Below, in pieces: positions 1 through 64,000 of a DNA stretch of 64,000 bases. Origin of the DNA: Enterococcus pallens ATCC BAA-351 (GTDB lineage: Bacteria; Bacillota; Bacilli; Lactobacillales; Enterococcaceae). The stretch's first letter is position 1. Each line of letters opens with the position of its first letter. The notes beneath the pieces are model-generated. The model was not told where the DNA came from. It saw nothing but the letters and a program-made list of their open reading frames with translations, and searched no databases. The stretch is from positions 124,001-188,000 of the forward strand of contig NZ_ASWD01000003.1 of assembly GCF_000407485.1 (NCBI RefSeq), given 5' to 3'. The position numbers and the translations under genes are program-made.

Positions 1-274
<274 letters not shown>

Positions 275-328
275 TTATTAACGGATTTCATGCATTGATT
301 CTTTTCTTAATTTATTCCATCGTCGTTG

Positions 329-342
329 TGATATCGTTACCA
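329..342. promoter_or_regulatory. LacI-family operator, copy 2
   Basis: TGATATCGTTACCA, the same motif as at 236 and 436. The three copies start 93 and 107 bp apart and fit the consensus TGATATCGWTWYCA. Confidence 0.55.
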
Positions 343-435
343 GTTTGTTTTAAAAATTTATTGCAAGACTACTCTCGCTCTATTCTATCGAATTTTCTTT
401 CCATATCTAGATTACCAAGACACTAAATATTTTTG

Positions 436-449
436 TGATATCGATTTCA
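436..449. promoter_or_regulatory. LacI-family operator, copy 3
   Basis: TGATATCGATTTCA, a near-palindrome with the central CG typical of LacI/GalR-family operators. It overlaps the predicted transcription start of the GH13 gene. Confidence 0.6.
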
Positions 450-454
450 TCTAT

Positions 455-483
455 AATGTACTATGGATTGAATAACCTGTCAA
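455..483 (-). promoter_or_regulatory. Promoter of the GH13 gene
   Basis: On the minus strand a perfect -35 TTGACA (483-478) is followed after 17 bp by TACATT (460-455). The expected start near 448 lies inside the LacI-type operator at 436-449, a normal geometry for repression. It leaves a leader of about 230 nt carrying two more operators. Confidence 0.6.
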
Positions 484-537
484 GCACTATTTAAAAAATT
501 AACCTGTCTATTTTTAGAAAACTCTCTCTTTTCTAAT

Positions 538-583
538 CAAAAAAATATCCTAACAGCTGAACTTCACAGCTGCTAGGATATTT
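538..583 (-). terminator. Terminator of the GH73-LysM gene
   Basis: Arms at 543-559 and 567-583 pair over 17 bp with one mismatch around a 7-nt loop. On the minus strand a run of seven T follows. It lies 17 bp past the stop codon at 600. Confidence 0.9.
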
Positions 584-599
584 GGATTCAATCATCATT

Positions 600-1460
600 T
601 TATACGGCTAATTGTTGACCTGGCATTAACATGGAATCCATACTTAACCCATTATTGGCTAATAATTGATCGACACTGATTCCGAAATGCTGAGCAATTG
701 CCCATAAAGAGTCGCCGTTTTGAACAGTATATGTTTGTCCGCTGGCTTGCGTGGACACCTGTGCTTGAGCTTCAGGCTGCGCTGTCGCTTGAGTTGTCTG
801 TTGCTCAGTTACTGCTGCTGTTTGAACAGCGGTTCCAGCCCCCGGTGTGTCAAAGCGCGTTAGATTATACATTTGAATCAAGGAAATTAATTTTCCTGCG
901 TAGCTTGGATCAGTTGCATAACGTCCGGTTAGATAAACCGCAGCATCTTGATAGCTTGACGTATGACTCTTCCATGCTCCAGCGTAATAAGAATTACGCA
1001 TAATATTCGCATGATCTAAAAATGATTCTTCATAGCTGCTGTAAACAGCGAAAGGTTCCGACATGGTTACCCATTGCCCGTTCAAATACTCTTGCGTATT
1101 CATGTATACGCTTGGTCCACCATTGTATTCCTTTACACCGAAAAGATTATAATATGGAGCGGCAGACAAGGTTGAAGAGCCAAATCCGGTTTCAACTAAT
1201 GCTTGAGCTACCATGATAGATGCATATAGATCGTTTGATGCGGATACTTGCATAGCTGAGGCACCAAGCTGCTCAATGAAAGCTGCCTGATTTTGTGTTT
1301 GTCCTGTTTCAGCAGCTGCTGCCTTCACAGTATTCATCCCCATAACTGCTGGTGTGACAGCCAAAGCCGTTCCCAAAACAGGCATGATTTTTTTCATTTT
1401 CTTTTGACGTTGTTGCTTCTCATATGTATGACGTTCACTACGAGTCTTAAACTGGCTCAT
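600..1460 (-). CDS. Secreted GH73 glucosaminidase with C-terminal LysM
   Basis: This 286-residue exported peptidoglycan hydrolase starts with a long basic segment and then a hydrophobic signal segment (about 25-48). A glucosaminidase (GH73) domain spans about 60-205, with the likely catalytic Glu in the AQALVETGFG block and the conserved YYNLFGVK and YLTGRYATDP blocks. A Gln/Ala/Thr-rich linker leads to one LysM module (about 243-286, TYTVQNGDSLWAIAQHFG) that binds the glycan. It would cut N-acetylglucosamine linkages during wall turnover or daughter-cell separation. The ATG has GGAGG 7 bp upstream. A second GH73 protein with a different C-terminal module is encoded at 44183-45478. Confidence 0.9.
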   Translation of the reverse strand: MSQFKTRSERHTYEKQQRQKKMKKIMPVLGTALAVTPAVMGMNTVKAAAAETGQTQNQAAFIEQLGASAMQVSASNDLYASIMVAQALVETGFGSSTLSAAPYYNLFGVKEYNGGPSVYMNTQEYLNGQWVTMSEPFAVYSSYEESFLDHANIMRNSYYAGAWKSHTSSYQDAAVYLTGRYATDPSYAGKLISLIQMYNLTRFDTPGAGTAVQTAAVTEQQTTQATAQPEAQAQVSTQASGQTYTVQNGDSLWAIAQHFGISVDQLLANNGLSMDSMLMPGQQLAV

Positions 1461-1513
1461 TTTTTACCTCCAAATATCCATTGCTTCAGTTCCTCAGATT
1501 CATTCACATTAAA

Positions 1514-1542
1514 AGTATACGCTATAATATTTTCTTAAACAA
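1514..1542 (-). promoter_or_regulatory. Promoter of the GH73-LysM gene
   Basis: On the minus strand TTGTTT (1542-1537), 17 bp and TATACT (1519-1514), about 55 bp before the start codon. Confidence 0.55.
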
Positions 1543-1594
1543 TTTAAACATAGCTTCTTCATTCATTTGTTAAGCTGGTGTAACATGCGTAACA

Positions 1595-1631
1595 CAAAAA
1601 CAAAGTGCAGAAATAAATCTCTGCACTTTGT
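1595..1631 (-). terminator. Terminator of tkt
   Basis: A perfect 12-bp stem (1600-1611 with 1620-1631) and 8-nt loop is followed on the minus strand by a T-rich tail. It lies 15 bp past the tkt stop codon. Confidence 0.9.
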
Positions 1632-1645
1632 CATTTTATTATTTT

Positions 1646-3640
1646 TTACAATTCGTTGTAAGTAGCTACTACATTATCAACTGTGAAGCCAAATTGCTCT
1701 AACACAAATCCGCCAGGAGCTGATGCGCCAAAGTGATCAATGCTGATCATTTTTCCAGCATCGCCAATGTAACGTTCCCAACCGAATGATGAAGCAGCCT
1801 CAACTGCTAGTCGCTTAGTCACAGCTTTTGGCAGGACAGTTTCTTTGTATGCTTCATCTTGCGCTTCAAATAGATCGAAGCTTGGCAATGATACCACTGA
1901 AACATCTTTTCCTTGTTCTTTCAAGACTTTTTGTGCTTCAACAGCTAAGTTCACTTCTGAACCAGTTGCAATCAAAATACCATCTGGTGTATCAGTAGCT
2001 GCTTTAGAAATAACATATCCGCCCTTAGCTACGCCTTCAGCCGCAATGTCTTTGCTGCCTGGTAAGACTGGCAGATTTTGACGGCTTAATACAAGCAAGG
2101 TTGGTTTATCAGTAGATTCTAACGCTACTTTCCACGCTGCAGAAGTTTCATTTCCGTCTGCTGGACGAATTACTTGAACATTTGGCATGCAGCGAACGCT
2201 AGCTAATTGTTCAATTGGTTCGTGAGTAGGTCCATCTTCTCCAACAGCGACTGAATCGTGAGTTAATACGTAAGTCACAGGCAAGTTTTGGATAGCTGAC
2301 ATCCGAATTGCTGGGCGAAGGTAATCAGTAAATACAAAGAATGTACCACCGTAAACGCGAGTACCACCATGCAATTGAATACCGTTCATGGCAGCAGCCA
2401 TTGCGAACTCACGAACACCAAACCAAATATTGCGGCCTTGATAAGAGCCTGGCTGGAATTCTTCTTCGTCGGCAATAGTTGTATTGTTAGAGCCAGACAA
2501 GTCAGCTGAGCCGCCCCAAACAGTCGGTACAGCTTTTGCAACTGCTTGAATAACTTCTTTACTTGATACACGGCTTGCTTGGCTTGAACCTTCTTCATAA
2601 ACTGGTAGGCTTTCTTCCCAGTTTTCTGGTAATTTGCCAGCAAAAGCGTCTTTGAATTGTTGTGCTAATTCTGGATAAGCTTTTGCATAGTCTTCAAACA
2701 TTTCATTCCATTGTGCTTCTGTTTTGGCACCTTTGTCCATCATCTCAGCTTTGAAACGTTCAGCAACTTCTTCCGGCACAGTGAAATCAGGATATTCCCA
2801 GCCGTAAATTGCTTTAGCCGCTGTAATGCCATCATCACCAATTGGTGCGCCATGGACAGCAGAAGTACCTTGTTTTGGTGCACCAAAACCAATTACAGTC
2901 TTGATTTCAATCAAGGTTGGCTTTTCAGTTTCTGCTTTTGCTTCTTCGATCGCTTTGCTGATTGCTTCTAAATCATTGCCGTCTTTTACAAGAATGTGCT
3001 GCCAGCCATAAGCTTCATAACGGGCACCAACGTTTTCAGTAAAGGCTTTGTTAGTTGGTCCATCCAATGAGATGTCATTTGAATCATATAAAACGACTAA
3101 TTTGCCAAGCTTCATATGACCAGCCATTGAGCTAGCTTCTTGAGAAACACCTTCCATCAAGTCTCCATCACCGACGATTGTGTAAGTGTAATGATCCATC
3201 ACGTTGAAGTTGTCACGATTGTAAGTAGCAGCTAAATGAGCTTCAGCCATTGCCATACCTACAGCCATTGAGATTCCTTGTCCTAATGGTCCAGTAGTTG
3301 CTTCAACCCCATCGGTATGTCCAAATTCTGGATGTCCTGGTGTTTTACTTTCCCATTGACGGAAATTCTTCAAGTCATCAATAGTTACTTGGTAACCTGC
3401 TAAGTGCAGCAAGCTGTAAAGCATTGCTGATCCATGACCTGCAGATAAGATGAAGCGGTCGCGGTTAGGCCAATTCAACGACGTAGCTGGATTCACGTTC
3501 AAATGCTTAGTCCAAAGAGCATACGCCATTGGAGCAGCCCCCATTGGCAAACCTGGATGCCCAGAGTTCGCTTTTTGAATTGCTTCAATACTTAATGTAC
3601 GGATCGTGTTAACACCTAACTGATCAATTTTATCAAACAA
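1646..3640 (-). CDS. tkt: Transketolase
   Basis: Transketolase transfers two-carbon ketol units between pentose, tetrose, hexose and triose phosphates in the non-oxidative pentose phosphate pathway, using thiamine diphosphate. The 664-residue product has the N-terminal cofactor domain ([20 protein letters not shown]), a central pyrimidine-binding domain ([16 protein letters not shown]) and the C-terminal transketolase domain. The start is TTG at 3640, giving [16 protein letters not shown]. It lies 10 bp after an AAGGAGG ribosome binding site. An upstream in-frame ATG at 3685 would put that binding site inside the gene and is rejected. Transcribed alone, with its own terminator. Confidence 0.97.
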
Positions 3641-3738
3641 AATAATTCGTCCTCCTTTTTGGTGATAAATACTTTTATTCCACATTCATTGTAACCGATT
3701 TAGTAATCCTTTTCAATCAGAAATGACAATTATTCGAA

Positions 3739-3981
3739 TTATTTTCGATTATGCAACCCTTTTTGCTGTTGGATTTTCTTTAACTTTTCAGGGGTAACGT
3801 CTTTTCCATCTGGATCAACGATTTTCATTCCTTCAATATGGTGGCGCATGCCGCTGCGGAAAGTTGACAAGTATTCTTCTCGTAAATGTTTTTGTTCTTT
3901 TTGTTCAGCATCTGTTAAACCTTCAGCTTTTTTCTTTTTTGCCAATTCATTGATACGAGCAATTTTTTCATCCGAAATCAT
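3739..3981 (-). CDS. UPF0291/DUF896 protein, YnzC-like
   Basis: An 80-residue, highly charged helical protein with the DUF896 features: [14 protein letters not shown] near the N-terminus, [21 protein letters not shown] in the middle and a basic tail. Members are small cytoplasmic proteins of unknown function. The ATG at 3981 is chosen because GAGG lies 8 bp before it; the GTG at 3990 abuts that site. In Bacillus subtilis the homologue ynzC sits in the SOS-induced yneA operon divergent from lexA. Here it is still divergent from lexA across a shared SOS box, but the cell-division inhibitor yneA is absent. SOS control is inferred. Confidence 0.85.
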
Positions 3982-4048
3982 TTTATGCACCTCGCTTCCG
4001 TTTCCTATTATACCTTAAAATACCCTAGAAAAAAAAGCGACAGAAAAG

Positions 4049-4083
4049 CGAACGCTTGTTTGATTTATCAAAATAAATATGCT
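4049..4083. promoter_or_regulatory. SOS (LexA) box and lexA promoter
   Basis: CGAACGCTTGTTTG at 4049-4062 matches the Gram-positive SOS box CGAAC-N4-GTTYG. It overlaps a plus-strand -35 (TTGTTT 4056-4061), followed after 16 bp by TATGCT (4078-4083). LexA bound here would repress lexA and could also affect the divergent DUF896 gene. Confidence 0.75.
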
Positions 4084-4115
4084 AAACTAAAAAAAAAGAA
4101 AAGAAGGTGAGCGCA

Positions 4116-4739
4116 ATGGCAAAACGAACTGAGACTAAACAATTAGAAGTTCTGCGTTTTATTCATGAACGCGTTGAAAATAAAGGGTATCCCCCAACTG
4201 TTCGTGAAATCGGTGAAGCGGTGAATCTTTCATCTACTTCCACGGTTCATGGACATTTAGCTCGTCTAGAGAAAAAAGGCTTAATTCTTCGAGATCCGAC
4301 TAAGCCTCGTGCGATCGAATTAACAATTACTGGCTTAGAAAAAATTGGTGCACAACCGCAAGTAATTCCCATGTTGGGAGTTGTTACCGCTGGTGAGCCG
4401 ATCTTAGCAGTCGAGGAAGCTTCTGACTTTTTCCCGGTACCGCCAGACCTGTCCAGTGAGGAAGGCAGCTTGTTCATGCTGACAATTCGTGGTGAAAGTA
4501 TGATAAACGCAGGAATCTATGATGGAGACCATGTCATTGTAAGAAAACAGGCTACGGCAACTAACGGTGAAATTGTTATCGCCATGACTGATGAGAATGA
4601 AGCAACCTGTAAGAGATTCTATCGTGAAGTAGACCATATTCGTTTGCAGCCTGAAAATGACCAGATGGAGCCAATTATTTTAGATAATGTTTCCATTCTT
4701 GGCAAGGTTGTCGGTTTGTATCGAAACCACATTTATTAA
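4116..4739 (+). CDS. lexA: LexA repressor
   Basis: LexA represses DNA-damage genes and is inactivated by RecA-stimulated self-cleavage. The 207-residue product has the N-terminal winged helix (about 1-70, with [10 protein letters not shown] and [17 protein letters not shown]) and the S24 peptidase domain. The cleavage site is Ala92-Gly93 (VTAGEPI) and the catalytic dyad is Ser128 (RGESM) and Lys166 (TCKRF), all intact. The ATG at 4116 has AAGAAGG upstream; the in-frame GTG at 4107 overlaps that site. The gene is autoregulated through the box at 4049. The next gene downstream carries two more SOS boxes. Confidence 0.98.
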
Positions 4740-4765
4740 TCGGATAATATCCGGTTAATTTTTTT
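4737..4765 (+). terminator. Terminator of lexA
   Basis: An inverted repeat (4737-4746 with 4748-4757) overlaps the lexA stop codon and is followed by a T run at 4759-4765. Transcription of the next gene therefore depends largely on its own promoter. Confidence 0.7.
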
Positions 4766-4766
4766 C

Positions 4767-4816
4767 TTTACAAATCGAACAAACATTCGTATAATACATA
4801 TACAAACATTTGTTCG
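4767..4816 (+). promoter_or_regulatory. Promoter with two SOS boxes
   Basis: TTTACA (4767-4772), 17 bp and a perfect TATAAT (4790-4795). One SOS-type box, CGAACAAACATTCG (4776-4789), fills the spacer exactly to the -10. A second, CAAACATTTGTTCG (4803-4816), lies 7 bp downstream of the -10. Each departs only slightly from CGAAC-N4-GTTCG. This is a textbook arrangement for tight LexA repression. Confidence 0.8.
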
Positions 4817-4842
4817 CATATTTTATTAGGGGTGAATTATTT

Positions 4843-5112
4843 ATGAAAGCAGTAAGAAGATTTGGCTTAATCATTGGTTTTTTGTTAGTTGGATTATTGA
4901 TCGGCAAACTTGGTTCCTTGGCTACGATTGTCGTCTTCTCTGGATTGTTCATCGTTTGGTTCATGCTGTGGGATGAAAAGAAATACGCCCAACAATACGA
5001 ACAGGAAGAAACTTATTGGGAAGATGACTACTACGAAGCTGTCGAACCTGAAGAGGTTTATTATATAGACTCTTACGATTATTACGATCACCACTATCAC
5101 AAATCCGCATAA
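4843..5112 (+). CDS. Small SOS-controlled membrane protein, acidic Tyr-rich tail
   Basis: I do not recognise this 89-residue protein. It starts MKAVRRFGLIIGFLLVGLLI and appears to have two membrane segments (about 7-23 and 27-43) separated by a short GKLGS turn. A C-terminal tail follows that is extremely rich in Glu, Asp and Tyr and ends in a His/Tyr cluster. The ATG at 4843 has AGGGGTG upstream; the in-frame ATG at 4810 would lie inside the second SOS box and is rejected. The promoter has two SOS boxes, so induction by DNA damage is a strong inference. By position and size it could replace YneA-type division inhibitors, but it has no LysM and no sequence resemblance to them. Confidence 0.8.
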   Translation: MKAVRRFGLIIGFLLVGLLIGKLGSLATIVVFSGLFIVWFMLWDEKKYAQQYEQEETYWEDDYYEAVEPEEVYYIDSYDYYDHHYHKSA

Positions 5113-5113
5113 A

Positions 5114-5149
5114 AAAAGGCTCGGAAATCATTCGATTTTCGAGCCTTTT
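5114..5149. terminator. Bidirectional terminator between SOS gene and apt
   Basis: A 16-bp stem (5114-5129 with 5134-5149) with a 4-nt loop, A-rich on the left and T-rich on the right. It can end transcripts from both converging genes. Confidence 0.9.
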
Positions 5150-5158
5150 GCTTTTCTC

Positions 5159-5671
5159 TTAGTAATCCATCAAAGTTAAGATATCATAGTTTTGAATCTT
5201 ATCTCTGCCGTGTAATTCCTCTAATTCAATCAAGAATGCACAGCCTACTACAATACCTCCAAGTTTTTCAACTAGTTCAATGGTTGCTTTAACTGTTCCG
5301 CCGGTTGCTAATAGGTCATCCGTTACCAACACGCGCTGACCAGGCTGAATTGCATCTTTATGGATCGATAATACATCTGTCCCGTATTCTTTTTCGTACT
5401 CAACATCAATGGTTGCTCTTGGCAATTTGTTAGGCTTACGAACTGGCGCAAAGCCTACTCCCAATTCGAAAGCTACTGGACAACCCACGATAAATCCTCG
5501 TGCTTCAGGTCCTACCACCATGTCGATTTGTTTTTTGTTGGCATATTCAACAATTTGTCTGGTTGCTTCACGGTAAGCATCTCCGTCTGCCATTAACGGT
5601 GAGATGTCACGAAAAACAATTCCTTTTTGCGGGTAATCTGGAATACTGGCAATATAATCTTTTAAATCCAT
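5159..5671 (-). CDS. apt: Adenine phosphoribosyltransferase
   Basis: Apt converts adenine and PRPP to AMP in purine salvage. The 170-residue length is typical. The type I PRTase signature [13 protein letters not shown] (PRPP-binding loop) lies at about 113-125, and GPEARGFI and the KPNKLPR flexible loop are also present. The ATG has AGGAGG 9 bp upstream, and that site overlaps the recJ stop codon. recJ and apt are therefore translationally close and almost certainly co-transcribed, as in many Firmicutes. Confidence 0.97.
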
Positions 5672-5684
5672 TCTGCATTTCCTC

Positions 5685-7973
5685 CTAGCTTTTCAGCCAA
5701 TTTCTTATGGTTTGAATGTCGCTCATTAATAAAAACTCTTCACTTTCAATTTGTTTCAAGCGTTCCTTATAGCTGCTGCTTTCCTCAATGACTTGATTTT
5801 GAGGATTTGGAACGATTTCTAAAACACCGTCATCTATTGTAACAAATTTCAATTCAGAAAACACGCGAATCATAAAGACTAATAATTTTTCTGAAATTCT
5901 TAAATAATTCGAAATGTTTTTCAGTTTGTAGCGAATGTCTACTCGCTTTTGCTTGATGCAAAACTGATACAATTGTTTAAACTGCTCACGATTAGGCATA
6001 CCGTTAAGATAAGCTTCGTCAGCGCTATACAAGAACAAATATACTCGTTCAAAATCGCCATAGTTCACTAAAGATTTAATTATTTCCTGATCAGTTGGAC
6101 AGTCTACAATGACAAGCTGTCGATAGTTGGCATAATCAGAAAGATGCGCTTCCTGATAGACCTGAACCTGATGCTGCAGCGTATTGGATAGAATTTCCCG
6201 ACTCTTTTCTTGAAAAGCCAAATATAGTGTATTCGCTGATTCTAAAGGTTGATTCCAGCTGTGCTTTGCTCGGCGATCAATTACTTGAAGGCCCTCAGTT
6301 GCAAAATCAAGCAGCTTCAGTTGAATCTTTTTTTGGCCATTCCATTCATTAATCTCTAAATCACCAACAAAACGAGTATTTTCTTGCTGTAATTCTTCTG
6401 ATTTAGAACCAAAACCGAAGCCGATCACATCCAACTGCTTATCACCATTCGACAACATGAATTTTACATGCTGCTGTTCGGCTCCAATTGTTTTCAATTG
6501 CCCAACCTTTACTTCCTCCAATAGGAAATGCGGGGCTGGATTATCAGTTCCAAATGGCGCCAGCTGCTTTAGCTCTTCAACAAAAGCTAGATTCACTTCA
6601 TTAAAGGAGAGCTCCTCATCAATTGTCAGGCTAGCTCCCTCTTGCACATCGATTTGGTTCTCTGCGATATAAACAGCGATTTGCTGCTGCAATTTGGGTA
6701 AATTCTCACTAGGCAAAGTCACACCAATTGCCGCCTCATGACCGCCAAAATGTGTGAAATTCTCTCGCATTGTGGTTAACATGCCATATAAGTCCAGGGA
6801 CTCATTGCTGCGGCCCGATCCCTTGGCAGATCCATCTTCATTAATGGATAAAACAATTGCTGGTTTGCCAGTTTGTTTTAAGACATTCCCTGCTACAATC
6901 CCTAATACTCCGGGATTCCAGCCTTCTTTGGCTAAAACATGTACAGGTGCATCCTCTAAAAGCATATCGGCTGCTTCCTGAGTAATCGTTTGTACAATTG
7001 CTTTACGCTCATTGTTAATTTCATCTAGTTTTTGTGCTAATTCACGGGCATAAGCATCATCAAAGGTAGTCATTAATTCTACTGCTGGATTGGGATCACC
7101 TAAGCGTCCTATTGCATTTAAGCGTGGCCCGATTCCAAAGCCAATACTTACTTCATCCAGTTTTTGAACATCCACTCCACTGACCTTCAACAGGTGGTTT
7201 AAACCCATCCGCTGATTTTGCTTCATAATTTCCAGCCCTAGCTGAACGATTGTCCGGTTTTCGCCTGTCATTGATACTAAATCTGCAACAGTCCCAATAC
7301 AAGCTAAATCCAACAGCTCCAAAGGTGGCTCTTCTAATAAGGCAGTTGCCAGTTTAAAGGCAACGCCCGCTCCAGCCAGTTCGCCAAAAGGGTATTCTCC
7401 ATCTGGATGTCTCGGATGAACAATACAATAGGCTTCTGGTAGCACCGGCGGCATTTCATGGTGATCCGTCACAATGACATCTACCTGTTGTGAATTTGCA
7501 TAGGCAATTGCTTCATTCCCCGCAACTCCGTTATCGACCGTTACGATTAATTGAATACCTTCATTGATTTTTTCTTCAAACAGCTCTTTGTTCGGACCAT
7601 ACCCATGAATAAAACGGTTTGGCAGCACATAATGCACGTCTGCCCCCAGCATCTCAAGAGTTTCTTTCATGATTGAAGTACTGGTGATACCATCTGCATC
7701 ATAATCACCGTAAACTAGAATCGCTTCGCCTTCCATGATAGCCGCTTGAATCCGTTCAACCGCCTTATCCATGTCATGCATCAGAAAAGGATCATGCAAA
7801 TTATCGACACTGGCATAAATCATGCGTTCAAATTGCTCTTTCGTTTGAATGCCTCGCTGCCATAAAAGATTCGCGAAGGTCTGGCTATGTCCCATCCCCA
7901 TGATTTCCTCTGAGAATTCACGTGAGACAGAAGTATTTTCTTTAAGTTGCCACTTAAAGTTTGATTTTTTCAA
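5685..7973 (-). CDS. recJ: Single-stranded-DNA exonuclease RecJ
   Basis: RecJ degrades single-stranded DNA 5' to 3' in recombination and mismatch repair. The 762-residue product has the DHH domain with [19 protein letters not shown] and VTDHHEMP (manganese ligands), the DHHA1 domain with GSGRS and [10 protein letters not shown], and the long C-terminal region of the Gram-positive form. The start is TTG at 7973 (then [12 protein letters not shown]), with GGAAG 7 bp upstream. An in-frame ATG at 8048 would run back through the upstream terminator and lacks a site. Co-transcribed with apt. Confidence 0.95.
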
Positions 7974-7995
7974 AAGATCACTTCCCAACCGTATC

Positions 7996-8004
7996 AGTAT
8001 AGCA
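7996..8004 (-). promoter_or_regulatory. Extended -10 promoter of recJ-apt
   Basis: TGCTATACT on the minus strand, an extended -10 element. It lies between the terminator of the upstream gene and the recJ start. No clear -35 is visible. Confidence 0.5.
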
Positions 8005-8018
8005 AAATTTTCCAGACA

Positions 8019-8075
8019 AAAAAAGAAATGAAAGAGAATGATCCTCATTTTTTAGAGAATCATTCTCTTTCATTT
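8019..8075 (-). terminator. Terminator of the LapA-like gene
   Basis: A perfect 17-bp stem (8026-8042 with 8059-8075) that overlaps the stop codon is followed on the minus strand by a T run. It separates the rnz-SDR-lapA transcript from recJ-apt. Confidence 0.9.
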
Positions 8076-8508
8076 AATCATAGTAATCTAGTGGCGGATT
8101 GTTCGTATCATTCTTTGGTGCTTCTTCACCTGTCAACTGTTGAATCCGATTGTCTTTTTCACTCAGCAGACGTTCATATTCCGCCTTCAATGCGGCAATT
8201 TCATTTTCTTTTTCCCGCTGATAGCGTGCTTTGTCTTCTGCCAGCTTCTCTTGATTATTCGTTTCGAATTCTTCAATTTGACTTTGAAGTTGCTTCACCT
8301 GCCGTTTTTGCTGGAACATCGTTGTACTTGAGGTGAGAAAAACGACCAACGCCCCTATAATTGCAGATCCGATAATAACTAAAATCAATGGACCGTATAG
8401 TTTACTAAAGCCAAAATTCACAGGTACTTCTTGATTATTCAGCACCGCAAATATTACGATGATCAGGACGAGCAAGAATCCTAAAATAACCTTCCATTGT
8501 GTCTTCAA
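8074..8508 (-). CDS. LapA-domain (DUF1049) membrane protein
   Basis: A 144-residue protein with two membrane helices (about 5-22 and 38-58) flanking the NNQEVPVNFGF segment typical of the LapA/DUF1049 family. A long charged coiled coil (about 65-125) and a short acidic tail follow. The role is unknown in Gram-positives; in Gram-negatives relatives act with lipopolysaccharide assembly factors, which does not transfer here. The start is taken as TTG at 8508 because AAGGG lies 8 bp before it; the GTG at 8517 abuts that site. It follows the SDR gene closely. Confidence 0.8.
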   Translation of the reverse strand: MKTQWKVILGFLLVLIIVIFAVLNNQEVPVNFGFSKLYGPLILVIIGSAIIGALVVFLTSSTTMFQQKRQVKQLQSQIEEFETNNQEKLAEDKARYQREKENEIAALKAEYERLLSEKDNRIQQLTGEEAPKNDTNNPPLDYYD

Positions 8509-8519
8509 ACTGATCACCC

Positions 8520-9308
8520 TTATTTCTTATTAAATATACTGCCAGCTAAGAAATCTCCAACATGAGGGAATAACGTGTACAATCGAGCTGCTGCCTCCAT
8601 TACTCGTGGCCGGTTGATTTCTCTGGTTGGTTCACCCATCCGTTTAACGATCGCTTTTGCCAGCTTTTGCGGATCTAAAACGACACTGCCTAGATTAGCT
8701 AAATAATTGCCGCTTGGATCAGCCAAATCGAAAAAATTGGTTTCTATCGGACCTGGATTAATTGTAGTTACATATACATTTGCTGGTTTTAATTCTAAAC
8801 GAAGTGCGTTCGAAAATCCTAGTACCGCAAATTTAGTAGCAGAATAAATGGTAGATTTCGCAGTAGCCATTTTTCCAGCCATTGATGCTACATTGAAAAT
8901 ATGGCCTTGATTACGTTCGACCATACTCATGGCAATTCTTTGAGTAAAATAAATCATTCCTAAGACGTTTACTTCAAACATTTTACGTGTTGTTTCAAAA
9001 TCAATTTCAAAATAATCTTTGAACAATCCAAAGCCGGCGTTGTTGACTAAGACATCTACATTGCCAACTTCTTCTTCGATTTTTTCTAAAACACTGTCCA
9101 CACTGTCTGGATCTGAAATATCAAGTTGGAAAGCATAGGCTTCTTTTCCGCTTAACTCTTTGCAGCGTTCCTTTACTTGTCCGATTAATTGAATCCGGCG
9201 AGCGCAGGTAACGACGATTGCTCCACGTTTAGCAGCTTCATAACAAATCTGTTCGCCTAAACCAGCCGAGCCGCCGGTAACTACAACGACTTTATCAGTT
9301 AAATCCAT
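8520..9308 (-). CDS. Short-chain dehydrogenase/reductase, YqjQ-like
   Basis: A 262-residue classical SDR with the NAD(P)-binding TGGSAGLG motif, LDISDPDS, VNNAGFG and the catalytic Ser/Tyr/Lys set (VASMAG, then YSATK). The substrate cannot be told from sequence; relatives next to rnz in Firmicutes are annotated as YqjQ-type oxidoreductases. The ATG at 9308 has AAGGAG 8 bp upstream; the GTG at 9317 directly abuts it. It follows rnz with 5 bp between stop and start, so it is co-transcribed with it. Confidence 0.9.
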   Translation of the reverse strand: MDLTDKVVVVTGGSAGLGEQICYEAAKRGAIVVTCARRIQLIGQVKERCKELSGKEAYAFQLDISDPDSVDSVLEKIEEEVGNVDVLVNNAGFGLFKDYFEIDFETTRKMFEVNVLGMIYFTQRIAMSMVERNQGHIFNVASMAGKMATAKSTIYSATKFAVLGFSNALRLELKPANVYVTTINPGPIETNFFDLADPSGNYLANLGSVVLDPQKLAKAIVKRMGEPTREINRPRVMEAAARLYTLFPHVGDFLAGSIFNKK

Positions 9309-9313
9309 CTTCT

Positions 9314-10240
9314 TCACTCCTTCAACGGTATTTCGACAATATCGAAATCTTTCGCGATTGTCGTGTCTCTAAACACATCTTGTGCTTCTTTTTCCAGCTC
9401 TTGAGCCTCCTTGGCTAAATAGCGGGCCGAAATGTGTGTCAGCATCAATTGCTTTGCATGGGCCTGCTTAGCGATTTTAGCGGCTTGCTTAGTAGTGGAA
9501 TGATAATAAGAGCGAGCCATCTTTTCCTCGTCTTTTCTAAAAGTGCTTTCATGAACCATCACATCACTATTTTTAGCCAATTCTACAGAAACTGGCGTAT
9601 ACCGAGTATCTCCAAATATAGTAACAATTCGACCAGGTTTTTTCTTACCAATGAATTCCTTGCCGTCAATTACTCGGCCGTCTTTAAGTGTAACAGTTTT
9701 TCCCTGCTTAATTTGTCCGTAGACCGGTCCAGCAGGAACTCCTAGCTCTTCCAGCTTCTCAACCTGCAATGTTCCTTCGTGATCAGCCTCCACCACGCGA
9801 TAGCCATAGCTGTCTATCCCGTGGTCCAGTAATCGACATTCCACAGAAAATTGTTTGTCCTTGAATACGATTCCTTCCTTTGCCTCAATGTATTTAATTG
9901 GGTAAGAAAGTCGCGTTTTGGAAACCTCTAGAGCTGTTTTTACAAAAGCTTTTAATCCGGGAGGTCCATACAGTTCCAGCTCTTCATCTCCACCTTGGAA
10001 GGAACGGCTGCTTAATAAGCCCGGCAGACCAAAGATATGATCCCCATGTAAATGGGTTATAAAAATCTTTTCAATTTTACGCGGACGAATAGTGGTACGC
10101 AAGATTTGCATTTGCGTACCTTCGCCACAGTCAAATAGCCAAATGGCATTTCGTTCTGCTAATAATTTTAAAGCAATACTGCTAACATTTCGATGTTTAG
10201 CCGGAACACCTGCTCCGGTTCCTAAAAATTCTAATTCCAT
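9314..10240 (-). CDS. rnz: Ribonuclease Z
   Basis: The tRNA 3'-processing endonuclease of the metallo-beta-lactamase fold. The 308-residue protein starts [18 protein letters not shown]. It has the zinc-binding HLHGDH motif (about 63-68), FGDTR, HESTF and a C-terminal HISARY segment, with the insert that forms the tRNA-binding arm in the middle. The ATG at 10240 has AGGA upstream; the ATG at 10246 is part of that site. This enzyme matters for tRNAs without an encoded CCA, such as the tRNA-Gln at 40097 in this window. Confidence 0.96.
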
Positions 10241-10312
10241 AATCATCCTAACTTTCTATCAAATTACTTTCATTCTAGAAGAAAGTCAGGCTTTCTGCAA
10301 ACAGAAATCGGT

Positions 10313-10858
10313 TTATTGTTCATCATTTACGTGATTATCTGGCTGATTGTCTTTATTTTTAGCCATTTCTTGTGCTTTCTTCACATCTTCTTCGACTTCT
10401 TCATAGCTCAAGCGAGTAATTTCTCCGCCTAATTCATTCATTACTAATTGATTCAATGCGCGATTATCGTCTTCTTCTGCAATTAAAAGCAGTCCAGTGT
10501 CATCCTCTTTAATTTTATCAATTAGAAAAGAAAAAACGCCTTGAGCATCGCGGATTTCTTTAACATCTCTCGAAGCACCGATCATTCCGCCAGTAAACCA
10601 GCCTAGCAAAACGCCAATTGGTCCGCCTAGAATTCCTACCAGCATACCGATCAAACCACCGGTAGCACTCTTGTTATTGCCAGTAAAATCTAAAAAATCC
10701 TCAATTTGAAATTGATGCGCACCATCGTTAGAATGATGGACTACTGCCATTTGTTCACCCTTGAATGCTTGTGTTGCTTGTAATTTTTTCACCTTCGAAA
10801 AGGCTTCGTAAGCTTGAGATGGAATCTCAAAATTCATGATTATCACTCGTTTTTCCAA
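10313..10858 (-). CDS. DUF1269-family membrane-associated protein
   Basis: A 181-residue protein with a soluble N-terminal half, then a glycine-zipper hydrophobic segment (about 70-100, GGLIGMLVGILGGPIGVLLG), then an acidic C-terminal domain and a disordered tail. This is the DUF1269 pattern; the function is unknown. The start is TTG at 10858, 9 bp after AAAGGAG. An ATG at 10837, preceded by GAG, would give a protein 7 residues shorter and cannot be excluded. It may be the first gene of the rnz transcript. Confidence 0.75.
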   Translation of the reverse strand: MEKRVIIMNFEIPSQAYEAFSKVKKLQATQAFKGEQMAVVHHSNDGAHQFQIEDFLDFTGNNKSATGGLIGMLVGILGGPIGVLLGWFTGGMIGASRDVKEIRDAQGVFSFLIDKIKEDDTGLLLIAEEDDNRALNQLVMNELGGEITRLSYEEVEEDVKKAQEMAKNKDNQPDNHVNDEQ

Positions 10859-10963
10859 AAAAATCAGCTCCTTTATGATTAATTCAAGTTTATCAGTAAA
10901 CAGGGATTTTGTGAACTAGTCACGCTTTTGAAAAACACAATAAACGTTTTATGTTAACTAAAT

Positions 10964-10991
10964 AAAAAAGAAGCAGAAAAATCTGCTCCTT
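10964..10991 (-). terminator. Terminator of obgE
   Basis: AGCAGA (10972-10977) pairs with TCTGCT (10982-10987) and the stem extends by three more pairs past one mismatch. A T run follows on the minus strand. Confidence 0.65.
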
Positions 10992-11003
10992 ATTTATTCC
11001 TAT

Positions 11004-12317
11004 TTATTCAACGAATTCAAATTCGTATTTATCAATCCGCACAATGTCGCCATCTTTAGCACCACGGGCACGTAAAGCTTCATCAACACCCATCGCACGT
11101 AATTGACGGGCAAAACGCATTACCGTTTCATCGTGATCGAAGTTCGTCATCTTGAATAGTTTTTCTAGCTTCTCGCCCGACAATACCCAAGTAGTATCCG
11201 GGTCACGAGTAATTGTAAAGCCAGGATCTTCACTTTGGAAACCATACTGAACAGTTTCTTCTTCGATTTCTTCCTCGTACAACGGAAATTCTGGGGTAGT
11301 TTCCAATAAATCAGCGGTTGCACTTAATAAATTATCCATCCCTTGCTTAGTAATGGCTGAAATCGCAAAGATTGGCAGGTCATCTGCAAACTCATCTTCC
11401 TTGTCCTTCGCTAATTGTTCCTTGAACTTCACCAGATTTTCTTCTGATTCTGGCATATCCATTTTGTTAGCTACAATAATTTGCGGACGTTCTAACAAGC
11501 GTAAGTTATGAGAACCCAGTTCCTTATTAATCGCCACATAATCCTCATAAGGATCACGACCTTCCATACCGCTCATATCAATGACGTGCAGGATAACTCG
11601 CGTACGTTCAATGTGTCGCAGGAATTGTGTTCCCAAACCAACACCTTGAGAAGCTCCCTCGATTAATCCAGGCAAATCGGCAGCTACAAAGCTGCGGCCA
11701 TCATTAGTCGTCACCATTCCTAAATTAGGTACTAACGTTGTAAAATGATACGCACCGATTTTGGGTCTAGCAGAAGAAATCACCGATAAAATGGTTGATT
11801 TACCTACTGAAGGGAATCCAACTAGGCCAACATCAGCTAACACTTTTAACTCAAGCTCAATCTTACGTTCTTGACCTGGTTCACCATTTTCAGCAATTTC
11901 GGGGGCAGGATTTCTCGGCGAAGCGAAACGGATATTTCCGCGTCCTCCACGACCGCCCTTGGCTACTCGCAGTTCTTGACCATTTTCAATTAAATCACCA
12001 ATTAATACGCCTGTCTCAGCATCCCGTACAGTTGTTCCTGGCGGCACTTTAACATAGGTATCCTCAGCTCCCCGACCATGCATTCCCTTACTCATCCCGT
12101 TTTCACCAGGAGTTGCTCTAAAATGACGATTGAAGCGGAAGTCCATTAATGTGCGCAAGCCTTCTTCTACAACTAGAATAACATCGCCGCCACGGCCGCC
12201 ATCGCCACCAGCAGGTCCACCATCCGGCACATATTTTTCACGACGAAAAGCAACCATGCCATCGCCGCCTTTGCCAGCTTTGACGTCAATTGTTACCTGA
12301 TCTAAAAACATAGACAT
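11004..12317 (-). CDS. obgE: Obg/CgtA GTPase
   Basis: An essential ribosome-associated GTPase linking 50S maturation with stress and growth. The 437-residue protein has the glycine-rich Obg fold (about 1-160, with [14 protein letters not shown] and GGDGGRGGD), the GTPase domain (P-loop GFPSVGKST, switch [18 protein letters not shown]) and the C-terminal OCT domain typical of Firmicutes (about 355-430). The ATG has AAGGAGG upstream. It is followed directly by a terminator and is likely monocistronic. Confidence 0.98.
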
Positions 12318-12475
12318 TTTTCGTCCTCCTTGTATCTTTTTATTTTCTGACTACTGAATCTCCACACAAACAAAGTCTCCTTATTTTAGCGGTATTTTCC
12401 TCCATTGTCCATTCCTCACAGTGAATCTAATAAATTTTTATGCTTCCTATTAAGCAGATGCCAACTTCTAGTGAA

Positions 12476-12531
12476 CCGATTGCCGAATCGGAGTGTAATC
12501 TTTTGACAAAAAAAAACATCCGTTGCAAAAT
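12476..12531 (+). promoter_or_regulatory. gap promoter with upstream inverted repeat
   Basis: TTGACA (12503-12508), 17 bp, CAAAAT (12526-12531). Upstream is a perfect inverted repeat, CCGATT-GCCG-AATCGG (12476-12491), placed where an activator or repressor could act. It does not match the CggR operator known from Bacillus. Confidence 0.5.
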
Positions 12532-12597
12532 AGTTCGTGTAAGGAATAAGTGCGTTTCGTACTTCATTTCTCTAACACAAAGGAGGAACTTTTGGTT

Positions 12598-13608
12598 ATG
12601 ACAGTAAAAGTAGGTATTAATGGTTTTGGACGTATTGGTCGCTTAGCCTTCCGTCGTATCAAAGAAGTATCAGATGATATTGAAGTTGTAGCAATTAACG
12701 ACTTAACAAGCCCAACAATGTTGGCTCAATTATTACAATTTGACTCAACTCATGGCACATATCCAGGAACTGTTTCTGCAACAGAAAATTCAATCGTTGT
12801 TGACGGTGAAGAAACTCGCGTATACGCAGAACCTGATGCAAGCAAGATCCCTTGGGCAAAAGAAAACGGCGTTGATATTGTTTTAGAATGTACCGGTTTT
12901 TACACTTCTCAAGAAAAAGCACAAGCTCACTTGGACGCTGGCGTAAAACGTGTAGTTATTTCAGCTCCAGCTGGTCAAATGAAAACTATTGTTTACAATG
13001 TAAATGATGACACATTGACTCCAGATGACAAAATCATTTCAGCTGGCTCATGTACAACTAACTGTTTAGCACCTATGGCTTACTTCTTAAATGAAGAATT
13101 TGGTATTGAAGTTGGTACCATGACAACTGTTCATGCGTATACTTCAACACAAATGTTGCTAGACGGACCTGTAAAAGGTGGAAACTTGCGTGCTGCTCGT
13201 TCAGCTGCTGATAACACTATTCCACATTCAACTGGTGCTGCTAAAGCAATCGGCTTAGTTATCCCAGAATTGAACGGCAAATTGCAAGGACATGCACAAC
13301 GTGTTCCTGTTGTTGACGGTTCATTAACTGAATTGGTTTCAGTATTAAAAACAAAAGTTACTGCTGATGAAGTCAACGAAGCTATTAAGAAACATACCGT
13401 TGATAACCCATCTTTCGGCTACGACGACCGCGAAATCGTTTCTAGCGATGTGATTGGTACTACTCAAGGTTCAATCTTTGACCCTACTCAAACAGAAGTT
13501 ACTTCTGCTGGAGACTACCAATTAGTTAAAACTGTTGCTTGGTACGATAACGAATACGGTTTTACTTGCCAAATGATTCGTTTATTAGAAAAATTCGCTA
13601 ACCTATAA
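12598..13608 (+). CDS. gap: Glyceraldehyde-3-phosphate dehydrogenase
   Basis: Glycolytic NAD-dependent GAPDH. The 336-residue protein begins [20 protein letters not shown] (Rossmann fold) and has the catalytic Cys at about 154 in [13 protein letters not shown] and the YDNEYGF segment at the C-terminus. Codon use is strongly biased, as expected for a highly expressed gene. An AAAGGAGG site precedes the ATG by 11 bp; a TTG at 12592 is closer, but homologues start at MTVKVG. It lacks neighbouring pgk and tpiA, so it is transcribed alone. Confidence 0.98.
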
Positions 13609-13621
13609 GCAACTATTTGTA

Positions 13622-13650
13622 AGAGGAGATTTCGATCTCCTCTTTTTTTA
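13622..13650 (+). terminator. Terminator of gap
   Basis: A 9-bp stem (13622-13630 with 13635-13643) closed by a TTCG tetraloop and followed by a T run. Confidence 0.95.
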
Positions 13651-13702
13651 TTAGCTTTATGGGAAAATTCGATTATTTTCCATAGGAAGCAACAGTTTTT
13701 TT

Positions 13703-13711
13703 TGTTATGAT
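13703..13711 (+). promoter_or_regulatory. Extended -10 promoter of the cyclophilin gene
   Basis: TGTTATGAT, an extended -10, about 30 bp before the start codon. No good -35 is seen. Confidence 0.5.
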
Positions 13712-13741
13712 AGAAAGGAAGGAATTTGAAGGGAGATTTTT

Positions 13742-14494
13742 ATGCAACTAAGAAAGATATTACTAAGCAGCTCATTAATCTTATCGATTGGAGTTTTTGC
13801 TGCTTGCAACTCTGGCGGTAATGCCAACAATAGTTCTTCAGAAAGTACAGCCAGCTCTACACAGGAATCAAGTGTCGATCTAAGCAAAGTGGATCTTCCA
13901 CAGCTTTCTAATGAAGTAACTGACGATGAGTACCTAGTAGAAATGGATACAACAGTAGGCAACATCAAAATTAAACTGTTTCCAAAAGAAGCACCAAAAA
14001 CCGTGGAGAATTTTGTTACTCATGCCAAAGATGGCTATTACAACGGAACGACCTTCCATCGTGTGGTAAATGATTTCATGATTCAAGGGGGCGATCCTAA
14101 AGGCGATGGTACCGGTGGTGAAAGTATTTGGGGCGATCCATTTGAAGATGAAATTTCACCAAGCTTGTACAATATTCGTGGGGCTCTTTCCATGGCTAAT
14201 GCTGGGGAAAACACTAATGGCAGTCAATTCTTTATCGTGCAAAATAAAGACGATCAAAGCGATGGCTTGGCGATTCAGTATACTCCAGAAAAAATAATTG
14301 AAGCTTACAAAAATGGTGGTACCCCAAGCTTGGACGGCAAACATGCTGTATTTGGCCAAGTAACTGAAGGTATGGACATCGTTGATAAAATTGCGGGAGC
14401 TGAAACTAAGGCCAACAGTCAAGGCGAAGATTCTACTCCAGTTGATCCAGTGAAGATTAACGAAATCAAAATTTTACAAGAACCAAAAGAATAA
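13742..14494 (+). CDS. Cyclophilin-type peptidyl-prolyl isomerase lipoprotein
   Basis: A 250-residue lipoprotein: signal segment 1-20 with lipobox VFAAC (lipidated Cys21), a Ser/Asn-rich spacer, then a cyclophilin domain (about 65-245). The domain has [19 protein letters not shown] and NGSQFFIV, which include the catalytic Arg and the substrate groove. It should catalyse prolyl isomerisation of exported proteins at the outer face of the membrane. The GGGAG site lies 5 bp before the ATG. Enterococci also use PrsA foldases; this is a different family. Confidence 0.95.
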
Positions 14495-14507
14495 TTCTTA
14501 AGTTTTT

Positions 14508-14552
14508 AATAAGCCGAAGTCGATACATGCATCTGACCTCGGCTTATTTTTT
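14508..14552. terminator. Bidirectional terminator
   Basis: A 14-bp stem (14508-14521 with 14535-14548, one mismatch) with T runs on both sides, between the converging cyclophilin gene and the FabZ-like gene. Confidence 0.9.
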
Positions 14553-14554
14553 TA

Positions 14555-15001
14555 CTATTTTTGTTCCTTGTCACCTACGATAAAGGTAAATTCACAATCA
14601 GTTACAGTGGTTCCTTCTACGGTTGCCCACGCTTTTGCTGTACCAACTGGCCCCTTCATTTTTTCAATATCAAAATTCAAATAAAGAACATCCCCTGGTC
14701 TCACTTTCTCATGAAAAACTGCCTTGTTAATTCCTCCAATGTAAGCTGTTTTCCCTTGGAAGGCTTCTGATTTCAAAATAAGCAATGAACCAGCCTGAGC
14801 TAAGGCTTCAACGATTAATGTTCCTGGCATCATTGGATCGTTAGGAAAGTATCCTTGAAAAAAATCTTCGTTCATAGTCAAGTTTTTCACAGCAGTAATG
14901 TGCTTTTGATCTTCAAATTCTACGACAGCATCTAAATAGTAAATTGGAAAACGATTAGGAATGATTTCCATGATTTCTTCAACGTTCATTAATTTTTCCA
15001 T
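14555..15001 (-). CDS. FabZ-like hotdog protein lacking the catalytic His
   Basis: A 148-residue single-hotdog protein of the FabZ (3-hydroxyacyl-ACP dehydratase) family, with PNRFPIYYLD, AVKNLTMNEDFFQG, PGTLIVEALAQAG and RPGD in the family order. In FabZ the helix motif is GHFPG, where His is the catalytic base, with a Glu 14 residues on. Here it reads GYFPN: Tyr51 replaces His, while the partner Glu65 is kept. Dehydratase activity is therefore doubtful. The ATG at 15001 has GAGGTG upstream; an ATG at 15064 would precede the promoter. The gene is divergent from fabI, and both have FabT-type operators, so a role in fatty-acid synthesis or its control is likely. Confidence 0.8.
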   Translation of the reverse strand: MEKLMNVEEIMEIIPNRFPIYYLDAVVEFEDQKHITAVKNLTMNEDFFQGYFPNDPMMPGTLIVEALAQAGSLLILKSEAFQGKTAYIGGINKAVFHEKVRPGDVLYLNFDIEKMKGPVGTAKAWATVEGTTVTDCEFTFIVGDKEQK

Positions 15002-15024
15002 AGTTGCACCTCGGCATCTTATTT

Positions 15025-15064
15025 GTTTGATTATCAAACTATCACAGAATCTCTTTTTTTTCAA
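15025..15064 (-). promoter_or_regulatory. Promoter and FabT-type operator of the FabZ-like gene
   Basis: GTTTGATTATCAAAC (15025-15039) matches the FabT palindrome of streptococci and enterococci. On the minus strand TTGAAA (15064-15059), 17 bp, then TAGTTT (15041-15036), so the operator overlaps the -10. Confidence 0.7.
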
Positions 15065-15089
15065 GCACTACTAGATTAATAAAAAAATA

Positions 15090-15120
15090 GTTTGACAATC
15101 AAACAATTTTCCAACATAAT
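15090..15120 (+). promoter_or_regulatory. Promoter and FabT-type operator of fabI
   Basis: GTTTGACAATCAAAC (15090-15104) overlaps the -35 TTGACA (15092-15097). CATAAT (15115-15120) follows after 17 bp. FabT bound with acyl-ACP would repress fabI when exogenous fatty acids are present. Confidence 0.75.
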
Positions 15121-15159
15121 GTGTTCATACGATAATTAAAGTAGGAGTGTGTCAACCGC

Positions 15160-15915
15160 ATGTCATTTTTAACTGGAAAGAAAATACTGGTGACAGGTGT
15201 CGCTAATAAAAGAAGTATCGCTTGGGGCTGTGCGAAAGCTATTGCCGATCAAGGAGCAGAAGTCATTTATACTTATCAAAATGAACGCATGAAAAAAGGG
15301 TTAGTGAAATTAGTTGGTGAAGAAGCACCAATGGTTGAACTAGACGTTTCCAAAGATGAAAATATCGAAAAAGCTATGAATACAATCAAAGAATTAGTCG
15401 GTAACATTGATGGCTTCGTCCATTCCATTGCTTATGCGAATAAAGAAGAATTATCCGGCAATGTTTCAGAAATTTCTAGAGATGGCTTCAGTTTAGCTCA
15501 AGACGTAAGTGCTTATTCTTTACTTGCTTTGACTAAATACGCTTTGCCAATCATGAATCCTAACAGCAGTATTGTAACCATGACCTACATGGGATCAGAG
15601 CGTTCAATTCCTAACTACAACATGATGGGTATTGCTAAAGCTGCATTAGAAGCGGAAGTTCGTTATTTGGCTACTGAGCTAGCTCCTAAAGGGGTTCGGG
15701 TTAATGCTATCTCAGCTGGTGCAATTAAGACATTAGCTGTTACTGGTGTTAAAGATTACCAATCACTGCTTTCTCTTTCAGAAGAACGCACACCAGATAA
15801 AGTCAGTGTTACAATTGATGAAGTTGGCCAATCTTGTGCCTTCCTAATCAGCCCGTTAGCCAGCGGAATCGTTGGAGACATCATTTATGTAGATAAAGGT
15901 GTTCACTTAAGCTAA
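15160..15915 (+). CDS. fabI: Enoyl-ACP reductase FabI
   Basis: FabI reduces the trans-2-enoyl-ACP double bond in the last step of each fatty-acid elongation cycle and is the target of triclosan. The 251-residue SDR-type protein has the FabI form of the NADH motif (VTGVANKRSIAWG), HSIAYA, and the catalytic Tyr and Lys in TYMGSERSIPNYNMMGIAKA. It ends with GDIIYVDKG. An AGGAG site lies 12 bp before the ATG, a rather long spacing. FabT-type control is inferred from the operator at 15090. Confidence 0.97.
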   Translation: MSFLTGKKILVTGVANKRSIAWGCAKAIADQGAEVIYTYQNERMKKGLVKLVGEEAPMVELDVSKDENIEKAMNTIKELVGNIDGFVHSIAYANKEELSGNVSEISRDGFSLAQDVSAYSLLALTKYALPIMNPNSSIVTMTYMGSERSIPNYNMMGIAKAALEAEVRYLATELAPKGVRVNAISAGAIKTLAVTGVKDYQSLLSLSEERTPDKVSVTIDEVGQSCAFLISPLASGIVGDIIYVDKGVHLS

Positions 15916-15925
15916 CAATAAAAAA

Positions 15926-15979
15926 ATTCCCAGCAATCTCATCGATTTTTTATCGAGGCTTGATTGTTGGGATTGTTTT
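15926..15979. terminator. Bidirectional terminator between fabI and ilvE
   Basis: An outer stem of 13 bp (15926-15938 with 15962-15974) encloses a small inner hairpin, with A and T runs on the two sides. Confidence 0.85.
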
Positions 15980-15981
15980 AT

Positions 15982-16998
15982 TTAATTCACTTCGTAAATC
16001 CAGCCTTCAGGAGCCTCAACATCACCAAATTGAATACCGACTAATTCTTCGTAAAGCTTCTTAGTCACCGGTCCAACTTCTGTCTCGCTATAAAAGACAT
16101 GGAAATCGTCTCCGTTTTGAATACCGCCAATCGGTGAAATGACAGCTGCTGTACCGCAGGCGCCAGCTTCAGCAAACTGGTCTAATTCGTTTAAATACAC
16201 GTCACCTTCAATTGTTTCCATACCAAAGCGTTCCTTTGCTAAATGAAGCAATGAGTATTTCGTAATACTTGGCAAGATTGATGGAGAAATTGGCGTAATG
16301 AATTTATTGTCTTTGGTAATCCCAAAGAAATTAGCCGACCCAACTTCTTCGATCTTCGTGTGAGTTGCCGGATCTAAATAGATACAGTCAGAATAATTCC
16401 GTTTATGGGCCTGGTAGCCTGGTAAGAGACTCGCAGCATAGTTGCCCCCAACTTTGGCTGCACCCGTTCCCTGAGGGGCTGCACGGTCATATTCAGACAC
16501 GATAAAGTTAGTTGGTGCCATTCCACCTTTAAAGTATGGACCTACTGGCATGCAAAAGACTGAGAATAGATATTCAGGTGCTTCAACAACTCCGATATTG
16601 TCTCCCACTCCGATCAGATAAGGACGAATATACAAAGTTGCTCCAGTTCCATAAGGCGGTACGTATTCTTCATTCGCTAAAACAACCTGCTTTACAGCGT
16701 CTATGAACTTTTCTTCTGGAACCTCTGGCATACACATTCTTTCGGCACTGCGATTTAGACGTTTACTATTTTCATCTGGACGAAAAAGATTAATCTTACC
16801 ATCTTTGCGGCGATAGGCTTTTAGTCCTTCAAAACATTCTTGCCCATAATGCAGACATGTTGACCCTTCACTAATGGTAATTTTATTATCTTCAGTTAAA
16901 TGGCCTTCATCCCATTCACCATTTTTCCAATGTGAGATATAGCGATAAGGAGTTTTCATATAGTCAAACCCTAGCTCTTCCCATTTTATATTAACCAT
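15982..16998 (-). CDS. ilvE: Branched-chain amino-acid aminotransferase
   Basis: A PLP enzyme of fold type IV that interconverts leucine, isoleucine and valine with their 2-keto acids. The 338-residue length and the motifs HYGQECFEGLKAYR, RPYLIGVG, GAAKVGGNYA (with the PLP Lys near 197) and EVGSANFFG are typical of type II BCATs. AAGGAG lies 8 bp before the ATG. No ilv or leu biosynthesis genes are adjacent, so it may serve degradation or branched-chain fatty acids as well as synthesis. Confidence 0.96.
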   Translation of the reverse strand: MVNIKWEELGFDYMKTPYRYISHWKNGEWDEGHLTEDNKITISEGSTCLHYGQECFEGLKAYRRKDGKINLFRPDENSKRLNRSAERMCMPEVPEEKFIDAVKQVVLANEEYVPPYGTGATLYIRPYLIGVGDNIGVVEAPEYLFSVFCMPVGPYFKGGMAPTNFIVSEYDRAAPQGTGAAKVGGNYAASLLPGYQAHKRNYSDCIYLDPATHTKIEEVGSANFFGITKDNKFITPISPSILPSITKYSLLHLAKERFGMETIEGDVYLNELDQFAEAGACGTAAVISPIGGIQNGDDFHVFYSETEVGPVTKKLYEELVGIQFGDVEAPEGWIYEVN

Positions 16999-17108
16999 CC
17001 TATCATCTCCTTCTTATATAAAAGTTAGTCTACCACTTTGTTGGAAGCTTGTCATGAATATTTTCATATTTTTTGGAATTTTCTGTATATTCACCCTAAC
17101 TATGGCTA

Positions 17109-17137
17109 TCGACATATTTTTTAAAACTTGTTAGAAT
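17109..17137 (+). promoter_or_regulatory. Promoter of the MscS-type channel gene
   Basis: TCGACA (17109-17114), 17 bp, TAGAAT (17132-17137), about 30 bp before the start codon. Confidence 0.55.
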
Positions 17138-17166
17138 GAAAAGCATCGGGAGAAAGGAAGTTCTTT

Positions 17167-18075
17167 ATGCTTTTTTTAACAATACAAACAACTGATTCTA
17201 CGAGTCTTGATGTCGTCGATCAGGCCACTGAAAAACTATCAGCCTGGCAGCGCTACTGGCAATCGATTGATTGGGATGCTGTCTTCTCAACCTTCATTCA
17301 AAAAGGAATCACTCTAATTATTATTTTGATTCTCTTTGGTATTATCAAAAAAGCCGGAAATTTTTTAATCACTCAGTCATTTGAACGACAAAAGCGCAAA
17401 ATAGCTGGTAGTACCACGAGGATTGAAACGATTCATACTTTATCTGCGAATATCTTTTCTTACACTTTATTTTTCTTTTTTCTGTACTCTGTATTAGATA
17501 CAATCGGTATCCCTGTTGGCTCGCTGCTAGCCGGTGCTGGAATTGCTGGGATCGCTATCGGTCTTGGAGCACAAGGATTCATGAACGATATTATTACCGG
17601 TTTCTTTATCATTTTAGAACAGCAAATTGATGTTGGAGATTATATCAAATTGGTTAATTTGCAGGTTGAAGGTACTGTGACCTCTGTGGGTATTCGCATG
17701 GTTCAGCTAAAGTCAGCTGATGGGACGGTTCATTTTATACCAAATCGTAACATTACCACCATCAGTAATTTGTCTAGGGCTCATATGCAAGTCTTAATCG
17801 ATGTACGGATCCAGCCTAATGAAGGCTATGAGAAAATCAGCCAATTAATCCAAACAGTAAATGACCGCTTAGGAGAAAACTACAAGAAGGATATTTTCGA
17901 TGGTCCTAATCTTTTTGGGATGGTAGATCTAGGTAATGGTAATTTTGCCATTCGGACCGTCATGTATGTAACTAATGGCAAGCAGCTAGCCTTAAAAGAA
18001 GAATTCTTAGCTAATTATGTCAAGGAACTTACTGAACACGGCTTTACCATTCCTAACAACCCAATTAAAGTATGA
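17167..18075 (+). CDS. Small-conductance mechanosensitive channel, MscS family
   Basis: A 302-residue MscS-type channel that releases solutes on hypo-osmotic shock. It has three predicted membrane helices (about 48-66, 92-110, 118-150). The pore helix is the Gly/Ala-rich LAGAGIAGIAIGLGAQGFMNDI stretch, followed by the cytoplasmic beta domain (FFIILEQQIDVGDYIKL, VEGTVTSVGIR) and the C-terminal alpha/beta domain. The AAAGGAAG site is well placed. It is flanked by its own promoter and terminator, so monocistronic. Confidence 0.95.
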   Translation: MLFLTIQTTDSTSLDVVDQATEKLSAWQRYWQSIDWDAVFSTFIQKGITLIIILILFGIIKKAGNFLITQSFERQKRKIAGSTTRIETIHTLSANIFSYTLFFFFLYSVLDTIGIPVGSLLAGAGIAGIAIGLGAQGFMNDIITGFFIILEQQIDVGDYIKLVNLQVEGTVTSVGIRMVQLKSADGTVHFIPNRNITTISNLSRAHMQVLIDVRIQPNEGYEKISQLIQTVNDRLGENYKKDIFDGPNLFGMVDLGNGNFAIRTVMYVTNGKQLALKEEFLANYVKELTEHGFTIPNNPIKV

Positions 18076-18081
18076 TAAAAG

Positions 18082-18122
18082 AAGGAGACCCAAAAAATGA
18101 CGATTTTGAGTCTCCTTTTTTT
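18082..18122 (+). terminator. Terminator of the MscS-type gene
   Basis: AAGGAGAC (18082-18089) pairs with GTCTCCTT (18110-18117), the stem extends inward with CAAAA/TTTTG, and a T run follows. Confidence 0.85.
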
Positions 18123-18144
18123 ATTGATTAATTATTGCTTAAAT

Positions 18145-18414
18145 TTACCAGCTAGCTTTCTTAACCCCAGGTATTTGTCCCTTATGAGCTAATTCACGAA
18201 AATGGATTCGAGACATGCCGAATTTGCGCATGTAACCTCTAGGTCGACCATCAATCATGTCCCGCTCCTTTAAACGATTAGGATTGGATTCTTTAGGTAA
18301 CTTAGCTAAGCCTTGGTAATCGCCAGCTGCTTTTAAAGCCTGACGTTGTTCTGCATATTTTTCAATCATTGCACGTTGCTTTTCAGCCTTCACAATCTTT
18401 GATTTCTTTGCCAC
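18145..18414 (-). CDS. rpsN: Ribosomal protein S14, zinc-free (C-minus) form
   Basis: An 89-residue small-subunit protein S14. It has the family blocks [33 protein letters not shown] and ends [12 protein letters not shown]. It contains no Cys at all, so it lacks the CxxC zinc ribbon of the short form encoded in the main ribosomal operon. Such zinc-independent paralogues replace the zinc form during zinc limitation. The start is GTG at 18414, with GGGAAG 7 bp upstream. A Zur-like site overlaps its promoter. Confidence 0.95.
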
Positions 18415-18450
18415 TTCTGTACTTCCCTTCCGTTAGCTTCTCTATGATTT

Positions 18451-18479
18451 AAATCGTAATAGTTACTTTTAACAACTTA
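18451..18479 (-). promoter_or_regulatory. Zur-like operator and promoter of rpsN
   Basis: The plus strand reads AAATCGTAATAGTTACTTTT (18451-18470). The left half matches the Bacillus Zur box (AAATCGTAATNATTACGATTT) exactly, and the right half keeps TTAC. On the minus strand a weak promoter TTGTTA (18476-18471), 17 bp, TTAAAT (18453-18448) places the site in the spacer. The nearby TTAACAACTTAA (18469-18480) also resembles an AdcR site, so the zinc regulator is not settled. Confidence 0.5.
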
Positions 18480-18564
18480 ACTAAGATACTAATTTATTAA
18501 GGAAATGTCAAAGATTGTGTATCTTGTGTCTTCTGAACCTTTACCGGCTGCAAATTCTGTAGAA

Positions 18565-19204
18565 AGTTGAACTGGCAGCTATCTCACTAGTAAGGATTTC
18601 ATTTTTCTAAACCTATGAAAAATGAGGCTTATTTTCTTGCGCATACCATTCGACTAAACATTACGTAATGGTGTTTATAATAAGCTCCTAATCTTCTATC
18701 TTACTACCAATCCTGCAAAAAGTTGAACTGGCAGCTATCTCATTATTAAGGATTTCATTTTTCTAAACCCATGAAAAATGAGGCTTATTTTCTTGCGCTT
18801 ACCATTCAACTAAGCATTACATAATGATGTTTATAATAAGCTCCTAATTTTCTATCTTAATACCAATCCTGCGAAAAGTTGAACTGGCGGCTATCTCACT
18901 AGTAAGGATTTCATTTTTCTAAACCTATGAAAAATGAGGCTTATTTTCTTGCGCTTACCATTCGACTAAACATTACGTAATGGTGATCATATTGGGATAC
19001 CGGCATACTCTCTCTAACGATACCTCCTGCGAAAAGTTGAACTGGCAGCTATCTCACTAATAAGGATTTCATTTTTCTAAACCCGTGAAAAATGAGACTT
19101 ATTTTCTTGCGCTTACCATTCAACTAAGCATTACGTGACGGTGTTCATATTGGGATACCGGCATACTCTCTCTAACGATACCTCCTATGGAAAGTTGAAC
19201 TGGT
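18565..19204. repeat. Four tandem copies of a 156-158 bp repeat plus partial fifth
   Basis: Units start with AGTTGAACTGG at 18565, 18721, 18877 and 19035, with a terminal fragment at 19193; spacings are 156, 156, 158 and 158 bp. Each unit has a conserved core of about 109 bp and a variable tail. Tails of units 1 and 2 are alike (ATAATAAGCTCC type) and tails of units 3 and 4 are alike (TTGGGATACCGGC type). Each core carries a perfect 9-bp hairpin (TCATTTTTC with GAAAAATGA; 18599-18607 with 18617-18625 in unit 1) and a CATTACGTAATG palindrome in most copies. It fills nearly all of the 18415-19246 gene-free stretch. No function is known to me. Confidence 0.95.
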
Positions 19205-19238
19205 AAAAAAAGAAGCAGCCTTGGATTGGCTGCTTCTT
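19203..19238 (-). terminator. Terminator of the cbpB-like gene
   Basis: A perfect 11-bp stem (19210-19220 with 19228-19238) is followed on the minus strand by a run of T. It directly borders the repeat array. Confidence 0.9.
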
Positions 19239-19246
19239 GCTTTGGT

Positions 19247-19738
19247 CTATTTTGGTACTGTTGGCTGCAACACGAATTTTCCAGAAACATGGTGTTTCTT
19301 GTCCAGTTCATGGAAGGTATGGTTAACAGCTTTTAAAATTTCACGCCGTGTTACGATTCCTTTAAAAATTCCATCGTCGTCTAATACAGGAATGAAGGCA
19401 GCATCCACTAACAAGTGCATGATATCTTCTAAATCACAATTTTCTTTTACTACATCAATTTCAGTATCCATTACATCTGCTACAGTGTACTTACTCAAGT
19501 TTTTTGTATCTATCCCGTTTAAATCCATCATTTTGTTGACAACATCATTTAGGCTTAGCAAACCAATGAAACGATCACCTTTATCCAATACTGGTATTTT
19601 TGAATACCCCACTTTTGAAAGTACCAATAATGCATGCTCCAATGGATTACCAACCATGACATTCGCAACGTTTTCAGCCGGAATCATCATTGCGTCTTTC
19701 TTTTCAGACATTAATTCTTCGATTGCACGACTAATCAT
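19247..19738 (-). CDS. CBS-domain protein, CbpB (YkuL)-like
   Basis: A 163-residue protein of two CBS domains (about 18-70 and 85-140, with GYSKIPVLDKGDRFIGLLS and AAFIPVLDDDGIFKGIVTRRE). Length and layout match CbpB/YkuL of Listeria and Bacillus, which binds cyclic di-AMP and in its free form activates the (p)ppGpp synthetase Rel. That role is inferred by family. The ATG at 19738 has GGAGG 7 bp upstream; a longer frame from 19765 has no site. Confidence 0.85.
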   Translation of the reverse strand: MISRAIEELMSEKKDAMMIPAENVANVMVGNPLEHALLVLSKVGYSKIPVLDKGDRFIGLLSLNDVVNKMMDLNGIDTKNLSKYTVADVMDTEIDVVKENCDLEDIMHLLVDAAFIPVLDDDGIFKGIVTRREILKAVNHTFHELDKKHHVSGKFVLQPTVPK

Positions 19739-19832
19739 ACAACAGCCTCCGTTTCTACTTTCCACCTTTTATTTTACTGAAACATCTAAAAAGTAAGGGC
19801 TTTTTTGCTCAATGTTAAGTAAAAATTAGAAA

Positions 19833-20345
19833 CTATTTCGCAAATTCTGCCGTTAATTCTTCTACTGGTTGATGAGCTCGATTGTAGTATTGAACACTAT
19901 AAGCTGATTCTGTACTGTCAATAATCGCGTAGCTAGGAACTTGAATGGGGCCCCGTGGTTGAGAAATACTTCCCGGATTAACGAAAAGAATTCCTTTATC
20001 CATTTCAGCTACCGCCTGATGAATATGGCCAAACAGTGCAATCGTTGCACTTTCCTCTTGTGCTTGCAATGAAAGCATGGTTAAACCAAAACGAACATTT
20101 GAACGATGTCCATGGGTGATAAAAATACGGTCTTGTCCGATAGTGACAACCTGTTCTTGACGATAACCTGGATCATAGTCACAGTTTCCAGCTACCACTA
20201 TAAAGGAATCCCATAGAATATCATTAGCATTAAGTTCCGAATCTCCACAGTGGAACATAGCGTCTACTTTTCCTTCGTATCGATCCAGCAGATCAACTAA
20301 AATTTGACGATCACCATGATTGTCACTAACTACCAAATACTTCAT
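19833..20345 (-). CDS. YfcE/MJ0936-type metallophosphodiesterase
   Basis: A 170-residue calcineurin-like phosphodiesterase with the full metal-ligand set: SDNHGD, HCGDSE, GNCDYD, THGH and GHIHQ. Relatives (YfcE, MJ0936, YsnB) hydrolyse simple phosphodiesters in vitro, and the natural substrate is unknown. The ATG lies 4 bp after the stop of the fused rph-rdgB gene, so it belongs to the murI-rph operon, matching the rph-ysnA-ysnB order in Bacillus. Confidence 0.92.
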   Translation of the reverse strand: MKYLVVSDNHGDRQILVDLLDRYEGKVDAMFHCGDSELNANDILWDSFIVVAGNCDYDPGYRQEQVVTIGQDRIFITHGHRSNVRFGLTMLSLQAQEESATIALFGHIHQAVAEMDKGILFVNPGSISQPRGPIQVPSYAIIDSTESAYSVQYYNRAHQPVEELTAEFAK

Positions 20346-20349
20346 TTGC

Positions 20350-21687
20350 TTATTCCTCCAACCATTTTTGCCATACTTTTTCTAACTTTTTCACAGCTTT
20401 CGCTCGATGACTTACTTCATTTTTTTCAGCTGCTGTCATTTCAGCTGCTGTTTTATTAAACTCTGGAACAAAAAACAACGGATCGTAGCCGAAACCATTA
20501 TCTCCTTGTGGGATACGTGCAATTCTTCCTGGCCAATCTGCTTCTACTACTAAGCTTTCCTTACGAGGAGCCGCAAAAACTAATGTACAGTGGAAGTGAG
20601 CAGAACGTTTCTCGTCTGGTACTTCTGTCAGCTCGTGAAGCAGCTTAGCATTATTAGCAGCATCACTCTTATGATCGCCAGCAAAACGGGCGGAATAGAC
20701 CCCTGGCATACCATTTAAGGCATCAACAGCTAGACCAGAATCATCGGCTAAAACAGGCTGCTGAAGGATCTGGGCAATCGTTTCAGCCTTTAAACGCGCA
20801 TTTTCTTCAAAGGTTTTGCCCGTTTCTTCCACATCTGGTAAATCAGGAAAGTCAGCTAACGTTTTAATTTGATAGCCGGCACGTGCAAACAATGCTGAGA
20901 ATTCCTTAGCTTTTCCTTGGTTACCAGTAGCGATAACAATTGTTTTATCCGGCACTTCTGTCGAGTTATTGGTATGCAATGCTTCTTTTTGATAGCTGAT
21001 TAATTCTTCAATACCAGCTTTTCCATGTAAGATCAATGCATTTAATTCATTATCGTCAAACGTTGCCTCTTCACCAGTGCCTTGAATTTCAACAAAGCGG
21101 CCAGATTCAGTCATTACAATGTTCATGTCGACTGCAGCGGAAGAATCCTCAACATAGTCCAAATCAGTCACTACCTCTCCTGTCGGTAGAATACCTACAC
21201 TAATTGCAGCTAGATGCTCTTTGATTGGGTCTTCCGTTAATTCACCAGAAGCCAGCAATTTATTAATTGCCAAACGCAAAGCAACGAAACCTCCTGTAAT
21301 ACTTGCCGTACGTGTTCCACCGTCTGCCTGAATAACATCGCAATCAATGACGATGCTGCGTTCACCCAATTTAGCTAAGTCAATCACTGCTCGCAAAGCA
21401 CGACCGATTAATCGCTGAATCTCCATCGTTCTGCCTGAAAGCTTGCCTTTAGCACTCTCACGGCGATTACGGGTATTCGTTGCTCGTGGCAGCATGCTAT
21501 ACTCAGCAGTTACCCAGCCAGTTCCTTCCCCTCTCAAAAAAGGCGGCACAGAATCTTCTACTGTTGCCGAACAAATCACCTTAGTATCACCAAAAGAAAT
21601 AACTACTGATCCTTCTGGATGTTTAAAAACATTTGTTTCAATTGCTATGTTTCTTAATTGTTGCTGATTCCTACCATCATGGCGCAT
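20350..21687 (-). CDS. rph: Fused RNase PH and XTP/dITP pyrophosphatase
   Basis: One 445-residue reading frame carries two enzymes. Residues 1-240 are RNase PH, which trims tRNA 3' ends phosphorolytically ([40 protein letters not shown]). Residues about 252-445 are RdgB/Ham1, which removes non-canonical purine triphosphates ([48 protein letters not shown]). A short linker rich in Asn, Ser and Thr joins them. In most Firmicutes these are two adjacent genes. No stop or frameshift is visible at the junction. The start codon directly follows the murI stop codon. Confidence 0.95.
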
Positions 21688-22500
21688 TTATTTTCCTCCC
21701 AAATGTATATGTTCAACCTCTAATGTTTTAAGTCCCAACCATTCGCCGGCAATGTCGCGAAACATCTTAGGAGAACCCGTGGTATAAAATTTACAGGTTT
21801 TTGCTTCTTTACGATCATAATTGTTCAAACTAAAATAATCTAATAGTGTGCTTAAATCATTAACTGTTTCTGCACCAGAATCAATCAAGGTCACATCACC
21901 GCCCATAACATTTTGAATGATTGGACGTAATAGTGGAAAATGGGTGCAGCCTAAAATTAATGTATCTGGCTTATCAAATAAAAACGGCGCTAGCGTTTCA
22001 GCCACAACCTTTTTAGCAACAGGACTGGCGAACTGATTACTTTCTACTAAAGCAACAAATTTAGGACAAGGCAGACTATGCACCTTGACTTCTGGGGATT
22101 TTTCTTTCAATTCCCGTTCATACATTGCGCTTTTGACTGTCCCTTCAGTACCAATTACACCAACTAAACCTGTTTGACTTACTTTCAGCGCAGAACGTGA
22201 GCCCGGCTGAATCACACCAATGACTGGGATATCTACTTTATCTCTAATCTCTTCTAAGGCCACTGCCGTTGCAGTATTACAAGCAATAACTAGCATTTTT
22301 ATTCCTTGTTTAATCAAAAATTGAGTCATTTGCCATGTAAACTCAAGCACTTGTTCAGCAGGACGAGGCCCGTACGGACAGCGTGCTGTATCCCCTAGAT
22401 AAAGGATGTGCTCATTAGGCAATTGCCGCATGGCTTCTTTTACAACAGTCAAACCGCCTACACCAGAATCAATAAAACCGATGGGTAATTCATTAGACAA
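21688..22500 (-). CDS. murI: Glutamate racemase
   Basis: MurI makes D-glutamate for peptidoglycan. The 270-residue protein has the paired catalytic cysteines Cys74 (VIACNTAT) and Cys185 (LGCTHFPLL), plus [12 protein letters not shown] and [11 protein letters not shown] near the N-terminus. The start is TTG at 22500 (then SNELPIG), with GGATGAG upstream; no in-frame ATG fits the family length. First gene of the murI-rph/rdgB-phosphodiesterase operon. Confidence 0.97.
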
Positions 22501-22605
22501 TATTTCTCATCCTATCCTTTTACAAGTTTCACCTTATTTTGTACTTTTTGGACATTTTTTTCAAGTCCTAGATTTTTCAATTGAATGCTGCCGAAGACGC
22601 TTTCT

Positions 22606-22634
22606 TTGTTAGAATGTTCTCTCAATGCTAAAAT
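22606..22634 (+). promoter_or_regulatory. Promoter of the 79-residue gene
   Basis: TTGTTA (22606-22611), 17 bp, TAAAAT (22629-22634). It ends 19 bp before the start codon. Confidence 0.6.
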
Positions 22635-22653
22635 AAAGCTAGAGGTGATTCAA

Positions 22654-22893
22654 ATGAAAAAAGAAGAAATAGCGGAAAACCTTGGTAAAGCTTCTGCTGG
22701 AGATATCAATGAAGATCCTGCTACAAAGAAAAACGAAAAATTGTTGAAGCAAGAGAGCAAAAAGAAAACTTCGAATAAAGAATTCAATTTTACTGAGCGT
22801 TTGGGTAAAACAGTTGCTGGTGCTGTGTATGAGGATCCTGCCATGGAAAAGACCCAAGAAGAAACTGAAGCGCAAATAGATGAAAATAAATAA
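22654..22893 (+). CDS. Small hydrophilic protein with duplicated motif
   Basis: I do not recognise this 79-residue protein. It is soluble and strongly charged, with a Lys-rich middle and a Glu-rich end. A motif occurs twice: ENLGKASAGDINEDPATKK (about 9-27) and ERLGKTVAGAVYEDPAMEK (about 48-66), giving the pattern LGKxxAGxxxEDPAxxK. The GAGGTG site lies 6 bp before the ATG at 22654, and the gene has its own promoter and a perfect terminator. Those signals make it a real gene despite its size. Confidence 0.85.
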   Translation: MKKEEIAENLGKASAGDINEDPATKKNEKLLKQESKKKTSNKEFNFTERLGKTVAGAVYEDPAMEKTQEETEAQIDENK

Positions 22894-22898
22894 TGGTT

Positions 22899-22935
22899 AA
22901 ACGTGCCAATACCTAGGTATTGGCACGTTTCTTTT
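22899..22935 (+). terminator. Terminator of the 79-residue gene
   Basis: A perfect 32-bp palindrome (22899-22913 with 22916-22930) is followed by TTTCTTTT. Confidence 0.9.
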
Positions 22936-22940
22936 GCACT

Positions 22941-22977
22941 AAAAAATCCAGAGAAGCAACGAAGCTTTCTCTGGATT
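22941..22977 (-). terminator. Terminator of the amino-acid ABC operon
   Basis: The arms 22945-22957 and 22964-22977 pair with one bulge. A T run follows on the minus strand, just past the last permease stop codon. Confidence 0.85.
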
Positions 22978-22981
22978 GCGA

Positions 22982-23638
22982 TTAATAATTGTACTTGCTG
23001 TTTTCCAAATAGCGTGAAGCCAAGGACAATGCATAACAAACCACGAAATACATCGCTGTCATCGCAACAAACATTGGAATGACATAATTAGTATTTTGTC
23101 CATAAACAATTCGTGCATTATGCATCAGCTCAGGCAAGGAAATAATTACCGCTAAAGATGTATCTTTGATCAAAGAAATTAATTGGCTTAAAATAGCCGG
23201 CAGCATTGATTTGAACGCTTGCGGAATAATGATAATCATCAACGTCTGAATATATGTCAAACCCGATGACAAACCAGCTTCTGTTTGCCCATTTGGGACA
23301 GCGTTTAAGCCTGCCCGGAATATTTCAGACAACATTGCTGATTCAAAAATTGTTAACGCTGCTACAGCTGCCCAGAAGATATTCAATTTAATCCCAATTT
23401 GCGGTAAGGCAAAATAGGTAAAGAAAATAATCAGCAGCAAAGGTAGATTGCGAATGATATCTACTATTACTCCAACAATTTTTGACACGAATGGAATGCC
23501 GCTATAACGTACTGTTCCAGCAATTCCTCCTAAAATCATACTGAAAATAATTGAAACAATTGATACTTGAATCGTTACCCAAAGTCCGTCTAAAAGGAAT
23601 CGGATGTTGATCCAAGAAAATGCACCACTAAAGTCCAT
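22982..23638 (-). CDS. Amino-acid ABC transporter permease (second)
   Basis: A 218-residue HisM/GlnP-type permease with about five membrane helices. It carries the EAA loop (EAGLSSGLTYIQTLMIIIIPQAFKSMLPA at about 138-166), which contacts the ATPase. It imports a polar amino acid, probably glutamate, glutamine or aspartate, together with the three genes upstream. The last gene of the operon, 15 bp after the first permease. Confidence 0.93.
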   Translation of the reverse strand: MDFSGAFSWINIRFLLDGLWVTIQVSIVSIIFSMILGGIAGTVRYSGIPFVSKIVGVIVDIIRNLPLLLIIFFTYFALPQIGIKLNIFWAAVAALTIFESAMLSEIFRAGLNAVPNGQTEAGLSSGLTYIQTLMIIIIPQAFKSMLPAILSQLISLIKDTSLAVIISLPELMHNARIVYGQNTNYVIPMFVAMTAMYFVVCYALSLASRYLENSKYNY

Positions 23639-23653
23639 TACTTTCCTCCCTTT

Positions 23654-24298
23654 CTAGACGCTCGCCCAATGCTTATCCAAATAATTCATTAGATAAGACA
23701 ACGGCAAGGTTAATACTAAATAGAATAATCCGACAATAATATACGTATCAAAGGTATTGAAGGTGGTACTAGCAATTAAATCTCCCTGATACATCAAATC
23801 TAGCCCAGCAACCATCGCTAGAATAGACGAATTTTTAATCAGGTTGATAAATTGATTCCCTAATGGTGGAACTACAATCTTAAACGCCTGCGGTAACACA
23901 ATATAACGCATGGTTTCCGCGTAAGAGAACCCTGAAGATAAACCTGCTTCCATTTGTCCCTTTGGTACAGTTTGAATTCCGGAACGAACCGTTTCAGCAA
24001 TAAAAGCTGAGGTATAAATTGTCAACCCGATCGTTCCTGCTTGAAACCCGTCAAAGCTGTAAAAATACATCGGTGCCACTACGTAGAAGAACATAACAAT
24101 AATCAACAATGGAATATTTCTAAAGAAAGCCACATAAGCCTTGGCTAAACTACGTATCACACTATTATGTGATAATTGAAAAATTGCCATTAAGGTACCT
24201 ATGATTAAACTAAAAATCAATGCCAAGATACTGGCATACAAAGTGAATTTAAATCCTTCGAAAAATTCGCCGGAATAACTGCTAAATAAATTAGCCAT
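23654..24298 (-). CDS. Amino-acid ABC transporter permease (first)
   Basis: A 214-residue HisM-type permease with the EAA loop EAGLSSGFSYAETMRYIVLPQAFK. The ATG at 24298 (MANLFSSYSG) lies within the last codons of the binding-protein gene, with GGGGG upstream, and implies coupled translation. An ATG at 24355 would overlap that gene by 65 bp and is rejected. The two different permeases would form a heterodimeric channel. Confidence 0.93.
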   Translation of the reverse strand: MANLFSSYSGEFFEGFKFTLYASILALIFSLIIGTLMAIFQLSHNSVIRSLAKAYVAFFRNIPLLIIVMFFYVVAPMYFYSFDGFQAGTIGLTIYTSAFIAETVRSGIQTVPKGQMEAGLSSGFSYAETMRYIVLPQAFKIVVPPLGNQFINLIKNSSILAMVAGLDLMYQGDLIASTTFNTFDTYIIVGLFYLVLTLPLSYLMNYLDKHWASV

Positions 24299-25127
24299 TG
24301 AATTTAGCCCCCTTTGCTGCTTTTCCTTCTGGATCATTTGGGAACCACTTATCATAAATCTTATCGTAAGTGCCGTTATCGTGCATATCTCTTAAAGCAC
24401 CATCTACTTCATTAAGAAAATCCTCTTGCCCTTTATTGATTGCAATTCCATAAGGCTCCTTCGTGAAGGTTCCGCCAACTAATCCGTAGTTATTGTTCTC
24501 TGAGGCCATCCCCAATAGAATCGCATTATCTGTTGTCATAGCATCGCCTTGACCAGATTGTAAAGCAGTAAATGCTTCTGCATAGTTTTCCAACTCTAAA
24601 ATATTAGCCTGTGGTGCATGTTCACGAATATTTACTGCAGAGGTAGAACCTTTTACTACTAATACCGTATCTTGGTCAGTCAAATCGTTGATACTTTGAA
24701 TATGACTACCTTTTTTAACTAACAAAGATTGCCCAGCATCAAAATAAATATCAGAAAAATCCACCTGACCTAAGCGTTCTTCGGTAATGGTCATAGTCGC
24801 AATAATGCCATCAATATTCCCATTTTTCAACAACGGAATACGAGTCTTAGAGGTTACTTCGACAAATTCAGCTTTGCCTTCCTCGCCAAGAATCTCCTTG
24901 GTAATCGCTCGAGCGATATCAATATCAAAACCTTCGACCTTTCGAGTTTCTACGTTCATCATTCCAAACAAACGAGTATCATATTTCACTCCCCAGGTTA
25001 TTACGGGATCTTCCTTGATTCGTTTTGCTATATTTTCGTTTGCCACACTGTCCCCTTTACAAGCTGATAATCCGATGACTACCAATCCTAAGAGAAAGAA
25101 GGAGACAAGCTTTTTCACTTTTGACAT
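24291..25127 (-). CDS. Amino-acid ABC transporter binding lipoprotein
   Basis: A family 3 solute-binding lipoprotein of 278 residues: signal segment with lipobox LSAC, then two lobes. VEGFDIDIARAI, IATMTITEERLGQVDFSDIYF and VVKGSTSAVNI are the blocks that bind the amino-acid backbone. Similar proteins bind glutamate, glutamine or aspartate; the exact ligand is not readable. The ATG at 25127 has AGGAGG 6 bp upstream. Confidence 0.93.
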   Translation of the reverse strand: MSKVKKLVSFFLLGLVVIGLSACKGDSVANENIAKRIKEDPVITWGVKYDTRLFGMMNVETRKVEGFDIDIARAITKEILGEEGKAEFVEVTSKTRIPLLKNGNIDGIIATMTITEERLGQVDFSDIYFDAGQSLLVKKGSHIQSINDLTDQDTVLVVKGSTSAVNIREHAPQANILELENYAEAFTALQSGQGDAMTTDNAILLGMASENNNYGLVGGTFTKEPYGIAINKGQEDFLNEVDGALRDMHDNGTYDKIYDKWFPNDPEGKAAKGAKFNG

Positions 25128-25137
25128 AGTCATCCTC

Positions 25138-25875
25138 CTAGTGGTTAATTACTTTACTTACAAATTGTTGTGCTCGAATTTCTTTTGGTTTTTCAAAGAA
25201 TCCCTTAACATCCCGAGTATCTTCCAGCACTTCGCCCTCTGCCATAAAAATGATTCGATCAGCTACTTCCCGAGCGAAGCCCATTTCATGCGTAACGACA
25301 ATCATAGACATGCCGTCTTTGGCGATTTTCTTCATAACATTCAGCACATCCCCGATCATTTCCGGGTCTAATGCAGAAGTAGGCTCGTCAAATAGCAGCA
25401 GATCAGGATTCATTGCCAAGCCGCGGGCGATTGCAATCCGCTGCTGCTGTCCACCAGAAAGCATAGACGGATAAGAGTCCTTCTTATCTAGCATATCTAC
25501 ACGATTCAATAATTTTTCAGCTGTTTTATTGGCTTCAGCTTCTGGCTGCTTTAAAACCTTAATAGGTGCCAAAGTAATATTTTCTAACGCCGTTTTATTT
25601 GGGTATAGATTAAAATGTTGGAACACCATTCCGATATTCTTCCGGATATCCTTCAGCTTGACATCCTTGCTATGTAAATCTTTTCCATTTACTAATAAGT
25701 GTCCGGATGAAATCTGTTCCAATCCATTGATACAGCGAAGCATCGTGCTTTTTCCGGATCCTGAAGGGCCAATCACCACAACTACCTCACCTTTATCAAA
25801 AGCCAAATTGATATTTTTCAAGGCATGAAACTTCCCATAATACTTCTCAACCTCTTTAAATTCGACCATTGCCAT
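25138..25875 (-). CDS. Amino-acid ABC transporter ATPase, GlnQ-like
   Basis: A 245-residue ATPase with Walker A GPSGSGKST (about 35-43), Q-loop MVFQHFNLYPN, signature LSGGQQQRIAIARGLA, Walker B LLLFDEPTSALDPE and the H-loop THEMGFA. It powers the importer encoded by the next three genes. GGGGTG lies 7 bp before the ATG. First gene of the operon. Confidence 0.96.
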   Translation of the reverse strand: MAMVEFKEVEKYYGKFHALKNINLAFDKGEVVVVIGPSGSGKSTMLRCINGLEQISSGHLLVNGKDLHSKDVKLKDIRKNIGMVFQHFNLYPNKTALENITLAPIKVLKQPEAEANKTAEKLLNRVDMLDKKDSYPSMLSGGQQQRIAIARGLAMNPDLLLFDEPTSALDPEMIGDVLNVMKKIAKDGMSMIVVTHEMGFAREVADRIIFMAEGEVLEDTRDVKGFFEKPKEIRAQQFVSKVINH

Positions 25876-25930
25876 GTATGAACACCCCTACTCTTCCTAA
25901 TTTAATTCTAATTTTTCAGACCTAACTCTA

Positions 25931-25960
25931 ATTATATGCTAAGTTTTTTTCGTTTGTAAA
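25931..25960 (-). promoter_or_regulatory. Promoter of the amino-acid ABC operon
   Basis: On the minus strand TTTACA (25960-25955), 18 bp, perfect TATAAT (25936-25931), about 55 bp before the ATPase start. Confidence 0.6.
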
Positions 25961-26118
25961 GAAAAAAATCTGATGTTAGTGAAAAACAATTCCAAAACAT
26001 TACTAATCCATGTTAAGTTTCCTGACACTAGAATTTCTACCTAATTAAAGCTTTAAAGAATTAGCAGTTGTTTAAATGGTGAAAAAAAGGTACTATTTTA
26101 AGGTAGGTTGAAGACTAA

Positions 26119-27153
<1,035 letters not shown>

Positions 27154-27160
27154 AACAAAG

Positions 27161-27197
27161 AAAAAATCGATTCGGAATAATTCCGGATCGATTTTTT
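27161..27197. terminator. Bidirectional terminator between trpS and pheT
   Basis: A 17-bp stem (27161-27177 with 27181-27197) with one G-T type pair, a 3-nt loop, and six A and six T at its ends. Confidence 0.93.
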
Positions 27198-27201
27198 ATG
27201 T

Positions 27202-29622
27202 CTAGCGAATGACTGCTGATAAATCATTTTCTAAGGCTTTAGTTACTTTACTCATCCATTGATTGATTTCTTCATCAGTCAAAGTCGTTTCAGGGTTTAC
27301 AAAGGTTAGACTGTACGCCATTGACTTCATCCCTTTTTCAATTGAATCTCCTTGGTATACGTCAAAAACCTGAATATCGGATAAGAAACGACTCGCAGAT
27401 TTACGAATAACTTCGATAATTGACGCATTTGAAAGAGTTTCTTCAACAAGAATTGCAATATCTCGACTAACTGCTGGATATTTAGAAACTGGTGAATAAA
27501 CTAAAGGCTCTTTTTCTGCCGTTAGTAACGCATCTAGGTTCAGTTCAGCTACAAAGGCTGTTTTTAATTCATAGGACTTAGTTATTTTAGGGTGAACCTG
27601 CCCTACAAAGCCAATTAATTTATCTTCTAAATAGATAGTTGCTGTTTGTCCAGGATGCATATCAGACATTGCTGAGTTAGCTTGATAGCTGATTTTCTCT
27701 TTTAAGCCTAAACCATCAATCATCTCTTCGACAATACCTTTAGCAGTGTAAAAATCAACTGGTTCAGCTTTTTCAGCCCAAGTTTTATCTCCCAAATTAC
27801 CTGTTAAAGCAATTGCTACATGTTTTTCCTCTAAAGGTAAATCCTTTTTCGGATCATTATCTTGGTAAAATACTCGACCAATTTCATACAAGGATACATC
27901 GTTATTTTTACGTGCGCTATTATAAGACAGGTCTTCCAATAATCCACTGATTAGATTTAATCGCAATACTGAACGTTCTTCACTCATCGGCCAATCTAAA
28001 CGGGTGAACTTACTGTCTCGAAGAGTGAATCTACCGGCTTTTTCTTCTGTCGTCAAAGCATAGCTGATTGCTTCATGCAATCCACTTCCTTCCAACAACG
28101 AGCGAACTTTGCGGGTATTTTTTTGAGCATCAGTCAATCTGCCAGCAACAGTTTGTCCACTTGGAAGTGTAGACGGGATATTATTATAACCATAAATTCG
28201 AGCAATTTCTTCCATCAAATCTGCCTCAATTGTAATGTCCCAACGACGTGGTGGAACACTTACAGTATAATGGCCACCTTTTTCTTCGTAAGCAAAGTCT
28301 AAAGCATCAAATATAGTATTAATCTCAGCTACTGTTAATGAGGTGCCTAAGAAACGATTCACATCTTCAAGGTTAGTAGTAACAGCTACATTTTCCGGCT
28401 CAACTTTGCTACCTAAAACGCCGCCCTCCAATACAGACCCGCCAGCTAATTCAGCAATCATTGCCGCAGCAACATCTCCAGCTAAACTGATTGTTGCTTG
28501 GTTAATTCCTTTTTCAAAACGAGCAGAAGATTCACTGCGTAAGTTGTACGCTTGAGAAGTGCGACGAATCGAAACATTATCAAACATTGCAGATTCTAAG
28601 GCAACAGTGGTAGTAGTATCCGTAATTTCAGAGTCTAATCCTCCCATTACACCCGCTAAAGCGACCGGAATTTCTCCATTGGTAATTACGATGTTTTCCG
28701 GATTCAAGCTGCGTTCTACTCCATCTAAAGTCGTCAGAGCTTCTTGCTCTTTCGCACGGCGAACCAAAATTGCTTGACTGCCTAGCTTATCGTAATCGAA
28801 CGCATGCAATGGTTGACCAAACAACAGTAAAATATAGTTTGTTACATCTACAACATTGCTAATAGGACGAATCCCTTCGTTCATCAAACGATTTTGTAGC
28901 CATTGCGGGCTTGGTCCAATCTTAACATTTTCAATGATACGGATTTCATAATGAGGCGCATCGTTTTTATCAGCTACTTCAACTTTAATCCGATCAGCAG
29001 CTTTTTCAGCCATTTCCTTCAGCTCAATTTCAGGAAAGGCTACTTTTTTACCGTAAATTGCAGCCGTTTCGTAAGCTACTCCGCGCATACTTAACGCATC
29101 TGCACGGTTAGGAGTAATTGATAAATCTAAAATAGCGTCATCCATATCTAGATAAGAAAAGACGAGTTCACCAGGCACAGCCTCTTGCGGCAAGTAGTAA
29201 ATTCCATCCGCAAATTCTTTAGGAATGACAGAGTCACTGTAGCCTAACTCCTGCAAGGAACAAATCATTCCATTAGAAACTTGACCACGCATTTTCCCTT
29301 TTTTAATTTTAACATTGCCAGCAATTCGTGAACCCGGTAAGGCTACGATCACTTTAATACCCGCTTTCACATTCGGTGCACCACAAACGATTTGTGATAA
29401 TTCTTCTTCACCAACATCCACCTGGCAAATTGATAGATGATCAGAGTCTGGATGCGGAATACATTCCTTCACATCGCCCACTACGATTTTTTTCAGTCCT
29501 GTCTCTGGTACTTCAACACCTTCGACTTCAATCCCAGTTAAGGAAAGGCGGTCAGATAATTCTTTTGGTGTGATTCCTTTTAAATCGACATATTCATTCA
29601 GCCATTTATATGAAACAAGCAT
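27202..29622 (-). CDS. pheT: Phenylalanyl-tRNA synthetase beta subunit
   Basis: The 806-residue beta subunit of the alpha2-beta2 enzyme. It has the N-terminal tRNA-binding fold (about 40-150, [15 protein letters not shown]), the B3/B4 editing domain (about 210-385), B5 (about 405-475) and the C-terminal FDX-ACB domain (about 712-806, [12 protein letters not shown]). It follows pheS by 6 bp and shares the T-box control. Confidence 0.98.
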
Positions 29623-29628
29623 GATCTG

Positions 29629-30672
29629 TTATTCCCCCTTGAATTGTTCTAAAAATCGAACATCATTTAAATAGAAGTTTCGAATATCGTTAACTCCATA
29701 ACGCAGCATTGATACACGGTCAGGTCCAATACCAAAAGCAAAACCGGAATATACTTCAGGGTCAATGCCAGACATTGACAACACGTCAGGATGCACCATA
29801 CCAGCACCTAAAATTTCAATCCAGCCAGTGTATTTGCAGACATTACAGCCTTTTCCGCCGCATTTGAAGCAGCTGACATCGACTTCAACAGAAGGCTCAG
29901 TAAACGGAAAATAACTTGGACGCAAGCGAATGCTGCGGTCAGCGCCGAAAATTTCTTTAATGAAGACTTCTAGGGTGCCTTTTAAATCAGCCATCGTAAT
30001 TCCTTTATCAACCACCAAGCCTTCAATTTGATGGAACTGGTGACTATGAGTAGCATCATCCGTATCACGACGGAATACTTTTCCTGGAGAAATCATACGC
30101 AAAGCACCTTTAGAAAAGTCATGCTTTTCCATCGTACGAGCTTGTACAGGAGAAGTATGTGTCCGAATCAGAATATCCTCTGAAATATAAAAAGTATCTT
30201 GCATATCTCGTGCCGGATGGTTTTTCGGCAAATTCATCCGTTCAAAGTTGTAATGATCACTCTCAACTTCGTATCCTTCTACTACTTGATACCCCATACC
30301 AACAAATACATCTTCAATTTCTTCCATTACCTGAGTGATTACATGACGTGTTCCTTGAGTCATTTGTTTGCCCGGTAAAGTTACATCAATCGTTTCTTCT
30401 TCCAAAGCTTTTTCTAAGGCAATTTCTGTTAACTCAGCCTTACGAACTTCGATTGCTTCTGTCAGCAAATCGCGGATTTCGTTGGCAAAAGCGCCTACTT
30501 TTGGTCTTTCTTCTGGTGATAGATCGCGCATTCCCCGCAAAGCTTCAGTAATTGGACCCTTTTTACCTAATGTTTCCACTCGAATCTGCTCAACTATCTG
30601 CAGATCATCGGCAGCGGAAATTTTTGCCAAAGTCTGGGTTTTCAATTCTTCTAATTGATTTTGTAAGCTCAT
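29629..30672 (-). CDS. pheS: Phenylalanyl-tRNA synthetase alpha subunit
   Basis: The 347-residue catalytic subunit. It has the N-terminal coiled coil, class II motifs 2 and 3 ([48 protein letters not shown]) and the Phe pocket. A CFKCGG/CNVC cysteine cluster sits between them. The ATG at 30672 has AAGGAAG upstream; a longer frame from 30693 would start inside the terminator stem region. Confidence 0.98.
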
Positions 30673-30691
30673 CTTTCTACTTCCTTTCCAC

Positions 30692-30925
30692 AAAAAAAGA
30701 GACCCTGTTCCATAAAGGAACGAGGTCTCGCGTTACCATCCTAATTCGCCAATTTTTGGCGCACTTACAAGTTTTAACGGCCGCAGCCGGTCAGTTACGA
30801 CAAGCTCCGGAAGTGAACTTCACCTTCTATCCCCTGATCTGCTTACAGTCTATGGCAGATATTCCCTGTAAAGGTCTTAAAAGATTACTCTTTTCCATCA
30901 ACGCTTTTTTGCTATTTAATTGACT
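30692..30925 (-). promoter_or_regulatory. T-box riboswitch controlling pheST
   Basis: The leader carries the T-box core GGATGGTAACGCG (30741-30729) just before a terminator (30699-30711 with 30717-30729, T run after). The same bases can form the competing antiterminator. A UUC Phe specifier candidate lies at 30817-30815 inside GAAGTTCACTTC. Uncharged tRNA-Phe would favour read-through. A promoter TTGATA (30959-30954), 17 bp, TAGTAT (30936-30931) starts the leader. Confidence 0.9.
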
Positions 30926-30955
30926 ATTTTATACTACAAGAAAACGACAATTTTA

Positions 30956-31300
30956 TCAACTACATTCTTGCTCAGAAATCCATTTTTCTCCCCAAACATG
31001 GAGTTCTTTCATCACAGTGTCCAACGCTTTGCCTTTATCAGTTAAACAATAATCCAATCGCTTTTGGCCTTCATTACCTGAAATGCGTGTGACTAATCCT
31101 TCTTGTTCCAGCTCCCTTAATCGTTCTGCTAAAACACGGTCGCTTACATGAGGGATTTTGGCGGCCAAATCAACAAAACGTTGTGGGCCTTCTTCCAATA
31201 GTACATCGATAATCAAGCCGTTCCATTTTTTCCCTAAAATCGTAAAACCTTTTTCAAATTTGGGACATAGAGAAAATTTAGTTTGTTGTATTTGTTCCAT
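30956..31300 (-). CDS. HxlR-family transcriptional regulator
   Basis: A 114-residue winged-helix protein with the HxlR pattern: a lone Cys in FSLCPKFEKG, then LGKKWNGLIIDVLLEEGPQRF, VSDRVLAERLRELEQEGLV and the wing. Family members sense electrophiles or redox stress and often control nitroreductases or quinone reductases. The ATG at 31300 has GAGGTG upstream. A palindrome overlapping its promoter suggests autoregulation, and a similar site lies before the nitroreductase gene at 39318. Confidence 0.92.
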   Translation of the reverse strand: MEQIQQTKFSLCPKFEKGFTILGKKWNGLIIDVLLEEGPQRFVDLAAKIPHVSDRVLAERLRELEQEGLVTRISGNEGQKRLDYCLTDKGKALDTVMKELHVWGEKWISEQECS

Positions 31301-31321
31301 TCTTCTCACCTCGTTATTGGA

Positions 31322-31352
31322 AGTATAGCACATTACTTACAAATGATAAGTA
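31322..31352 (-). promoter_or_regulatory. Promoter and operator of the HxlR gene
   Basis: On the minus strand TTATCA (31349-31344), 16 bp, TATACT (31327-31322) with an extended TGC. The palindrome TACTTACAAATGATAAGTA (31334-31352) covers the -35. Confidence 0.6.
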
Positions 31353-31366
31353 TAGTTTGCTTGCAT

Positions 31367-34300
31367 TTAGTGATTTTCTAATAAGTCTATCACCTTTTCT
31401 CCCCGCAGAAAAACAATATTTAATGAGGAAATCGGCTTATTTTTCGCTTTTTCCAGCGCCTCTTTATAAAGAAACAGCTGTCCACGATAGCGGTCTATTA
31501 ATTCTTGTTCTCTTTCTAGAGTATAATAATCGGTTTTAAAATCATATAAAACTAAATAATCGGTATATTCAATGTAGCCATCAATAATCCCATGGATCAG
31601 TAAATCGTCTTGAGCTTGGTATTCTTGAAAGACCTCATTTGCTGGCAGCAGCATGGCAAAAGGTTCTTCCCGAAATACTTGAGTGGAATTTGCTAACACT
31701 TCTTGCCCCAAATCACTGGCAAAGAATCCCATCAGCGATTGAATAGAAATGGCTTCCGCCAATTCAGGAGTTAACGTGCTCTCGGCAACTAGTTCATCAA
31801 TTAAATTCTGAATACTTTCCTCAGTTGGTTGTTTATCCAGTGAAATCAATTGCATAATTAAATGGGTGGCTGTTCCAACTTCGGCAGCAGAAAGCTGGCT
31901 TCTAGTTTCCAAGAACTTCGGTTGGCTTAAGCCTTCGTCAGTAAAGCGGTAAACCGATTGTTGCGTCCCCTCATCGTTAAAATTAAGAGAGAGAGCCTCC
32001 CGATTATCTGGGTCGTCATACATGCGTTTTAACTCTGACACCGATTGATAACTAGTTGTTTTTGTTGCTTCTTGATAAGAATATCGATAGAGTAATCGAT
32101 TCTTTATTTGTGAAATGTCTATGTCAGTCTCTTTTTCGACCTCACGTTGTTTTTTCTCTGGCATAAATTTAGCAAGTTGTTTTTCCAGTGAATTTGGTTG
32201 GACAAAAGAAACCGAAAATCCAACGGGCTGTTGTGCTACTTGTGGCAGGTCTGCAATACTGCCTTCTAATTGATATTCTGTCATTTCAGGATGTCGGATC
32301 AACGTTTGGCCCACCCAATCAAAAAAAGTTCCTTTGGTCCGCGATGAAACCGGTAAAACCAACTCGGTATTATTAGCAGTAACAGACCATTTCTTGAGTG
32401 CTTCTTCTTGATTACCATAGGAACCCACCAAGAATAGTTTTTGTTCCGCCCGAGTCAAGGCAACATACAGCTTCCGCATTTCTTCTGAAAGCAGTTTTCG
32501 TAAATTCACCTGTTGAACGGCGTCGAAGGCCAAAGTAGAGAAACGCACCCTGGTTTCTGGTGTCAGATATTTAACACCTAATCCTAATTTCTCGTCAAAG
32601 ACATAATTACGTCGTGTATCGGATAAATTGAAAGACTTGCTCATATCCAACAAAAATACTACCGGGAATTCAAGACCTTTGCTGGCGTGAATCGTCATTA
32701 CCCGTACGGCATTGGTGATTTCTTCACTTTGCGGTTCAGCCAAATCTTTATCCTTTTCCTGCATCTTTTCAATGAAGCGAATGAATTGATACAGTCCTCT
32801 AAAACTGCTGCGCTCATAATCCTTTGCACGTTCGACCAGAGCTAAAAGATTTGCATGACGCTGTTGTCCAGCAGGCATCCCCAAAACATAATCAAGGTAA
32901 GCAGTTTCGTCATAGATTTTTGTTACTAAATCCGATAACGCTTCTTGACGTGAAAATTCTCGCCAATCAATAAACATCTGATAGAAATTCTTCAGTTTTT
33001 CACTGGTAGCGTCGTCTTTAGTTGTCATATATTGTTTCATCGCCCGGTAAAACTCTTTTTTTGGCAAAAGGAGACGGACTTGTGCTAGCTCTTCTTCTGA
33101 CAAGCCCACCATCGGCGAACGTAATACAGCAGCCAGCGGAATATCTTGGTAAGGATTGTCAATAATCTGCAGCAGTGAAATCATTATCCGTAATTCTGTT
33201 GACTGAAAATAATTTTGAGTATCATTAATGGACAAAGGAATATCCAGCTGCTTAAACACTTCTAAGATAGTTAAATTGTTGCTTTTTGTCGGCGTGAGTA
33301 AAACAATATCTTGGTAGTCTACAGGCCGCATAGCCTTTTGCTTTTTATCATAAATTTCAAAGCCTTCATGAATTAACTGACGGATTTTAGCAGCGACCAT
33401 AACTGTCTCACCGGTAGCTTTGTCCTCGATCCATTCCGGTGTTTCTTCGTCCTTTTCATAAACCAGCAGCTCAGTTTTAAAATTATCAGAAACTGGAAAA
33501 GCGGTGAAACCATTAATCAGCTCTGCCTCCTGGTCATAAGCAATTTGTCCTACCTCTTGATCCATCAACTGCTTGAAAACTAGGTTAGTGAAGTCTAATA
33601 CTTCTTTACGAGAGCGGAAATTCTCGGCTAAAATGATTCTTCGACCACCGTTTTCTTCGGCAAAATCATGATATTTTTGAATAAATAAGGTCGGATCAGC
33701 CAAACGAAAGCCATAAATTGACTGTTTTACATCCCCTACCATAAATAAATTCCCGTCTGCTTCACCTTCCGAAGCTAAAGCTTTTAAAATCGTTTCCTGA
33801 AGCTGATTAATATCTTGATACTCATCCACTAGAACTTCGCTAAAGCGAGAACGATAATAGCTTTGCGCTGGAAAAGAATCATCTACCTTAGTTCGTAGAA
33901 TCTGCAAGGTAAAATGCTCTAAATCATTAAAATCAAGCAGACCTTTTTCTCTTTTTTTAGCAGAGTAGCGTTCAATAAATTGTTTCTCAACTCTAACCAG
34001 CTCTTCGATTAGTGGTCGTGCGGCTTGTAATCGTTCCACATGCTCCTCGGGGGTTGCTGCAAAAAAGCTGGTTTTCATTTGTGTCAATAAATCTTTAGCA
34101 GTTTGACGTTTATCCTTCAGACGTTCAATGGTTTCGCCGTACAGTTCCTTCACCTCTTTTTTACGAGGTGTAGGAAAGCTTGGAAAACTAAAGCCTTCCA
34201 TTAATTGATAGGCATCAGCCAGACGATCCTCCATAACCGTTTGAAGTAAGATTAGGGTATTTTGCTTTTCTGCCTCTGCCAGAGCAAATATTTTTTCCAA

Positions 34301-35062
34301 ATCTTTACTTGCTTCGCTTAGCTCCATCATTTCCTGATAAAGCTCACTAGCATCTTCCAATGCTTGAAGTAGCTGAGGTCGCAGACTTTCTTGATAAAGT
34401 GTGCTGTCAATTAAGTCAGAAACACTGTAGTTTTCCAGTAATGAATCCAGCCATTCAAAAGGTGCGGGATTAGCTCTAGCGAACTCATACATAGCCAGGA
34501 TAAGATCCTCAAGTCCCTGATCGCTACGATCATTAGAAAAGTTTTCAGTTAAACGATAGAAAATTTCCTCATTTTGTTCGTAACATTCCTCTCGAAGTTC
34601 ATCCCAAACATCTTCCTTCAACAAAATAGTCTCAGTAGCATCTGTCAGCATTCGGTAGCTGGGATCCAAGTCGATTAAATAGAAGAACCGCTGAATGACC
34701 TTGGAACAAAAAGAGTGTAAGGTCGAAATATTCGCCATTGGCAATAGCGTCAATTGTCGAGTAAAATGATTCTTCAGCTCCTGATCGGTTTCTTCATTGA
34801 TCGCTTCCTGCAAAGCACTTTGAACTCTTTCTTTCATTTCACTGGCAGCTGCTTCGGTAAAGGTAACTACCAGCAGCTGATCAACGGATAAACGTTCCCG
34901 CTTAATTTTTTCAATAACACGCCGAACCAATACAGCGGTTTTTCCTGAACCTGCGGAAGCCGAGACTAAAAGATTGTCTCCTTGATCATAAATTGCCTGC
35001 CATTGAGCATCAGTATACATTTCATTCGGTGCTTTCGGAGGGATTGTTGGTTTATTCATCAT
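31367..35062 (-). CDS. addA: ATP-dependent helicase/nuclease subunit A (AddA/RexA)
   Basis: With AddB it forms the recombinational repair helicase-nuclease that resects double-strand breaks, the RecBCD equivalent of Firmicutes. The 1231-residue protein has Walker A SASAGSGKTAV (about 35), UvrD-type motifs (VDEYQDIN, GDVKQSIYGFR, VMTIHASKGLEFPVV, YVALTRAEQ) and the C-terminal nuclease with GIIDGYIEYTDYLVLYDFKTD. Its start overlaps the end of addB by 11 bp. The ATG at 35062 follows GGAGG by 9 bp. Confidence 0.97.
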   Translation of the reverse strand: MMNKPTIPPKAPNEMYTDAQWQAIYDQGDNLLVSASAGSGKTAVLVRRVIEKIKRERLSVDQLLVVTFTEAAASEMKERVQSALQEAINEETDQELKNHFTRQLTLLPMANISTLHSFCSKVIQRFFYLIDLDPSYRMLTDATETILLKEDVWDELREECYEQNEEIFYRLTENFSNDRSDQGLEDLILAMYEFARANPAPFEWLDSLLENYSVSDLIDSTLYQESLRPQLLQALEDASELYQEMMELSEASKDLEKIFALAEAEKQNTLILLQTVMEDRLADAYQLMEGFSFPSFPTPRKKEVKELYGETIERLKDKRQTAKDLLTQMKTSFFAATPEEHVERLQAARPLIEELVRVEKQFIERYSAKKREKGLLDFNDLEHFTLQILRTKVDDSFPAQSYYRSRFSEVLVDEYQDINQLQETILKALASEGEADGNLFMVGDVKQSIYGFRLADPTLFIQKYHDFAEENGGRRIILAENFRSRKEVLDFTNLVFKQLMDQEVGQIAYDQEAELINGFTAFPVSDNFKTELLVYEKDEETPEWIEDKATGETVMVAAKIRQLIHEGFEIYDKKQKAMRPVDYQDIVLLTPTKSNNLTILEVFKQLDIPLSINDTQNYFQSTELRIMISLLQIIDNPYQDIPLAAVLRSPMVGLSEEELAQVRLLLPKKEFYRAMKQYMTTKDDATSEKLKNFYQMFIDWREFSRQEALSDLVTKIYDETAYLDYVLGMPAGQQRHANLLALVERAKDYERSSFRGLYQFIRFIEKMQEKDKDLAEPQSEEITNAVRVMTIHASKGLEFPVVFLLDMSKSFNLSDTRRNYVFDEKLGLGVKYLTPETRVRFSTLAFDAVQQVNLRKLLSEEMRKLYVALTRAEQKLFLVGSYGNQEEALKKWSVTANNTELVLPVSSRTKGTFFDWVGQTLIRHPEMTEYQLEGSIADLPQVAQQPVGFSVSFVQPNSLEKQLAKFMPEKKQREVEKETDIDISQIKNRLLYRYSYQEATKTTSYQSVSELKRMYDDPDNREALSLNFNDEGTQQSVYRFTDEGLSQPKFLETRSQLSAAEVGTATHLIMQLISLDKQPTEESIQNLIDELVAESTLTPELAEAISIQSLMGFFASDLGQEVLANSTQVFREEPFAMLLPANEVFQEYQAQDDLLIHGIIDGYIEYTDYLVLYDFKTDYYTLEREQELIDRYRGQLFLYKEALEKAKNKPISSLNIVFLRGEKVIDLLENH

Positions 35063-38000
35063 GTAATTCTTCCTCCATTCGTTTCAAGACTTCTTCGCGA
35101 GGCATTTTTTCCAAGCGGTGATAATTATTTTCTTTTAGCATTACGTCAAATTTGCAGACACTGCGGAAAGGACAATACTGACAGGCGATTCGCTTACTGT
35201 CTTTAAACGACGGATTTAATTTGATCTCGCCTGATAAGATTTCATTGCCTGCCTCTTGAATTTTCTTGCGATTGTACTCCCGTAACAAATCGATTTCCGG
35301 CTGATCATAAAATTTATCCTTTGAAGGACCTGCTGGTAAAATTTGTCCTTTAGCATCTTTACGCAATGGGAACAATAAGGAATTTTCCTTTTCCTCTAAA
35401 CTATGATCCATCTCTGCAAACAGCTCAGCATCTTTGGCAAACAGTCCATCATATTTATAGGCCTTTAAAGTTTCCTGCTCCAGTTTTTTCGGATCAGTCA
35501 GCACTGGGTTGTGTACGTGCAGATAATAAGCACCAGCTGGCTTAATCAATTTATCGCTAGTTAAATTAAAGTCGTTCACCGCTACATCTAAATAGGTAAT
35601 TAGTTGCATTGCAATCCCGTAATAAGCATCCACGACATTGAAGCTGCGGTCACTGGATTTGTAATCTACTACACTTAACCAGTTAGCGTGATCACCTTGA
35701 ATCTGATCTAAACGATCAATTTTCCCACGAACAGCCAACTCGCCACCGTTTTTCAGCGGCAGCTGGATACCAGGTATCCCCTTTTCACCAGCTAAAGAAC
35801 CAAATAGAACTTCTGTGCGCTGTGGTCGAAGGTTGGTCTTCAAACTTTGCTGAACCAATCCCCAGCTTACTTTTTGGATCGTTTGAGCTAATTGATAGCG
35901 AATGTAATTCATTCGAGCCGAGCTGGACAAGATTGCAAACTTCACTTCTCCAAATATTTCCTTCAGTACTTGGTCCGCCAAAACCGTCCGCTGAGCCTCA
36001 GTTAAGTCTACCAAAGCCAGTCCCTGTTGGTGAATCATCCGGAAAAAACGATCCAAGGCTTCATGATAAAAGTCTCCCGCTGCTGCAGGAGTCAATCCAT
36101 AAATCGTTCTTTCCTTGAGGCCTAAACCAAATTGAGCAAAATATTTATACTGACAATTATAGAAATTTTCAATTCGTGAAACAGATACGTAAAGATTTTT
36201 TCCATACAACTTTTCGGCTGTTTGCGGCTGTAAAAACTGCGGGATATTTAATGCTTCCAAACTAGAAAAAACACGTTTGGTCAAATCTGCTAATTCAGTT
36301 GTTTCAATAAAATGCATCAGTTGACGCCAACCAGAACGCATCGGTTCAGCCTGATCTAAGGAAAGCCGATTTAAATGAATCAAATCTGACAACAAGGTTC
36401 TTAACGTACCTACATATTCTGTTGGCAAAGTAGTTAAGTTCAATCCACTAAATATTCTGACCGGAATTCCTAAGCCTTCACTGATTCTTCGTAAAAAAGG
36501 AGAGATCGCTAGCTGCTTTTCACCATCAATCGTAGTTGCGACTGTGAGATACAACTTTTCACTACCTGACAAAAAGACACGGTAAGCTAAGAAGGGTTCA
36601 CGATTGACATTTGAGCTGTTGTTTTCTGGCAAGAATTTTCCTTCCGCCAGTTCAGCATTGATTCCTTCCCGCTCTTCAGGTGATAAAAGACCTCGATCAT
36701 CGAAGCGTGCTGGAAACTCTTGGTCATTCAATCCGATTGCAAAGGTTACTTTTGCTTGATTAACACGAGCCAATTCCAGATTATTCACCTTGACTTGATC
36801 AATAGCCGTTGGAATTTTTCCATAGGTTAAATTGGTTAACCCTTCTAAAAATATTTCTTGAAAATCTGCCCAATTAAAGGCACTTTCACCGTAGATCAAA
36901 ACATATTCATCCAACAAATCCATCAAGGCTTGCCAAGTTTGTTCATGGTTCCGAGCCTTTTCCAGATTTCCCTTCTCTACCTCTTGATCTCGCCAGAATA
37001 AAAGCTGTTGCTTGATCCCTACTTCCTCCAACAATTGATAAAAGCATTTAGCAGCGGTTAGACCATTTTCGGCTTTCTTAATCGTAGTGAAAAATGGTGG
37101 CAACTGTTTTTGTACCATTTGCCGTACTTCATTCGTAATTATTTGCAAATCAGTAGCATCATTAAAGCTTTCTTCCTCAAAATCATAATCAACGAAAACC
37201 CAATCTTCGTCTTTGGTCCAAAAACTACCCCGAAAGTTATAAGCTAAACAAACATTCTCAGTCTGATCAATTTTCTCCCGCAGTTCAATTAGCTTAGTCC
37301 TACGGTCCTCCTGCCAATCGAAGGGTACAAACAGCTCTGTCCGCAACAGACGGAAAACATCGTTAATACGATAATTATAGGAATCCACTAAAAAGAGCGC
37401 CTGTAAAAATTCCACCAATGGATGGCTGATCATTTTTTGAGTTTCATCTAAATAAAAAGGGATAGCCAACTGGTTAAACAAGGATGGCAAAACACTGCTG
37501 TAACAATCAAAATTGCGAATTAAAACTTGGATATCTTTATAGCGATAATTCTCTTCGGAGACTAATCGTCGGATTTCATTACCAATATGACGAACCTCGT
37601 CTGCGGCACTTAACTGCTGCCAAATTTTGATTGTTTGATTCTCCTCAAGTTTTGGCACTTTTTTTCCTTGCCAAAACAGACTCAATTGATTTAGTGGCGT
37701 ATTCTGAGCCTCTGCCTTTTGATCGTGATGAACTGGAAGCTGCTGCTGGTCAGCTAACTGCTTCAACTGATAATAGGTCTTACCTGAATCAGCAAATAAG
37801 TTCAATGGATGCGGCTCTTCATTGGGATACCCACGATCCAGCTCTAAAGACACCAGCAAATGACCACATTTCATTAAAGTAGATAAAATATTCTGCTCAC
37901 GAGCATTAAAACGGCTAAAACCAGTCAAAATGAACAAACTATTTTTGATTGTCTGGTCCTGCAGTAAATTGTACAGCAGCAATAAGGGGTCTTCATTTTT

Positions 38001-38522
38001 CACCTGATGTTTGAATAAAGCAGTCTCATACTCTTGATAGATTAAACGTAGATCTGCTAATTTCAGCTGTTCATCTTGATTTCCAGTTAGTTGATTCAGA
38101 TCTTCAACTGAAACATTCCCGATTTGCATTTCTCGATAAAATTGAACCAACTGCTGGATAAAGCCCGTTTTGTTGGCTTCTCCCCGAAAGATAACCAGCT
38201 TTTCACGCTGTTCCTGTAATACCTTTCGCAAAATCATGGCGTTGCCTGAATCTGACAGAACATTTCCCGGAATCTTTCCCTGCTTCTGTAAAAAGTACCA
38301 AGCAAGGCGTTCAAAACTAAACACTTGCGCTCGAATAGAGCTATACTCTTTCTGATCTTTCATTGTTTCCAATAATTGGATTTCTTGCTCAAATTTATTG
38401 TAGTTAGGCACAATGAAAAAAACACGGTTTTCTGGATCTTTGTCTAACCACTGTTGTGCGGTAATCACCATTTTTTTCTGTGCATTATTTTGTCCTGTAC
38501 CTAATAAGAATTGTAAAGACAT
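35052..38522 (-). CDS. addB: ATP-dependent nuclease subunit B (AddB/RexB)
   Basis: The 1156-residue partner of AddA. The helicase-like N-terminal part begins FLLGTGQNNAQKK and lacks a recognisable Walker A lysine motif, as in the lactic-acid-bacterial RexB branch. The C-terminal nuclease has VVDYKSSDRSF. Four cysteines in YNCQYKYF and CQYCPFRSVC match the iron-sulphur staple of AddB. GAGGGAG lies before the ATG. The order addB-addA is the usual one. Confidence 0.95.
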   Translation of the reverse strand: MSLQFLLGTGQNNAQKKMVITAQQWLDKDPENRVFFIVPNYNKFEQEIQLLETMKDQKEYSSIRAQVFSFERLAWYFLQKQGKIPGNVLSDSGNAMILRKVLQEQREKLVIFRGEANKTGFIQQLVQFYREMQIGNVSVEDLNQLTGNQDEQLKLADLRLIYQEYETALFKHQVKNEDPLLLLYNLLQDQTIKNSLFILTGFSRFNAREQNILSTLMKCGHLLVSLELDRGYPNEEPHPLNLFADSGKTYYQLKQLADQQQLPVHHDQKAEAQNTPLNQLSLFWQGKKVPKLEENQTIKIWQQLSAADEVRHIGNEIRRLVSEENYRYKDIQVLIRNFDCYSSVLPSLFNQLAIPFYLDETQKMISHPLVEFLQALFLVDSYNYRINDVFRLLRTELFVPFDWQEDRRTKLIELREKIDQTENVCLAYNFRGSFWTKDEDWVFVDYDFEEESFNDATDLQIITNEVRQMVQKQLPPFFTTIKKAENGLTAAKCFYQLLEEVGIKQQLLFWRDQEVEKGNLEKARNHEQTWQALMDLLDEYVLIYGESAFNWADFQEIFLEGLTNLTYGKIPTAIDQVKVNNLELARVNQAKVTFAIGLNDQEFPARFDDRGLLSPEEREGINAELAEGKFLPENNSSNVNREPFLAYRVFLSGSEKLYLTVATTIDGEKQLAISPFLRRISEGLGIPVRIFSGLNLTTLPTEYVGTLRTLLSDLIHLNRLSLDQAEPMRSGWRQLMHFIETTELADLTKRVFSSLEALNIPQFLQPQTAEKLYGKNLYVSVSRIENFYNCQYKYFAQFGLGLKERTIYGLTPAAAGDFYHEALDRFFRMIHQQGLALVDLTEAQRTVLADQVLKEIFGEVKFAILSSSARMNYIRYQLAQTIQKVSWGLVQQSLKTNLRPQRTEVLFGSLAGEKGIPGIQLPLKNGGELAVRGKIDRLDQIQGDHANWLSVVDYKSSDRSFNVVDAYYGIAMQLITYLDVAVNDFNLTSDKLIKPAGAYYLHVHNPVLTDPKKLEQETLKAYKYDGLFAKDAELFAEMDHSLEEKENSLLFPLRKDAKGQILPAGPSKDKFYDQPEIDLLREYNRKKIQEAGNEILSGEIKLNPSFKDSKRIACQYCPFRSVCKFDVMLKENNYHRLEKMPREEVLKRMEEELHDE

Positions 38523-38576
38523 CTTTCTCCCTCATTTCGTAAATGAATGGCCTTTCGCTTATTATAACAAAAAAGA

Positions 38577-38606
38577 TAAAAAAAAGACTAGCTGGCCAGC
38601 TAGTCT
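38577..38606 (-). terminator. Terminator of lepB
   Basis: A perfect 22-bp palindrome (38585-38606) that includes the stop codon is followed on the minus strand by a run of T. Confidence 0.85.
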
Positions 38607-39142
38607 ATAGTTCCGATTCGATTAATTGGCCAAAAAACAAATTTCACATCAGCCATAACGTCTTCTTCATTGATCATTCCAATGATTCGACTGTCTTTAG
38701 ATATTCGGCGATTATCTCCTAATACAAACAATTCACCCTCAGGTACTTTTTCCGTACCAAAAAGCTGTTTTAAGGTAAAATCAGCAGTTAAGGGCTGACT
38801 GTCAGTCAATTCACTCTTGTATTGATCAAGATAAGGCTCATCAACTTTATCACCATTAATGTACAATTGGTCATCACGATATTCAACTGTATCTCCTGGT
38901 AGACCGATTACTCGTTTAATGTAGTTTTTCCCTGGGTCATCAGGTGCTGGAAACGTGATAATATCAAATCGCTTCACATCCGTATTTTTCAAAGCAATTA
39001 CTCGTTCGCCGTCAATCAATGTCGGATCCATTGAATCTCCTTTTACTACAACCGGAGTAAATACAAATTGACGAAGGGCAAATAAGATTGCTGCCAAAAT
39101 GACAAAATAGAGAATGGTTTTTATTAGTTCTTTTGCTTTCAT
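38600..39142 (-). CDS. lepB: Type I signal peptidase
   Basis: Cleaves signal peptides from exported proteins at the outer face of the membrane. The 180-residue protein has a single N-terminal membrane helix (about 7-25), the catalytic Ser37 in KGDSMDPTL, the catalytic Lys76 in YIKRVIGLPGD, and GDNRRISKDSR. This is the short Gram-positive (SipS) form. It is followed by its own terminator. Confidence 0.97.
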   Translation of the reverse strand: MKAKELIKTILYFVILAAILFALRQFVFTPVVVKGDSMDPTLIDGERVIALKNTDVKRFDIITFPAPDDPGKNYIKRVIGLPGDTVEYRDDQLYINGDKVDEPYLDQYKSELTDSQPLTADFTLKQLFGTEKVPEGELFVLGDNRRISKDSRIIGMINEEDVMADVKFVFWPINRIGTID

Positions 39143-39251
39143 AGCGTTCCTCCAACTATTTCATAAAATAAGTTTACCATAGTCTTTTAGATTTGCGATC
39201 TTTTCGCTCTGCTTTTAAGAAAAATTACTTTTTATTCTGTGAGCAAATCAT

Positions 39252-39280
39252 TTCACTTACTTTTTGTAAGATGGTATAGT
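39252..39280 (+). promoter_or_regulatory. Promoter and HxlR-like operator of the nitroreductase gene
   Basis: TTCACT (39252-39257), 17 bp, TATAGT (39275-39280). In the spacer, ACTTACTTTTTGTAAGA (39255-39271) shares ACTTAC-N6-TAAG with the operator of the HxlR gene at 31334-31352. Confidence 0.5.
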
Positions 39281-39317
39281 TCTTACTGTGATAACTATAG
39301 AAAAGGTGGAATTATTG

Positions 39318-39914
39318 ATGACTACATTTTTAGAATCGTTGAAAAACCGTCGTTCGTTTTATGCTTTAGGACGAAACGTAAATTTATCAGAAGAAGAAAT
39401 TTCTGATGTTGTGAAAGAAGCTGTGAAACAAAGTCCAACTGCTTTCAATGCACAATCCCCAAGAGCAGTAATTTTATTTGGCAGTGCGCATGAAAGACTT
39501 TGGGAAATTGTTGAAGAGGCTTTGAAGCCATTAACACCTCCAGAAGCTTTCCCGAATACACAAAATAAATTAGCCGGCTTTAAAAATGGCTATGGTACCG
39601 TGCTTTTCTTCAAAGAAACTGACACTGTTAAGCATTTACAAGAAGAATTTGAATTGTATGCTGAAAACTTCCCTGTTTGGGCAGAACAATCAAATGGGAT
39701 TGCAACTGCCAATACTTGGACCGCATTAGAAGAAGTAGGATTAGGCGCAAACTTGCAGCATTACAATCCAGTTATCGATGAAGCCGTTGCTAGAGAATGG
39801 GACATTCCAGCTAACTGGGAATTACGTTCTCAACTGGTCTTTGGTTCAAAAGAAGGCAATCCTGGCGAAAAAGAATATCTAGCTGACGATATACGTTTCC
39901 GCGTGATTCATTAA
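39318..39914 (+). CDS. Nitroreductase-family FMN oxidoreductase
   Basis: A 198-residue nitroreductase-fold protein (LKNRRSFYALGRNV, VKQSPTAFNAQSPRAVILFG, GLGANLQHYNP). It is expected to be a flavin-dependent NAD(P)H oxidoreductase acting on nitro compounds or quinones; the physiological substrate is unknown. The ATG at 39318 has AAAGGTGG upstream; the in-frame ATG at 39288 is too far from it. Control by the HxlR protein is suggested by the shared operator. Confidence 0.92.
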   Translation: MTTFLESLKNRRSFYALGRNVNLSEEEISDVVKEAVKQSPTAFNAQSPRAVILFGSAHERLWEIVEEALKPLTPPEAFPNTQNKLAGFKNGYGTVLFFKETDTVKHLQEEFELYAENFPVWAEQSNGIATANTWTALEEVGLGANLQHYNPVIDEAVAREWDIPANWELRSQLVFGSKEGNPGEKEYLADDIRFRVIH

Positions 39915-39922
39915 GAAACTTG

Positions 39923-39973
39923 AAAAAGCACTGAAAACCTGTTTTCAACTAAAGGTTTTCAGTGCTTTTTTCG
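39923..39973 (+). terminator. Terminator of the nitroreductase gene
   Basis: A perfect 18-bp stem (39923-39940 with 39953-39970) continues into a T run. Confidence 0.95.
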
Positions 39974-40096
39974 ATTCATAATATAACATTTATATGCTAT
40001 TATTAAATTGATATAGCATTAATTTATACAAAAAAAATCGATAGTATATTTTTGCATACTACAAGTTTTCTTGCCTACCACTCAGTACGTTTTCTA

Positions 40097-40169
40097 TTGG
40101 GATAACAGGGTTCGAACCTGTAATTGCTTGATTCAGAGTCAAGTGCCTTACCAATTTGGCTATATCCCA
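40097..40169 (-). tRNA. tRNA-Gln (anticodon CUG)
   Basis: A canonical 73-nt cloverleaf: acceptor TGGGATA/TATCCCA, D arm GCC/GGC with a GG in the loop, anticodon stem CTTGA/TCAAG with loop CTCTGAA (anticodon CTG at 40136-40134), T arm with TTCGAAC. The U1-A72 first pair is typical of bacterial tRNA-Gln. The 3' CCA is not encoded: A73 is followed by TAG. The tRNA stands alone. Confidence 0.93.
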
Positions 40170-40183
40170 TTCAGAACAAAAGA

Positions 40184-40212
40184 ATTATAACGCCGATCCT
40201 TTTATTCTTCAA
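40184..40212 (-). promoter_or_regulatory. Promoter of the tRNA gene
   Basis: On the minus strand TTGAAG (40212-40207), 17 bp, perfect TATAAT (40189-40184), 14 bp before the tRNA 5' end. The remaining bases of 39974-40217 show nothing else. Confidence 0.65.
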
Positions 40213-40217
40213 GTATT

Positions 40218-40616
40218 TTAACTTTTGCCACTACTTTGCTTTAATGACGCTAACACTACATCCCCATTAGCAAAGCCCAAATTGATTACAACGGTCTCTT
40301 TCTCAAACTCCAAAGTAAGATAAATTCCGTTCATTTTCTTTTGACCAGTCATTGATTTGCAGCGATAAAGGTTGTATTCATAGCTGTCTTTGCGACTGAC
40401 TGCATAAAGCATATTGCCGGATATGCCATAAGCAGTCATTCCTTCATGATTCTTAAAACTTTGATACTGGTGAAAACCAATGAAAGCAAAATTGAAATTT
40501 ACTTTAGGGTATACACTCAAAAAGCGTTCAAATAGTTCGGTCCCTTTTTTCTCATTTGCATTGTAGTTAATTTGGTACTTTTTGCTAAAACGATAAAGCT
40601 CCATTGAAGTATTCAT
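40218..40616 (-). CDS. Conserved-looking soluble protein of unknown function
   Basis: I do not recognise this 132-residue protein. It has no signal peptide or membrane segment. Its first half is Tyr/Lys/Asn-rich and its second half looks like a beta-rich domain (GMTAYGISGNMLYAVSRKDSYEYNLYR, then ETVVINLGFANGDVV). GGGAG lies before the ATG. It follows the DUF308 gene by 34 bp, so they may be co-transcribed. Confidence 0.75.
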   Translation of the reverse strand: MNTSMELYRFSKKYQINYNANEKKGTELFERFLSVYPKVNFNFAFIGFHQYQSFKNHEGMTAYGISGNMLYAVSRKDSYEYNLYRCKSMTGQKKMNGIYLTLEFEKETVVINLGFANGDVVLASLKQSSGKS

Positions 40617-40650
40617 TTTTTCTAGCTCCCAATTTTAAAGTTCAACTTCT

Positions 40651-41178
40651 TTATTTGCTCAGTCTTCTAGCATCTCGTATTTCAGCAATACTCATAGTAA
40701 TCAGTAGAAAACCGAAGATACGAAACAATAGCATTAAACTATTGAAAGGATTAAAGAGAAGCAATATGCCTGCTAAAACCATTAACCCACTGTAAACCAG
40801 GCCGCCATTAACAGAAAAACCTCGTTTACGGGCCTCCCAATTTTGCATAAACTTGCCGAAACCAAATATTAGAACGATAAATCCTAAAAACATTGGTAAA
40901 ATGCTGACAATTCCTCGAGCAAAGAACAAGATAATAAAAGCAACTATCAGCATGATGATTCCGCCTAAGAAACTTGGTCCATATCCGCCCACTTGCTGGC
41001 GATTCCGAAATCCGCTAATCAGCTGCAAAATACCTAAAACAGCCACATAGAAAAAGATAATGTACACTATTCCATTAAAAACTGTTTGCGGTGAAAGCAA
41101 GATAGCAATGCCTAGCAGCAAATAGACAATCCCTCTGAAATAGCTGTACCGCTTCATTGAATCCAAGAAAGTACTCAT
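40651..41178 (-). CDS. DUF308 (HdeD-like) membrane protein
   Basis: A 175-residue protein with six predicted membrane helices in three hairpins, the HdeD/DUF308 pattern (YFRGIVYLLLGIAILLSP, SFLGGIIMLIVAFIILFF, YSGLMVLAGILLLFNPF). In enteric bacteria HdeD supports acid resistance; here the role is unknown. The basic RDARRLSK tail is cytoplasmic. An AAGGAGG site precedes the ATG. Confidence 0.85.
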   Translation of the reverse strand: MSTFLDSMKRYSYFRGIVYLLLGIAILLSPQTVFNGIVYIIFFYVAVLGILQLISGFRNRQQVGGYGPSFLGGIIMLIVAFIILFFARGIVSILPMFLGFIVLIFGFGKFMQNWEARKRGFSVNGGLVYSGLMVLAGILLLFNPFNSLMLLFRIFGFLLITMSIAEIRDARRLSK

Positions 41179-41247
41179 ATAAATTCCTCCTTACCTATTA
41201 TTTTAACGAATATTAACAAATTTTACGAATATTCTAGTATTAGATGA

Positions 41248-41276
41248 TTGTAAACTTTTACATAGTTGGGTATAAT
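41248..41276 (+). promoter_or_regulatory. Promoter of the DUF2187-like gene pair
   Basis: TTGTAA (41248-41253), 17 bp, perfect TATAAT (41271-41276). Confidence 0.6.
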
Positions 41277-41339
41277 TGCCTTTAACATTGATCCAAAAGG
41301 CTAGACCCAAAAATTTTGTCGATACTGGAGGGCTTGTGT

Positions 41340-41543
41340 ATGAAAGAAGAAGAGATTGAATTAGGAAAAGTATATCGTTGTCATCCCATCGGATTTGAAA
41401 AAGCAGTCGAAGGAGAGGTCGTTTCTAAAATGGCGAACTGTGCAGTTATTCGAGTAAATGCTTGCGAACAAATCGATGATGAACTGCGAGAAGATAAATC
41501 TAACATGGTAGTGGCAAAATATTCTAGCTTTACCGCTAAGTAG
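41340..41543 (+). CDS. Small DUF2187-like protein
   Basis: A 67-residue cytoplasmic protein, KEEEIELGKVYRCHP then GEVVSKMANCAVIRV, resembling the DUF2187 (YkvS) family of small beta-barrel KOW-like proteins of unknown role. The ATG at 41340 follows GGAGGG. Its stop codon overlaps the ribosome binding site of the next gene. Confidence 0.75.
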   Translation: MKEEEIELGKVYRCHPIGFEKAVEGEVVSKMANCAVIRVNACEQIDDELREDKSNMVVAKYSSFTAK

Positions 41544-41556
41544 AAGGCTGATTTTA

Positions 41557-42033
41557 TTGAGTGTGTTCACTATATTACTGGGCCTGTTTACCCTAGTATT
41601 GTTTATTTATTTGTTATTGGTTCGACGGTCGGTGATCATCCCGACTCACGTGAACAAAAATCGTTATTGGTTTTATCCAGTCATTGCTTTGATAATTGGT
41701 GTATCAGGTTTTGCTAATTTCACCAATCTCGATGGGAAGCTGCAAACCAGTTTGACTGTCCTGGTTGTACTTAGTTTTATGCTGGATAAAAAAGGACTAA
41801 CTGAAAGCAATATTATATTAAACAGTTTGGATAATCGGGGTATCCCCTTTTCAAGCATCGAAAAGGTTGTCCTTTTAGTTGAAGAGAATCAACCGATTAA
41901 AATGAATTTTTTCCGAAATGGGCGTCGAGGACCAGTTCTGAGCTTTGATCGTTCATTAGAGGAGCTGGCTGTTTTTTTCACTTCTCATCTTAATGATGGC
42001 AGTAAGCTAGAGATAATTATAAAAGAAGATTGA
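41557..42033 (+). CDS. Membrane protein of unknown function
   Basis: A 158-residue protein with an N-terminal membrane helix (about 4-24), further hydrophobic segments (about 42-55 and 66-77), and a soluble C-terminal domain of about 75 residues (GIPFSSIEKVVLLVEENQPIK, GPVLSFDRSLEELAVFF). I do not recognise the family. The start is TTG at 41557, with AGAAGG 9 bp upstream overlapping the preceding stop, so translation is coupled. Confidence 0.75.
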   Translation: MSVFTILLGLFTLVLFIYLLLVRRSVIIPTHVNKNRYWFYPVIALIIGVSGFANFTNLDGKLQTSLTVLVVLSFMLDKKGLTESNIILNSLDNRGIPFSSIEKVVLLVEENQPIKMNFFRNGRRGPVLSFDRSLEELAVFFTSHLNDGSKLEIIIKED

Positions 42034-42062
42034 CGTGGTCAATCTTCTTTTTGTATTTTTTG
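42021..42062 (+). terminator. Terminator after the membrane protein gene
   Basis: A 14-bp stem (42021-42034 with 42038-42051) spans the stop codon, with a 3-nt loop and a T-rich tail. It may also serve the converging stress-protein gene. Confidence 0.85.
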
Positions 42063-42065
42063 ATA

Positions 42066-42494
42066 CTATTTCACTACCATTACATTACAACTAGCATGAT
42101 TAACTACATAAGAAGTTGTTGAACCGATAATTGCTTTCTCAATTGCACCAACTCCAGTTGCCCCAATCATAATAAGATCTATTTCATGCTTTTTGGCGTA
42201 CTCGACTATTCTACGCTTCGGACTGCCGGACAAAATGACTGTCTCATAGTTTTCAGGCAGCTCCTCAGTCCCGCTGATTAATGTGTCAATTTCAATTTCC
42301 GCATTATTCAAATGAAACTTTAACGCGTCATTGATAAAGGCTGGATCACCAACAGAATATTTGTAATCGACTATAGATAAAATAGTTAATGCTCCATCAT
42401 TTCGTTTAGTCACTTCTATCGCTTCTTCGAATGCTTTCTTTGCCTGTTCAGAACCATCAACAGCTACTAAAATATTTTTATATTCTTCTTTCAT
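42066..42494 (-). CDS. Universal stress protein, UspA family
   Basis: A 142-residue Usp fold: YKNILVAVDGSEQAKKAFEEA at the N-terminus and the ATP-binding GATGVGAIEKAIIGSTTSYVVNHA motif at the C-terminus (G-2x-G-9x-G(S/T)). It is likely a cytoplasmic nucleotide-binding dimer induced by stress; the specific role is unknown. The ATG at 42494 follows GGGGG by 8 bp. Confidence 0.93.
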   Translation of the reverse strand: MKEEYKNILVAVDGSEQAKKAFEEAIEVTKRNDGALTILSIVDYKYSVGDPAFINDALKFHLNNAEIEIDTLISGTEELPENYETVILSGSPKRRIVEYAKKHEIDLIMIGATGVGAIEKAIIGSTTSYVVNHASCNVMVVK

Positions 42495-42594
42495 AGTCAA
42501 ATCCCCCTCTCCTCCATTATAAAACAACCATTCAAGAAACAAAAAGTTTTTCTGATTCTTTTCCTCTTTTCTTTTGGAGTACTTCGGAAAAAGC

Positions 42595-42623
42595 TTGTAA
42601 AGTTGAGCGTTTTTTATTACTAT
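42595..42623 (+). promoter_or_regulatory. Promoter of azlCD
   Basis: TTGTAA (42595-42600), 17 bp, TACTAT (42618-42623), about 30 bp before azlC. Confidence 0.45.
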
Positions 42624-42655
42624 TATTAGAAATGTATGAGAGCAGGTGAGGGGTT

Positions 42656-43366
42656 ATGGAAGATGAGCTGCAGGGAGTTCAAACCTTTAACGAAGGAGTA
42701 AAGGCATGTGTTCCCACTATTATGGGGTATTTAGGAATTGGCATAGCTATGGGCATCGTAGGTAAAGCTATTGGTTTAACCGTTTGGCAAGTGTTTCTTA
42801 TGTCGCTAATCGTTTATGCTGGTAGTGCACAATTTATTATTTGCGGATTGTTAGCCATTAGTGCACCCATTCCTTCAATTATTTTCACAGTATTTTTAGT
42901 TAACTTACGACATTTTTTAATGAGCCTTTCAGTTGCTAACCATTTTAAAAAGGATTCATTGTTGAACGGTATAGGGATCGGTACTTTGCTTACTGATGAA
43001 TCCTACGGTGTTTTAATGGCTACCCTCGCTCAACGATCTGCGGTGTCCAGCCGTTGGACACACGGTTTAAATATCACAGCTTATTTGACTTGGATTATTT
43101 CCACAGTAATTGGGGCTTTGTTGGGTAATTTCATTCCAGATCCTACTATTTTAGGACTAGATTTTGCATTGACTGCGATGTTTTTGGGGTTATTTTTATT
43201 CCAGGTTCAATTGCCTTTAAAGTTCCAAAAGAACAAAACGATTATCATTTTGATTATTACTGCTGTTTCGCTTTACTTGCTCATGAGTATTGTATCCGCT
43301 GAATTAGCTGTTATTATTTCCACCTTATTAGGTTGTGCGATTGGAGTGACATTAAAGGATGAGTAA
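42656..43366 (+). CDS. azlC: AzlC-family branched-chain amino-acid exporter subunit
   Basis: The 236-residue large subunit of an AzlCD-type exporter, with about seven membrane helices and the family blocks GIAMGIVGKAIG, YAGSAQFI, NLRHFLMSLS and LLTDESYGV. In Bacillus, AzlCD confers resistance to 4-azaleucine, consistent with branched-chain amino-acid export. It overlaps azlD by 8 bp. Confidence 0.93.
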   Translation: MEDELQGVQTFNEGVKACVPTIMGYLGIGIAMGIVGKAIGLTVWQVFLMSLIVYAGSAQFIICGLLAISAPIPSIIFTVFLVNLRHFLMSLSVANHFKKDSLLNGIGIGTLLTDESYGVLMATLAQRSAVSSRWTHGLNITAYLTWIISTVIGALLGNFIPDPTILGLDFALTAMFLGLFLFQVQLPLKFQKNKTIIILIITAVSLYLLMSIVSAELAVIISTLLGCAIGVTLKDE

Positions 43367-43682
43367 TCAATATTTCTTGTTAGTTATTCTAGGTTGCGGT
43401 ATCGTTACTTGGATTCCACGAATTTTACCTTTTGTCCTGACCCGCACTATGGTGTTGCCGCCATTGTTTGAAAAGTTTTTAAGCTATATACCGCTTACAA
43501 TATTGACAGCTCTATTATTTCAGAGTTTATTGGTATTTAGATCAGGTCAGCTGCCCGGGTTAAAATTCCCTGAAATTTTTGCATGTATTCCCGCACTAAT
43601 TGTTGGCATTCGCACAAACGATTTAATGAAGATTGTTATCACAGGGGTTCTTTCTGTTGCCTTATTGCGCTTATTTTTTTAA
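43359..43682 (+). CDS. azlD: AzlD-family small subunit
   Basis: The 107-residue partner of AzlC with three or four membrane helices (GCGIVTWIPRILPF, LSYIPLTILTALLFQSLL). Its ATG lies inside the azlC coding end, so translation is coupled. No Lrp-type regulator adjoins the pair, unlike in Bacillus. Confidence 0.92.
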   Translation: MSNQYFLLVILGCGIVTWIPRILPFVLTRTMVLPPLFEKFLSYIPLTILTALLFQSLLVFRSGQLPGLKFPEIFACIPALIVGIRTNDLMKIVITGVLSVALLRLFF

Positions 43683-43772
43683 TGGATTTTCTTTACAGCA
43701 AATGTTCTGATACTTACAATTTGTTTGAGTTGTTTACTCACAATAAAGAATTTTTTTTTCGAATATTAGCTT

Positions 43773-43815
43773 AATGAGGGATGAATTTTCTTGGAATGAA
43801 AATTCATTCCTCATT
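43773..43815 (+). terminator. Terminator of azlCD
   Basis: An 18-bp stem (43773-43790 with 43798-43815, one G-T pair) with a 7-nt loop. The T tail is weak. Confidence 0.65.
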
Positions 43816-43829
43816 TACTCCTCTTTTAT

Positions 43830-43892
43830 ATAACATTTGTTATCGAATAAAACATTAGATTCTCAGACCTTTTTGTTGTATCCTATAACAAA
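43830..43892. promoter_or_regulatory. Two related inverted repeats before the 43925 gene
   Basis: ATAACATTTGTTAT (43830-43843) and TTTGTTGTA-TCC-TATAACAAA (43872-43892) share TAACA/TGTTA half sites. Both lie upstream of the 72-residue gene and could be operators. No known regulator fits clearly. Confidence 0.35.
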
Positions 43893-43924
43893 TATCACTA
43901 TTAAAATTCAGGAGCGTGATGACA

Positions 43925-44140
43925 ATGAAAAAAATAAGCGGAGTCTATTTCACCCACCCTTTTGATCTTTCAAAAGAGCAGTTTTTCGAAGTAGCTGTTC
44001 CACATGATTCGCTTTACGCTAAAGGTTATTCTGTTGTTGAAAGCAATCAGCTAGTTTTAGCCGAAATTGCAACCAAATATGAACATCAACTGGAGGAGCT
44101 GCATAGTTTCTTCATTATTGAAAAAATGGCTAAAGCCTAA
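43925..44140 (+). CDS. Small protein of unknown function
   Basis: About 71 residues, MKKISGVYFTHPFDLSKEQF and onward, with a Glu/His-rich helical end. Soluble, no recognised family. AGGAG lies 10 bp before this ATG; an ATG at 43919 (4 bp from AGGAG) is an alternative start. A strong terminator follows, which supports a real gene. Confidence 0.7.
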   Translation: MKKISGVYFTHPFDLSKEQFFEVAVPHDSLYAKGYSVVESNQLVLAEIATKYEHQLEELHSFFIIEKMAKA

Positions 44141-44177
44141 AAAAACCAAAGCCGTTCATTTTCGGCTTTGGTTTTTT
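44141..44177. terminator. Bidirectional terminator
   Basis: A perfect 14-bp stem (44141-44154 with 44163-44176) with A and T ends, between converging genes. Confidence 0.92.
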
Positions 44178-44182
44178 CTACT

Positions 44183-45478
44183 TTAATGACCGTTCCAGGC
44201 ATGGCCTTCGTATTTCCAACCAACCTTAACCAGTTGTTCTTTCTCGTAATTGTTGGTTGTGTAATGATGGGCTCCTGCTTTAGCATTTGGATTGTACAAG
44301 CGTAATAATTTTACTTCCCCACCAGAATACCAGCTAATTCCTTCATATTTCCAGCCTTTAGTCACAAGCATATTCTTTTCCGCTAAATTAAGAGTGTAAT
44401 GGTGATCACCGGCATTGGGGTTATACATTCGGTAAACTGGCTCCCCTGTTTTTGGTGCCTGCCAAGCAATCCCTTCGTATTTCCAGCCCACAGCGACTAA
44501 ATTATTCTTTTCACCAGCATTTGCAGTATAGAAATGTTCAGAGCTGTTAGGGTTATAGAGTCTATGCATAGCGACCTTTTCAACTATTGGTTTTACAGCA
44601 TTACCACCATTATTGTTACTGTTATTTCCCCCGTTATTATTATTTGGAGTGTCATATTGAGTCAAATTATATGTTTCAATGACACTGTTTAAAGTTGCCC
44701 CATAGGTTGGTGCAGTAGCATATCTACCGGTTAGCCACGCAGTTGCATCCTTATAGGATTTCGTGTTGCTCTTCCAAGCACCTGAATAGTAATACACCCC
44801 TGACTGGAAGGAGGTGTTTTTTAGAACGTAGGCGTTATCGGTTAAAGACTCGCTGAAGGATGGATACTTACGGAATTTAGCATTTACTGTAACCCATTTT
44901 CCATCTATGTATTCTTGCGTTTTCATAGTAACTGATTGCCCATTGTAGCTGCCTTTAATTCCAAATAGATTATAATTAGGGGCCATAGATAAGGTACTTT
45001 GTCCCCAGCCACTTTCTACGATCGCTTGTGCAATCATCACAGAGGCATATAAATCATTCGCTTGAGCAATTGTTTTAGCATAAGGCGCTACTTGGTTAAT
45101 AAATACTTGTTGGGTGTTTGTAGAACGAGCTCGAGCTGCACGCATAGAAAATTGCTCAAAAGGAAATGGATGCGTATGAGTTAATTGACCAGATGTATCT
45201 TCTGGTTCTTCGATTACAATTTCTTCTGCTTCCTCAGCAGTATCCGCTGAATTTCCGATGATAGCATCGGTTGATTCTGTTGTTGTCGAGATTGAATTTT
45301 CCGTACTCTCAGCTGTATTTTCCGATATATTATTTTGCTCTTTTAACGAGCTGGTTTCTTGGTTTGACTCACTTGTAATACTTGATGCAATCTCCTCAGC
45401 TAATACTGTTCCTGGACTTCCCATGGATGTAAGCATACTCAACACCGCTACACTTGACAAAAGATATCTGTATTTCAT
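44183..45478 (-). CDS. Secreted GH73 glucosaminidase with three C-terminal repeats
   Basis: This 431-residue exported hydrolase has a signal peptide (about 1-28, ending VLAEE) and an acidic Ser/Thr/Glu-rich linker. The GH73 domain (about 120-280) has [15 protein letters not shown] with the likely catalytic Glu and [11 protein letters not shown]. An Asn/Gly spacer follows, then three repeats of about 40 residues ([20 protein letters not shown], then GWKYEGIAW) of the DUF5648 type. Those repeats probably anchor the enzyme to the wall or a glycan. The catalytic domain is clearly homologous to the one at 600-1460, which uses LysM instead. No LPxTG signal is present. Confidence 0.9.
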
Positions 45479-45508
45479 TGTTTCCTCCTTAAAGTAAAAT
45501 CTAAATTT

Positions 45509-45583
45509 AATGTAACAAAAAATGATGCTTTAGTAAATCAATTCTTACTAAATTCTTAATTCGTTTTGACCATTTAATTCTTA
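45509..45583 (-). promoter_or_regulatory. Promoter with upstream TAAGAATT repeats
   Basis: On the minus strand TTTACT (45537-45532), 17 bp, TACATT (45514-45509). Directly upstream of the -35 are three exact copies of TAAGAATT (45547-45540, 45558-45551, 45583-45576), the first two one helical turn apart. This looks like a response-regulator activation site. Confidence 0.45.
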
Positions 45584-45695
45584 ATCATTTTAAACAAGGT
45601 TCATTTCATTAGGATTCAATTAAAATGTGGTTTAGGTGTTAATTAACTCGTTTTACCTTTTTTTGATATAATTAGAACATTAAGGAGGATTAATA

Positions 45696-45965
45696 ATGGA
45701 TTTGGGACTTATAGCAGCAGCTATCATTTATACAATTTTTATTTTCATGTCACTGATCTATTTCTATCTCTTTAAAAGAGATAAAACTTTTATTCATTTG
45801 TATTTTTCACTAATCCCGACTTTTATCTGTATTTACTTATTGATCAATTATCATTATTACCAGCCAGCCGCAGGTGCTAGAATGGTACGTATTTTGTTGG
45901 CTGTTTCAATTATCAGCTGTATGATTTATTGGAGCATATACGCGCTGCTTCATCGAAAAGATTAA
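45696..45965 (+). CDS. Small three-helix membrane protein
   Basis: An 89-residue protein with three predicted membrane helices (about 5-25, 33-52, 62-83) and short charged ends. I do not recognise it. The AAGGAGG site is ideal. The preceding 216 bp hold the GH73 promoter region on the other strand and a TTAACT-TATAAT pair on this one (45653-45658, then 45677-45682 approximately). Confidence 0.7.
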   Translation: MDLGLIAAAIIYTIFIFMSLIYFYLFKRDKTFIHLYFSLIPTFICIYLLINYHYYQPAAGARMVRILLAVSIISCMIYWSIYALLHRKD

Positions 45966-46063
45966 CTAGTTCTCAAATTTTCTTTTGAACGGTTAATCTT
46001 TTGGTTGCGACATGATATAATGTTGAATATTGTTTTTACAACGCACAATGAAGGAGTCTACAC

Positions 46064-46378
46064 ATGGCTATTTTACTAACGTTACTTATTGATCTTCTAA
46101 CTGTCATTCTTTTCATCTTTCGAATAACTACTAGTAATCAGGTTATCCTAATCATAAGTGGGGTCATTCAGCTGATGTTCTTTATTGACCTTATCGCTGT
46201 CCTATTGCTGCGTACAAAATATGTTCCTTTACCTGCCGCTGAAGCGGTTGATATGGCTCGTCGCAGAAGCCGCCGCGAAAAGAAACGCCCTGGTGGTCTA
46301 TTTATTGGCCTGTCCTGTTTGGTTTCAGCTGCTATCTTAATCTTTTATCTAGTTACCCTAGCCTCGCTATTCTTGTAA
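46064..46378 (+). CDS. Small three-helix membrane protein with basic loop
   Basis: A 104-residue protein: two helices (about 3-20 and 27-48), an Arg/Lys-rich cytoplasmic loop (MARRRSRREKKRPGG, about 66-80), and a third helix (about 82-104). No family recognised. GAAGGAG precedes the ATG. Unrelated in sequence to the gene just upstream. Confidence 0.7.
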   Translation: MAILLTLLIDLLTVILFIFRITTSNQVILIISGVIQLMFFIDLIAVLLLRTKYVPLPAAEAVDMARRRSRREKKRPGGLFIGLSCLVSAAILIFYLVTLASLFL

Positions 46379-46449
46379 AAAAATTGTTCATCCGATGATT
46401 TTTTTTTGATAATTGCTTTTACTTTACACTTAGTCTCTGATAAAATTTT

Positions 46450-46472
46450 ATTGTTGGTTTGTGACCAACAAT
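46450..46472 (+). promoter_or_regulatory. Perfect inverted repeat at the 5' end of the 46495 mRNA
   Basis: ATTGTTGGT-TTGTG-ACCAACAAT lies just after a promoter TTTACT (46418-46423), 17 bp, TAAAAT (46441-46446). It could be an operator at the start site or a stabilising 5' hairpin. Confidence 0.5.
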
Positions 46473-46494
46473 AAATGAGAAGGAGTTGTTTTTC

Positions 46495-46839
46495 TTGGAT
46501 GAGCAATCGTTGAGAATTATCCCAGATGAGATTAAAGGGTGGAATTGGGGCGCCTTTATGTTCAACATTACTTGGGGCTTCGGAAATAGAAGTTACTTGC
46601 CATTGTTATGTTTGATTCCGTTGTTTAATATCGTATGGATTTTTGTTTGCGGCTTTAAGGGCAACGAATGGGCTTGGCAAAAAGGGGATTATGAAGATAT
46701 CGAAACCTTTTTAGCAGTACAAAAAACCTGGAATCGTGCAGGTTTAGTAGCATTTATTATCGCTATTATTGTCATCGTTCTTTATTTTATTTTCTTTGCA
46801 GCTATTATGTCCATGCTATTGAATGGACGATATTATTAA
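46495..46839 (+). CDS. Small membrane protein with NWGAF/WAW motifs
   Basis: A 114-residue protein with a soluble start (DEQSLRIIPDEIKGWNWGAFMFNITWGFGN) and two or three membrane helices. KGNEWAWQKGDYEDIETFLAVQKTWNRAG sits between them. Relatives in Gram-positive bacteria are mostly unannotated, and I know no function. The start is TTG at 46495, 9 bp after AAGGAG; the TTG at 46486 abuts that site. Confidence 0.75.
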   Translation: MDEQSLRIIPDEIKGWNWGAFMFNITWGFGNRSYLPLLCLIPLFNIVWIFVCGFKGNEWAWQKGDYEDIETFLAVQKTWNRAGLVAFIIAIIVIVLYFIFFAAIMSMLLNGRYY

Positions 46840-46844
46840 CATGT

Positions 46845-46878
46845 AGCGAACTCCTTAAAATCAAGGGGTTCGCTTTTT
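46845..46878 (+). terminator. Terminator of the 46495 gene
   Basis: A 12-bp stem (46845-46856 with 46863-46874, one T-G pair) with a T run. Confidence 0.85.
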
Positions 46879-46990
46879 GGCCGTTTGCCAGCTTTTATGG
46901 AGAACTTTTTTACAAAAAAGCTTGATCCTCTTCTTTACAATCACTACTAAAAAAGTAAGAAGGGTTCAATATAGATAAGGAATGTTTATT

Positions 46991-47617
46991 ATGAGAAAAA
47001 TGATGCTTACTTTAGCAGCTATGAGTACTTTAGGTGTTTTACTGGCTGGGTGTAAACCAAACAGAACCAACTTGGAGTCACATTCTACTTCTGAAAGCAG
47101 TATGTCTACGGTCAACAGTCAATCGACAGATACAGCAAATAGCAGTGATATCAAAAATACTAACACTTCTGAAGAATTTGCTATTTCCTTATCAGAGGCA
47201 ATCAATAGCTATCAGAAACAATATCCCGACACTGACATTACAGGTATCGATATTAACAATAAATTTGGCAATTACTACTATGAAATTACCGGTGTAGATA
47301 ACAACACCGAGTACGAGGTTGACGTAAATGTGACCACTGGCGAGTTCCGATTAGATCGTGAAGAAGCCCTTGATCACGATGAAAAGAATGGCGTGGAAAG
47401 AAAGCAAGAAAAATTAGATCTCGACAACCTGTTATCCTTATCTGAGATCAATTCTATCACACTTAAAGAGGCGGATGGTATTATAGAAGAGTGGTCATTA
47501 GAAAAAGAATTGTCGACTACTTATTGGGAAATTTCTGTTCGTAATGAGCATCAGGAAATAAGTGTGTTAATTGACGCTCAATCAGGAAACGTATTAGAGA
47601 CAGAAGTGGACGATTAA
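46991..47617 (+). CDS. PepSY-type lipoprotein
   Basis: A 208-residue lipoprotein: signal segment with lipobox LLAGC, a Ser/Thr-rich spacer, and two repeats of the PepSY fold (about 63-125, EAINSYQKQYPDTDITGIDI, and 150-205, EADGIIEEW then DAQSGNVLE). PepSY domains are thought to inhibit or modulate proteases at the cell surface; the partner here is unknown. The ATG at 46991 follows AAGGA by 9 bp. Confidence 0.85.
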   Translation: MRKMMLTLAAMSTLGVLLAGCKPNRTNLESHSTSESSMSTVNSQSTDTANSSDIKNTNTSEEFAISLSEAINSYQKQYPDTDITGIDINNKFGNYYYEITGVDNNTEYEVDVNVTTGEFRLDREEALDHDEKNGVERKQEKLDLDNLLSLSEINSITLKEADGIIEEWSLEKELSTTYWEISVRNEHQEISVLIDAQSGNVLETEVDD

Positions 47618-47628
47618 AATTGCTTATA

Positions 47629-47676
47629 AAAAATCGCTAGCTTATCCATTACTGAAAATTGTAGCTAGCGATTTTT
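47629..47676. terminator. Terminator between the lipoprotein gene and dus
   Basis: A perfect 14-bp stem (47629-47642 with 47663-47676), A-rich and T-rich at its ends. Confidence 0.85.
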
Positions 47677-47705
47677 CTCTTAATAAAATTCCAACCTAAT
47701 ATCCA

Positions 47706-48683
47706 TTAAACCAGAACTGTCGAATTCATTTGAAGAAACTCAGCTAAGATTGCTCTTACCTCATCTGTAGATTTCGTATTCATCAGTTTCACCCGCAGGT
47801 CGTTTGCTCCCGGGAAGCCTTTGACATAGATTTTGAAAAAGCGGTGCAAACCAACAATCGAACGAGGAACTTGTTCTGAAAATTTGTCTTGCAAATCAAG
47901 CTGCAGCTGCAATAAGTCTATTAATTCTTTTGGTGTGTGAGTTCTTGGCTCTTTTTCGAAGGCATAGGGATTTTTGAAGATACCTCGACCGATCATAATG
48001 CCATCTACACCATATTTTCCCGCTAATTCCAAGCCCATCGGACGATCTAAAATATCTCCATTAATCGTGATTAAGGTTTGTGGAGCTATCTTATCCCGCA
48101 ACTCAACAACTTTAGGAATATCCTCCCAATGCGCCTCCACTTTACTCATTTCTTTTCTAGTTCGCATGTGAACTGAGAGATTCGCAATATCCTGCCTTAA
48201 CAGGTGACTAATCCATCCCTCCAGTTCTTCACGCTGAGTAAATCCGATTCTAGTCTTCACACTTACAGGTATTCCCCCTGCTTTAGCCGCTTCAATTAGC
48301 TCAGCTGCAACCTCGGGACGTAAGATTAACCCACTGCCTTTCCCACGTTCTGCTACATTAGGTACAGGACACCCCATGTTTAGATCAATCCCCTTAAAAC
48401 CCATTTCTGCTAAGCGAATACTCATTTCTCTAAAAAATTTAGGATTATCTCCCCAGATATGTGCGACCATCGGCTGCTCATCTTCTGTAAAGGTTAAACG
48501 GCCACGAACACTTTCAATTCCATCTGGATGACAAAAACTATCTGAATTTGTAAACTCAGTAAAAAAGACATCTGGTGCTCCGGCTTTTTGTACGACATGC
48601 CGAAAGACAACGTCTGTTACATCTTCCATCGGTGCCAAAATAAAAAATGGTTTTGGCAATTCATTCCAAAAACTATTTGTCAC
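47706..48683 (-). CDS. dus: tRNA-dihydrouridine synthase
   Basis: A flavin enzyme that reduces uridines in the tRNA D-loop. The 325-residue TIM-barrel protein has [15 protein letters not shown], the catalytic Cys in [27 protein letters not shown], the HMRTR block and [20 protein letters not shown]. The start is GTG at 48683, with GGAAG 8 bp upstream. Which D-loop positions it modifies cannot be told. Confidence 0.95.
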
Positions 48684-48841
48684 TATCTATTCTTCCTTTC
48701 ATAACAGCGCAATTACATTTTCAAAAGCATAGTCATTGTACTAGGAATAGGAAAATGAAGCAATGGGAAAGATTTTAAAGCTTCGCCACATTAACCTTAA
48801 TTTAATGGTAAATTTGTTAAGTTGTTATGATTGTACAGCGT

Positions 48842-48875
48842 GAAAAAGCTGGCTCATCATTGAACCAGCTTTTTC
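48842..48875 (-). terminator. Terminator of the LiaX-like gene
   Basis: A perfect 11-bp stem (48842-48852 with 48865-48875) that ends in T on the minus strand. Confidence 0.85.
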
Positions 48876-48912
48876 AGAAATATCTCGTTTGTCTTTTTGA
48901 TCAACCGTTCTT

Positions 48913-50655
48913 CTATCGATCAAAATCTTTTAGAAAAATGTTGCCGGTCTTGGAAGAAATATCAATCTGTACCGGATTTTCTAATGGTCGTCGGAAATGG
49001 AACAGGCGTTGCTTCGCGTCTTTTCTTTCTCTAACCGTTTGGAAATCAGATAATCGATAATTGATTTCTCCTAAACTAGTTTTAGCTACCCCTTCTAAAC
49101 CAAGAGAGGTTGGCAGGGAAACTTTAATAGTACCGTTAACTGAATTGGCCCGAATTTTTTTCAACTCGCTATTACCAACGGATAATTTAATATCGCCATT
49201 TACTAATGAAGCATCAAAGTTGGCTACATCCGCTGTTGAAACAATCGAGCCATTTACTGTTTCAATGATGGCATCCACAATTGCACCTTTATCAATCTTA
49301 ATTTCATTATCTGTTCCTTGAATTTCCAGCACAGCAGCTCCAATATTTTTAAAAGTTAGTTCACCACGAGTAGACTTAACAAAAAGATCGTCAGCCTCAA
49401 TATTTTTGACGGTTAAGTTGCCGTTCAGCATCCGAATCTTGATATGGTTATACGTTTGTTCCGGTAGGTGAAAGGTCAATTCAGCACTCACTCGTTTGTT
49501 GTGAATATGGAACAGCAGTCGTTCATCATTAACGGTAATTTGACTTCTTTCCATGAAAGACTCCATTGGATCCGCCTCATACATTTTTCCATGAAGCTTA
49601 ATTTCCGCATCCACCATCATGTAGGACCTTGGCCAAGTTTTAAAAATAATCGAACCATTGGCTAATTTGATATCTAAGTCTGAAATGATTTCGTCTTTAA
49701 AATTGAACCGATGATCAAAACGCGTGTTGCCAGAATTACCGACAGCAGGAAGTTTAAGCTCATTCCATCTTCCATCCACTGTATCAGCAACGGTCTTCAA
49801 GGTGCGATTAACTAGTTGGTTAATCCGACTGTTAAAATTATCTGATCTAACGGTTGTCTTCTCAAATTCATCTTCATAAAATTCTTCCGGCGATTCGTCA
49901 TAATTAGGCGTTTCAGTTTGCCAGACCGGGATGGAATAAAAGTCTTTTTCTACCGTTTCTTTTTCTCGCTTCAGCTGTTTGATTTTTGTTTCCAAGTCTG
50001 ACATTTCTTTTTTTGTTTGCTGATACAAAATAAGATTTTCTTCCGAAATTATTTCCAATTCAGCTTCGAGCTTAAGATTTCTAAAGACTTCTTGCTTGGC
50101 CTTCAGTGTTTCAGTCAATGGTTGAATTTGTTGATCAAGCTGATTAAGCTTTGTTAAAGAAGCATTCTCTTTGTTTCCAGTTTGATTGCCAGATGTACTC
50201 TTGGTCTCTTCTACGGGAGCAGTATGCCATTGTTGATCAGTGGTTTCCCATTCATCAATCAGGCTGGCAACATGATCTCTAGGCGTCTCGGGTTCCTGTA
50301 CAGTCTTAGCTTCTTGAATGCTTTCTTGTTTTGGCTCTTGAACAGTTTCCTGTTCTACTTTCGTATCCTGCTGCTCATAGTCAGTTTCGGATTCGTTCTC
50401 CGGTTCAAATCCCACTATTGCTTCTTGTAAAGGTTCGGCAGAAGTTTGTTCCACCGTTTCTTTTTCAGATTCAGTGATTTCTTCTGGTTCTTGAATGGAT
50501 GCTGCTTTAGGTTCTGCTGCTATCTCTACTGAATCTTGTTTTTTTTCTTTATCTATTGCTTCTGCTTGTTCAATTTCTTCAAGCAAATTCAATCCCTCTT
50601 CAGGAGTAATGGTTCCTTCTTTGATTGCTTCAAGTATTTCTTTGCGTATCGTCAT
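48913..50655 (-). CDS. DUF4097 protein, LiaX-like
   Basis: A 580-residue protein in three parts. First, a short helical module (MTIRKEILEAIKEGTITPEE, about 1-30). Then a long acidic Glu/Gln-rich disordered stretch (about 31-165) and a coiled coil (about 168-245). Last, a C-terminal DUF4097 beta-solenoid (about 315-575, repeated LANGSI, LNGNLT, VNGSIV, VNGDIK, VNGTIK). LiaX of Enterococcus, which senses membrane-active antimicrobials and controls the LiaFSR response, has a helical N-terminus and a DUF4097 C-terminus. The match is by architecture. liaY and liaZ homologues are not adjacent here. It has no signal peptide, as is also reported for LiaX. Confidence 0.75.
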   Translation of the reverse strand: MTIRKEILEAIKEGTITPEEGLNLLEEIEQAEAIDKEKKQDSVEIAAEPKAASIQEPEEITESEKETVEQTSAEPLQEAIVGFEPENESETDYEQQDTKVEQETVQEPKQESIQEAKTVQEPETPRDHVASLIDEWETTDQQWHTAPVEETKSTSGNQTGNKENASLTKLNQLDQQIQPLTETLKAKQEVFRNLKLEAELEIISEENLILYQQTKKEMSDLETKIKQLKREKETVEKDFYSIPVWQTETPNYDESPEEFYEDEFEKTTVRSDNFNSRINQLVNRTLKTVADTVDGRWNELKLPAVGNSGNTRFDHRFNFKDEIISDLDIKLANGSIIFKTWPRSYMMVDAEIKLHGKMYEADPMESFMERSQITVNDERLLFHIHNKRVSAELTFHLPEQTYNHIKIRMLNGNLTVKNIEADDLFVKSTRGELTFKNIGAAVLEIQGTDNEIKIDKGAIVDAIIETVNGSIVSTADVANFDASLVNGDIKLSVGNSELKKIRANSVNGTIKVSLPTSLGLEGVAKTSLGEINYRLSDFQTVRERKDAKQRLFHFRRPLENPVQIDISSKTGNIFLKDFDR

Positions 50656-50751
50656 TATACTGCCTCCTTGTTAGACTGTCTTTCTCCATGATTCTATTAT
50701 GCAAGATTTATTTGACTTTTTCATAGGGCAAAAGGAGTATTTTTCCATAAT

Positions 50752-50790
50752 AAAAAGCCATGCTTTGGCTAAGACCAACCCATAGCTTTT
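50752..50790 (-). terminator. Terminator of the amphi-Trp gene
   Basis: AAAAGC/GCTTTT, ATG/CAT and TTGG/CCAA pair in register with small internal loops. A T run follows on the minus strand. Confidence 0.6.
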
Positions 50791-50802
50791 CATCTAAAAT
50801 TA

Positions 50803-51078
50803 CTATTTAATACCTAATTTTCCAGGAGCTTGATCTCCTGTGCGCCAATCGAATTCAATTTCAAAGGAATGCTTATCGCCTTTTTTCTCGTAAGAATATT
50901 CAACCTTCAAAGTATCGGATGGATTCACTAAAATCTCCCGTTCTCCTTCTGTTAAGATAAAGGCTCCTTCTTCCTTCAATTTTCTCGCAATTGTCTCAAG
51001 CGTCGTGGCAAATTCTACTAATGTCTGGCGTTCTTCGCGATCTACTAACACTTCTGTCACAGGTTTTTGTTCCATCAT
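50803..51078 (-). CDS. Amphi-Trp domain protein
   Basis: A 91-residue protein with an N-terminal helix (EERQTLVEFATTLETIARKL) and a beta-hairpin end with alternating acidic and hydrophobic residues around a conserved Trp (HSFEIEFDWRTG). This matches the amphi-Trp family, whose function is unknown. Two adjacent ATGs (51078, 51075) follow AAGGAGGGGG; either could be used. Confidence 0.8.
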   Translation of the reverse strand: MMEQKPVTEVLVDREERQTLVEFATTLETIARKLKEEGAFILTEGEREILVNPSDTLKVEYSYEKKGDKHSFEIEFDWRTGDQAPGKLGIK

Positions 51079-51340
51079 GTTGCCCCCTCCTTAAAATCTA
51101 TCTATTAGTGACTAAAATATACTCCTTTACTTTCTTCAATTCTATTATATCTAGCATTAAAGAGTTAGAAAAGGCATAATAAGATAAGAATAAAGAACTT
51201 GGTATACGTTTTTTAGAAATTACCAGTTAGCATGCCTTTTTACCATACAAACAGATTATGATCCCTTTTCGCTGATTTTTATCGTATTCTAGCAAATGTT
51301 TTGCGATGGATGACTGATTTATTTTATACCAACTAAACAT

Positions 51341-51369
51341 TTGAATCTTTAGTTATTTAAAGTTATAAT
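51341..51369 (+). promoter_or_regulatory. Promoter of the secreted nuclease gene
   Basis: TTGAAT (51341-51346), 17 bp, perfect TATAAT (51364-51369). The rest of the 350-bp gap 51079-51429 shows no other feature. Confidence 0.6.
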
Positions 51370-51429
51370 CTTCGAGGATTGGAATTAGTATACTATTTTC
51401 ACCAAGCTTATCTAAAAGGAGTTATTACT

Positions 51430-52542
51430 ATGAATGTTATTTTGATCTTAGTAGGCTTTCTTGGTTTTATAACAGCTATTTTTACGAAGTCATCCAAAAA
51501 AGACAAGATTACTTTATTGGCCATAGCAAGTGTTGTGATTACAACAGGAGCAGCATTGGTACCTCCAACTGAATCAGTTCACGCTGCTGATAAAAGTTCA
51601 CAGTCAAAAAAAGTTGAAAAAAGGACGAGTTCAAAGCAAAAAGACGAACAGAAAAAGGCACTTGAGGCGATTCATGAAAGAATTAAGCAAGAAAACAACA
51701 ATCTTGCTGCGCTTGATTACACTGGGACTCAGACTATTGAGGTAAACAACAACATTCCAACTTTTTCCAAAGCGGATTTGTCCTTGGCTAACAAAGCATG
51801 GGAAGATTATGGAAGCTTAGATAAGCTGAATCGTGCAACTTATGCAGAGGCTATGCTGAATAAAAGCTTGATGCCTACTAAAAAACGAGGAGACATTTCC
51901 AAGGTTAAGCCGACTGGCTGGCATAATAAAAAACTGGGAAAAAGTTATCTATACAACCGCTCTCATCTGATTGGCTATACACTTTCTGGTGAGAATGATA
52001 ACTGGAAAAATTTGATTACTGGTACTACTCAGCTGAATAATCCTGAAATGCTGCGTCATGAGATGGACATCAAAGCTTATCTTGAGAAAAGTAAAAAGAA
52101 TTATGTCCGTTATTCGGTAACACCCGTTTTCAGAGGGGATGAGCTTCTAGCTCGAGGTGTTCATTTAATGGCTCAGTCAATTGACAGTGATGCAATTAGT
52201 TTTAATGTTTACATTTTTAATGTTCAAGATGGTGTAACCTTGAATTATGCGGATGGCACTAGTCAAACGGACAAGGAAATTGCTGCGCAGCAACAAGAAT
52301 CCCAAGAGAAAGCGAAACAAGAAGCACAGCAGTCAGCTCAAGCTCAACAACAGCAAGCAGCTGCGAACTCATCTGGTGGTCAGGAATATGTGGACGCTAA
52401 TGGAAATGGCTTAATAAAAGGTTCAAAAAATGGGATTTATCATATTCCCGGAAGCCAATATTATGATCGAACTACTAATCCCGTTGCTTGGTTTAAAACC
52501 GTTGAAGAGGCTGAGCGGGCTGGATATCGTGCACCTAATTAG
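51430..52542 (+). CDS. Membrane-anchored or secreted DNA/RNA nuclease
   Basis: A 370-residue protein with two N-terminal hydrophobic segments (about 3-19 and 27-45), a Lys-rich region, and a DNA/RNA non-specific endonuclease domain (about 100-285). The catalytic His lies in [15 protein letters not shown], and the metal-site Asn in [15 protein letters not shown] Gln/Ala-rich spacer and a C-terminal module ([20 protein letters not shown]) follow, typical of secreted Gram-positive nucleases (EndA/NucA type). It may degrade extracellular DNA. The ATG at 51430 follows AAAGGAG by 8 bp. Confidence 0.92.
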
Positions 52543-52578
52543 AAACAACAACTAAATGCTAATAACTTGTTCACCAAC

Positions 52579-52620
52579 AAACGCAAGACCAACCCATTTT
52601 CATGGATTCGTCTTGCGTTT
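52579..52620. terminator. Terminator between nuclease and 52627 gene
   Basis: A perfect 11-bp stem (52579-52589 with 52610-52620) extended by CCA/TGG pairs, A-rich and T-rich at its ends. Confidence 0.8.
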
Positions 52621-52626
52621 ATCAGT

Positions 52627-52836
52627 TTATTCAAAATCAGCATGGCGCCTGAACATTTGCTCAGAGGTCTCACCTAATTCATCCATTAAATTTAATACAA
52701 TTCCATCAAAGGTCAAGAAAGCCAATTGTTCAAAAGCCGAACCCATCGGCTGAGAGAAATTGTCCTCTTTCATGGTACCTGGTAAAACTAATACACCGTC
52801 TGCCAAATGACCAAAATTGTAGAATCTTTTTTTCAT
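52627..52836 (-). CDS. Possible small protein
   Basis: A 69-residue frame, MKKRFYNFGHLADGVLVLPG and onward, with balanced composition. It ends just before a shared terminator. I do not recognise it and see no good ribosome binding site before the ATG, so it could be a remnant of a longer gene. The 52837-53039 stretch upstream holds no recognisable continuation. Confidence 0.45.
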   Translation of the reverse strand: MKKRFYNFGHLADGVLVLPGTMKEDNFSQPMGSAFEQLAFLTFDGIVLNLMDELGETSEQMFRRHADFE

Positions 52837-53039
52837 AGAGACTAAGGCTAAGTCTACATCACTTTATTTAACTTTTTTCTGGGCTGATTAAGCTGTTGAT
52901 TCATTCAAAGATTGTAACCGTTCACTCTCCACTTAAAAATTAGTAGAACAAATATGTCTTTAAATCACCATTTATCCTATCTAATTCTCGTAATTTTGAC
53001 CTTTTTTCGATTTTGTTAACGCTTCAACAAGCTAATTAG

Positions 53040-53068
53040 TTGTCTTGAGTCTAGGATGAGCCTATGAT
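53040..53068 (+). promoter_or_regulatory. Promoter of the hydrolase gene
   Basis: TTGTCT (53040-53045), 17 bp, TATGAT (53063-53068), 30 bp before the start. Confidence 0.6.
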
Positions 53069-53098
53069 TAGCAAACTAACAGGAAAGAAGGAATGGAT

Positions 53099-54046
53099 AT
53101 GTCAGAACGAATTTCTTTAGAACAATCTGCATTGGAGTTTAGCATTGCCAATGAAAGTGAACCCTACATTTATCAACTCCCTGTAGAGGAAGCACGTGCA
53201 TTATTAGAAAAAGTTCAAGATTCTCCTGTCGAAAAATTTGATGTCGATAGCCGAGATGAAACTTGGGACCTGGGTGAACAAGGTTCAATCAATGTCCGCA
53301 TTATCAAACCTAAGGATACTACAGAAAAATTGCCAGTGATTTTATATATTCATGGAGCCGGCTGGGTACTAGGCAGCGCTCATACCCACGATAAATTAGT
53401 TAGAGAGCTGTCTGTCAGAACAAATTCTATTGTGTTTGTTCCCGAATATGATCGCTCACCCGAAGCAAAATATCCCGTAGCCATTGAACAAAGCTATGCA
53501 ACTCTTTTAAAACTAGTCGAAGAAGTCGAGGATAATTATGACATTGGTAGAATTACGGTCGCCGGTGATAGCGTTGGCGGAAATATGGCTACCGTTATTA
53601 CTATGTTGGCAAAAGATCGTCAAGGTCCCAAGATTAATCAGCAATTGCTCTACTATCCTGTAACGAATCACAGCTTTGATACAGATTCCTATAATCAGTT
53701 TGCTACCGATTATTTTCTAGCAAAAGATGGGATGAAATGGTTCTGGGACAATTATTTGCCAGAGGGCCAAGACACCACGATAAAAACCATCTCTCCGTTA
53801 CAAGCTACAAAAGAAGAGCTAACTGGATTGCCGGCTGCTATGATTCTCAACGGTGAAGCCGATGTTTTAAGAGATGAAGGCGAAGAATACGCTCGTCACT
53901 TGCGGGATGCTGGTGTTGATGTGTCACAAGTCCGTTTTCAAGGTATGATTCATGATTTTGTTATGGTCAATTCAATGGATCAAAGCAATGCTGCCAGAGC
54001 GGCGATGGATCTTTCAACCGCATGGCTGAACAAGCGAAACAAATAA
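53099..54046 (+). CDS. Alpha/beta hydrolase, hormone-sensitive-lipase family
   Basis: A 315-residue carboxylesterase-like protein. It has the oxyanion motif YIHGAGWVLGS (about 82-92), the nucleophile in VAGDSVGGNMA, and the C-terminal Asp (NGEADVLRDEG) and His (GMIHDFVM) of the triad. It is expected to hydrolyse short esters in the cytoplasm; the natural substrate is unknown. The ATG at 53099 follows AGAAGGA by 6 bp; the ATG at 53093 abuts that site. Confidence 0.93.
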   Translation: MSERISLEQSALEFSIANESEPYIYQLPVEEARALLEKVQDSPVEKFDVDSRDETWDLGEQGSINVRIIKPKDTTEKLPVILYIHGAGWVLGSAHTHDKLVRELSVRTNSIVFVPEYDRSPEAKYPVAIEQSYATLLKLVEEVEDNYDIGRITVAGDSVGGNMATVITMLAKDRQGPKINQQLLYYPVTNHSFDTDSYNQFATDYFLAKDGMKWFWDNYLPEGQDTTIKTISPLQATKEELTGLPAAMILNGEADVLRDEGEEYARHLRDAGVDVSQVRFQGMIHDFVMVNSMDQSNAARAAMDLSTAWLNKRNK

Positions 54047-54066
54047 ACTGTGACTAACTATTGGAT

Positions 54067-54097
54067 CGAACAAACTTCGCGTTTGCTCGCTTTTTTT
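54067..54097 (+). terminator. Terminator of the hydrolase gene
   Basis: CGAACAAAC (54067-54075) pairs with GTTTGCTCG (54081-54089) with one mismatch, followed by seven T. Confidence 0.85.
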
Positions 54098-54211
54098 CAC
54101 TAATTAAATAGAAAAAAGCAATCGATTTTGTTAAACTAGATAACTAAATTGGAATTTCCTTCCAGTGAACTATACTTTTCAAAAAATCAGTGGGAATCTA
54201 TCTATAATTAT

Positions 54212-54258
54212 AAAATAGACTCAACATACTATATTCACCAGTACGTTGAGTCTATTTT
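54212..54258. terminator. Hairpin past the Mga-like gene, probable terminator
   Basis: A perfect 14-bp stem (54212-54225 with 54245-54258) with inner TACT/AGTA pairs. The U-rich part is inside the stem, so termination strength is uncertain. Confidence 0.55.
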
Positions 54259-54305
54259 AAGTATTCTTCATAATCGATTCTATTGTTTTATCGAATTGAC
54301 CGAAG

Positions 54306-55898
54306 TCATCCCACCTGCTTGTCTACCCCTTTACTAGTTCGATATTTTTCATCGGCAATTCTAGTTAATTGTTTTAACAGAAGCTCACAGCCTTGTGTTG
54401 ATTCTTGAGATTGAATCACTACAATTGGTACCCGTCTTGGCAAATTGAGAAGATTTCGTTTCGAAATCGCCATGTCTGAAATTATTAAATCTACCTCTTC
54501 ATTGAGCTCTTGAACAATTTCAATATAAAAATGACTAAAAATGTCATGCAGTCTTGTACTAAGCAAAAACTCTGGAGCTTTATGACTGAAAATCAACACT
54601 TTGATTTTTGGATGAAAGAACCGTTTATCTAATTCAAAAAATAGAATTTTATAATAGGCTGCGCAAACATATTCGACGAAGCCAACTTCAAAACCATTCT
54701 GCTTTTTGCTGTATTTCTCCATGATAATGCTATAAAATGAGCGTTCACGTTCATGATTTTCGTAAAATTCGAAGGGATGATAAACATAGAGGTCTAGTGC
54801 TTTTTGTTTTAAAAAATCAGCAAAAATAAGGATTTGGTAAAAAACAGCAATTAACCGACAAAAAATAGTGTTTCGCTCCTGATCTGAAAATGAGGACAGG
54901 GCATAGTGCTCAACATTTTGTACTTTTTCTTCTATTTGGCCGAGAAAATCTATTTCCTTTAGTACATTAGATCTTTTAAAAAACTGCGGAATTTCTTCGT
55001 CTTGATAACCTAAGCTATTACTTAACAAACAACTAATCAAAAAACGCGCTTCAATTGTCAATTCATTGGCAGGAATAGTTGGTACTTTTTGCCTCAACTG
55101 ATGAATAAATTGATTAAATATTAACTGTTCGCTATCAGAAGAAGGCTCCCAAAAATACTTATTTTCTGCTATAGTATTTTTTTGTGAGCGATACAGCGTA
55201 ATTGCGATCCCATAGTTAATCAGAGTAAAGCGAGTCGTAAACTTCTTATACAATACAGGTGACAAAATATCTAAAAGCTCGTAAATCTCAGGTAAATGAA
55301 TAAATCCAAACGGCCATTTATATCCTCCATAAACTTGCTGAAAGATTCCTGTATACAGCATTCTTATCGTTAGCTCGTCTCCCTCCAAGAAAATTTTCCG
55401 ATTGCTTCTTAAAAAAATATTATTGGCAAAATCTGCTATGTATGTTTTCAGGAATAGTAATTCCTTTTTCAGCGGAGAATATGCTATATCTAATTTCTTA
55501 GTAATTTCCCCAAGGGTCCATTTTCTTGATGACAGTAATAATGAGAATAGTTTAAAGCGCAGGGAATTCTCTAAATAATATAGCCGAATAAGGTCAATGG
55601 TAAAATCTTCTGACGTACTTATGTAAAGGTAATTTTGATTAGTGATTTGGGAAAGCTGCACTTGCTTCTCAATAGCCATTTCCTTAATATCCTGCCGAGC
55701 TTCAACAATTATTTTTTTTACTGTGGGATAAGATACATTTAAAATTTTCACGAACTCTTTAATATTTATTAGGGTATTTCGATTATGGAATAGATACTCC
55801 AATAGTAGATACCGTTTCTGATAATGTGTATCCATCAATTCTTTAACCACGAGAAAATCCCCCACTAAAAATAGCTGCTCTTTACTATCATCATACAT
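54306..55898 (-). CDS. Mga-family transcriptional regulator
   Basis: A 530-residue protein with an N-terminal HTH (about 28-70, INIKEFVKILNVSYPTVKKII), a second HTH (about 115-160, WTLGEITKKLDIAYSPLKKEL), a PRD-like middle and a C-terminal EIIB-like fold (about 435-520, KIKVLIFSHKAPEF). This is the Mga/AtxA architecture, whose activity is tuned by PTS phosphorylation. The AT-rich coding sequence differs somewhat from its neighbours. A long terminator separates it from the PTS operon, so its target is not settled by position. Confidence 0.88.
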   Translation of the reverse strand: MYDDSKEQLFLVGDFLVVKELMDTHYQKRYLLLEYLFHNRNTLINIKEFVKILNVSYPTVKKIIVEARQDIKEMAIEKQVQLSQITNQNYLYISTSEDFTIDLIRLYYLENSLRFKLFSLLLSSRKWTLGEITKKLDIAYSPLKKELLFLKTYIADFANNIFLRSNRKIFLEGDELTIRMLYTGIFQQVYGGYKWPFGFIHLPEIYELLDILSPVLYKKFTTRFTLINYGIAITLYRSQKNTIAENKYFWEPSSDSEQLIFNQFIHQLRQKVPTIPANELTIEARFLISCLLSNSLGYQDEEIPQFFKRSNVLKEIDFLGQIEEKVQNVEHYALSSFSDQERNTIFCRLIAVFYQILIFADFLKQKALDLYVYHPFEFYENHERERSFYSIIMEKYSKKQNGFEVGFVEYVCAAYYKILFFELDKRFFHPKIKVLIFSHKAPEFLLSTRLHDIFSHFYIEIVQELNEEVDLIISDMAISKRNLLNLPRRVPIVVIQSQESTQGCELLLKQLTRIADEKYRTSKGVDKQVG

Positions 55899-55982
55899 AA
55901 CAGAATTACCTATGAATTTCGTCTTTTTTCACATATGAGAAAAACTCGAGAAATAATGCAGTGCTTTTTAGTTGTCATTTAC

Positions 55983-56046
55983 AGCTAAAAAATACTCATC
56001 CTTAAAGTCTTATCACAAGATAGTAGATAAGACTTTAAGAATGAGT
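55983..56046 (-). terminator. Terminator of the PTS operon
   Basis: A 21-bp stem (55994-56014 with 56026-56046, one mismatch) is followed on the minus strand by TTTTTT. It marks the end of the operon. Confidence 0.93.
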
Positions 56047-56063
56047 TCATTGATATTCGACAA

Positions 56064-56879
56064 TTATGCTTTCAAGTGCTTTACTGTTTCAATAATCTGC
56101 TGCAGTCGATTGGAGTCGCTGCCAAACCGACCAAGTAAGACTCCATCTAAATTTGCTTCTTTTATCATAGTGGCACTATTTTCTGGACTGACAGATCCAC
56201 CATATACGATCCTAATTTTTGAATTGGCATCCTCACCATATATTTTCGCAATTGCTTTCCGTATAAGCGTCGTAGCTAGTTTAATATGAGGAGTGCCTGC
56301 TGCTTTGCTTTTGCCGACTGCCCAGGCGGGTGTATAAGCAATAACTACTTTATCCAGATCTCTTTCATCGACACTATATAAACCATTGAAGATTCTCAAA
56401 AATAATTCGCGCTCTAACTCTCGTTCATAGTTTGGATATTTTGGCTCATCAATTACATTATCTGCATCTTTTTTCTCAAACTCTCCAACACACAAAATTG
56501 GGTGAATTCCTTTTTTTAGTGCCAATTGGATTTTCTGATTAATTACATCATCCGTTTCATTGTAGAGCTTTCTTCGTTCCCAGTGCCCTAATTCTACAAA
56601 AGTTCCATCCATATCAAGCAAGGATTCAATGGAAAACTCTCCACTCAATTCGCCCTTTTCGATGGGGGCAATATTCTGAGAACCGAGATGAATCGCTGTC
56701 TTTTTTAAAACCTCATGTACTGGATAAATCGTGCCCATTGAAGGCAAAATAACGATATCGATGTCTGTCTCAGTGTTTTGCTGTTCGCTAATTTGTTTGG
56801 CAAACTCTTTAGCTGCTTTGATATGATTCTGTCGCATGGACCAATTCATGATGACTAGTGGTCTTTTTTGCTTTGTCAT
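56064..56879 (-). CDS. TIM-like protein lacking catalytic Lys and Glu
   Basis: A 271-residue triosephosphate-isomerase-fold protein with GHWERR, HPILCVGE and VYGGSVSPEN in the family order. Of the three TIM catalytic residues only His99 remains. The NWK motif reads NWSM (Ser14 for Lys). The YEPVWAIG loop reads YTPAWAVG (Thr183 for the general-base Glu). The phosphate loop GGASL is also changed (LLGRFGSDS). The bases at these codons are clear (TCC, ACA). It is therefore unlikely to interconvert triose phosphates. It ends the PTS operon, 51 bp after the aldolase, and should act on an intermediate of that pathway. Confidence 0.85.
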   Translation of the reverse strand: MTKQKRPLVIMNWSMRQNHIKAAKEFAKQISEQQNTETDIDIVILPSMGTIYPVHEVLKKTAIHLGSQNIAPIEKGELSGEFSIESLLDMDGTFVELGHWERRKLYNETDDVINQKIQLALKKGIHPILCVGEFEKKDADNVIDEPKYPNYERELERELFLRIFNGLYSVDERDLDKVVIAYTPAWAVGKSKAAGTPHIKLATTLIRKAIAKIYGEDANSKIRIVYGGSVSPENSATMIKEANLDGVLLGRFGSDSNRLQQIIETVKHLKA

Positions 56880-56929
56880 AGTATCATCTCCAACATTACT
56901 GCGATTGCTTTTTCAACTTCAATACAAAA

Positions 56930-57586
56930 CTAGTCGGCTTGATTGACAATCGCCATCATTTCCCTCGCATGTTCTTTGATCGTGTTGAAATCACCTGTTT
57001 TAATCAAATGTTTATCTGTCAAATATCCGCTAATGCCAGCTCCGCTGAATCCTAGCTCAAGATAATCTGGCAAGTTTTCCGGTGTAACACCAGCTGTAGC
57101 GATCAATTTAATATGGTTAATAGGTCCAAGAATATCCTTCACATACCCCATTCCCAACGCTCGGACAGGGAATAGTTTAACAAAGTCAGCTCCCGCCTCA
57201 TGTGCCGAAATAATTTCACTTGGTGAAAAGGCTCCTGGAATCGAAATCAGGTTTAACTCTTTGGTTTGCTTAATAACCTCAGGATTCGTATTAGGAGAAA
57301 TAATGTATTCTGCTCCTGCCTGATAAGCCGCTTGAACTTGTTGGATTGAAAGTACCGTACCAGCTCCAATTCTGACCTCTTCGCCAAATTCCTTAACCAA
57401 CAAGCTAATAGCCTCTGCGGTTTTAGTCAGGCATTCTGCATCACCTTGATCAAAGGTGACTTCAACTAGTTTTACGCCGCCTTCTTTTAGGGCGGAAACC
57501 AAATTAATTAGGTCTTCACCATAAGTTCCCCGACAGATAGCTATTACCTTATTCTTCTCAATAAACTCACAAATATCTTCCTTCAT
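56930..57586 (-). CDS. KDPG/KHG-type aldolase
   Basis: A 219-residue class I aldolase of the Eda family: VIAICRGTYGEDLINL, KLVEVTF with the catalytic Glu, IGAGTVLS, EYIISPNTN, and the Schiff-base Lys in DFVKLFPVRALG. It should cleave a 2-keto-3-deoxy sugar-acid 6-phosphate to pyruvate and an aldehyde phosphate. The Arg that usually follows the EVT motif is replaced (FDQG), hinting at a non-standard substrate. The ATG at 57586 shares its A with the EIIC stop codon (TAATG), so translation is coupled. Confidence 0.93.
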   Translation of the reverse strand: MKEDICEFIEKNKVIAICRGTYGEDLINLVSALKEGGVKLVEVTFDQGDAECLTKTAEAISLLVKEFGEEVRIGAGTVLSIQQVQAAYQAGAEYIISPNTNPEVIKQTKELNLISIPGAFSPSEIISAHEAGADFVKLFPVRALGMGYVKDILGPINHIKLIATAGVTPENLPDYLELGFSGAGISGYLTDKHLIKTGDFNTIKEHAREMMAIVNQAD

Positions 57587-58683
57587 TAAACCTTCTCCTT
57601 TGTTAGCTCTGTCATTTTCGCCTTTTTTACTTTTACTGGCGCTTCCTCTATCACTGGTTTTAAAAAGCCAAGAATTATTGCCGTAACTAAAGAACCGACT
57701 ATAATTGCAGCAATAAACCAGAGTTTGTTTTCTACTACCGGAAGAACCACAAATCCTCCGTGAGGAACATAACATTTCACATTTCCAATTGCACCAATCA
57801 CACAGCCTACTGCTGTACCAATCATTGACGAAGGCAAGATTCTTTTCATATCACTGACAACAAATGGAATGGCTCCTTCTGTAATACCAATACATCCCAT
57901 AATTCCAGCAGCTACTGCTGCATCGCGATCGCCTTCACTGAATTTCTTTTTAAAGAATAGTGTAGCCAAGAAGATCCCAATTGGAGGAATCGCTACCGCA
58001 ATTCGAAACATGCCATTTGGCTCGTAGATTCCTTCATTCATCAATGCTAAAGTGAACATTGAAACAGACTTAGTAATTGGTCCACCCATATCAACTTCGC
58101 CAAACAATCCGATAAATACAGCTAATAAAATCGCACTGCTTCCATTTAAGCTGCTCATGATGCTGGTTAATCCGTTCATTAAGAATGCCAGTGGAGTTGC
58201 TACAACATAAATATAGATTAGTCCTAGAACGAAAACGGAAATGGTTGGAATAATCAGGATTGGTAAAATGGTTTTTATGGTGCGGCTAACCTTCCACTTT
58301 TTCATCCATTTCACTAAATAACCTGCGGCTACCCCTAACAACATTGCTCCTAGAAAGCCTGACTTTACTTCTACTTGATTAATAGTTACCGGATTATTTG
58401 CCAGAAAACCTAAAATCATTCCTGGCGCTAAGCCGGGTTTACCGGCAATCGAATACGCAATATAACCGCCTAGAATCGGGATCATCATGGCAAAAGCCGA
58501 TTTACCTAATAAATTGATATTTTGCATTAATTCATTGGTTACAACTACTCCAGTATCACTTTTCTCGCCGGTAGCAAGGGAGATCGCCAACATAATTCCT
58601 CCAGCAACTACTGCTGGCATCATAAATGAAACACCACTTAGAAATGATTTTTGTACTTCTTTTAAGGTCGCCTTCACGTTCAT
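57586..58683 (-). CDS. PTS EIIC, fructose family
   Basis: A 365-residue membrane permease domain of a fructose-class phosphotransferase system, with about nine helices (GVSFMMPAVVAGGIMLAI, GYIAYSIAGKPGLAPGMILG, GEVDMGGPITKSV, GITEGAIPFVV). It transports and positions the sugar for phosphorylation by EIIB. The sugar is not readable; the aldolase next to it argues for a sugar acid or a sugar degraded through one. Confidence 0.93.
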   Translation of the reverse strand: MNVKATLKEVQKSFLSGVSFMMPAVVAGGIMLAISLATGEKSDTGVVVTNELMQNINLLGKSAFAMMIPILGGYIAYSIAGKPGLAPGMILGFLANNPVTINQVEVKSGFLGAMLLGVAAGYLVKWMKKWKVSRTIKTILPILIIPTISVFVLGLIYIYVVATPLAFLMNGLTSIMSSLNGSSAILLAVFIGLFGEVDMGGPITKSVSMFTLALMNEGIYEPNGMFRIAVAIPPIGIFLATLFFKKKFSEGDRDAAVAAGIMGCIGITEGAIPFVVSDMKRILPSSMIGTAVGCVIGAIGNVKCYVPHGGFVVLPVVENKLWFIAAIIVGSLVTAIILGFLKPVIEEAPVKVKKAKMTELTKEKV

Positions 58684-58702
58684 TTTTATCCTCCTTTAGC
58701 TC

Positions 58703-59014
58703 CTAGCTGTTCAATAATGCTTCGGCAGCGTCCAAGACTTTTCCAGGATAGGAAATAGCATCGTTCACGTCTGCATTCAGGACTAATTTATCTTCAAAAC
58801 GCTCTTCATTTTCAATAAAAACTGATACTGCTAAGATGACCACATCTGCCTCTTCCGCTTCATCTTCCGTCACTTCATTTTCGATTCCGATACTACCTTG
58901 TGTTTCAATTTTGATATCGTGTCCTCTTCTTTTTCCTTCTTTTTCCAATGCTTCCTGTGCCATATAAGTGTGAGCAACTCCTGTAGGACATGCGGATACT
59001 CCAACGATTTTCAT
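58703..59014 (-). CDS. PTS EIIB, fructose family
   Basis: A 103-residue EIIB with the phosphocysteine loop SACPTGVAHTYMAQEAL (Cys9) and ETQGSIG. It passes phosphate from EIIA to the sugar. Encoded separately from EIIA and EIIC, as is usual in the three-gene fructose-like clusters of enterococci. Confidence 0.95.
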   Translation of the reverse strand: MKIVGVSACPTGVAHTYMAQEALEKEGKRRGHDIKIETQGSIGIENEVTEDEAEEADVVILAVSVFIENEERFEDKLVLNADVNDAISYPGKVLDAAEALLNS

Positions 59015-59026
59015 AATAATTTCCTC

Positions 59027-59479
59027 CTAAATAATTTCTATTTTGTCTTCTACTTGTCGTAGTAAATTTGTAATCAACGTTTTATTTCCAGTTAACAAAT
59101 TGTTTCTAAACCCTTCATCCAAAAGCTTTTTGCTGATTTCAGCTAGGACCTTTAGATGGAACGTGCTCTGCTGGTCTTCAGGAATACCCAGCATAAAAAC
59201 TAACTCCACTGGTTTTCCAGTATTGTCCCATTGAATTGGCTGACGGGTTCTAAGAAAGCAAATAAATGGGTTAAGAACTTCCTTTGATTTTCCATGAGGA
59301 ATACTTACGTCATAGCCAATTGCCGTGGAAAACTCTTCTTCTCTTTTATTCACTGCTTCGATGTACCTGTCGCGATTACTTAAATAGCCAAGCTTCTTTG
59401 CCTGATCTGATAAATAATCAATAATCGATTTTTTATTGTTTAACGTTGAATCTAAAACAATCAAATCTTCATCAATCAA
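59027..59479 (-). CDS. PTS EIIA, fructose/mannitol family
   Basis: A 150-residue EIIA of the PTS EIIA-2 family. The active His lies in VSIPHGKSKEV and the LVFMLGIPEDQQSTFHLKVLAEIS block follows. It accepts phosphate from HPr. Its start overlaps the end of the regulator gene by 8 bp, so the two are translated together. Confidence 0.94.
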   Translation of the reverse strand: MIDEDLIVLDSTLNNKKSIIDYLSDQAKKLGYLSNRDRYIEAVNKREEEFSTAIGYDVSIPHGKSKEVLNPFICFLRTRQPIQWDNTGKPVELVFMLGIPEDQQSTFHLKVLAEISKKLLDEGFRNNLLTGNKTLITNLLRQVEDKIEII

Positions 59480-61433
59480 TTGCTTCTCCTCCTAGTATGC
59501 TCATTAATTCTTGTTTTGTTTTGCCTAAAATAGTTTTGTCCACATTTCTCTTAGATTCAACAATTCGATATATTTCTGAAAGAATTCCTTTAATATCTTT
59601 TAGATCTTTTTCCGCCACACAGATCATCAACACTGTATTAATCATCCGAAGGTTCCAGCGAATGGGTTTAGCTACTGTCATAATTACTAACTTGCTTTCT
59701 TTGACAGTTGATGGAGCTGGGTGAGGAATAGCTACCCCAGTAGGAAGATCGGTTGCTCCTAGTTTTTCACGGTCCCAAATCGCTTGTTCAAAGGACTCGG
59801 TAACTAAATCCGCTTGTAAGAGTGCCTTGGTAATCTTTCGTATACATTGTTCCTTTGAGGTGATCGTTTCATTTAAGAAAATGACCTCTTCATCTAATAT
59901 TTTGCCGAGGTACTCAAAAGGCTGATCCAGTTGCTCTTCTTCTTCGTAAAATAAATTCAAATATTTCTCTGAAACCTTAATCAAATCCTGTTTACTCATT
60001 AAAGGTGAAACATAGGTTACTGGGACCTTCATTTTTTCCAATTGAACGGAAGAAATAATCAGGTCGATCTTACTCAGATCCCGTTTATATAAGGTGCGTA
60101 ATGAAACGACCTCAACAATATCTTGGTGAGAAAATACTTTCTTCAAGCGATTGGCAATTAACTCGGAGGTTCCGATACCAGTCGGACATACAATCAATAT
60201 TTTCTTATTAGAGCTGGCTCGATCAATCGCTCCTTGAAAATGAATCATCATGAAAGCCACCTCATCCTCAGTTAAGCGAATATCCAACTCTTTTTCAATC
60301 CCTGTTAGTATTAACCAAGTTGTGCTGTATAAAACCGAATATTCACGCTTTATTTCCGCTAATAGCGGATTAGTAACTGGAACATTCAGTTTATGGCGAT
60401 AAATCATTGATACTAAATGGTACAGGACATTTGTATAAAGCTTATCGTCTTTGGTTAAATCAATTTGAGTTGAATCACTCATTTCCTGAATCATTTTCTT
60501 TACTAGCGCGTCGTATTCATCTTGAATCGCCAGATCATTCAGTCTAGGTTCAAATCCGTGAGCCACCAATTGACGATTTAAAAATTCAAAATCATTGGAA
60601 GTAAGTGTGATGCTTTCGTCAAAATCAAGCTGTTCCACCAATTCATTTGCTAAAAAGAAAGTCTTTAACGACTCAATATTTTCAAATAGGAAATTGTCTT
60701 GCCTTTCAATATGAAACCCTCGATGCAGCCGATAAATGAAAATACTGATGGATAGTACTAAGGATTGAAAATGCGTATCTGATAATCTATCCACATTAAA
60801 ATGATCATTTTTTTGCAATAGCTTGGAGGTTTTTTTGACTATATCCTCTGGTAAAAAGCGAAACAGCAATCTTGGAAATTGAATTCTAAAGCTATTAGTC
60901 AGGTCTGACTTGTCCATGATAAAATACGCATATTGTTTAATCGCCTTTTGTATTTCAGATTCCTTGCCAACCAGTGTTGTTCCATTGCTGTCGGAATGAA
61001 TAGCAGCAGAACTTCCTTCAATAACTGTCTGGATTTGATCTAAATCATTGGAGATCGAACTTTTGCTGACTAAAAATTCCTCGGATAACTGTTGATAAGA
61101 CACTCGTTTACTTTGCAGCAGCAAATATTCAGCAATTTTCATCTGACGTTCCAGCGGAAACTGGTTAAAGTCAATTGGCTTGGATACTTCCCCGAAGCTT
61201 TTCAGTATTTCATCATTGGATACTACTGAATGACTGATACAGATGCCTTTTCTTGGTTTTTTTAAAATCTGAACTTCTTTTTCCTTCAGCTGTACATTCA
61301 ATTCATCGATATCTTTGTATAACGTTCGATCGGAGATAGATAAAATCTTGGAGTAATGATTTACCGGTAAAAAATCTTTTTGCTCCAGCAGCAGTCGTAA
61401 TAATTGATGCTGACGTTTACTTATTTCATGCAT
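59472..61433 (-). CDS. BglG/MtlR-type PRD transcriptional activator
   Basis: A 653-residue regulator with HTH_11 (about 5-60), an Mga-type HTH (about 75-140), two PRD domains (about 170-385), an EIIB-like domain with phosphocysteine (KILIVCPTGIGTSELIANR) and an EIIA-2 domain with His in TGVAIPHPAP. PTS phosphorylation of these sites would set its activity by sugar supply and catabolite state. The ATG at 61433 follows GGGGAGGAG. As the first gene of the operon it most likely activates the same operon. Confidence 0.94.
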   Translation of the reverse strand: MHEISKRQHQLLRLLLEQKDFLPVNHYSKILSISDRTLYKDIDELNVQLKEKEVQILKKPRKGICISHSVVSNDEILKSFGEVSKPIDFNQFPLERQMKIAEYLLLQSKRVSYQQLSEEFLVSKSSISNDLDQIQTVIEGSSAAIHSDSNGTTLVGKESEIQKAIKQYAYFIMDKSDLTNSFRIQFPRLLFRFLPEDIVKKTSKLLQKNDHFNVDRLSDTHFQSLVLSISIFIYRLHRGFHIERQDNFLFENIESLKTFFLANELVEQLDFDESITLTSNDFEFLNRQLVAHGFEPRLNDLAIQDEYDALVKKMIQEMSDSTQIDLTKDDKLYTNVLYHLVSMIYRHKLNVPVTNPLLAEIKREYSVLYSTTWLILTGIEKELDIRLTEDEVAFMMIHFQGAIDRASSNKKILIVCPTGIGTSELIANRLKKVFSHQDIVEVVSLRTLYKRDLSKIDLIISSVQLEKMKVPVTYVSPLMSKQDLIKVSEKYLNLFYEEEEQLDQPFEYLGKILDEEVIFLNETITSKEQCIRKITKALLQADLVTESFEQAIWDREKLGATDLPTGVAIPHPAPSTVKESKLVIMTVAKPIRWNLRMINTVLMICVAEKDLKDIKGILSEIYRIVESKRNVDKTILGKTKQELMSILGGEAID

Positions 61434-61449
61434 GCTTTTCTCCTCCCCA

Positions 61450-61463
61450 GGAAGCGCTTCCTT
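61450..61463. promoter_or_regulatory. cre-like palindrome before the PTS operon
   Basis: AGGAAGCGCTTCCT, a perfect palindrome with the central AAGCGCTT of CcpA sites, directly before the ribosome binding site of the regulator gene. It suggests carbon catabolite repression of the operon. The flanking T/A of the consensus is missing. Confidence 0.55.
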
Positions 61464-61602
61464 GTATATGTAATTTATCATGCAAATTCAGTTTTGCCTA
61501 TCACATCTCGTTTCAAGATTATTCCTGAACTTTCCTAAACAATTCAATAAATGGGCTGAATTCTGGGATTGTATTAAAAATAGCTGATTTGTTTTGGACA
61601 AT

Positions 61603-61634
61603 AAAAAACGACTAGACAAAAAACTGCCTAGCCG
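61603..61634 (-). terminator. Terminator of the MerR operon
   Basis: 61609-61618 pairs with 61625-61634 over 10 bp including two G-T pairs, followed by six T on the minus strand. Confidence 0.7.
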
Positions 61635-61670
61635 CTGATAATATAATTAATGTTTACGAGTTGAACATGA

Positions 61671-62060
61671 TTAACTGTTCTTCTTTTCCAGTTTCTTTTC
61701 AAATTCTTTCAGATGATCTGGATTTTTTTCTATTTTATAGTTTAAATAGTCCAATGTTTCTTGCATCTCTTCAATTCGTTGAATCAACAGGTCACGTTGC
61801 TCAATTAGAAGATCTTTCCGTGCATCCATCGTTTGTTCTCTTCCTTGTCGAAACAGGATACCGTATTCAATTAAGGTTTCAATAGAAACGCCTGCATTAC
61901 GCATCACTTTTGAAAAATAAACCCAATTCAAATCATACTCTGAAAAGTCGCGGTACCCTTTCTCGTTTCTTGTGACCGGTGGGATAATCCCTACTCGTTC
62001 ATAATAACGTAAGGTATCAGATGAAATTCCAAATTTTTTGCTTACAGCAGCAATATTCAT
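61671..62060 (-). CDS. MerR-family transcriptional regulator
   Basis: A 129-residue MerR protein: winged helix (NIAAVSKKFGISSDTLRYYERVGIIPP), the YRDFSEYDL segment and a long dimerising coiled coil (about 80-125). No metal-binding Cys is present, so it resembles the AdhR/small-molecule branch. It lies 21 bp after the histidine phosphatase gene, whose promoter has the 19-bp spacer with dyad that MerR proteins recognise; autoregulation is inferred. Confidence 0.92.
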   Translation of the reverse strand: MNIAAVSKKFGISSDTLRYYERVGIIPPVTRNEKGYRDFSEYDLNWVYFSKVMRNAGVSIETLIEYGILFRQGREQTMDARKDLLIEQRDLLIQRIEEMQETLDYLNYKIEKNPDHLKEFEKKLEKKNS

Positions 62061-62081
62061 TATTGATCCTTCCTTTTACAA

Positions 62082-62663
62082 TTATATTTTTGAAAAATCG
62101 TGATTGATTATTTCCACAAGCTGGAAAGTCTCGTCTTCAAAGTAATCAAATTTGAGAATACAACAATTTCGTAACCGCTCTTTTTGACTGACAATGCTAG
62201 TACGCTCCCAATAGCGCATAAATTGACGACAACTTGCTCCGTGTGAGACGGCTAAAATCGTTTTACCTTCTGAGTTTTTCATGATTTCTGCTAGCGAATC
62301 AGCGATTCTTTCTCTGAATGAATGCTCTGATTCGCCACCATAAGGAACAAAAAAATCTCCGTAAGGCAATGGTGGATTAAGAAACTCCGGCTCCCCTTCA
62401 AAACGACCAAAATTCCACTCCTTCAAGCCTTTTCTTCTTTGATAAGATAAGTTTGTAACTTGTTCTAGAGTATCAGAAGCGCGTTCTGAGGTTGAACTAT
62501 AAGCTTCATCGAATTCAATCCCGTTATCTGTAAAATATTTTTTAGCAATCTGTGCTTGTTTGATCCCAGTTTCTGTCAGCGGTGCATCACACCAGCCTTG
62601 TATTTTGTGTAGCTGATTAAAAAGTGTTTCTCCATGACGCATCAAGTATAGTGTTTTCTTCAT
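62082..62663 (-). CDS. Histidine phosphatase (phosphoglycerate-mutase-like)
   Basis: A 193-residue histidine phosphatase with LYLMRHGETLFN (catalytic His and Arg), ERASDTLEQV, and SHGASCRQFM near the C-terminus. It is probably a broad phosphatase; cofactor-dependent mutases are longer and have other inserts. The ATG at 62663 follows GAGGTG; the frame could open at 62702, but that lies upstream of the promoter -10. Co-transcribed with the MerR gene. Confidence 0.9.
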   Translation of the reverse strand: MKKTLYLMRHGETLFNQLHKIQGWCDAPLTETGIKQAQIAKKYFTDNGIEFDEAYSSTSERASDTLEQVTNLSYQRRKGLKEWNFGRFEGEPEFLNPPLPYGDFFVPYGGESEHSFRERIADSLAEIMKNSEGKTILAVSHGASCRQFMRYWERTSIVSQKERLRNCCILKFDYFEDETFQLVEIINHDFSKI

Positions 62664-62681
62664 CCCGTTCACCTCAACATC

Positions 62682-62712
62682 ATTGTACACCTTGAAGTCC
62701 ACTTCATAGCAA
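62682..62712 (-). promoter_or_regulatory. MerR-type promoter with 19-bp spacer
   Basis: On the minus strand TTGCTA (62712-62707), 19 bp, TACAAT (62687-62682). The spacer holds the perfect palindrome TGAAGTCCACTTCA as read on the plus strand (62693-62706). Long spacer plus central dyad is the signature of MerR activation by DNA twisting. Confidence 0.8.
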
Positions 62713-62722
62713 GAGAATTTAA

Positions 62723-63421
62723 TTATTGAAAAGATGCTACCCAGTCTTTGATTTGATTTTCACTGTCCTGGACATCATCTCGACTAATCGTTAATCCATT
62801 TTCTTCAACATTTGCATCAGGTGACTGTTCTTTTATCGTTTGGATCGTACTTGAGAAACCACTACCTCCATGAGTGTTGAAAGGAATGACTTGCTTACCA
62901 GACAAATCCGTGGTTTCCAAAAAAGTATACAAGATCATCGGTAGATCGCCCCACCAATTGGGATAACCTAGAAAAATAGTGTCGTACTCTTCAATATTAG
63001 ACACCTGCTCTGCAAGCGCTGGTCGAGCATTATCATCCAGCTCTTCTTTTGCAAGGTCAACCAAGTCTTCGTGATCCGTTGGATAAGGAGTTTTAGGTTC
63101 AATACGGAATAGGTCTGCATTGGTTTCTTGTTGAATAACTGTCGCAACATACTCCGTATTCCCTAACACCTTTCCGTCAATCACTACGACACTATTTTCC
63201 TCTTCTTGCGTCATGTTATTCGGATCTTGTGTTTCTGGTACTGAAAAATAGACCACCAAGGTTTTTCCTAACTCCTGTGTTCCTTCAGCGGCTGAACCGG
63301 ACTGGTTTGAACTATTTGTATTCGTTGAACCACTTGAACGCGTTTCAGTCGTTTGTTCCTGACATGCTGATAGCGTCATTACTAAAAACAGTCCCATAAA
63401 AATAGATGCGATTTTTTTCAT
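62723..63421 (-). CDS. Flavodoxin-domain lipoprotein
   Basis: A 232-residue lipoprotein: signal segment with lipobox LSAC (Cys20), a Ser/Asn/Gly-rich spacer, then a flavodoxin-like domain (about 52-232). The domain has TLVVYFSVPET, IFLGYPNWWGDLPM and FNTHGGSGFSST. It would carry FMN at the cell surface and may take part in extracytoplasmic electron transfer. It lies 38 bp after a second flavodoxin gene, a likely duplication. Confidence 0.9.
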   Translation of the reverse strand: MKKIASIFMGLFLVMTLSACQEQTTETRSSGSTNTNSSNQSGSAAEGTQELGKTLVVYFSVPETQDPNNMTQEEENSVVVIDGKVLGNTEYVATVIQQETNADLFRIEPKTPYPTDHEDLVDLAKEELDDNARPALAEQVSNIEEYDTIFLGYPNWWGDLPMILYTFLETTDLSGKQVIPFNTHGGSGFSSTIQTIKEQSPDANVEENGLTISRDDVQDSENQIKDWVASFQ

Positions 63422-63459
63422 ACGTTCCTCCTAAATAATATTCTTCATTTTTTGTTGGT

Positions 63460-64000
63460 CTAAATGCCTCTCAACCAGTCTAAAATTTCCTCTTCACTAT
63501 CCACTACCTTTGAATCTTCAATAGAAAAGCGACTAATGATTTTCGCATTTGGCAGGAGCTCTTGAATTCTTTCTACCGATTGCCCTTCACCATACCCTGC
63601 ACTTGTAGAAAATGCCACGATTTCTTTTCCGTCTATCTCATTACCGTGGTCTTGTAAAAAGCGGATCATAGGATTGACTAGTGTCATGGACCAAATTGGA
63701 TAGCCCAAATAGATTCTTTTATATTGGGACAAATCAGGAATGTCCGTATCAAGTTCAGGAAACTGCCCCGTTTCGCGCTCTTGATCTGCACGTTCGACCG
63801 TCTCTTCATAATCAGCGGGATATGGGTCTTTTATTGACAATTCTAAACTATCCGCATTGGTTTCTCTATGAACCAAATGGGCCAGATTTTCGGTATTTCC
63901 ACTACGAGAAAAGTAAACAATTAGTTCTTGGCTGTCATTGGTAATGATTCGTGTAGGTTCTTCCTCAGAATTTGTATCTTGTCCATCTGATTTCGCTCCT
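63460..64000 (-). CDS. Flavodoxin-domain protein, N-terminus outside window
   Basis: An open frame from 64000 to the stop at 63460. The visible part starts with an Asp/Ser/Glu-rich linker, then ELIVYFSRSGNTENLAH (the FMN phosphate loop), IYLGYPIWSMTLVNPMI and FSTSAGYGEGQS. The frame has no start within the window, so the gene begins upstream, probably with a lipoprotein signal as in its downstream neighbour. TTG at 63876 is an internal codon, not the start, because the flavodoxin domain begins before it. Confidence 0.88.
   Translation of the reverse strand, partial: GAKSDGQDTNSEEEPTRIITNDSQELIVYFSRSGNTENLAHLVHRETNADSLELSIKDPYPADYEETVERADQERETGQFPELDTDIPDLSQYKRIYLGYPIWSMTLVNPMIRFLQDHGNEIDGKEIVAFSTSAGYGEGQSVERIQELLPNAKIISRFSIEDSKVVDSEEEILDWLRGI

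Follow-up and report, generated by a model that had tools for sequence, protein, structure and literature searches.

Triosephosphate isomerase (TIM) is the textbook example of a perfect enzyme, with an active site of Lys, His and Glu (Lys12, His95 and Glu165) that is treated as invariant. The enzyme is a dimer, and Glu97 is the usual neighbour of the catalytic lysine, with which it is in contact. The TIM-like proteins of the LerI/EryH type are tetrulose-phosphate isomerases (L-erythrulose-1-phosphate isomerase). According to one report, LerI and DerI together convert L-erythrulose-1-phosphate to erythrose-4-phosphate (PMC10733421). In what follows, ‘LerI-like’ is our name for relatives that keep the Lys, His and Glu (K/H/E) and lie in operons with DhaK, DhaL, RpiB and TalC. 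An annotated K/H/E operon on plasmid pCR1A of Enterococcus gilvus comprises rpiB, fsa, TIM, dhaM, two genes for hypothetical proteins, dhaK, dhaL and two transketolase genes, and an annotated operon of the same kind is seen in Listeria. We infer that the operons of this kind described below run the route from L-erythrulose-1-phosphate to erythrose-4-phosphate. Among the matches listed in our literature search, no paper dealt with a TIM homologue lacking both the Lys and the Glu. Below, we describe such a protein from Enterococcus pallens ATCC BAA-351.

The stretch of DNA analysed, here called the window, is 64,000 nucleotides long (contig NZ_ASWD01000003.1, positions 124,001 to 188,000). On its minus strand, at 56064..56879 and from an ATG start codon, it encodes a TIM-fold protein of 271 amino acids (here TIM*), with S14, H99, W100, E101, T183 and G250-R251 at the positions of interest. 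The Pfam TIM model (PF00121) matches residues 7-265 with 187.7 bits, which places the protein in the TIM family. The NCBIfam model TIGR00419 gives 104.6 bits, below its curated cut-off of 130.6, and gives 185 bits for the TpiA of the same genome. This cut-off is a weak discriminator, since three K/H/E LerI-like proteins score 127.7 and 121.5 (below 130.6) and 132.5 (above it). The LerI-like proteins scanned matched just the general TIM models of NCBIfam.

Where TIM has its catalytic Lys12, TIM* has Ser14 (in NWSM), and where TIM has the general base Glu165 it has Thr183 (in AYTPAWAVG). The catalytic His95 has its counterpart in His99 (in GHWERR), and the GGSV phosphate loop is retained. On re-reading of the sequence, both substitutions and both retained elements are as the initial annotation had described them. 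The altered phosphate loop that it also reported is real, the final loop being GR instead of GG, though an arginine is likewise found here in all 34 of the LerI-like relatives read, which keep K/H/E; thus, the GR loop is not special to TIM*. In addition, Trp100 occupies the place of TIM Ser96, Arg16 is present, and Ser254 stands where LerI-like relatives carry His.

TIM* belongs to an operon whose order, judged from spacing and strand, is regulator, EIIA, EIIB, EIIC, Eda-type aldolase, TIM*, all on the minus strand. The first gene is probably that of the HTH/PRD/EIIB/EIIA transcriptional regulator (59472..61481; Pfam HTH_11, PRD, PTS_IIB and PTS_EIIA_2), for which comparison with homologues and the sequence itself make the ATG at 61433 the likelier start. 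It is followed by genes for three components of a fructose-family PTS, namely EIIA (59027..59479; TIGR00848, 119.1 bits against a cut-off of 103.5), EIIB (58703..59014; TIGR00829, 103.5 bits against 76.85) and EIIC (57586..58683; TIGR01427, 274.9 bits against 157.55). The ATG of the Eda-type (KDPG/KHG) aldolase gene overlaps the EIIC stop codon (TAATG); the product has 218 amino acids (56930..57586) and scores 165.3 bits with TIGR01182 against a cut-off of 156.05, the scan having used the slightly longer stretch 56930-57598. TIM* is probably the operon's last gene, because a long, terminator-like hairpin and then a T run follow directly 3′ of its stop codon on the same strand (55994..56046). 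The hairpin has a folding energy of −31.8 kcal/mol (z −8.0), which none of 200 shuffles equalled; it is not among the sites of a simple terminator scan, the total of which (five) compares with 5.0 in shuffles. Promoter-like sites are not in excess (20 found against 27.3 in shuffles). A perfect palindrome, GGAAGCGCTTCC, lies at 61450-61461, directly ahead of the likely start of the regulator gene, and resembles the core of a catabolite-control site, with mismatches to the consensus at several positions. Just past the hairpin, on the same strand, is a second Mga-like regulator gene (54306-55898; 530 amino acids).

An AlphaFold2 model of TIM* made with four sequences is a TIM barrel (pLDDT 78.6, pTM 0.85) in which loop 6 (residues 187-191) is uncertain. 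The best-listed solved fold is a triosephosphate isomerase (Z 27.9, rmsd 2.4 over 243 residues), and the best 50 matches listed in each fold search are all triosephosphate isomerases, some of them engineered or reconstructed variants.

The source genome (G000) has six TIM homologues at E values up to 0.001: one canonical, three of the Ser-Thr (S-T) form and two short. The canonical tpiA sits between pgk and eno and encodes NWKM, GHSERR and AYEP; its product is 32% identical to TIM*. The S-T proteins, in which the three positions read S, W and T, are TIM* itself and the paralogues L002 (58% identical to it) and L004 (75%). The genes for the short homologues (232 amino acids, L005:1477-2175, contig C1; 224 amino acids, L006:1444-2118, contig C2) adjoin genes that look like those of class II ketose-bisphosphate aldolases. 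These two proteins share with TIM* the TIM family and sugar-metabolism surroundings but, at 224-232 amino acids and about 20% identity, they keep Lys, His and Glu (NPKSY/SPKSY, NHAER/NHMEH and CEP). A further TIM with a TpiA-like score (320-324 bits) is present in all eight genomes checked, its residues having been read in the source genome. This bears out the earlier view that TIM* is not a spare TpiA, and that candidate was rejected. The genome G020 has just one canonical-scoring TIM homologue besides its S-T copy. No LerI-like gene was found among the TIM homologues of either the source genome or G020.

The distribution of the form with Ser or Ala at residue 14 and Thr at 183 (S/A-T) was surveyed by profile searches at five levels: genus (20 genomes), family (105 genomes) and samples of the order (395), the class (398) and the phylum (398). 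Residues were read for matches better than 1e-40 (genus), 1e-50 (family), 1e-60 (order), 1e-65 (class) and 1e-60 (phylum), with at most six candidates per genome scored in the last two samples. The form occurs in six of the genus genomes, in eight of the family genomes (those six included) and in four from the order sample, two of them new. Outside the source genome, no members were found in the class or phylum samples at 1e-65 and 1e-60, respectively. In total, ten genomes, all of one order, contribute 14 distinct sequences; the presence of identical substitutions in all of them led us to reject chance or sequencing error. T183, W100, H99 and E101 are found in 14 of 14 and Arg16 in 13, residue 14 is Ser in seven and Ala in seven, and none of the matches listed has an internal stop. 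The other 41 homologues in our residue table of 55 rows, from which the short L005 and L006 (read apart) are left out, all keep Lys, His and Glu; they comprise 34 LerI-like and seven canonical proteins. The initial annotation had taken LerI and EryH to keep all three residues; the 34 LerI-like relatives do so. We looked for wide, independent occurrence in the phylum and saw none at these thresholds. A search with the exact DNA pattern for AYTPxWA(I/V)G, to which some A-type members (L012, L014 and L015 among them) would be invisible, matched only the source genome (three sites) amongst 398 Bacillota genomes. A scan of genome contigs with two narrow peptide patterns, which is not a census, gave three loci, all in Enterococcus sp. 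665A.

The surroundings differ between the S-type and A-type loci. The seven S-type loci come from three genomes and are therefore not seven independent cases. All seven have a PTS, a class I aldolase (Eda in five, DeoC in two) and, in the operon or next to it, a PTS-linked regulator. This regulator is of the PRD or the LevR type, the domains having been identified in one example of each; TalC is present in five and transketolase in two. The seven A-type loci come from seven genomes and contain DhaK with DhaL in six cases, RpiB in six and TalC in five. Six of them have a K/H/E LerI-like gene no more than about 5 kb away, directly adjacent in two cases; the seventh locus, L070, begins at a contig end. 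Eda was not found in any of the seven A-type loci and, given its presence in five of the seven S-type loci, the link to Eda is not universal. None of the seven S-type loci, and no part of the window, yielded RpiB or DhaKL. TalC scores 300.3 bits, above the cut-off of the fsa/talC model (245.95); with Glu and Phe where FSA has Gln and Tyr, it looks like a transaldolase, and erythrose-4-phosphate would then be one of its substrates. The one RpiB scanned scores 126.9 bits, below the cut-off of 240 for the DerI model.

Some further features of these loci are of interest in their own right. In the cluster at L068:8816-15220, the two TIM forms are next to each other; it also encodes a kinase resembling D-threonate kinase (182.7 bits, short of a cut-off of 450) and a dehydrogenase of the PdxA type, which at 525.8 bits exceeds its cut-off of 470, and it is perhaps a four-carbon acid route sharing tetrulose-phosphate enzymes. 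A single ORF of 402 amino acids at L069:6651-7859 matches both the DhaL and the RpiB of neighbours, and is probably a fusion of kinase subunit and isomerase. Pairs of small proteins are encoded between a dhaM-type gene and dhaK in operons of the tetrulose-phosphate type: at L071:6627-7396, where both members match DUF6905, and, similar by position and size and annotated as hypothetical, at L075:13190-13978 and L080:6517-7305. Such pairs might serve to take up dihydroxyacetone or erythrulose.

A tree was made from 47 of the 55 rows, eight similar rows of genus g23 being dropped and the trait columns 14, 16, 100 and 183 excluded. The 14 S/A-T sequences form one side of a branch (support 99/95; recovered in 98% of 200 bootstrap trees), and the LerI-like rows together with the S/A-T clade separate from canonical TpiA at 100/98. 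Whether the clade is nested within the LerI-like rows or sister to them is weakly resolved; long branches lead to L076 (a Rhizobium row) and L045. The tree that the initial annotation had called for thus groups the sequence with other S/T forms beside PTS-Eda genes, and its proposal of a distinct TIM-family branch stands, in the shape of a single clade in which the substitutions are fixed. Lys and Glu are retained in each of the two neighbouring groups, so that one episode of loss, on the stem of the clade, is the simplest account.

Estimates of dN/dS were attempted for 14 pairs, of which seven, including both pairs with the window gene, were synonymously saturated and gave no ratio. Of the five clade pairs that gave one, two with dS under 1 had 0.06 and 0.11; three with high dS gave 0.05, 0.09 and 0.18, the last being one distant A-type pair. 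Conservation was also examined in a pocket set of 17 columns, drawn from general knowledge of TIM and chosen after the motifs had been seen, with L076 dropped and 25 LerI-like rows used. In the S/A-T clade the pocket has a mean entropy of 0.31, where the full set of 255 columns averages 1.18, and the LerI-like group is much alike (0.24 against 1.46); none of 20000 random column sets was as low in either group. Besides the change of Lys to Ser or Ala and the presence of Trp100, the clade and the LerI-like group are fixed differently at residue 16 (Arg against Tyr), 183 (Thr against Glu) and 254 (Ser against His). We take these three positions and residue 14 to lie in or beside the TIM active site. 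The gains in the clade's pocket are Arg, Trp, Thr and Ser, with no new conserved carboxylate or Lys amongst them. Gly189 of loop 6 is lost in two of the 14 members, and Ser229 of loop 7 is Thr in three and Ala in one, so that the phosphate contacts are not kept identically across the clade. Dimer loop 3 varies somewhat less than the average column (entropy 0.85 against 1.18). The pattern looks like remodelling, not decay.

What TIM* does can be proposed only tentatively. The reading we favour, which falls a little short of an even chance, is that it is a sugar-phosphate protein derived from a LerI-like isomerase and now catalysing a different step. It would have arisen once from a LerI-like ketose-phosphate isomerase on the TIM barrel, the electrophilic Lys becoming Ser or Ala and the general-base Glu becoming Thr, with His99, Glu101 and most of the phosphate loops retained; such a protein would be incapable of the enediol proton transfer for which TIM and LerI use Lys and Glu. 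It would most likely bind a phosphorylated C4 sugar (perhaps C3-C6) linked to an aldolase or transaldolase step, in a pocket remodelled by a small residue 14, Trp100, Arg16, Thr183 and Ser254. The different reaction would use His99 and Glu101, possibly with Arg16, as the remaining polar groups; residue 14, being Ser in half of the clade and Ala in the other half, would not itself be a catalytic group. In the window's operon, TIM* is the sole gene besides those for the PTS, the regulator and Eda, and its step would consequently fall directly before or directly after that of the aldolase. That it would act on a product of the neighbouring PTS and aldolase, as the initial annotation proposed, is plausible. 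A more specific version, in which His99, Glu101, Arg16 and Thr183 give the TIM scaffold a new activity that feeds or follows Eda, DeoC or TalC in PTS operons (for example epimerisation, dehydration or retro-aldol cleavage of a C4-C6 sugar phosphate), is a serious but still doubtful proposition. Alternatively, TIM* might bind a sugar phosphate without turnover, as a sensor, a carrier or an allosteric subunit for the aldolase, the transaldolase or the operon's transcription factor. Pseudoenzymes are known in many enzyme families, and here the catalytic residues are lost with the fold, the conserved pocket and the constraint retained. Gains of Arg, Trp, Thr and Ser, without an acid or base, would be no less expected of a binder than of an enzyme and, because no replacement base has been gained, we regard a pseudoenzyme as nearly as likely as an enzyme. 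However, a PRD- or LevR-type regulator is already in or beside all seven S-type operons, TIM* is the only candidate in the window's operon for a step besides the aldolase, and three operon-specific copies per genome exceed the need of a shared sensor. A pseudoenzyme is quite possible, though we would not bet on it, and a re-purposed enzyme is slightly preferred.

The remaining explanations are less attractive. Arg16 with a water molecule, or Thr183 with His99, might replace Lys and Glu and leave a (slower) TIM or LerI activity: Arg16, kept in all but one of the clade, lies two residues past the lost Lys, Glu101 stays, and Glu165 mutants of TIM retain traces of activity. Yet the loss of either Lys12 or Glu165 is enough to impair TIM severely, and a slow copy would add little where a canonical-scoring TpiA (all eight genomes checked) or a LerI-like gene (six of the seven A-type loci) is at hand, which makes a surviving isomerase improbable. 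A slightly poorer prospect still is that the S/A-T form heterodimerises with, and modulates, a LerI-like (K/H/E) or TpiA subunit, as the dimeric state of TIM, the nearby LerI-like gene in those six A-type loci and the somewhat higher conservation of dimer loop 3 might suggest. The source genome, with one canonical, three S-T and two short homologues, has no LerI-like gene; G020 has a single canonical-scoring TIM besides its S-T copy, so that a LerI partner is not needed there; and a TpiA partner would leave the operon-specific copies unexplained. A heterodimer with LerI was accordingly rejected as a general explanation, there being no LerI-like gene in G000 or G020. It could also be argued that these are spare TpiA or LerI copies decaying under relaxed constraint, since lost catalytic residues alone could resemble decay and the window gene's own dN/dS is not measurable, its pairs being saturated. 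The same substitutions in 14 divergent sequences, the conserved pocket, the ratios of 0.06 and 0.11 for those close pairs that could be measured and the lack of stops inside any listed match speak strongly against this; decay is very improbable and was rejected.

A natural clade of single origin that has lost two of the three residues, with its pocket conserved, makes it possible to test how the active site of TIM is re-purposed. The test is aided by the fact that, in several genomes, a relative with the ancestral residues shares an operon with the S/A-T form. The findings suggest that automatic annotation errs in kind when it labels such genes triose-phosphate isomerase, and they flag uncharacterised PTS pathways (with Eda or DeoC, and often TalC) in enterococci and their relatives.

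With TpiA, TIM* has in common the fold, the His95/Glu97 region, the GGS phosphate loop and dimer loop 3, but it is without the catalytic Lys, the Glu and the GG of loop 8. With the LerI-like isomerases it shares a place in the TIM tree, on a branch that excludes canonical TpiA, the GR of loop 8 (14 of 14 clade members and 34 of 34 LerI-like proteins) and a Glu before Gly-His (VELGH), and the A-type members are housed in the same operons. The LerI-like proteins differ in keeping Lys, His and Glu without exception (34 of 34), whereas none of the 14 clade members keeps Lys or Glu, and in having Tyr16 (25 of 25) and His254 (24 of 25) where the TIM* clade has Arg16 and Ser254.
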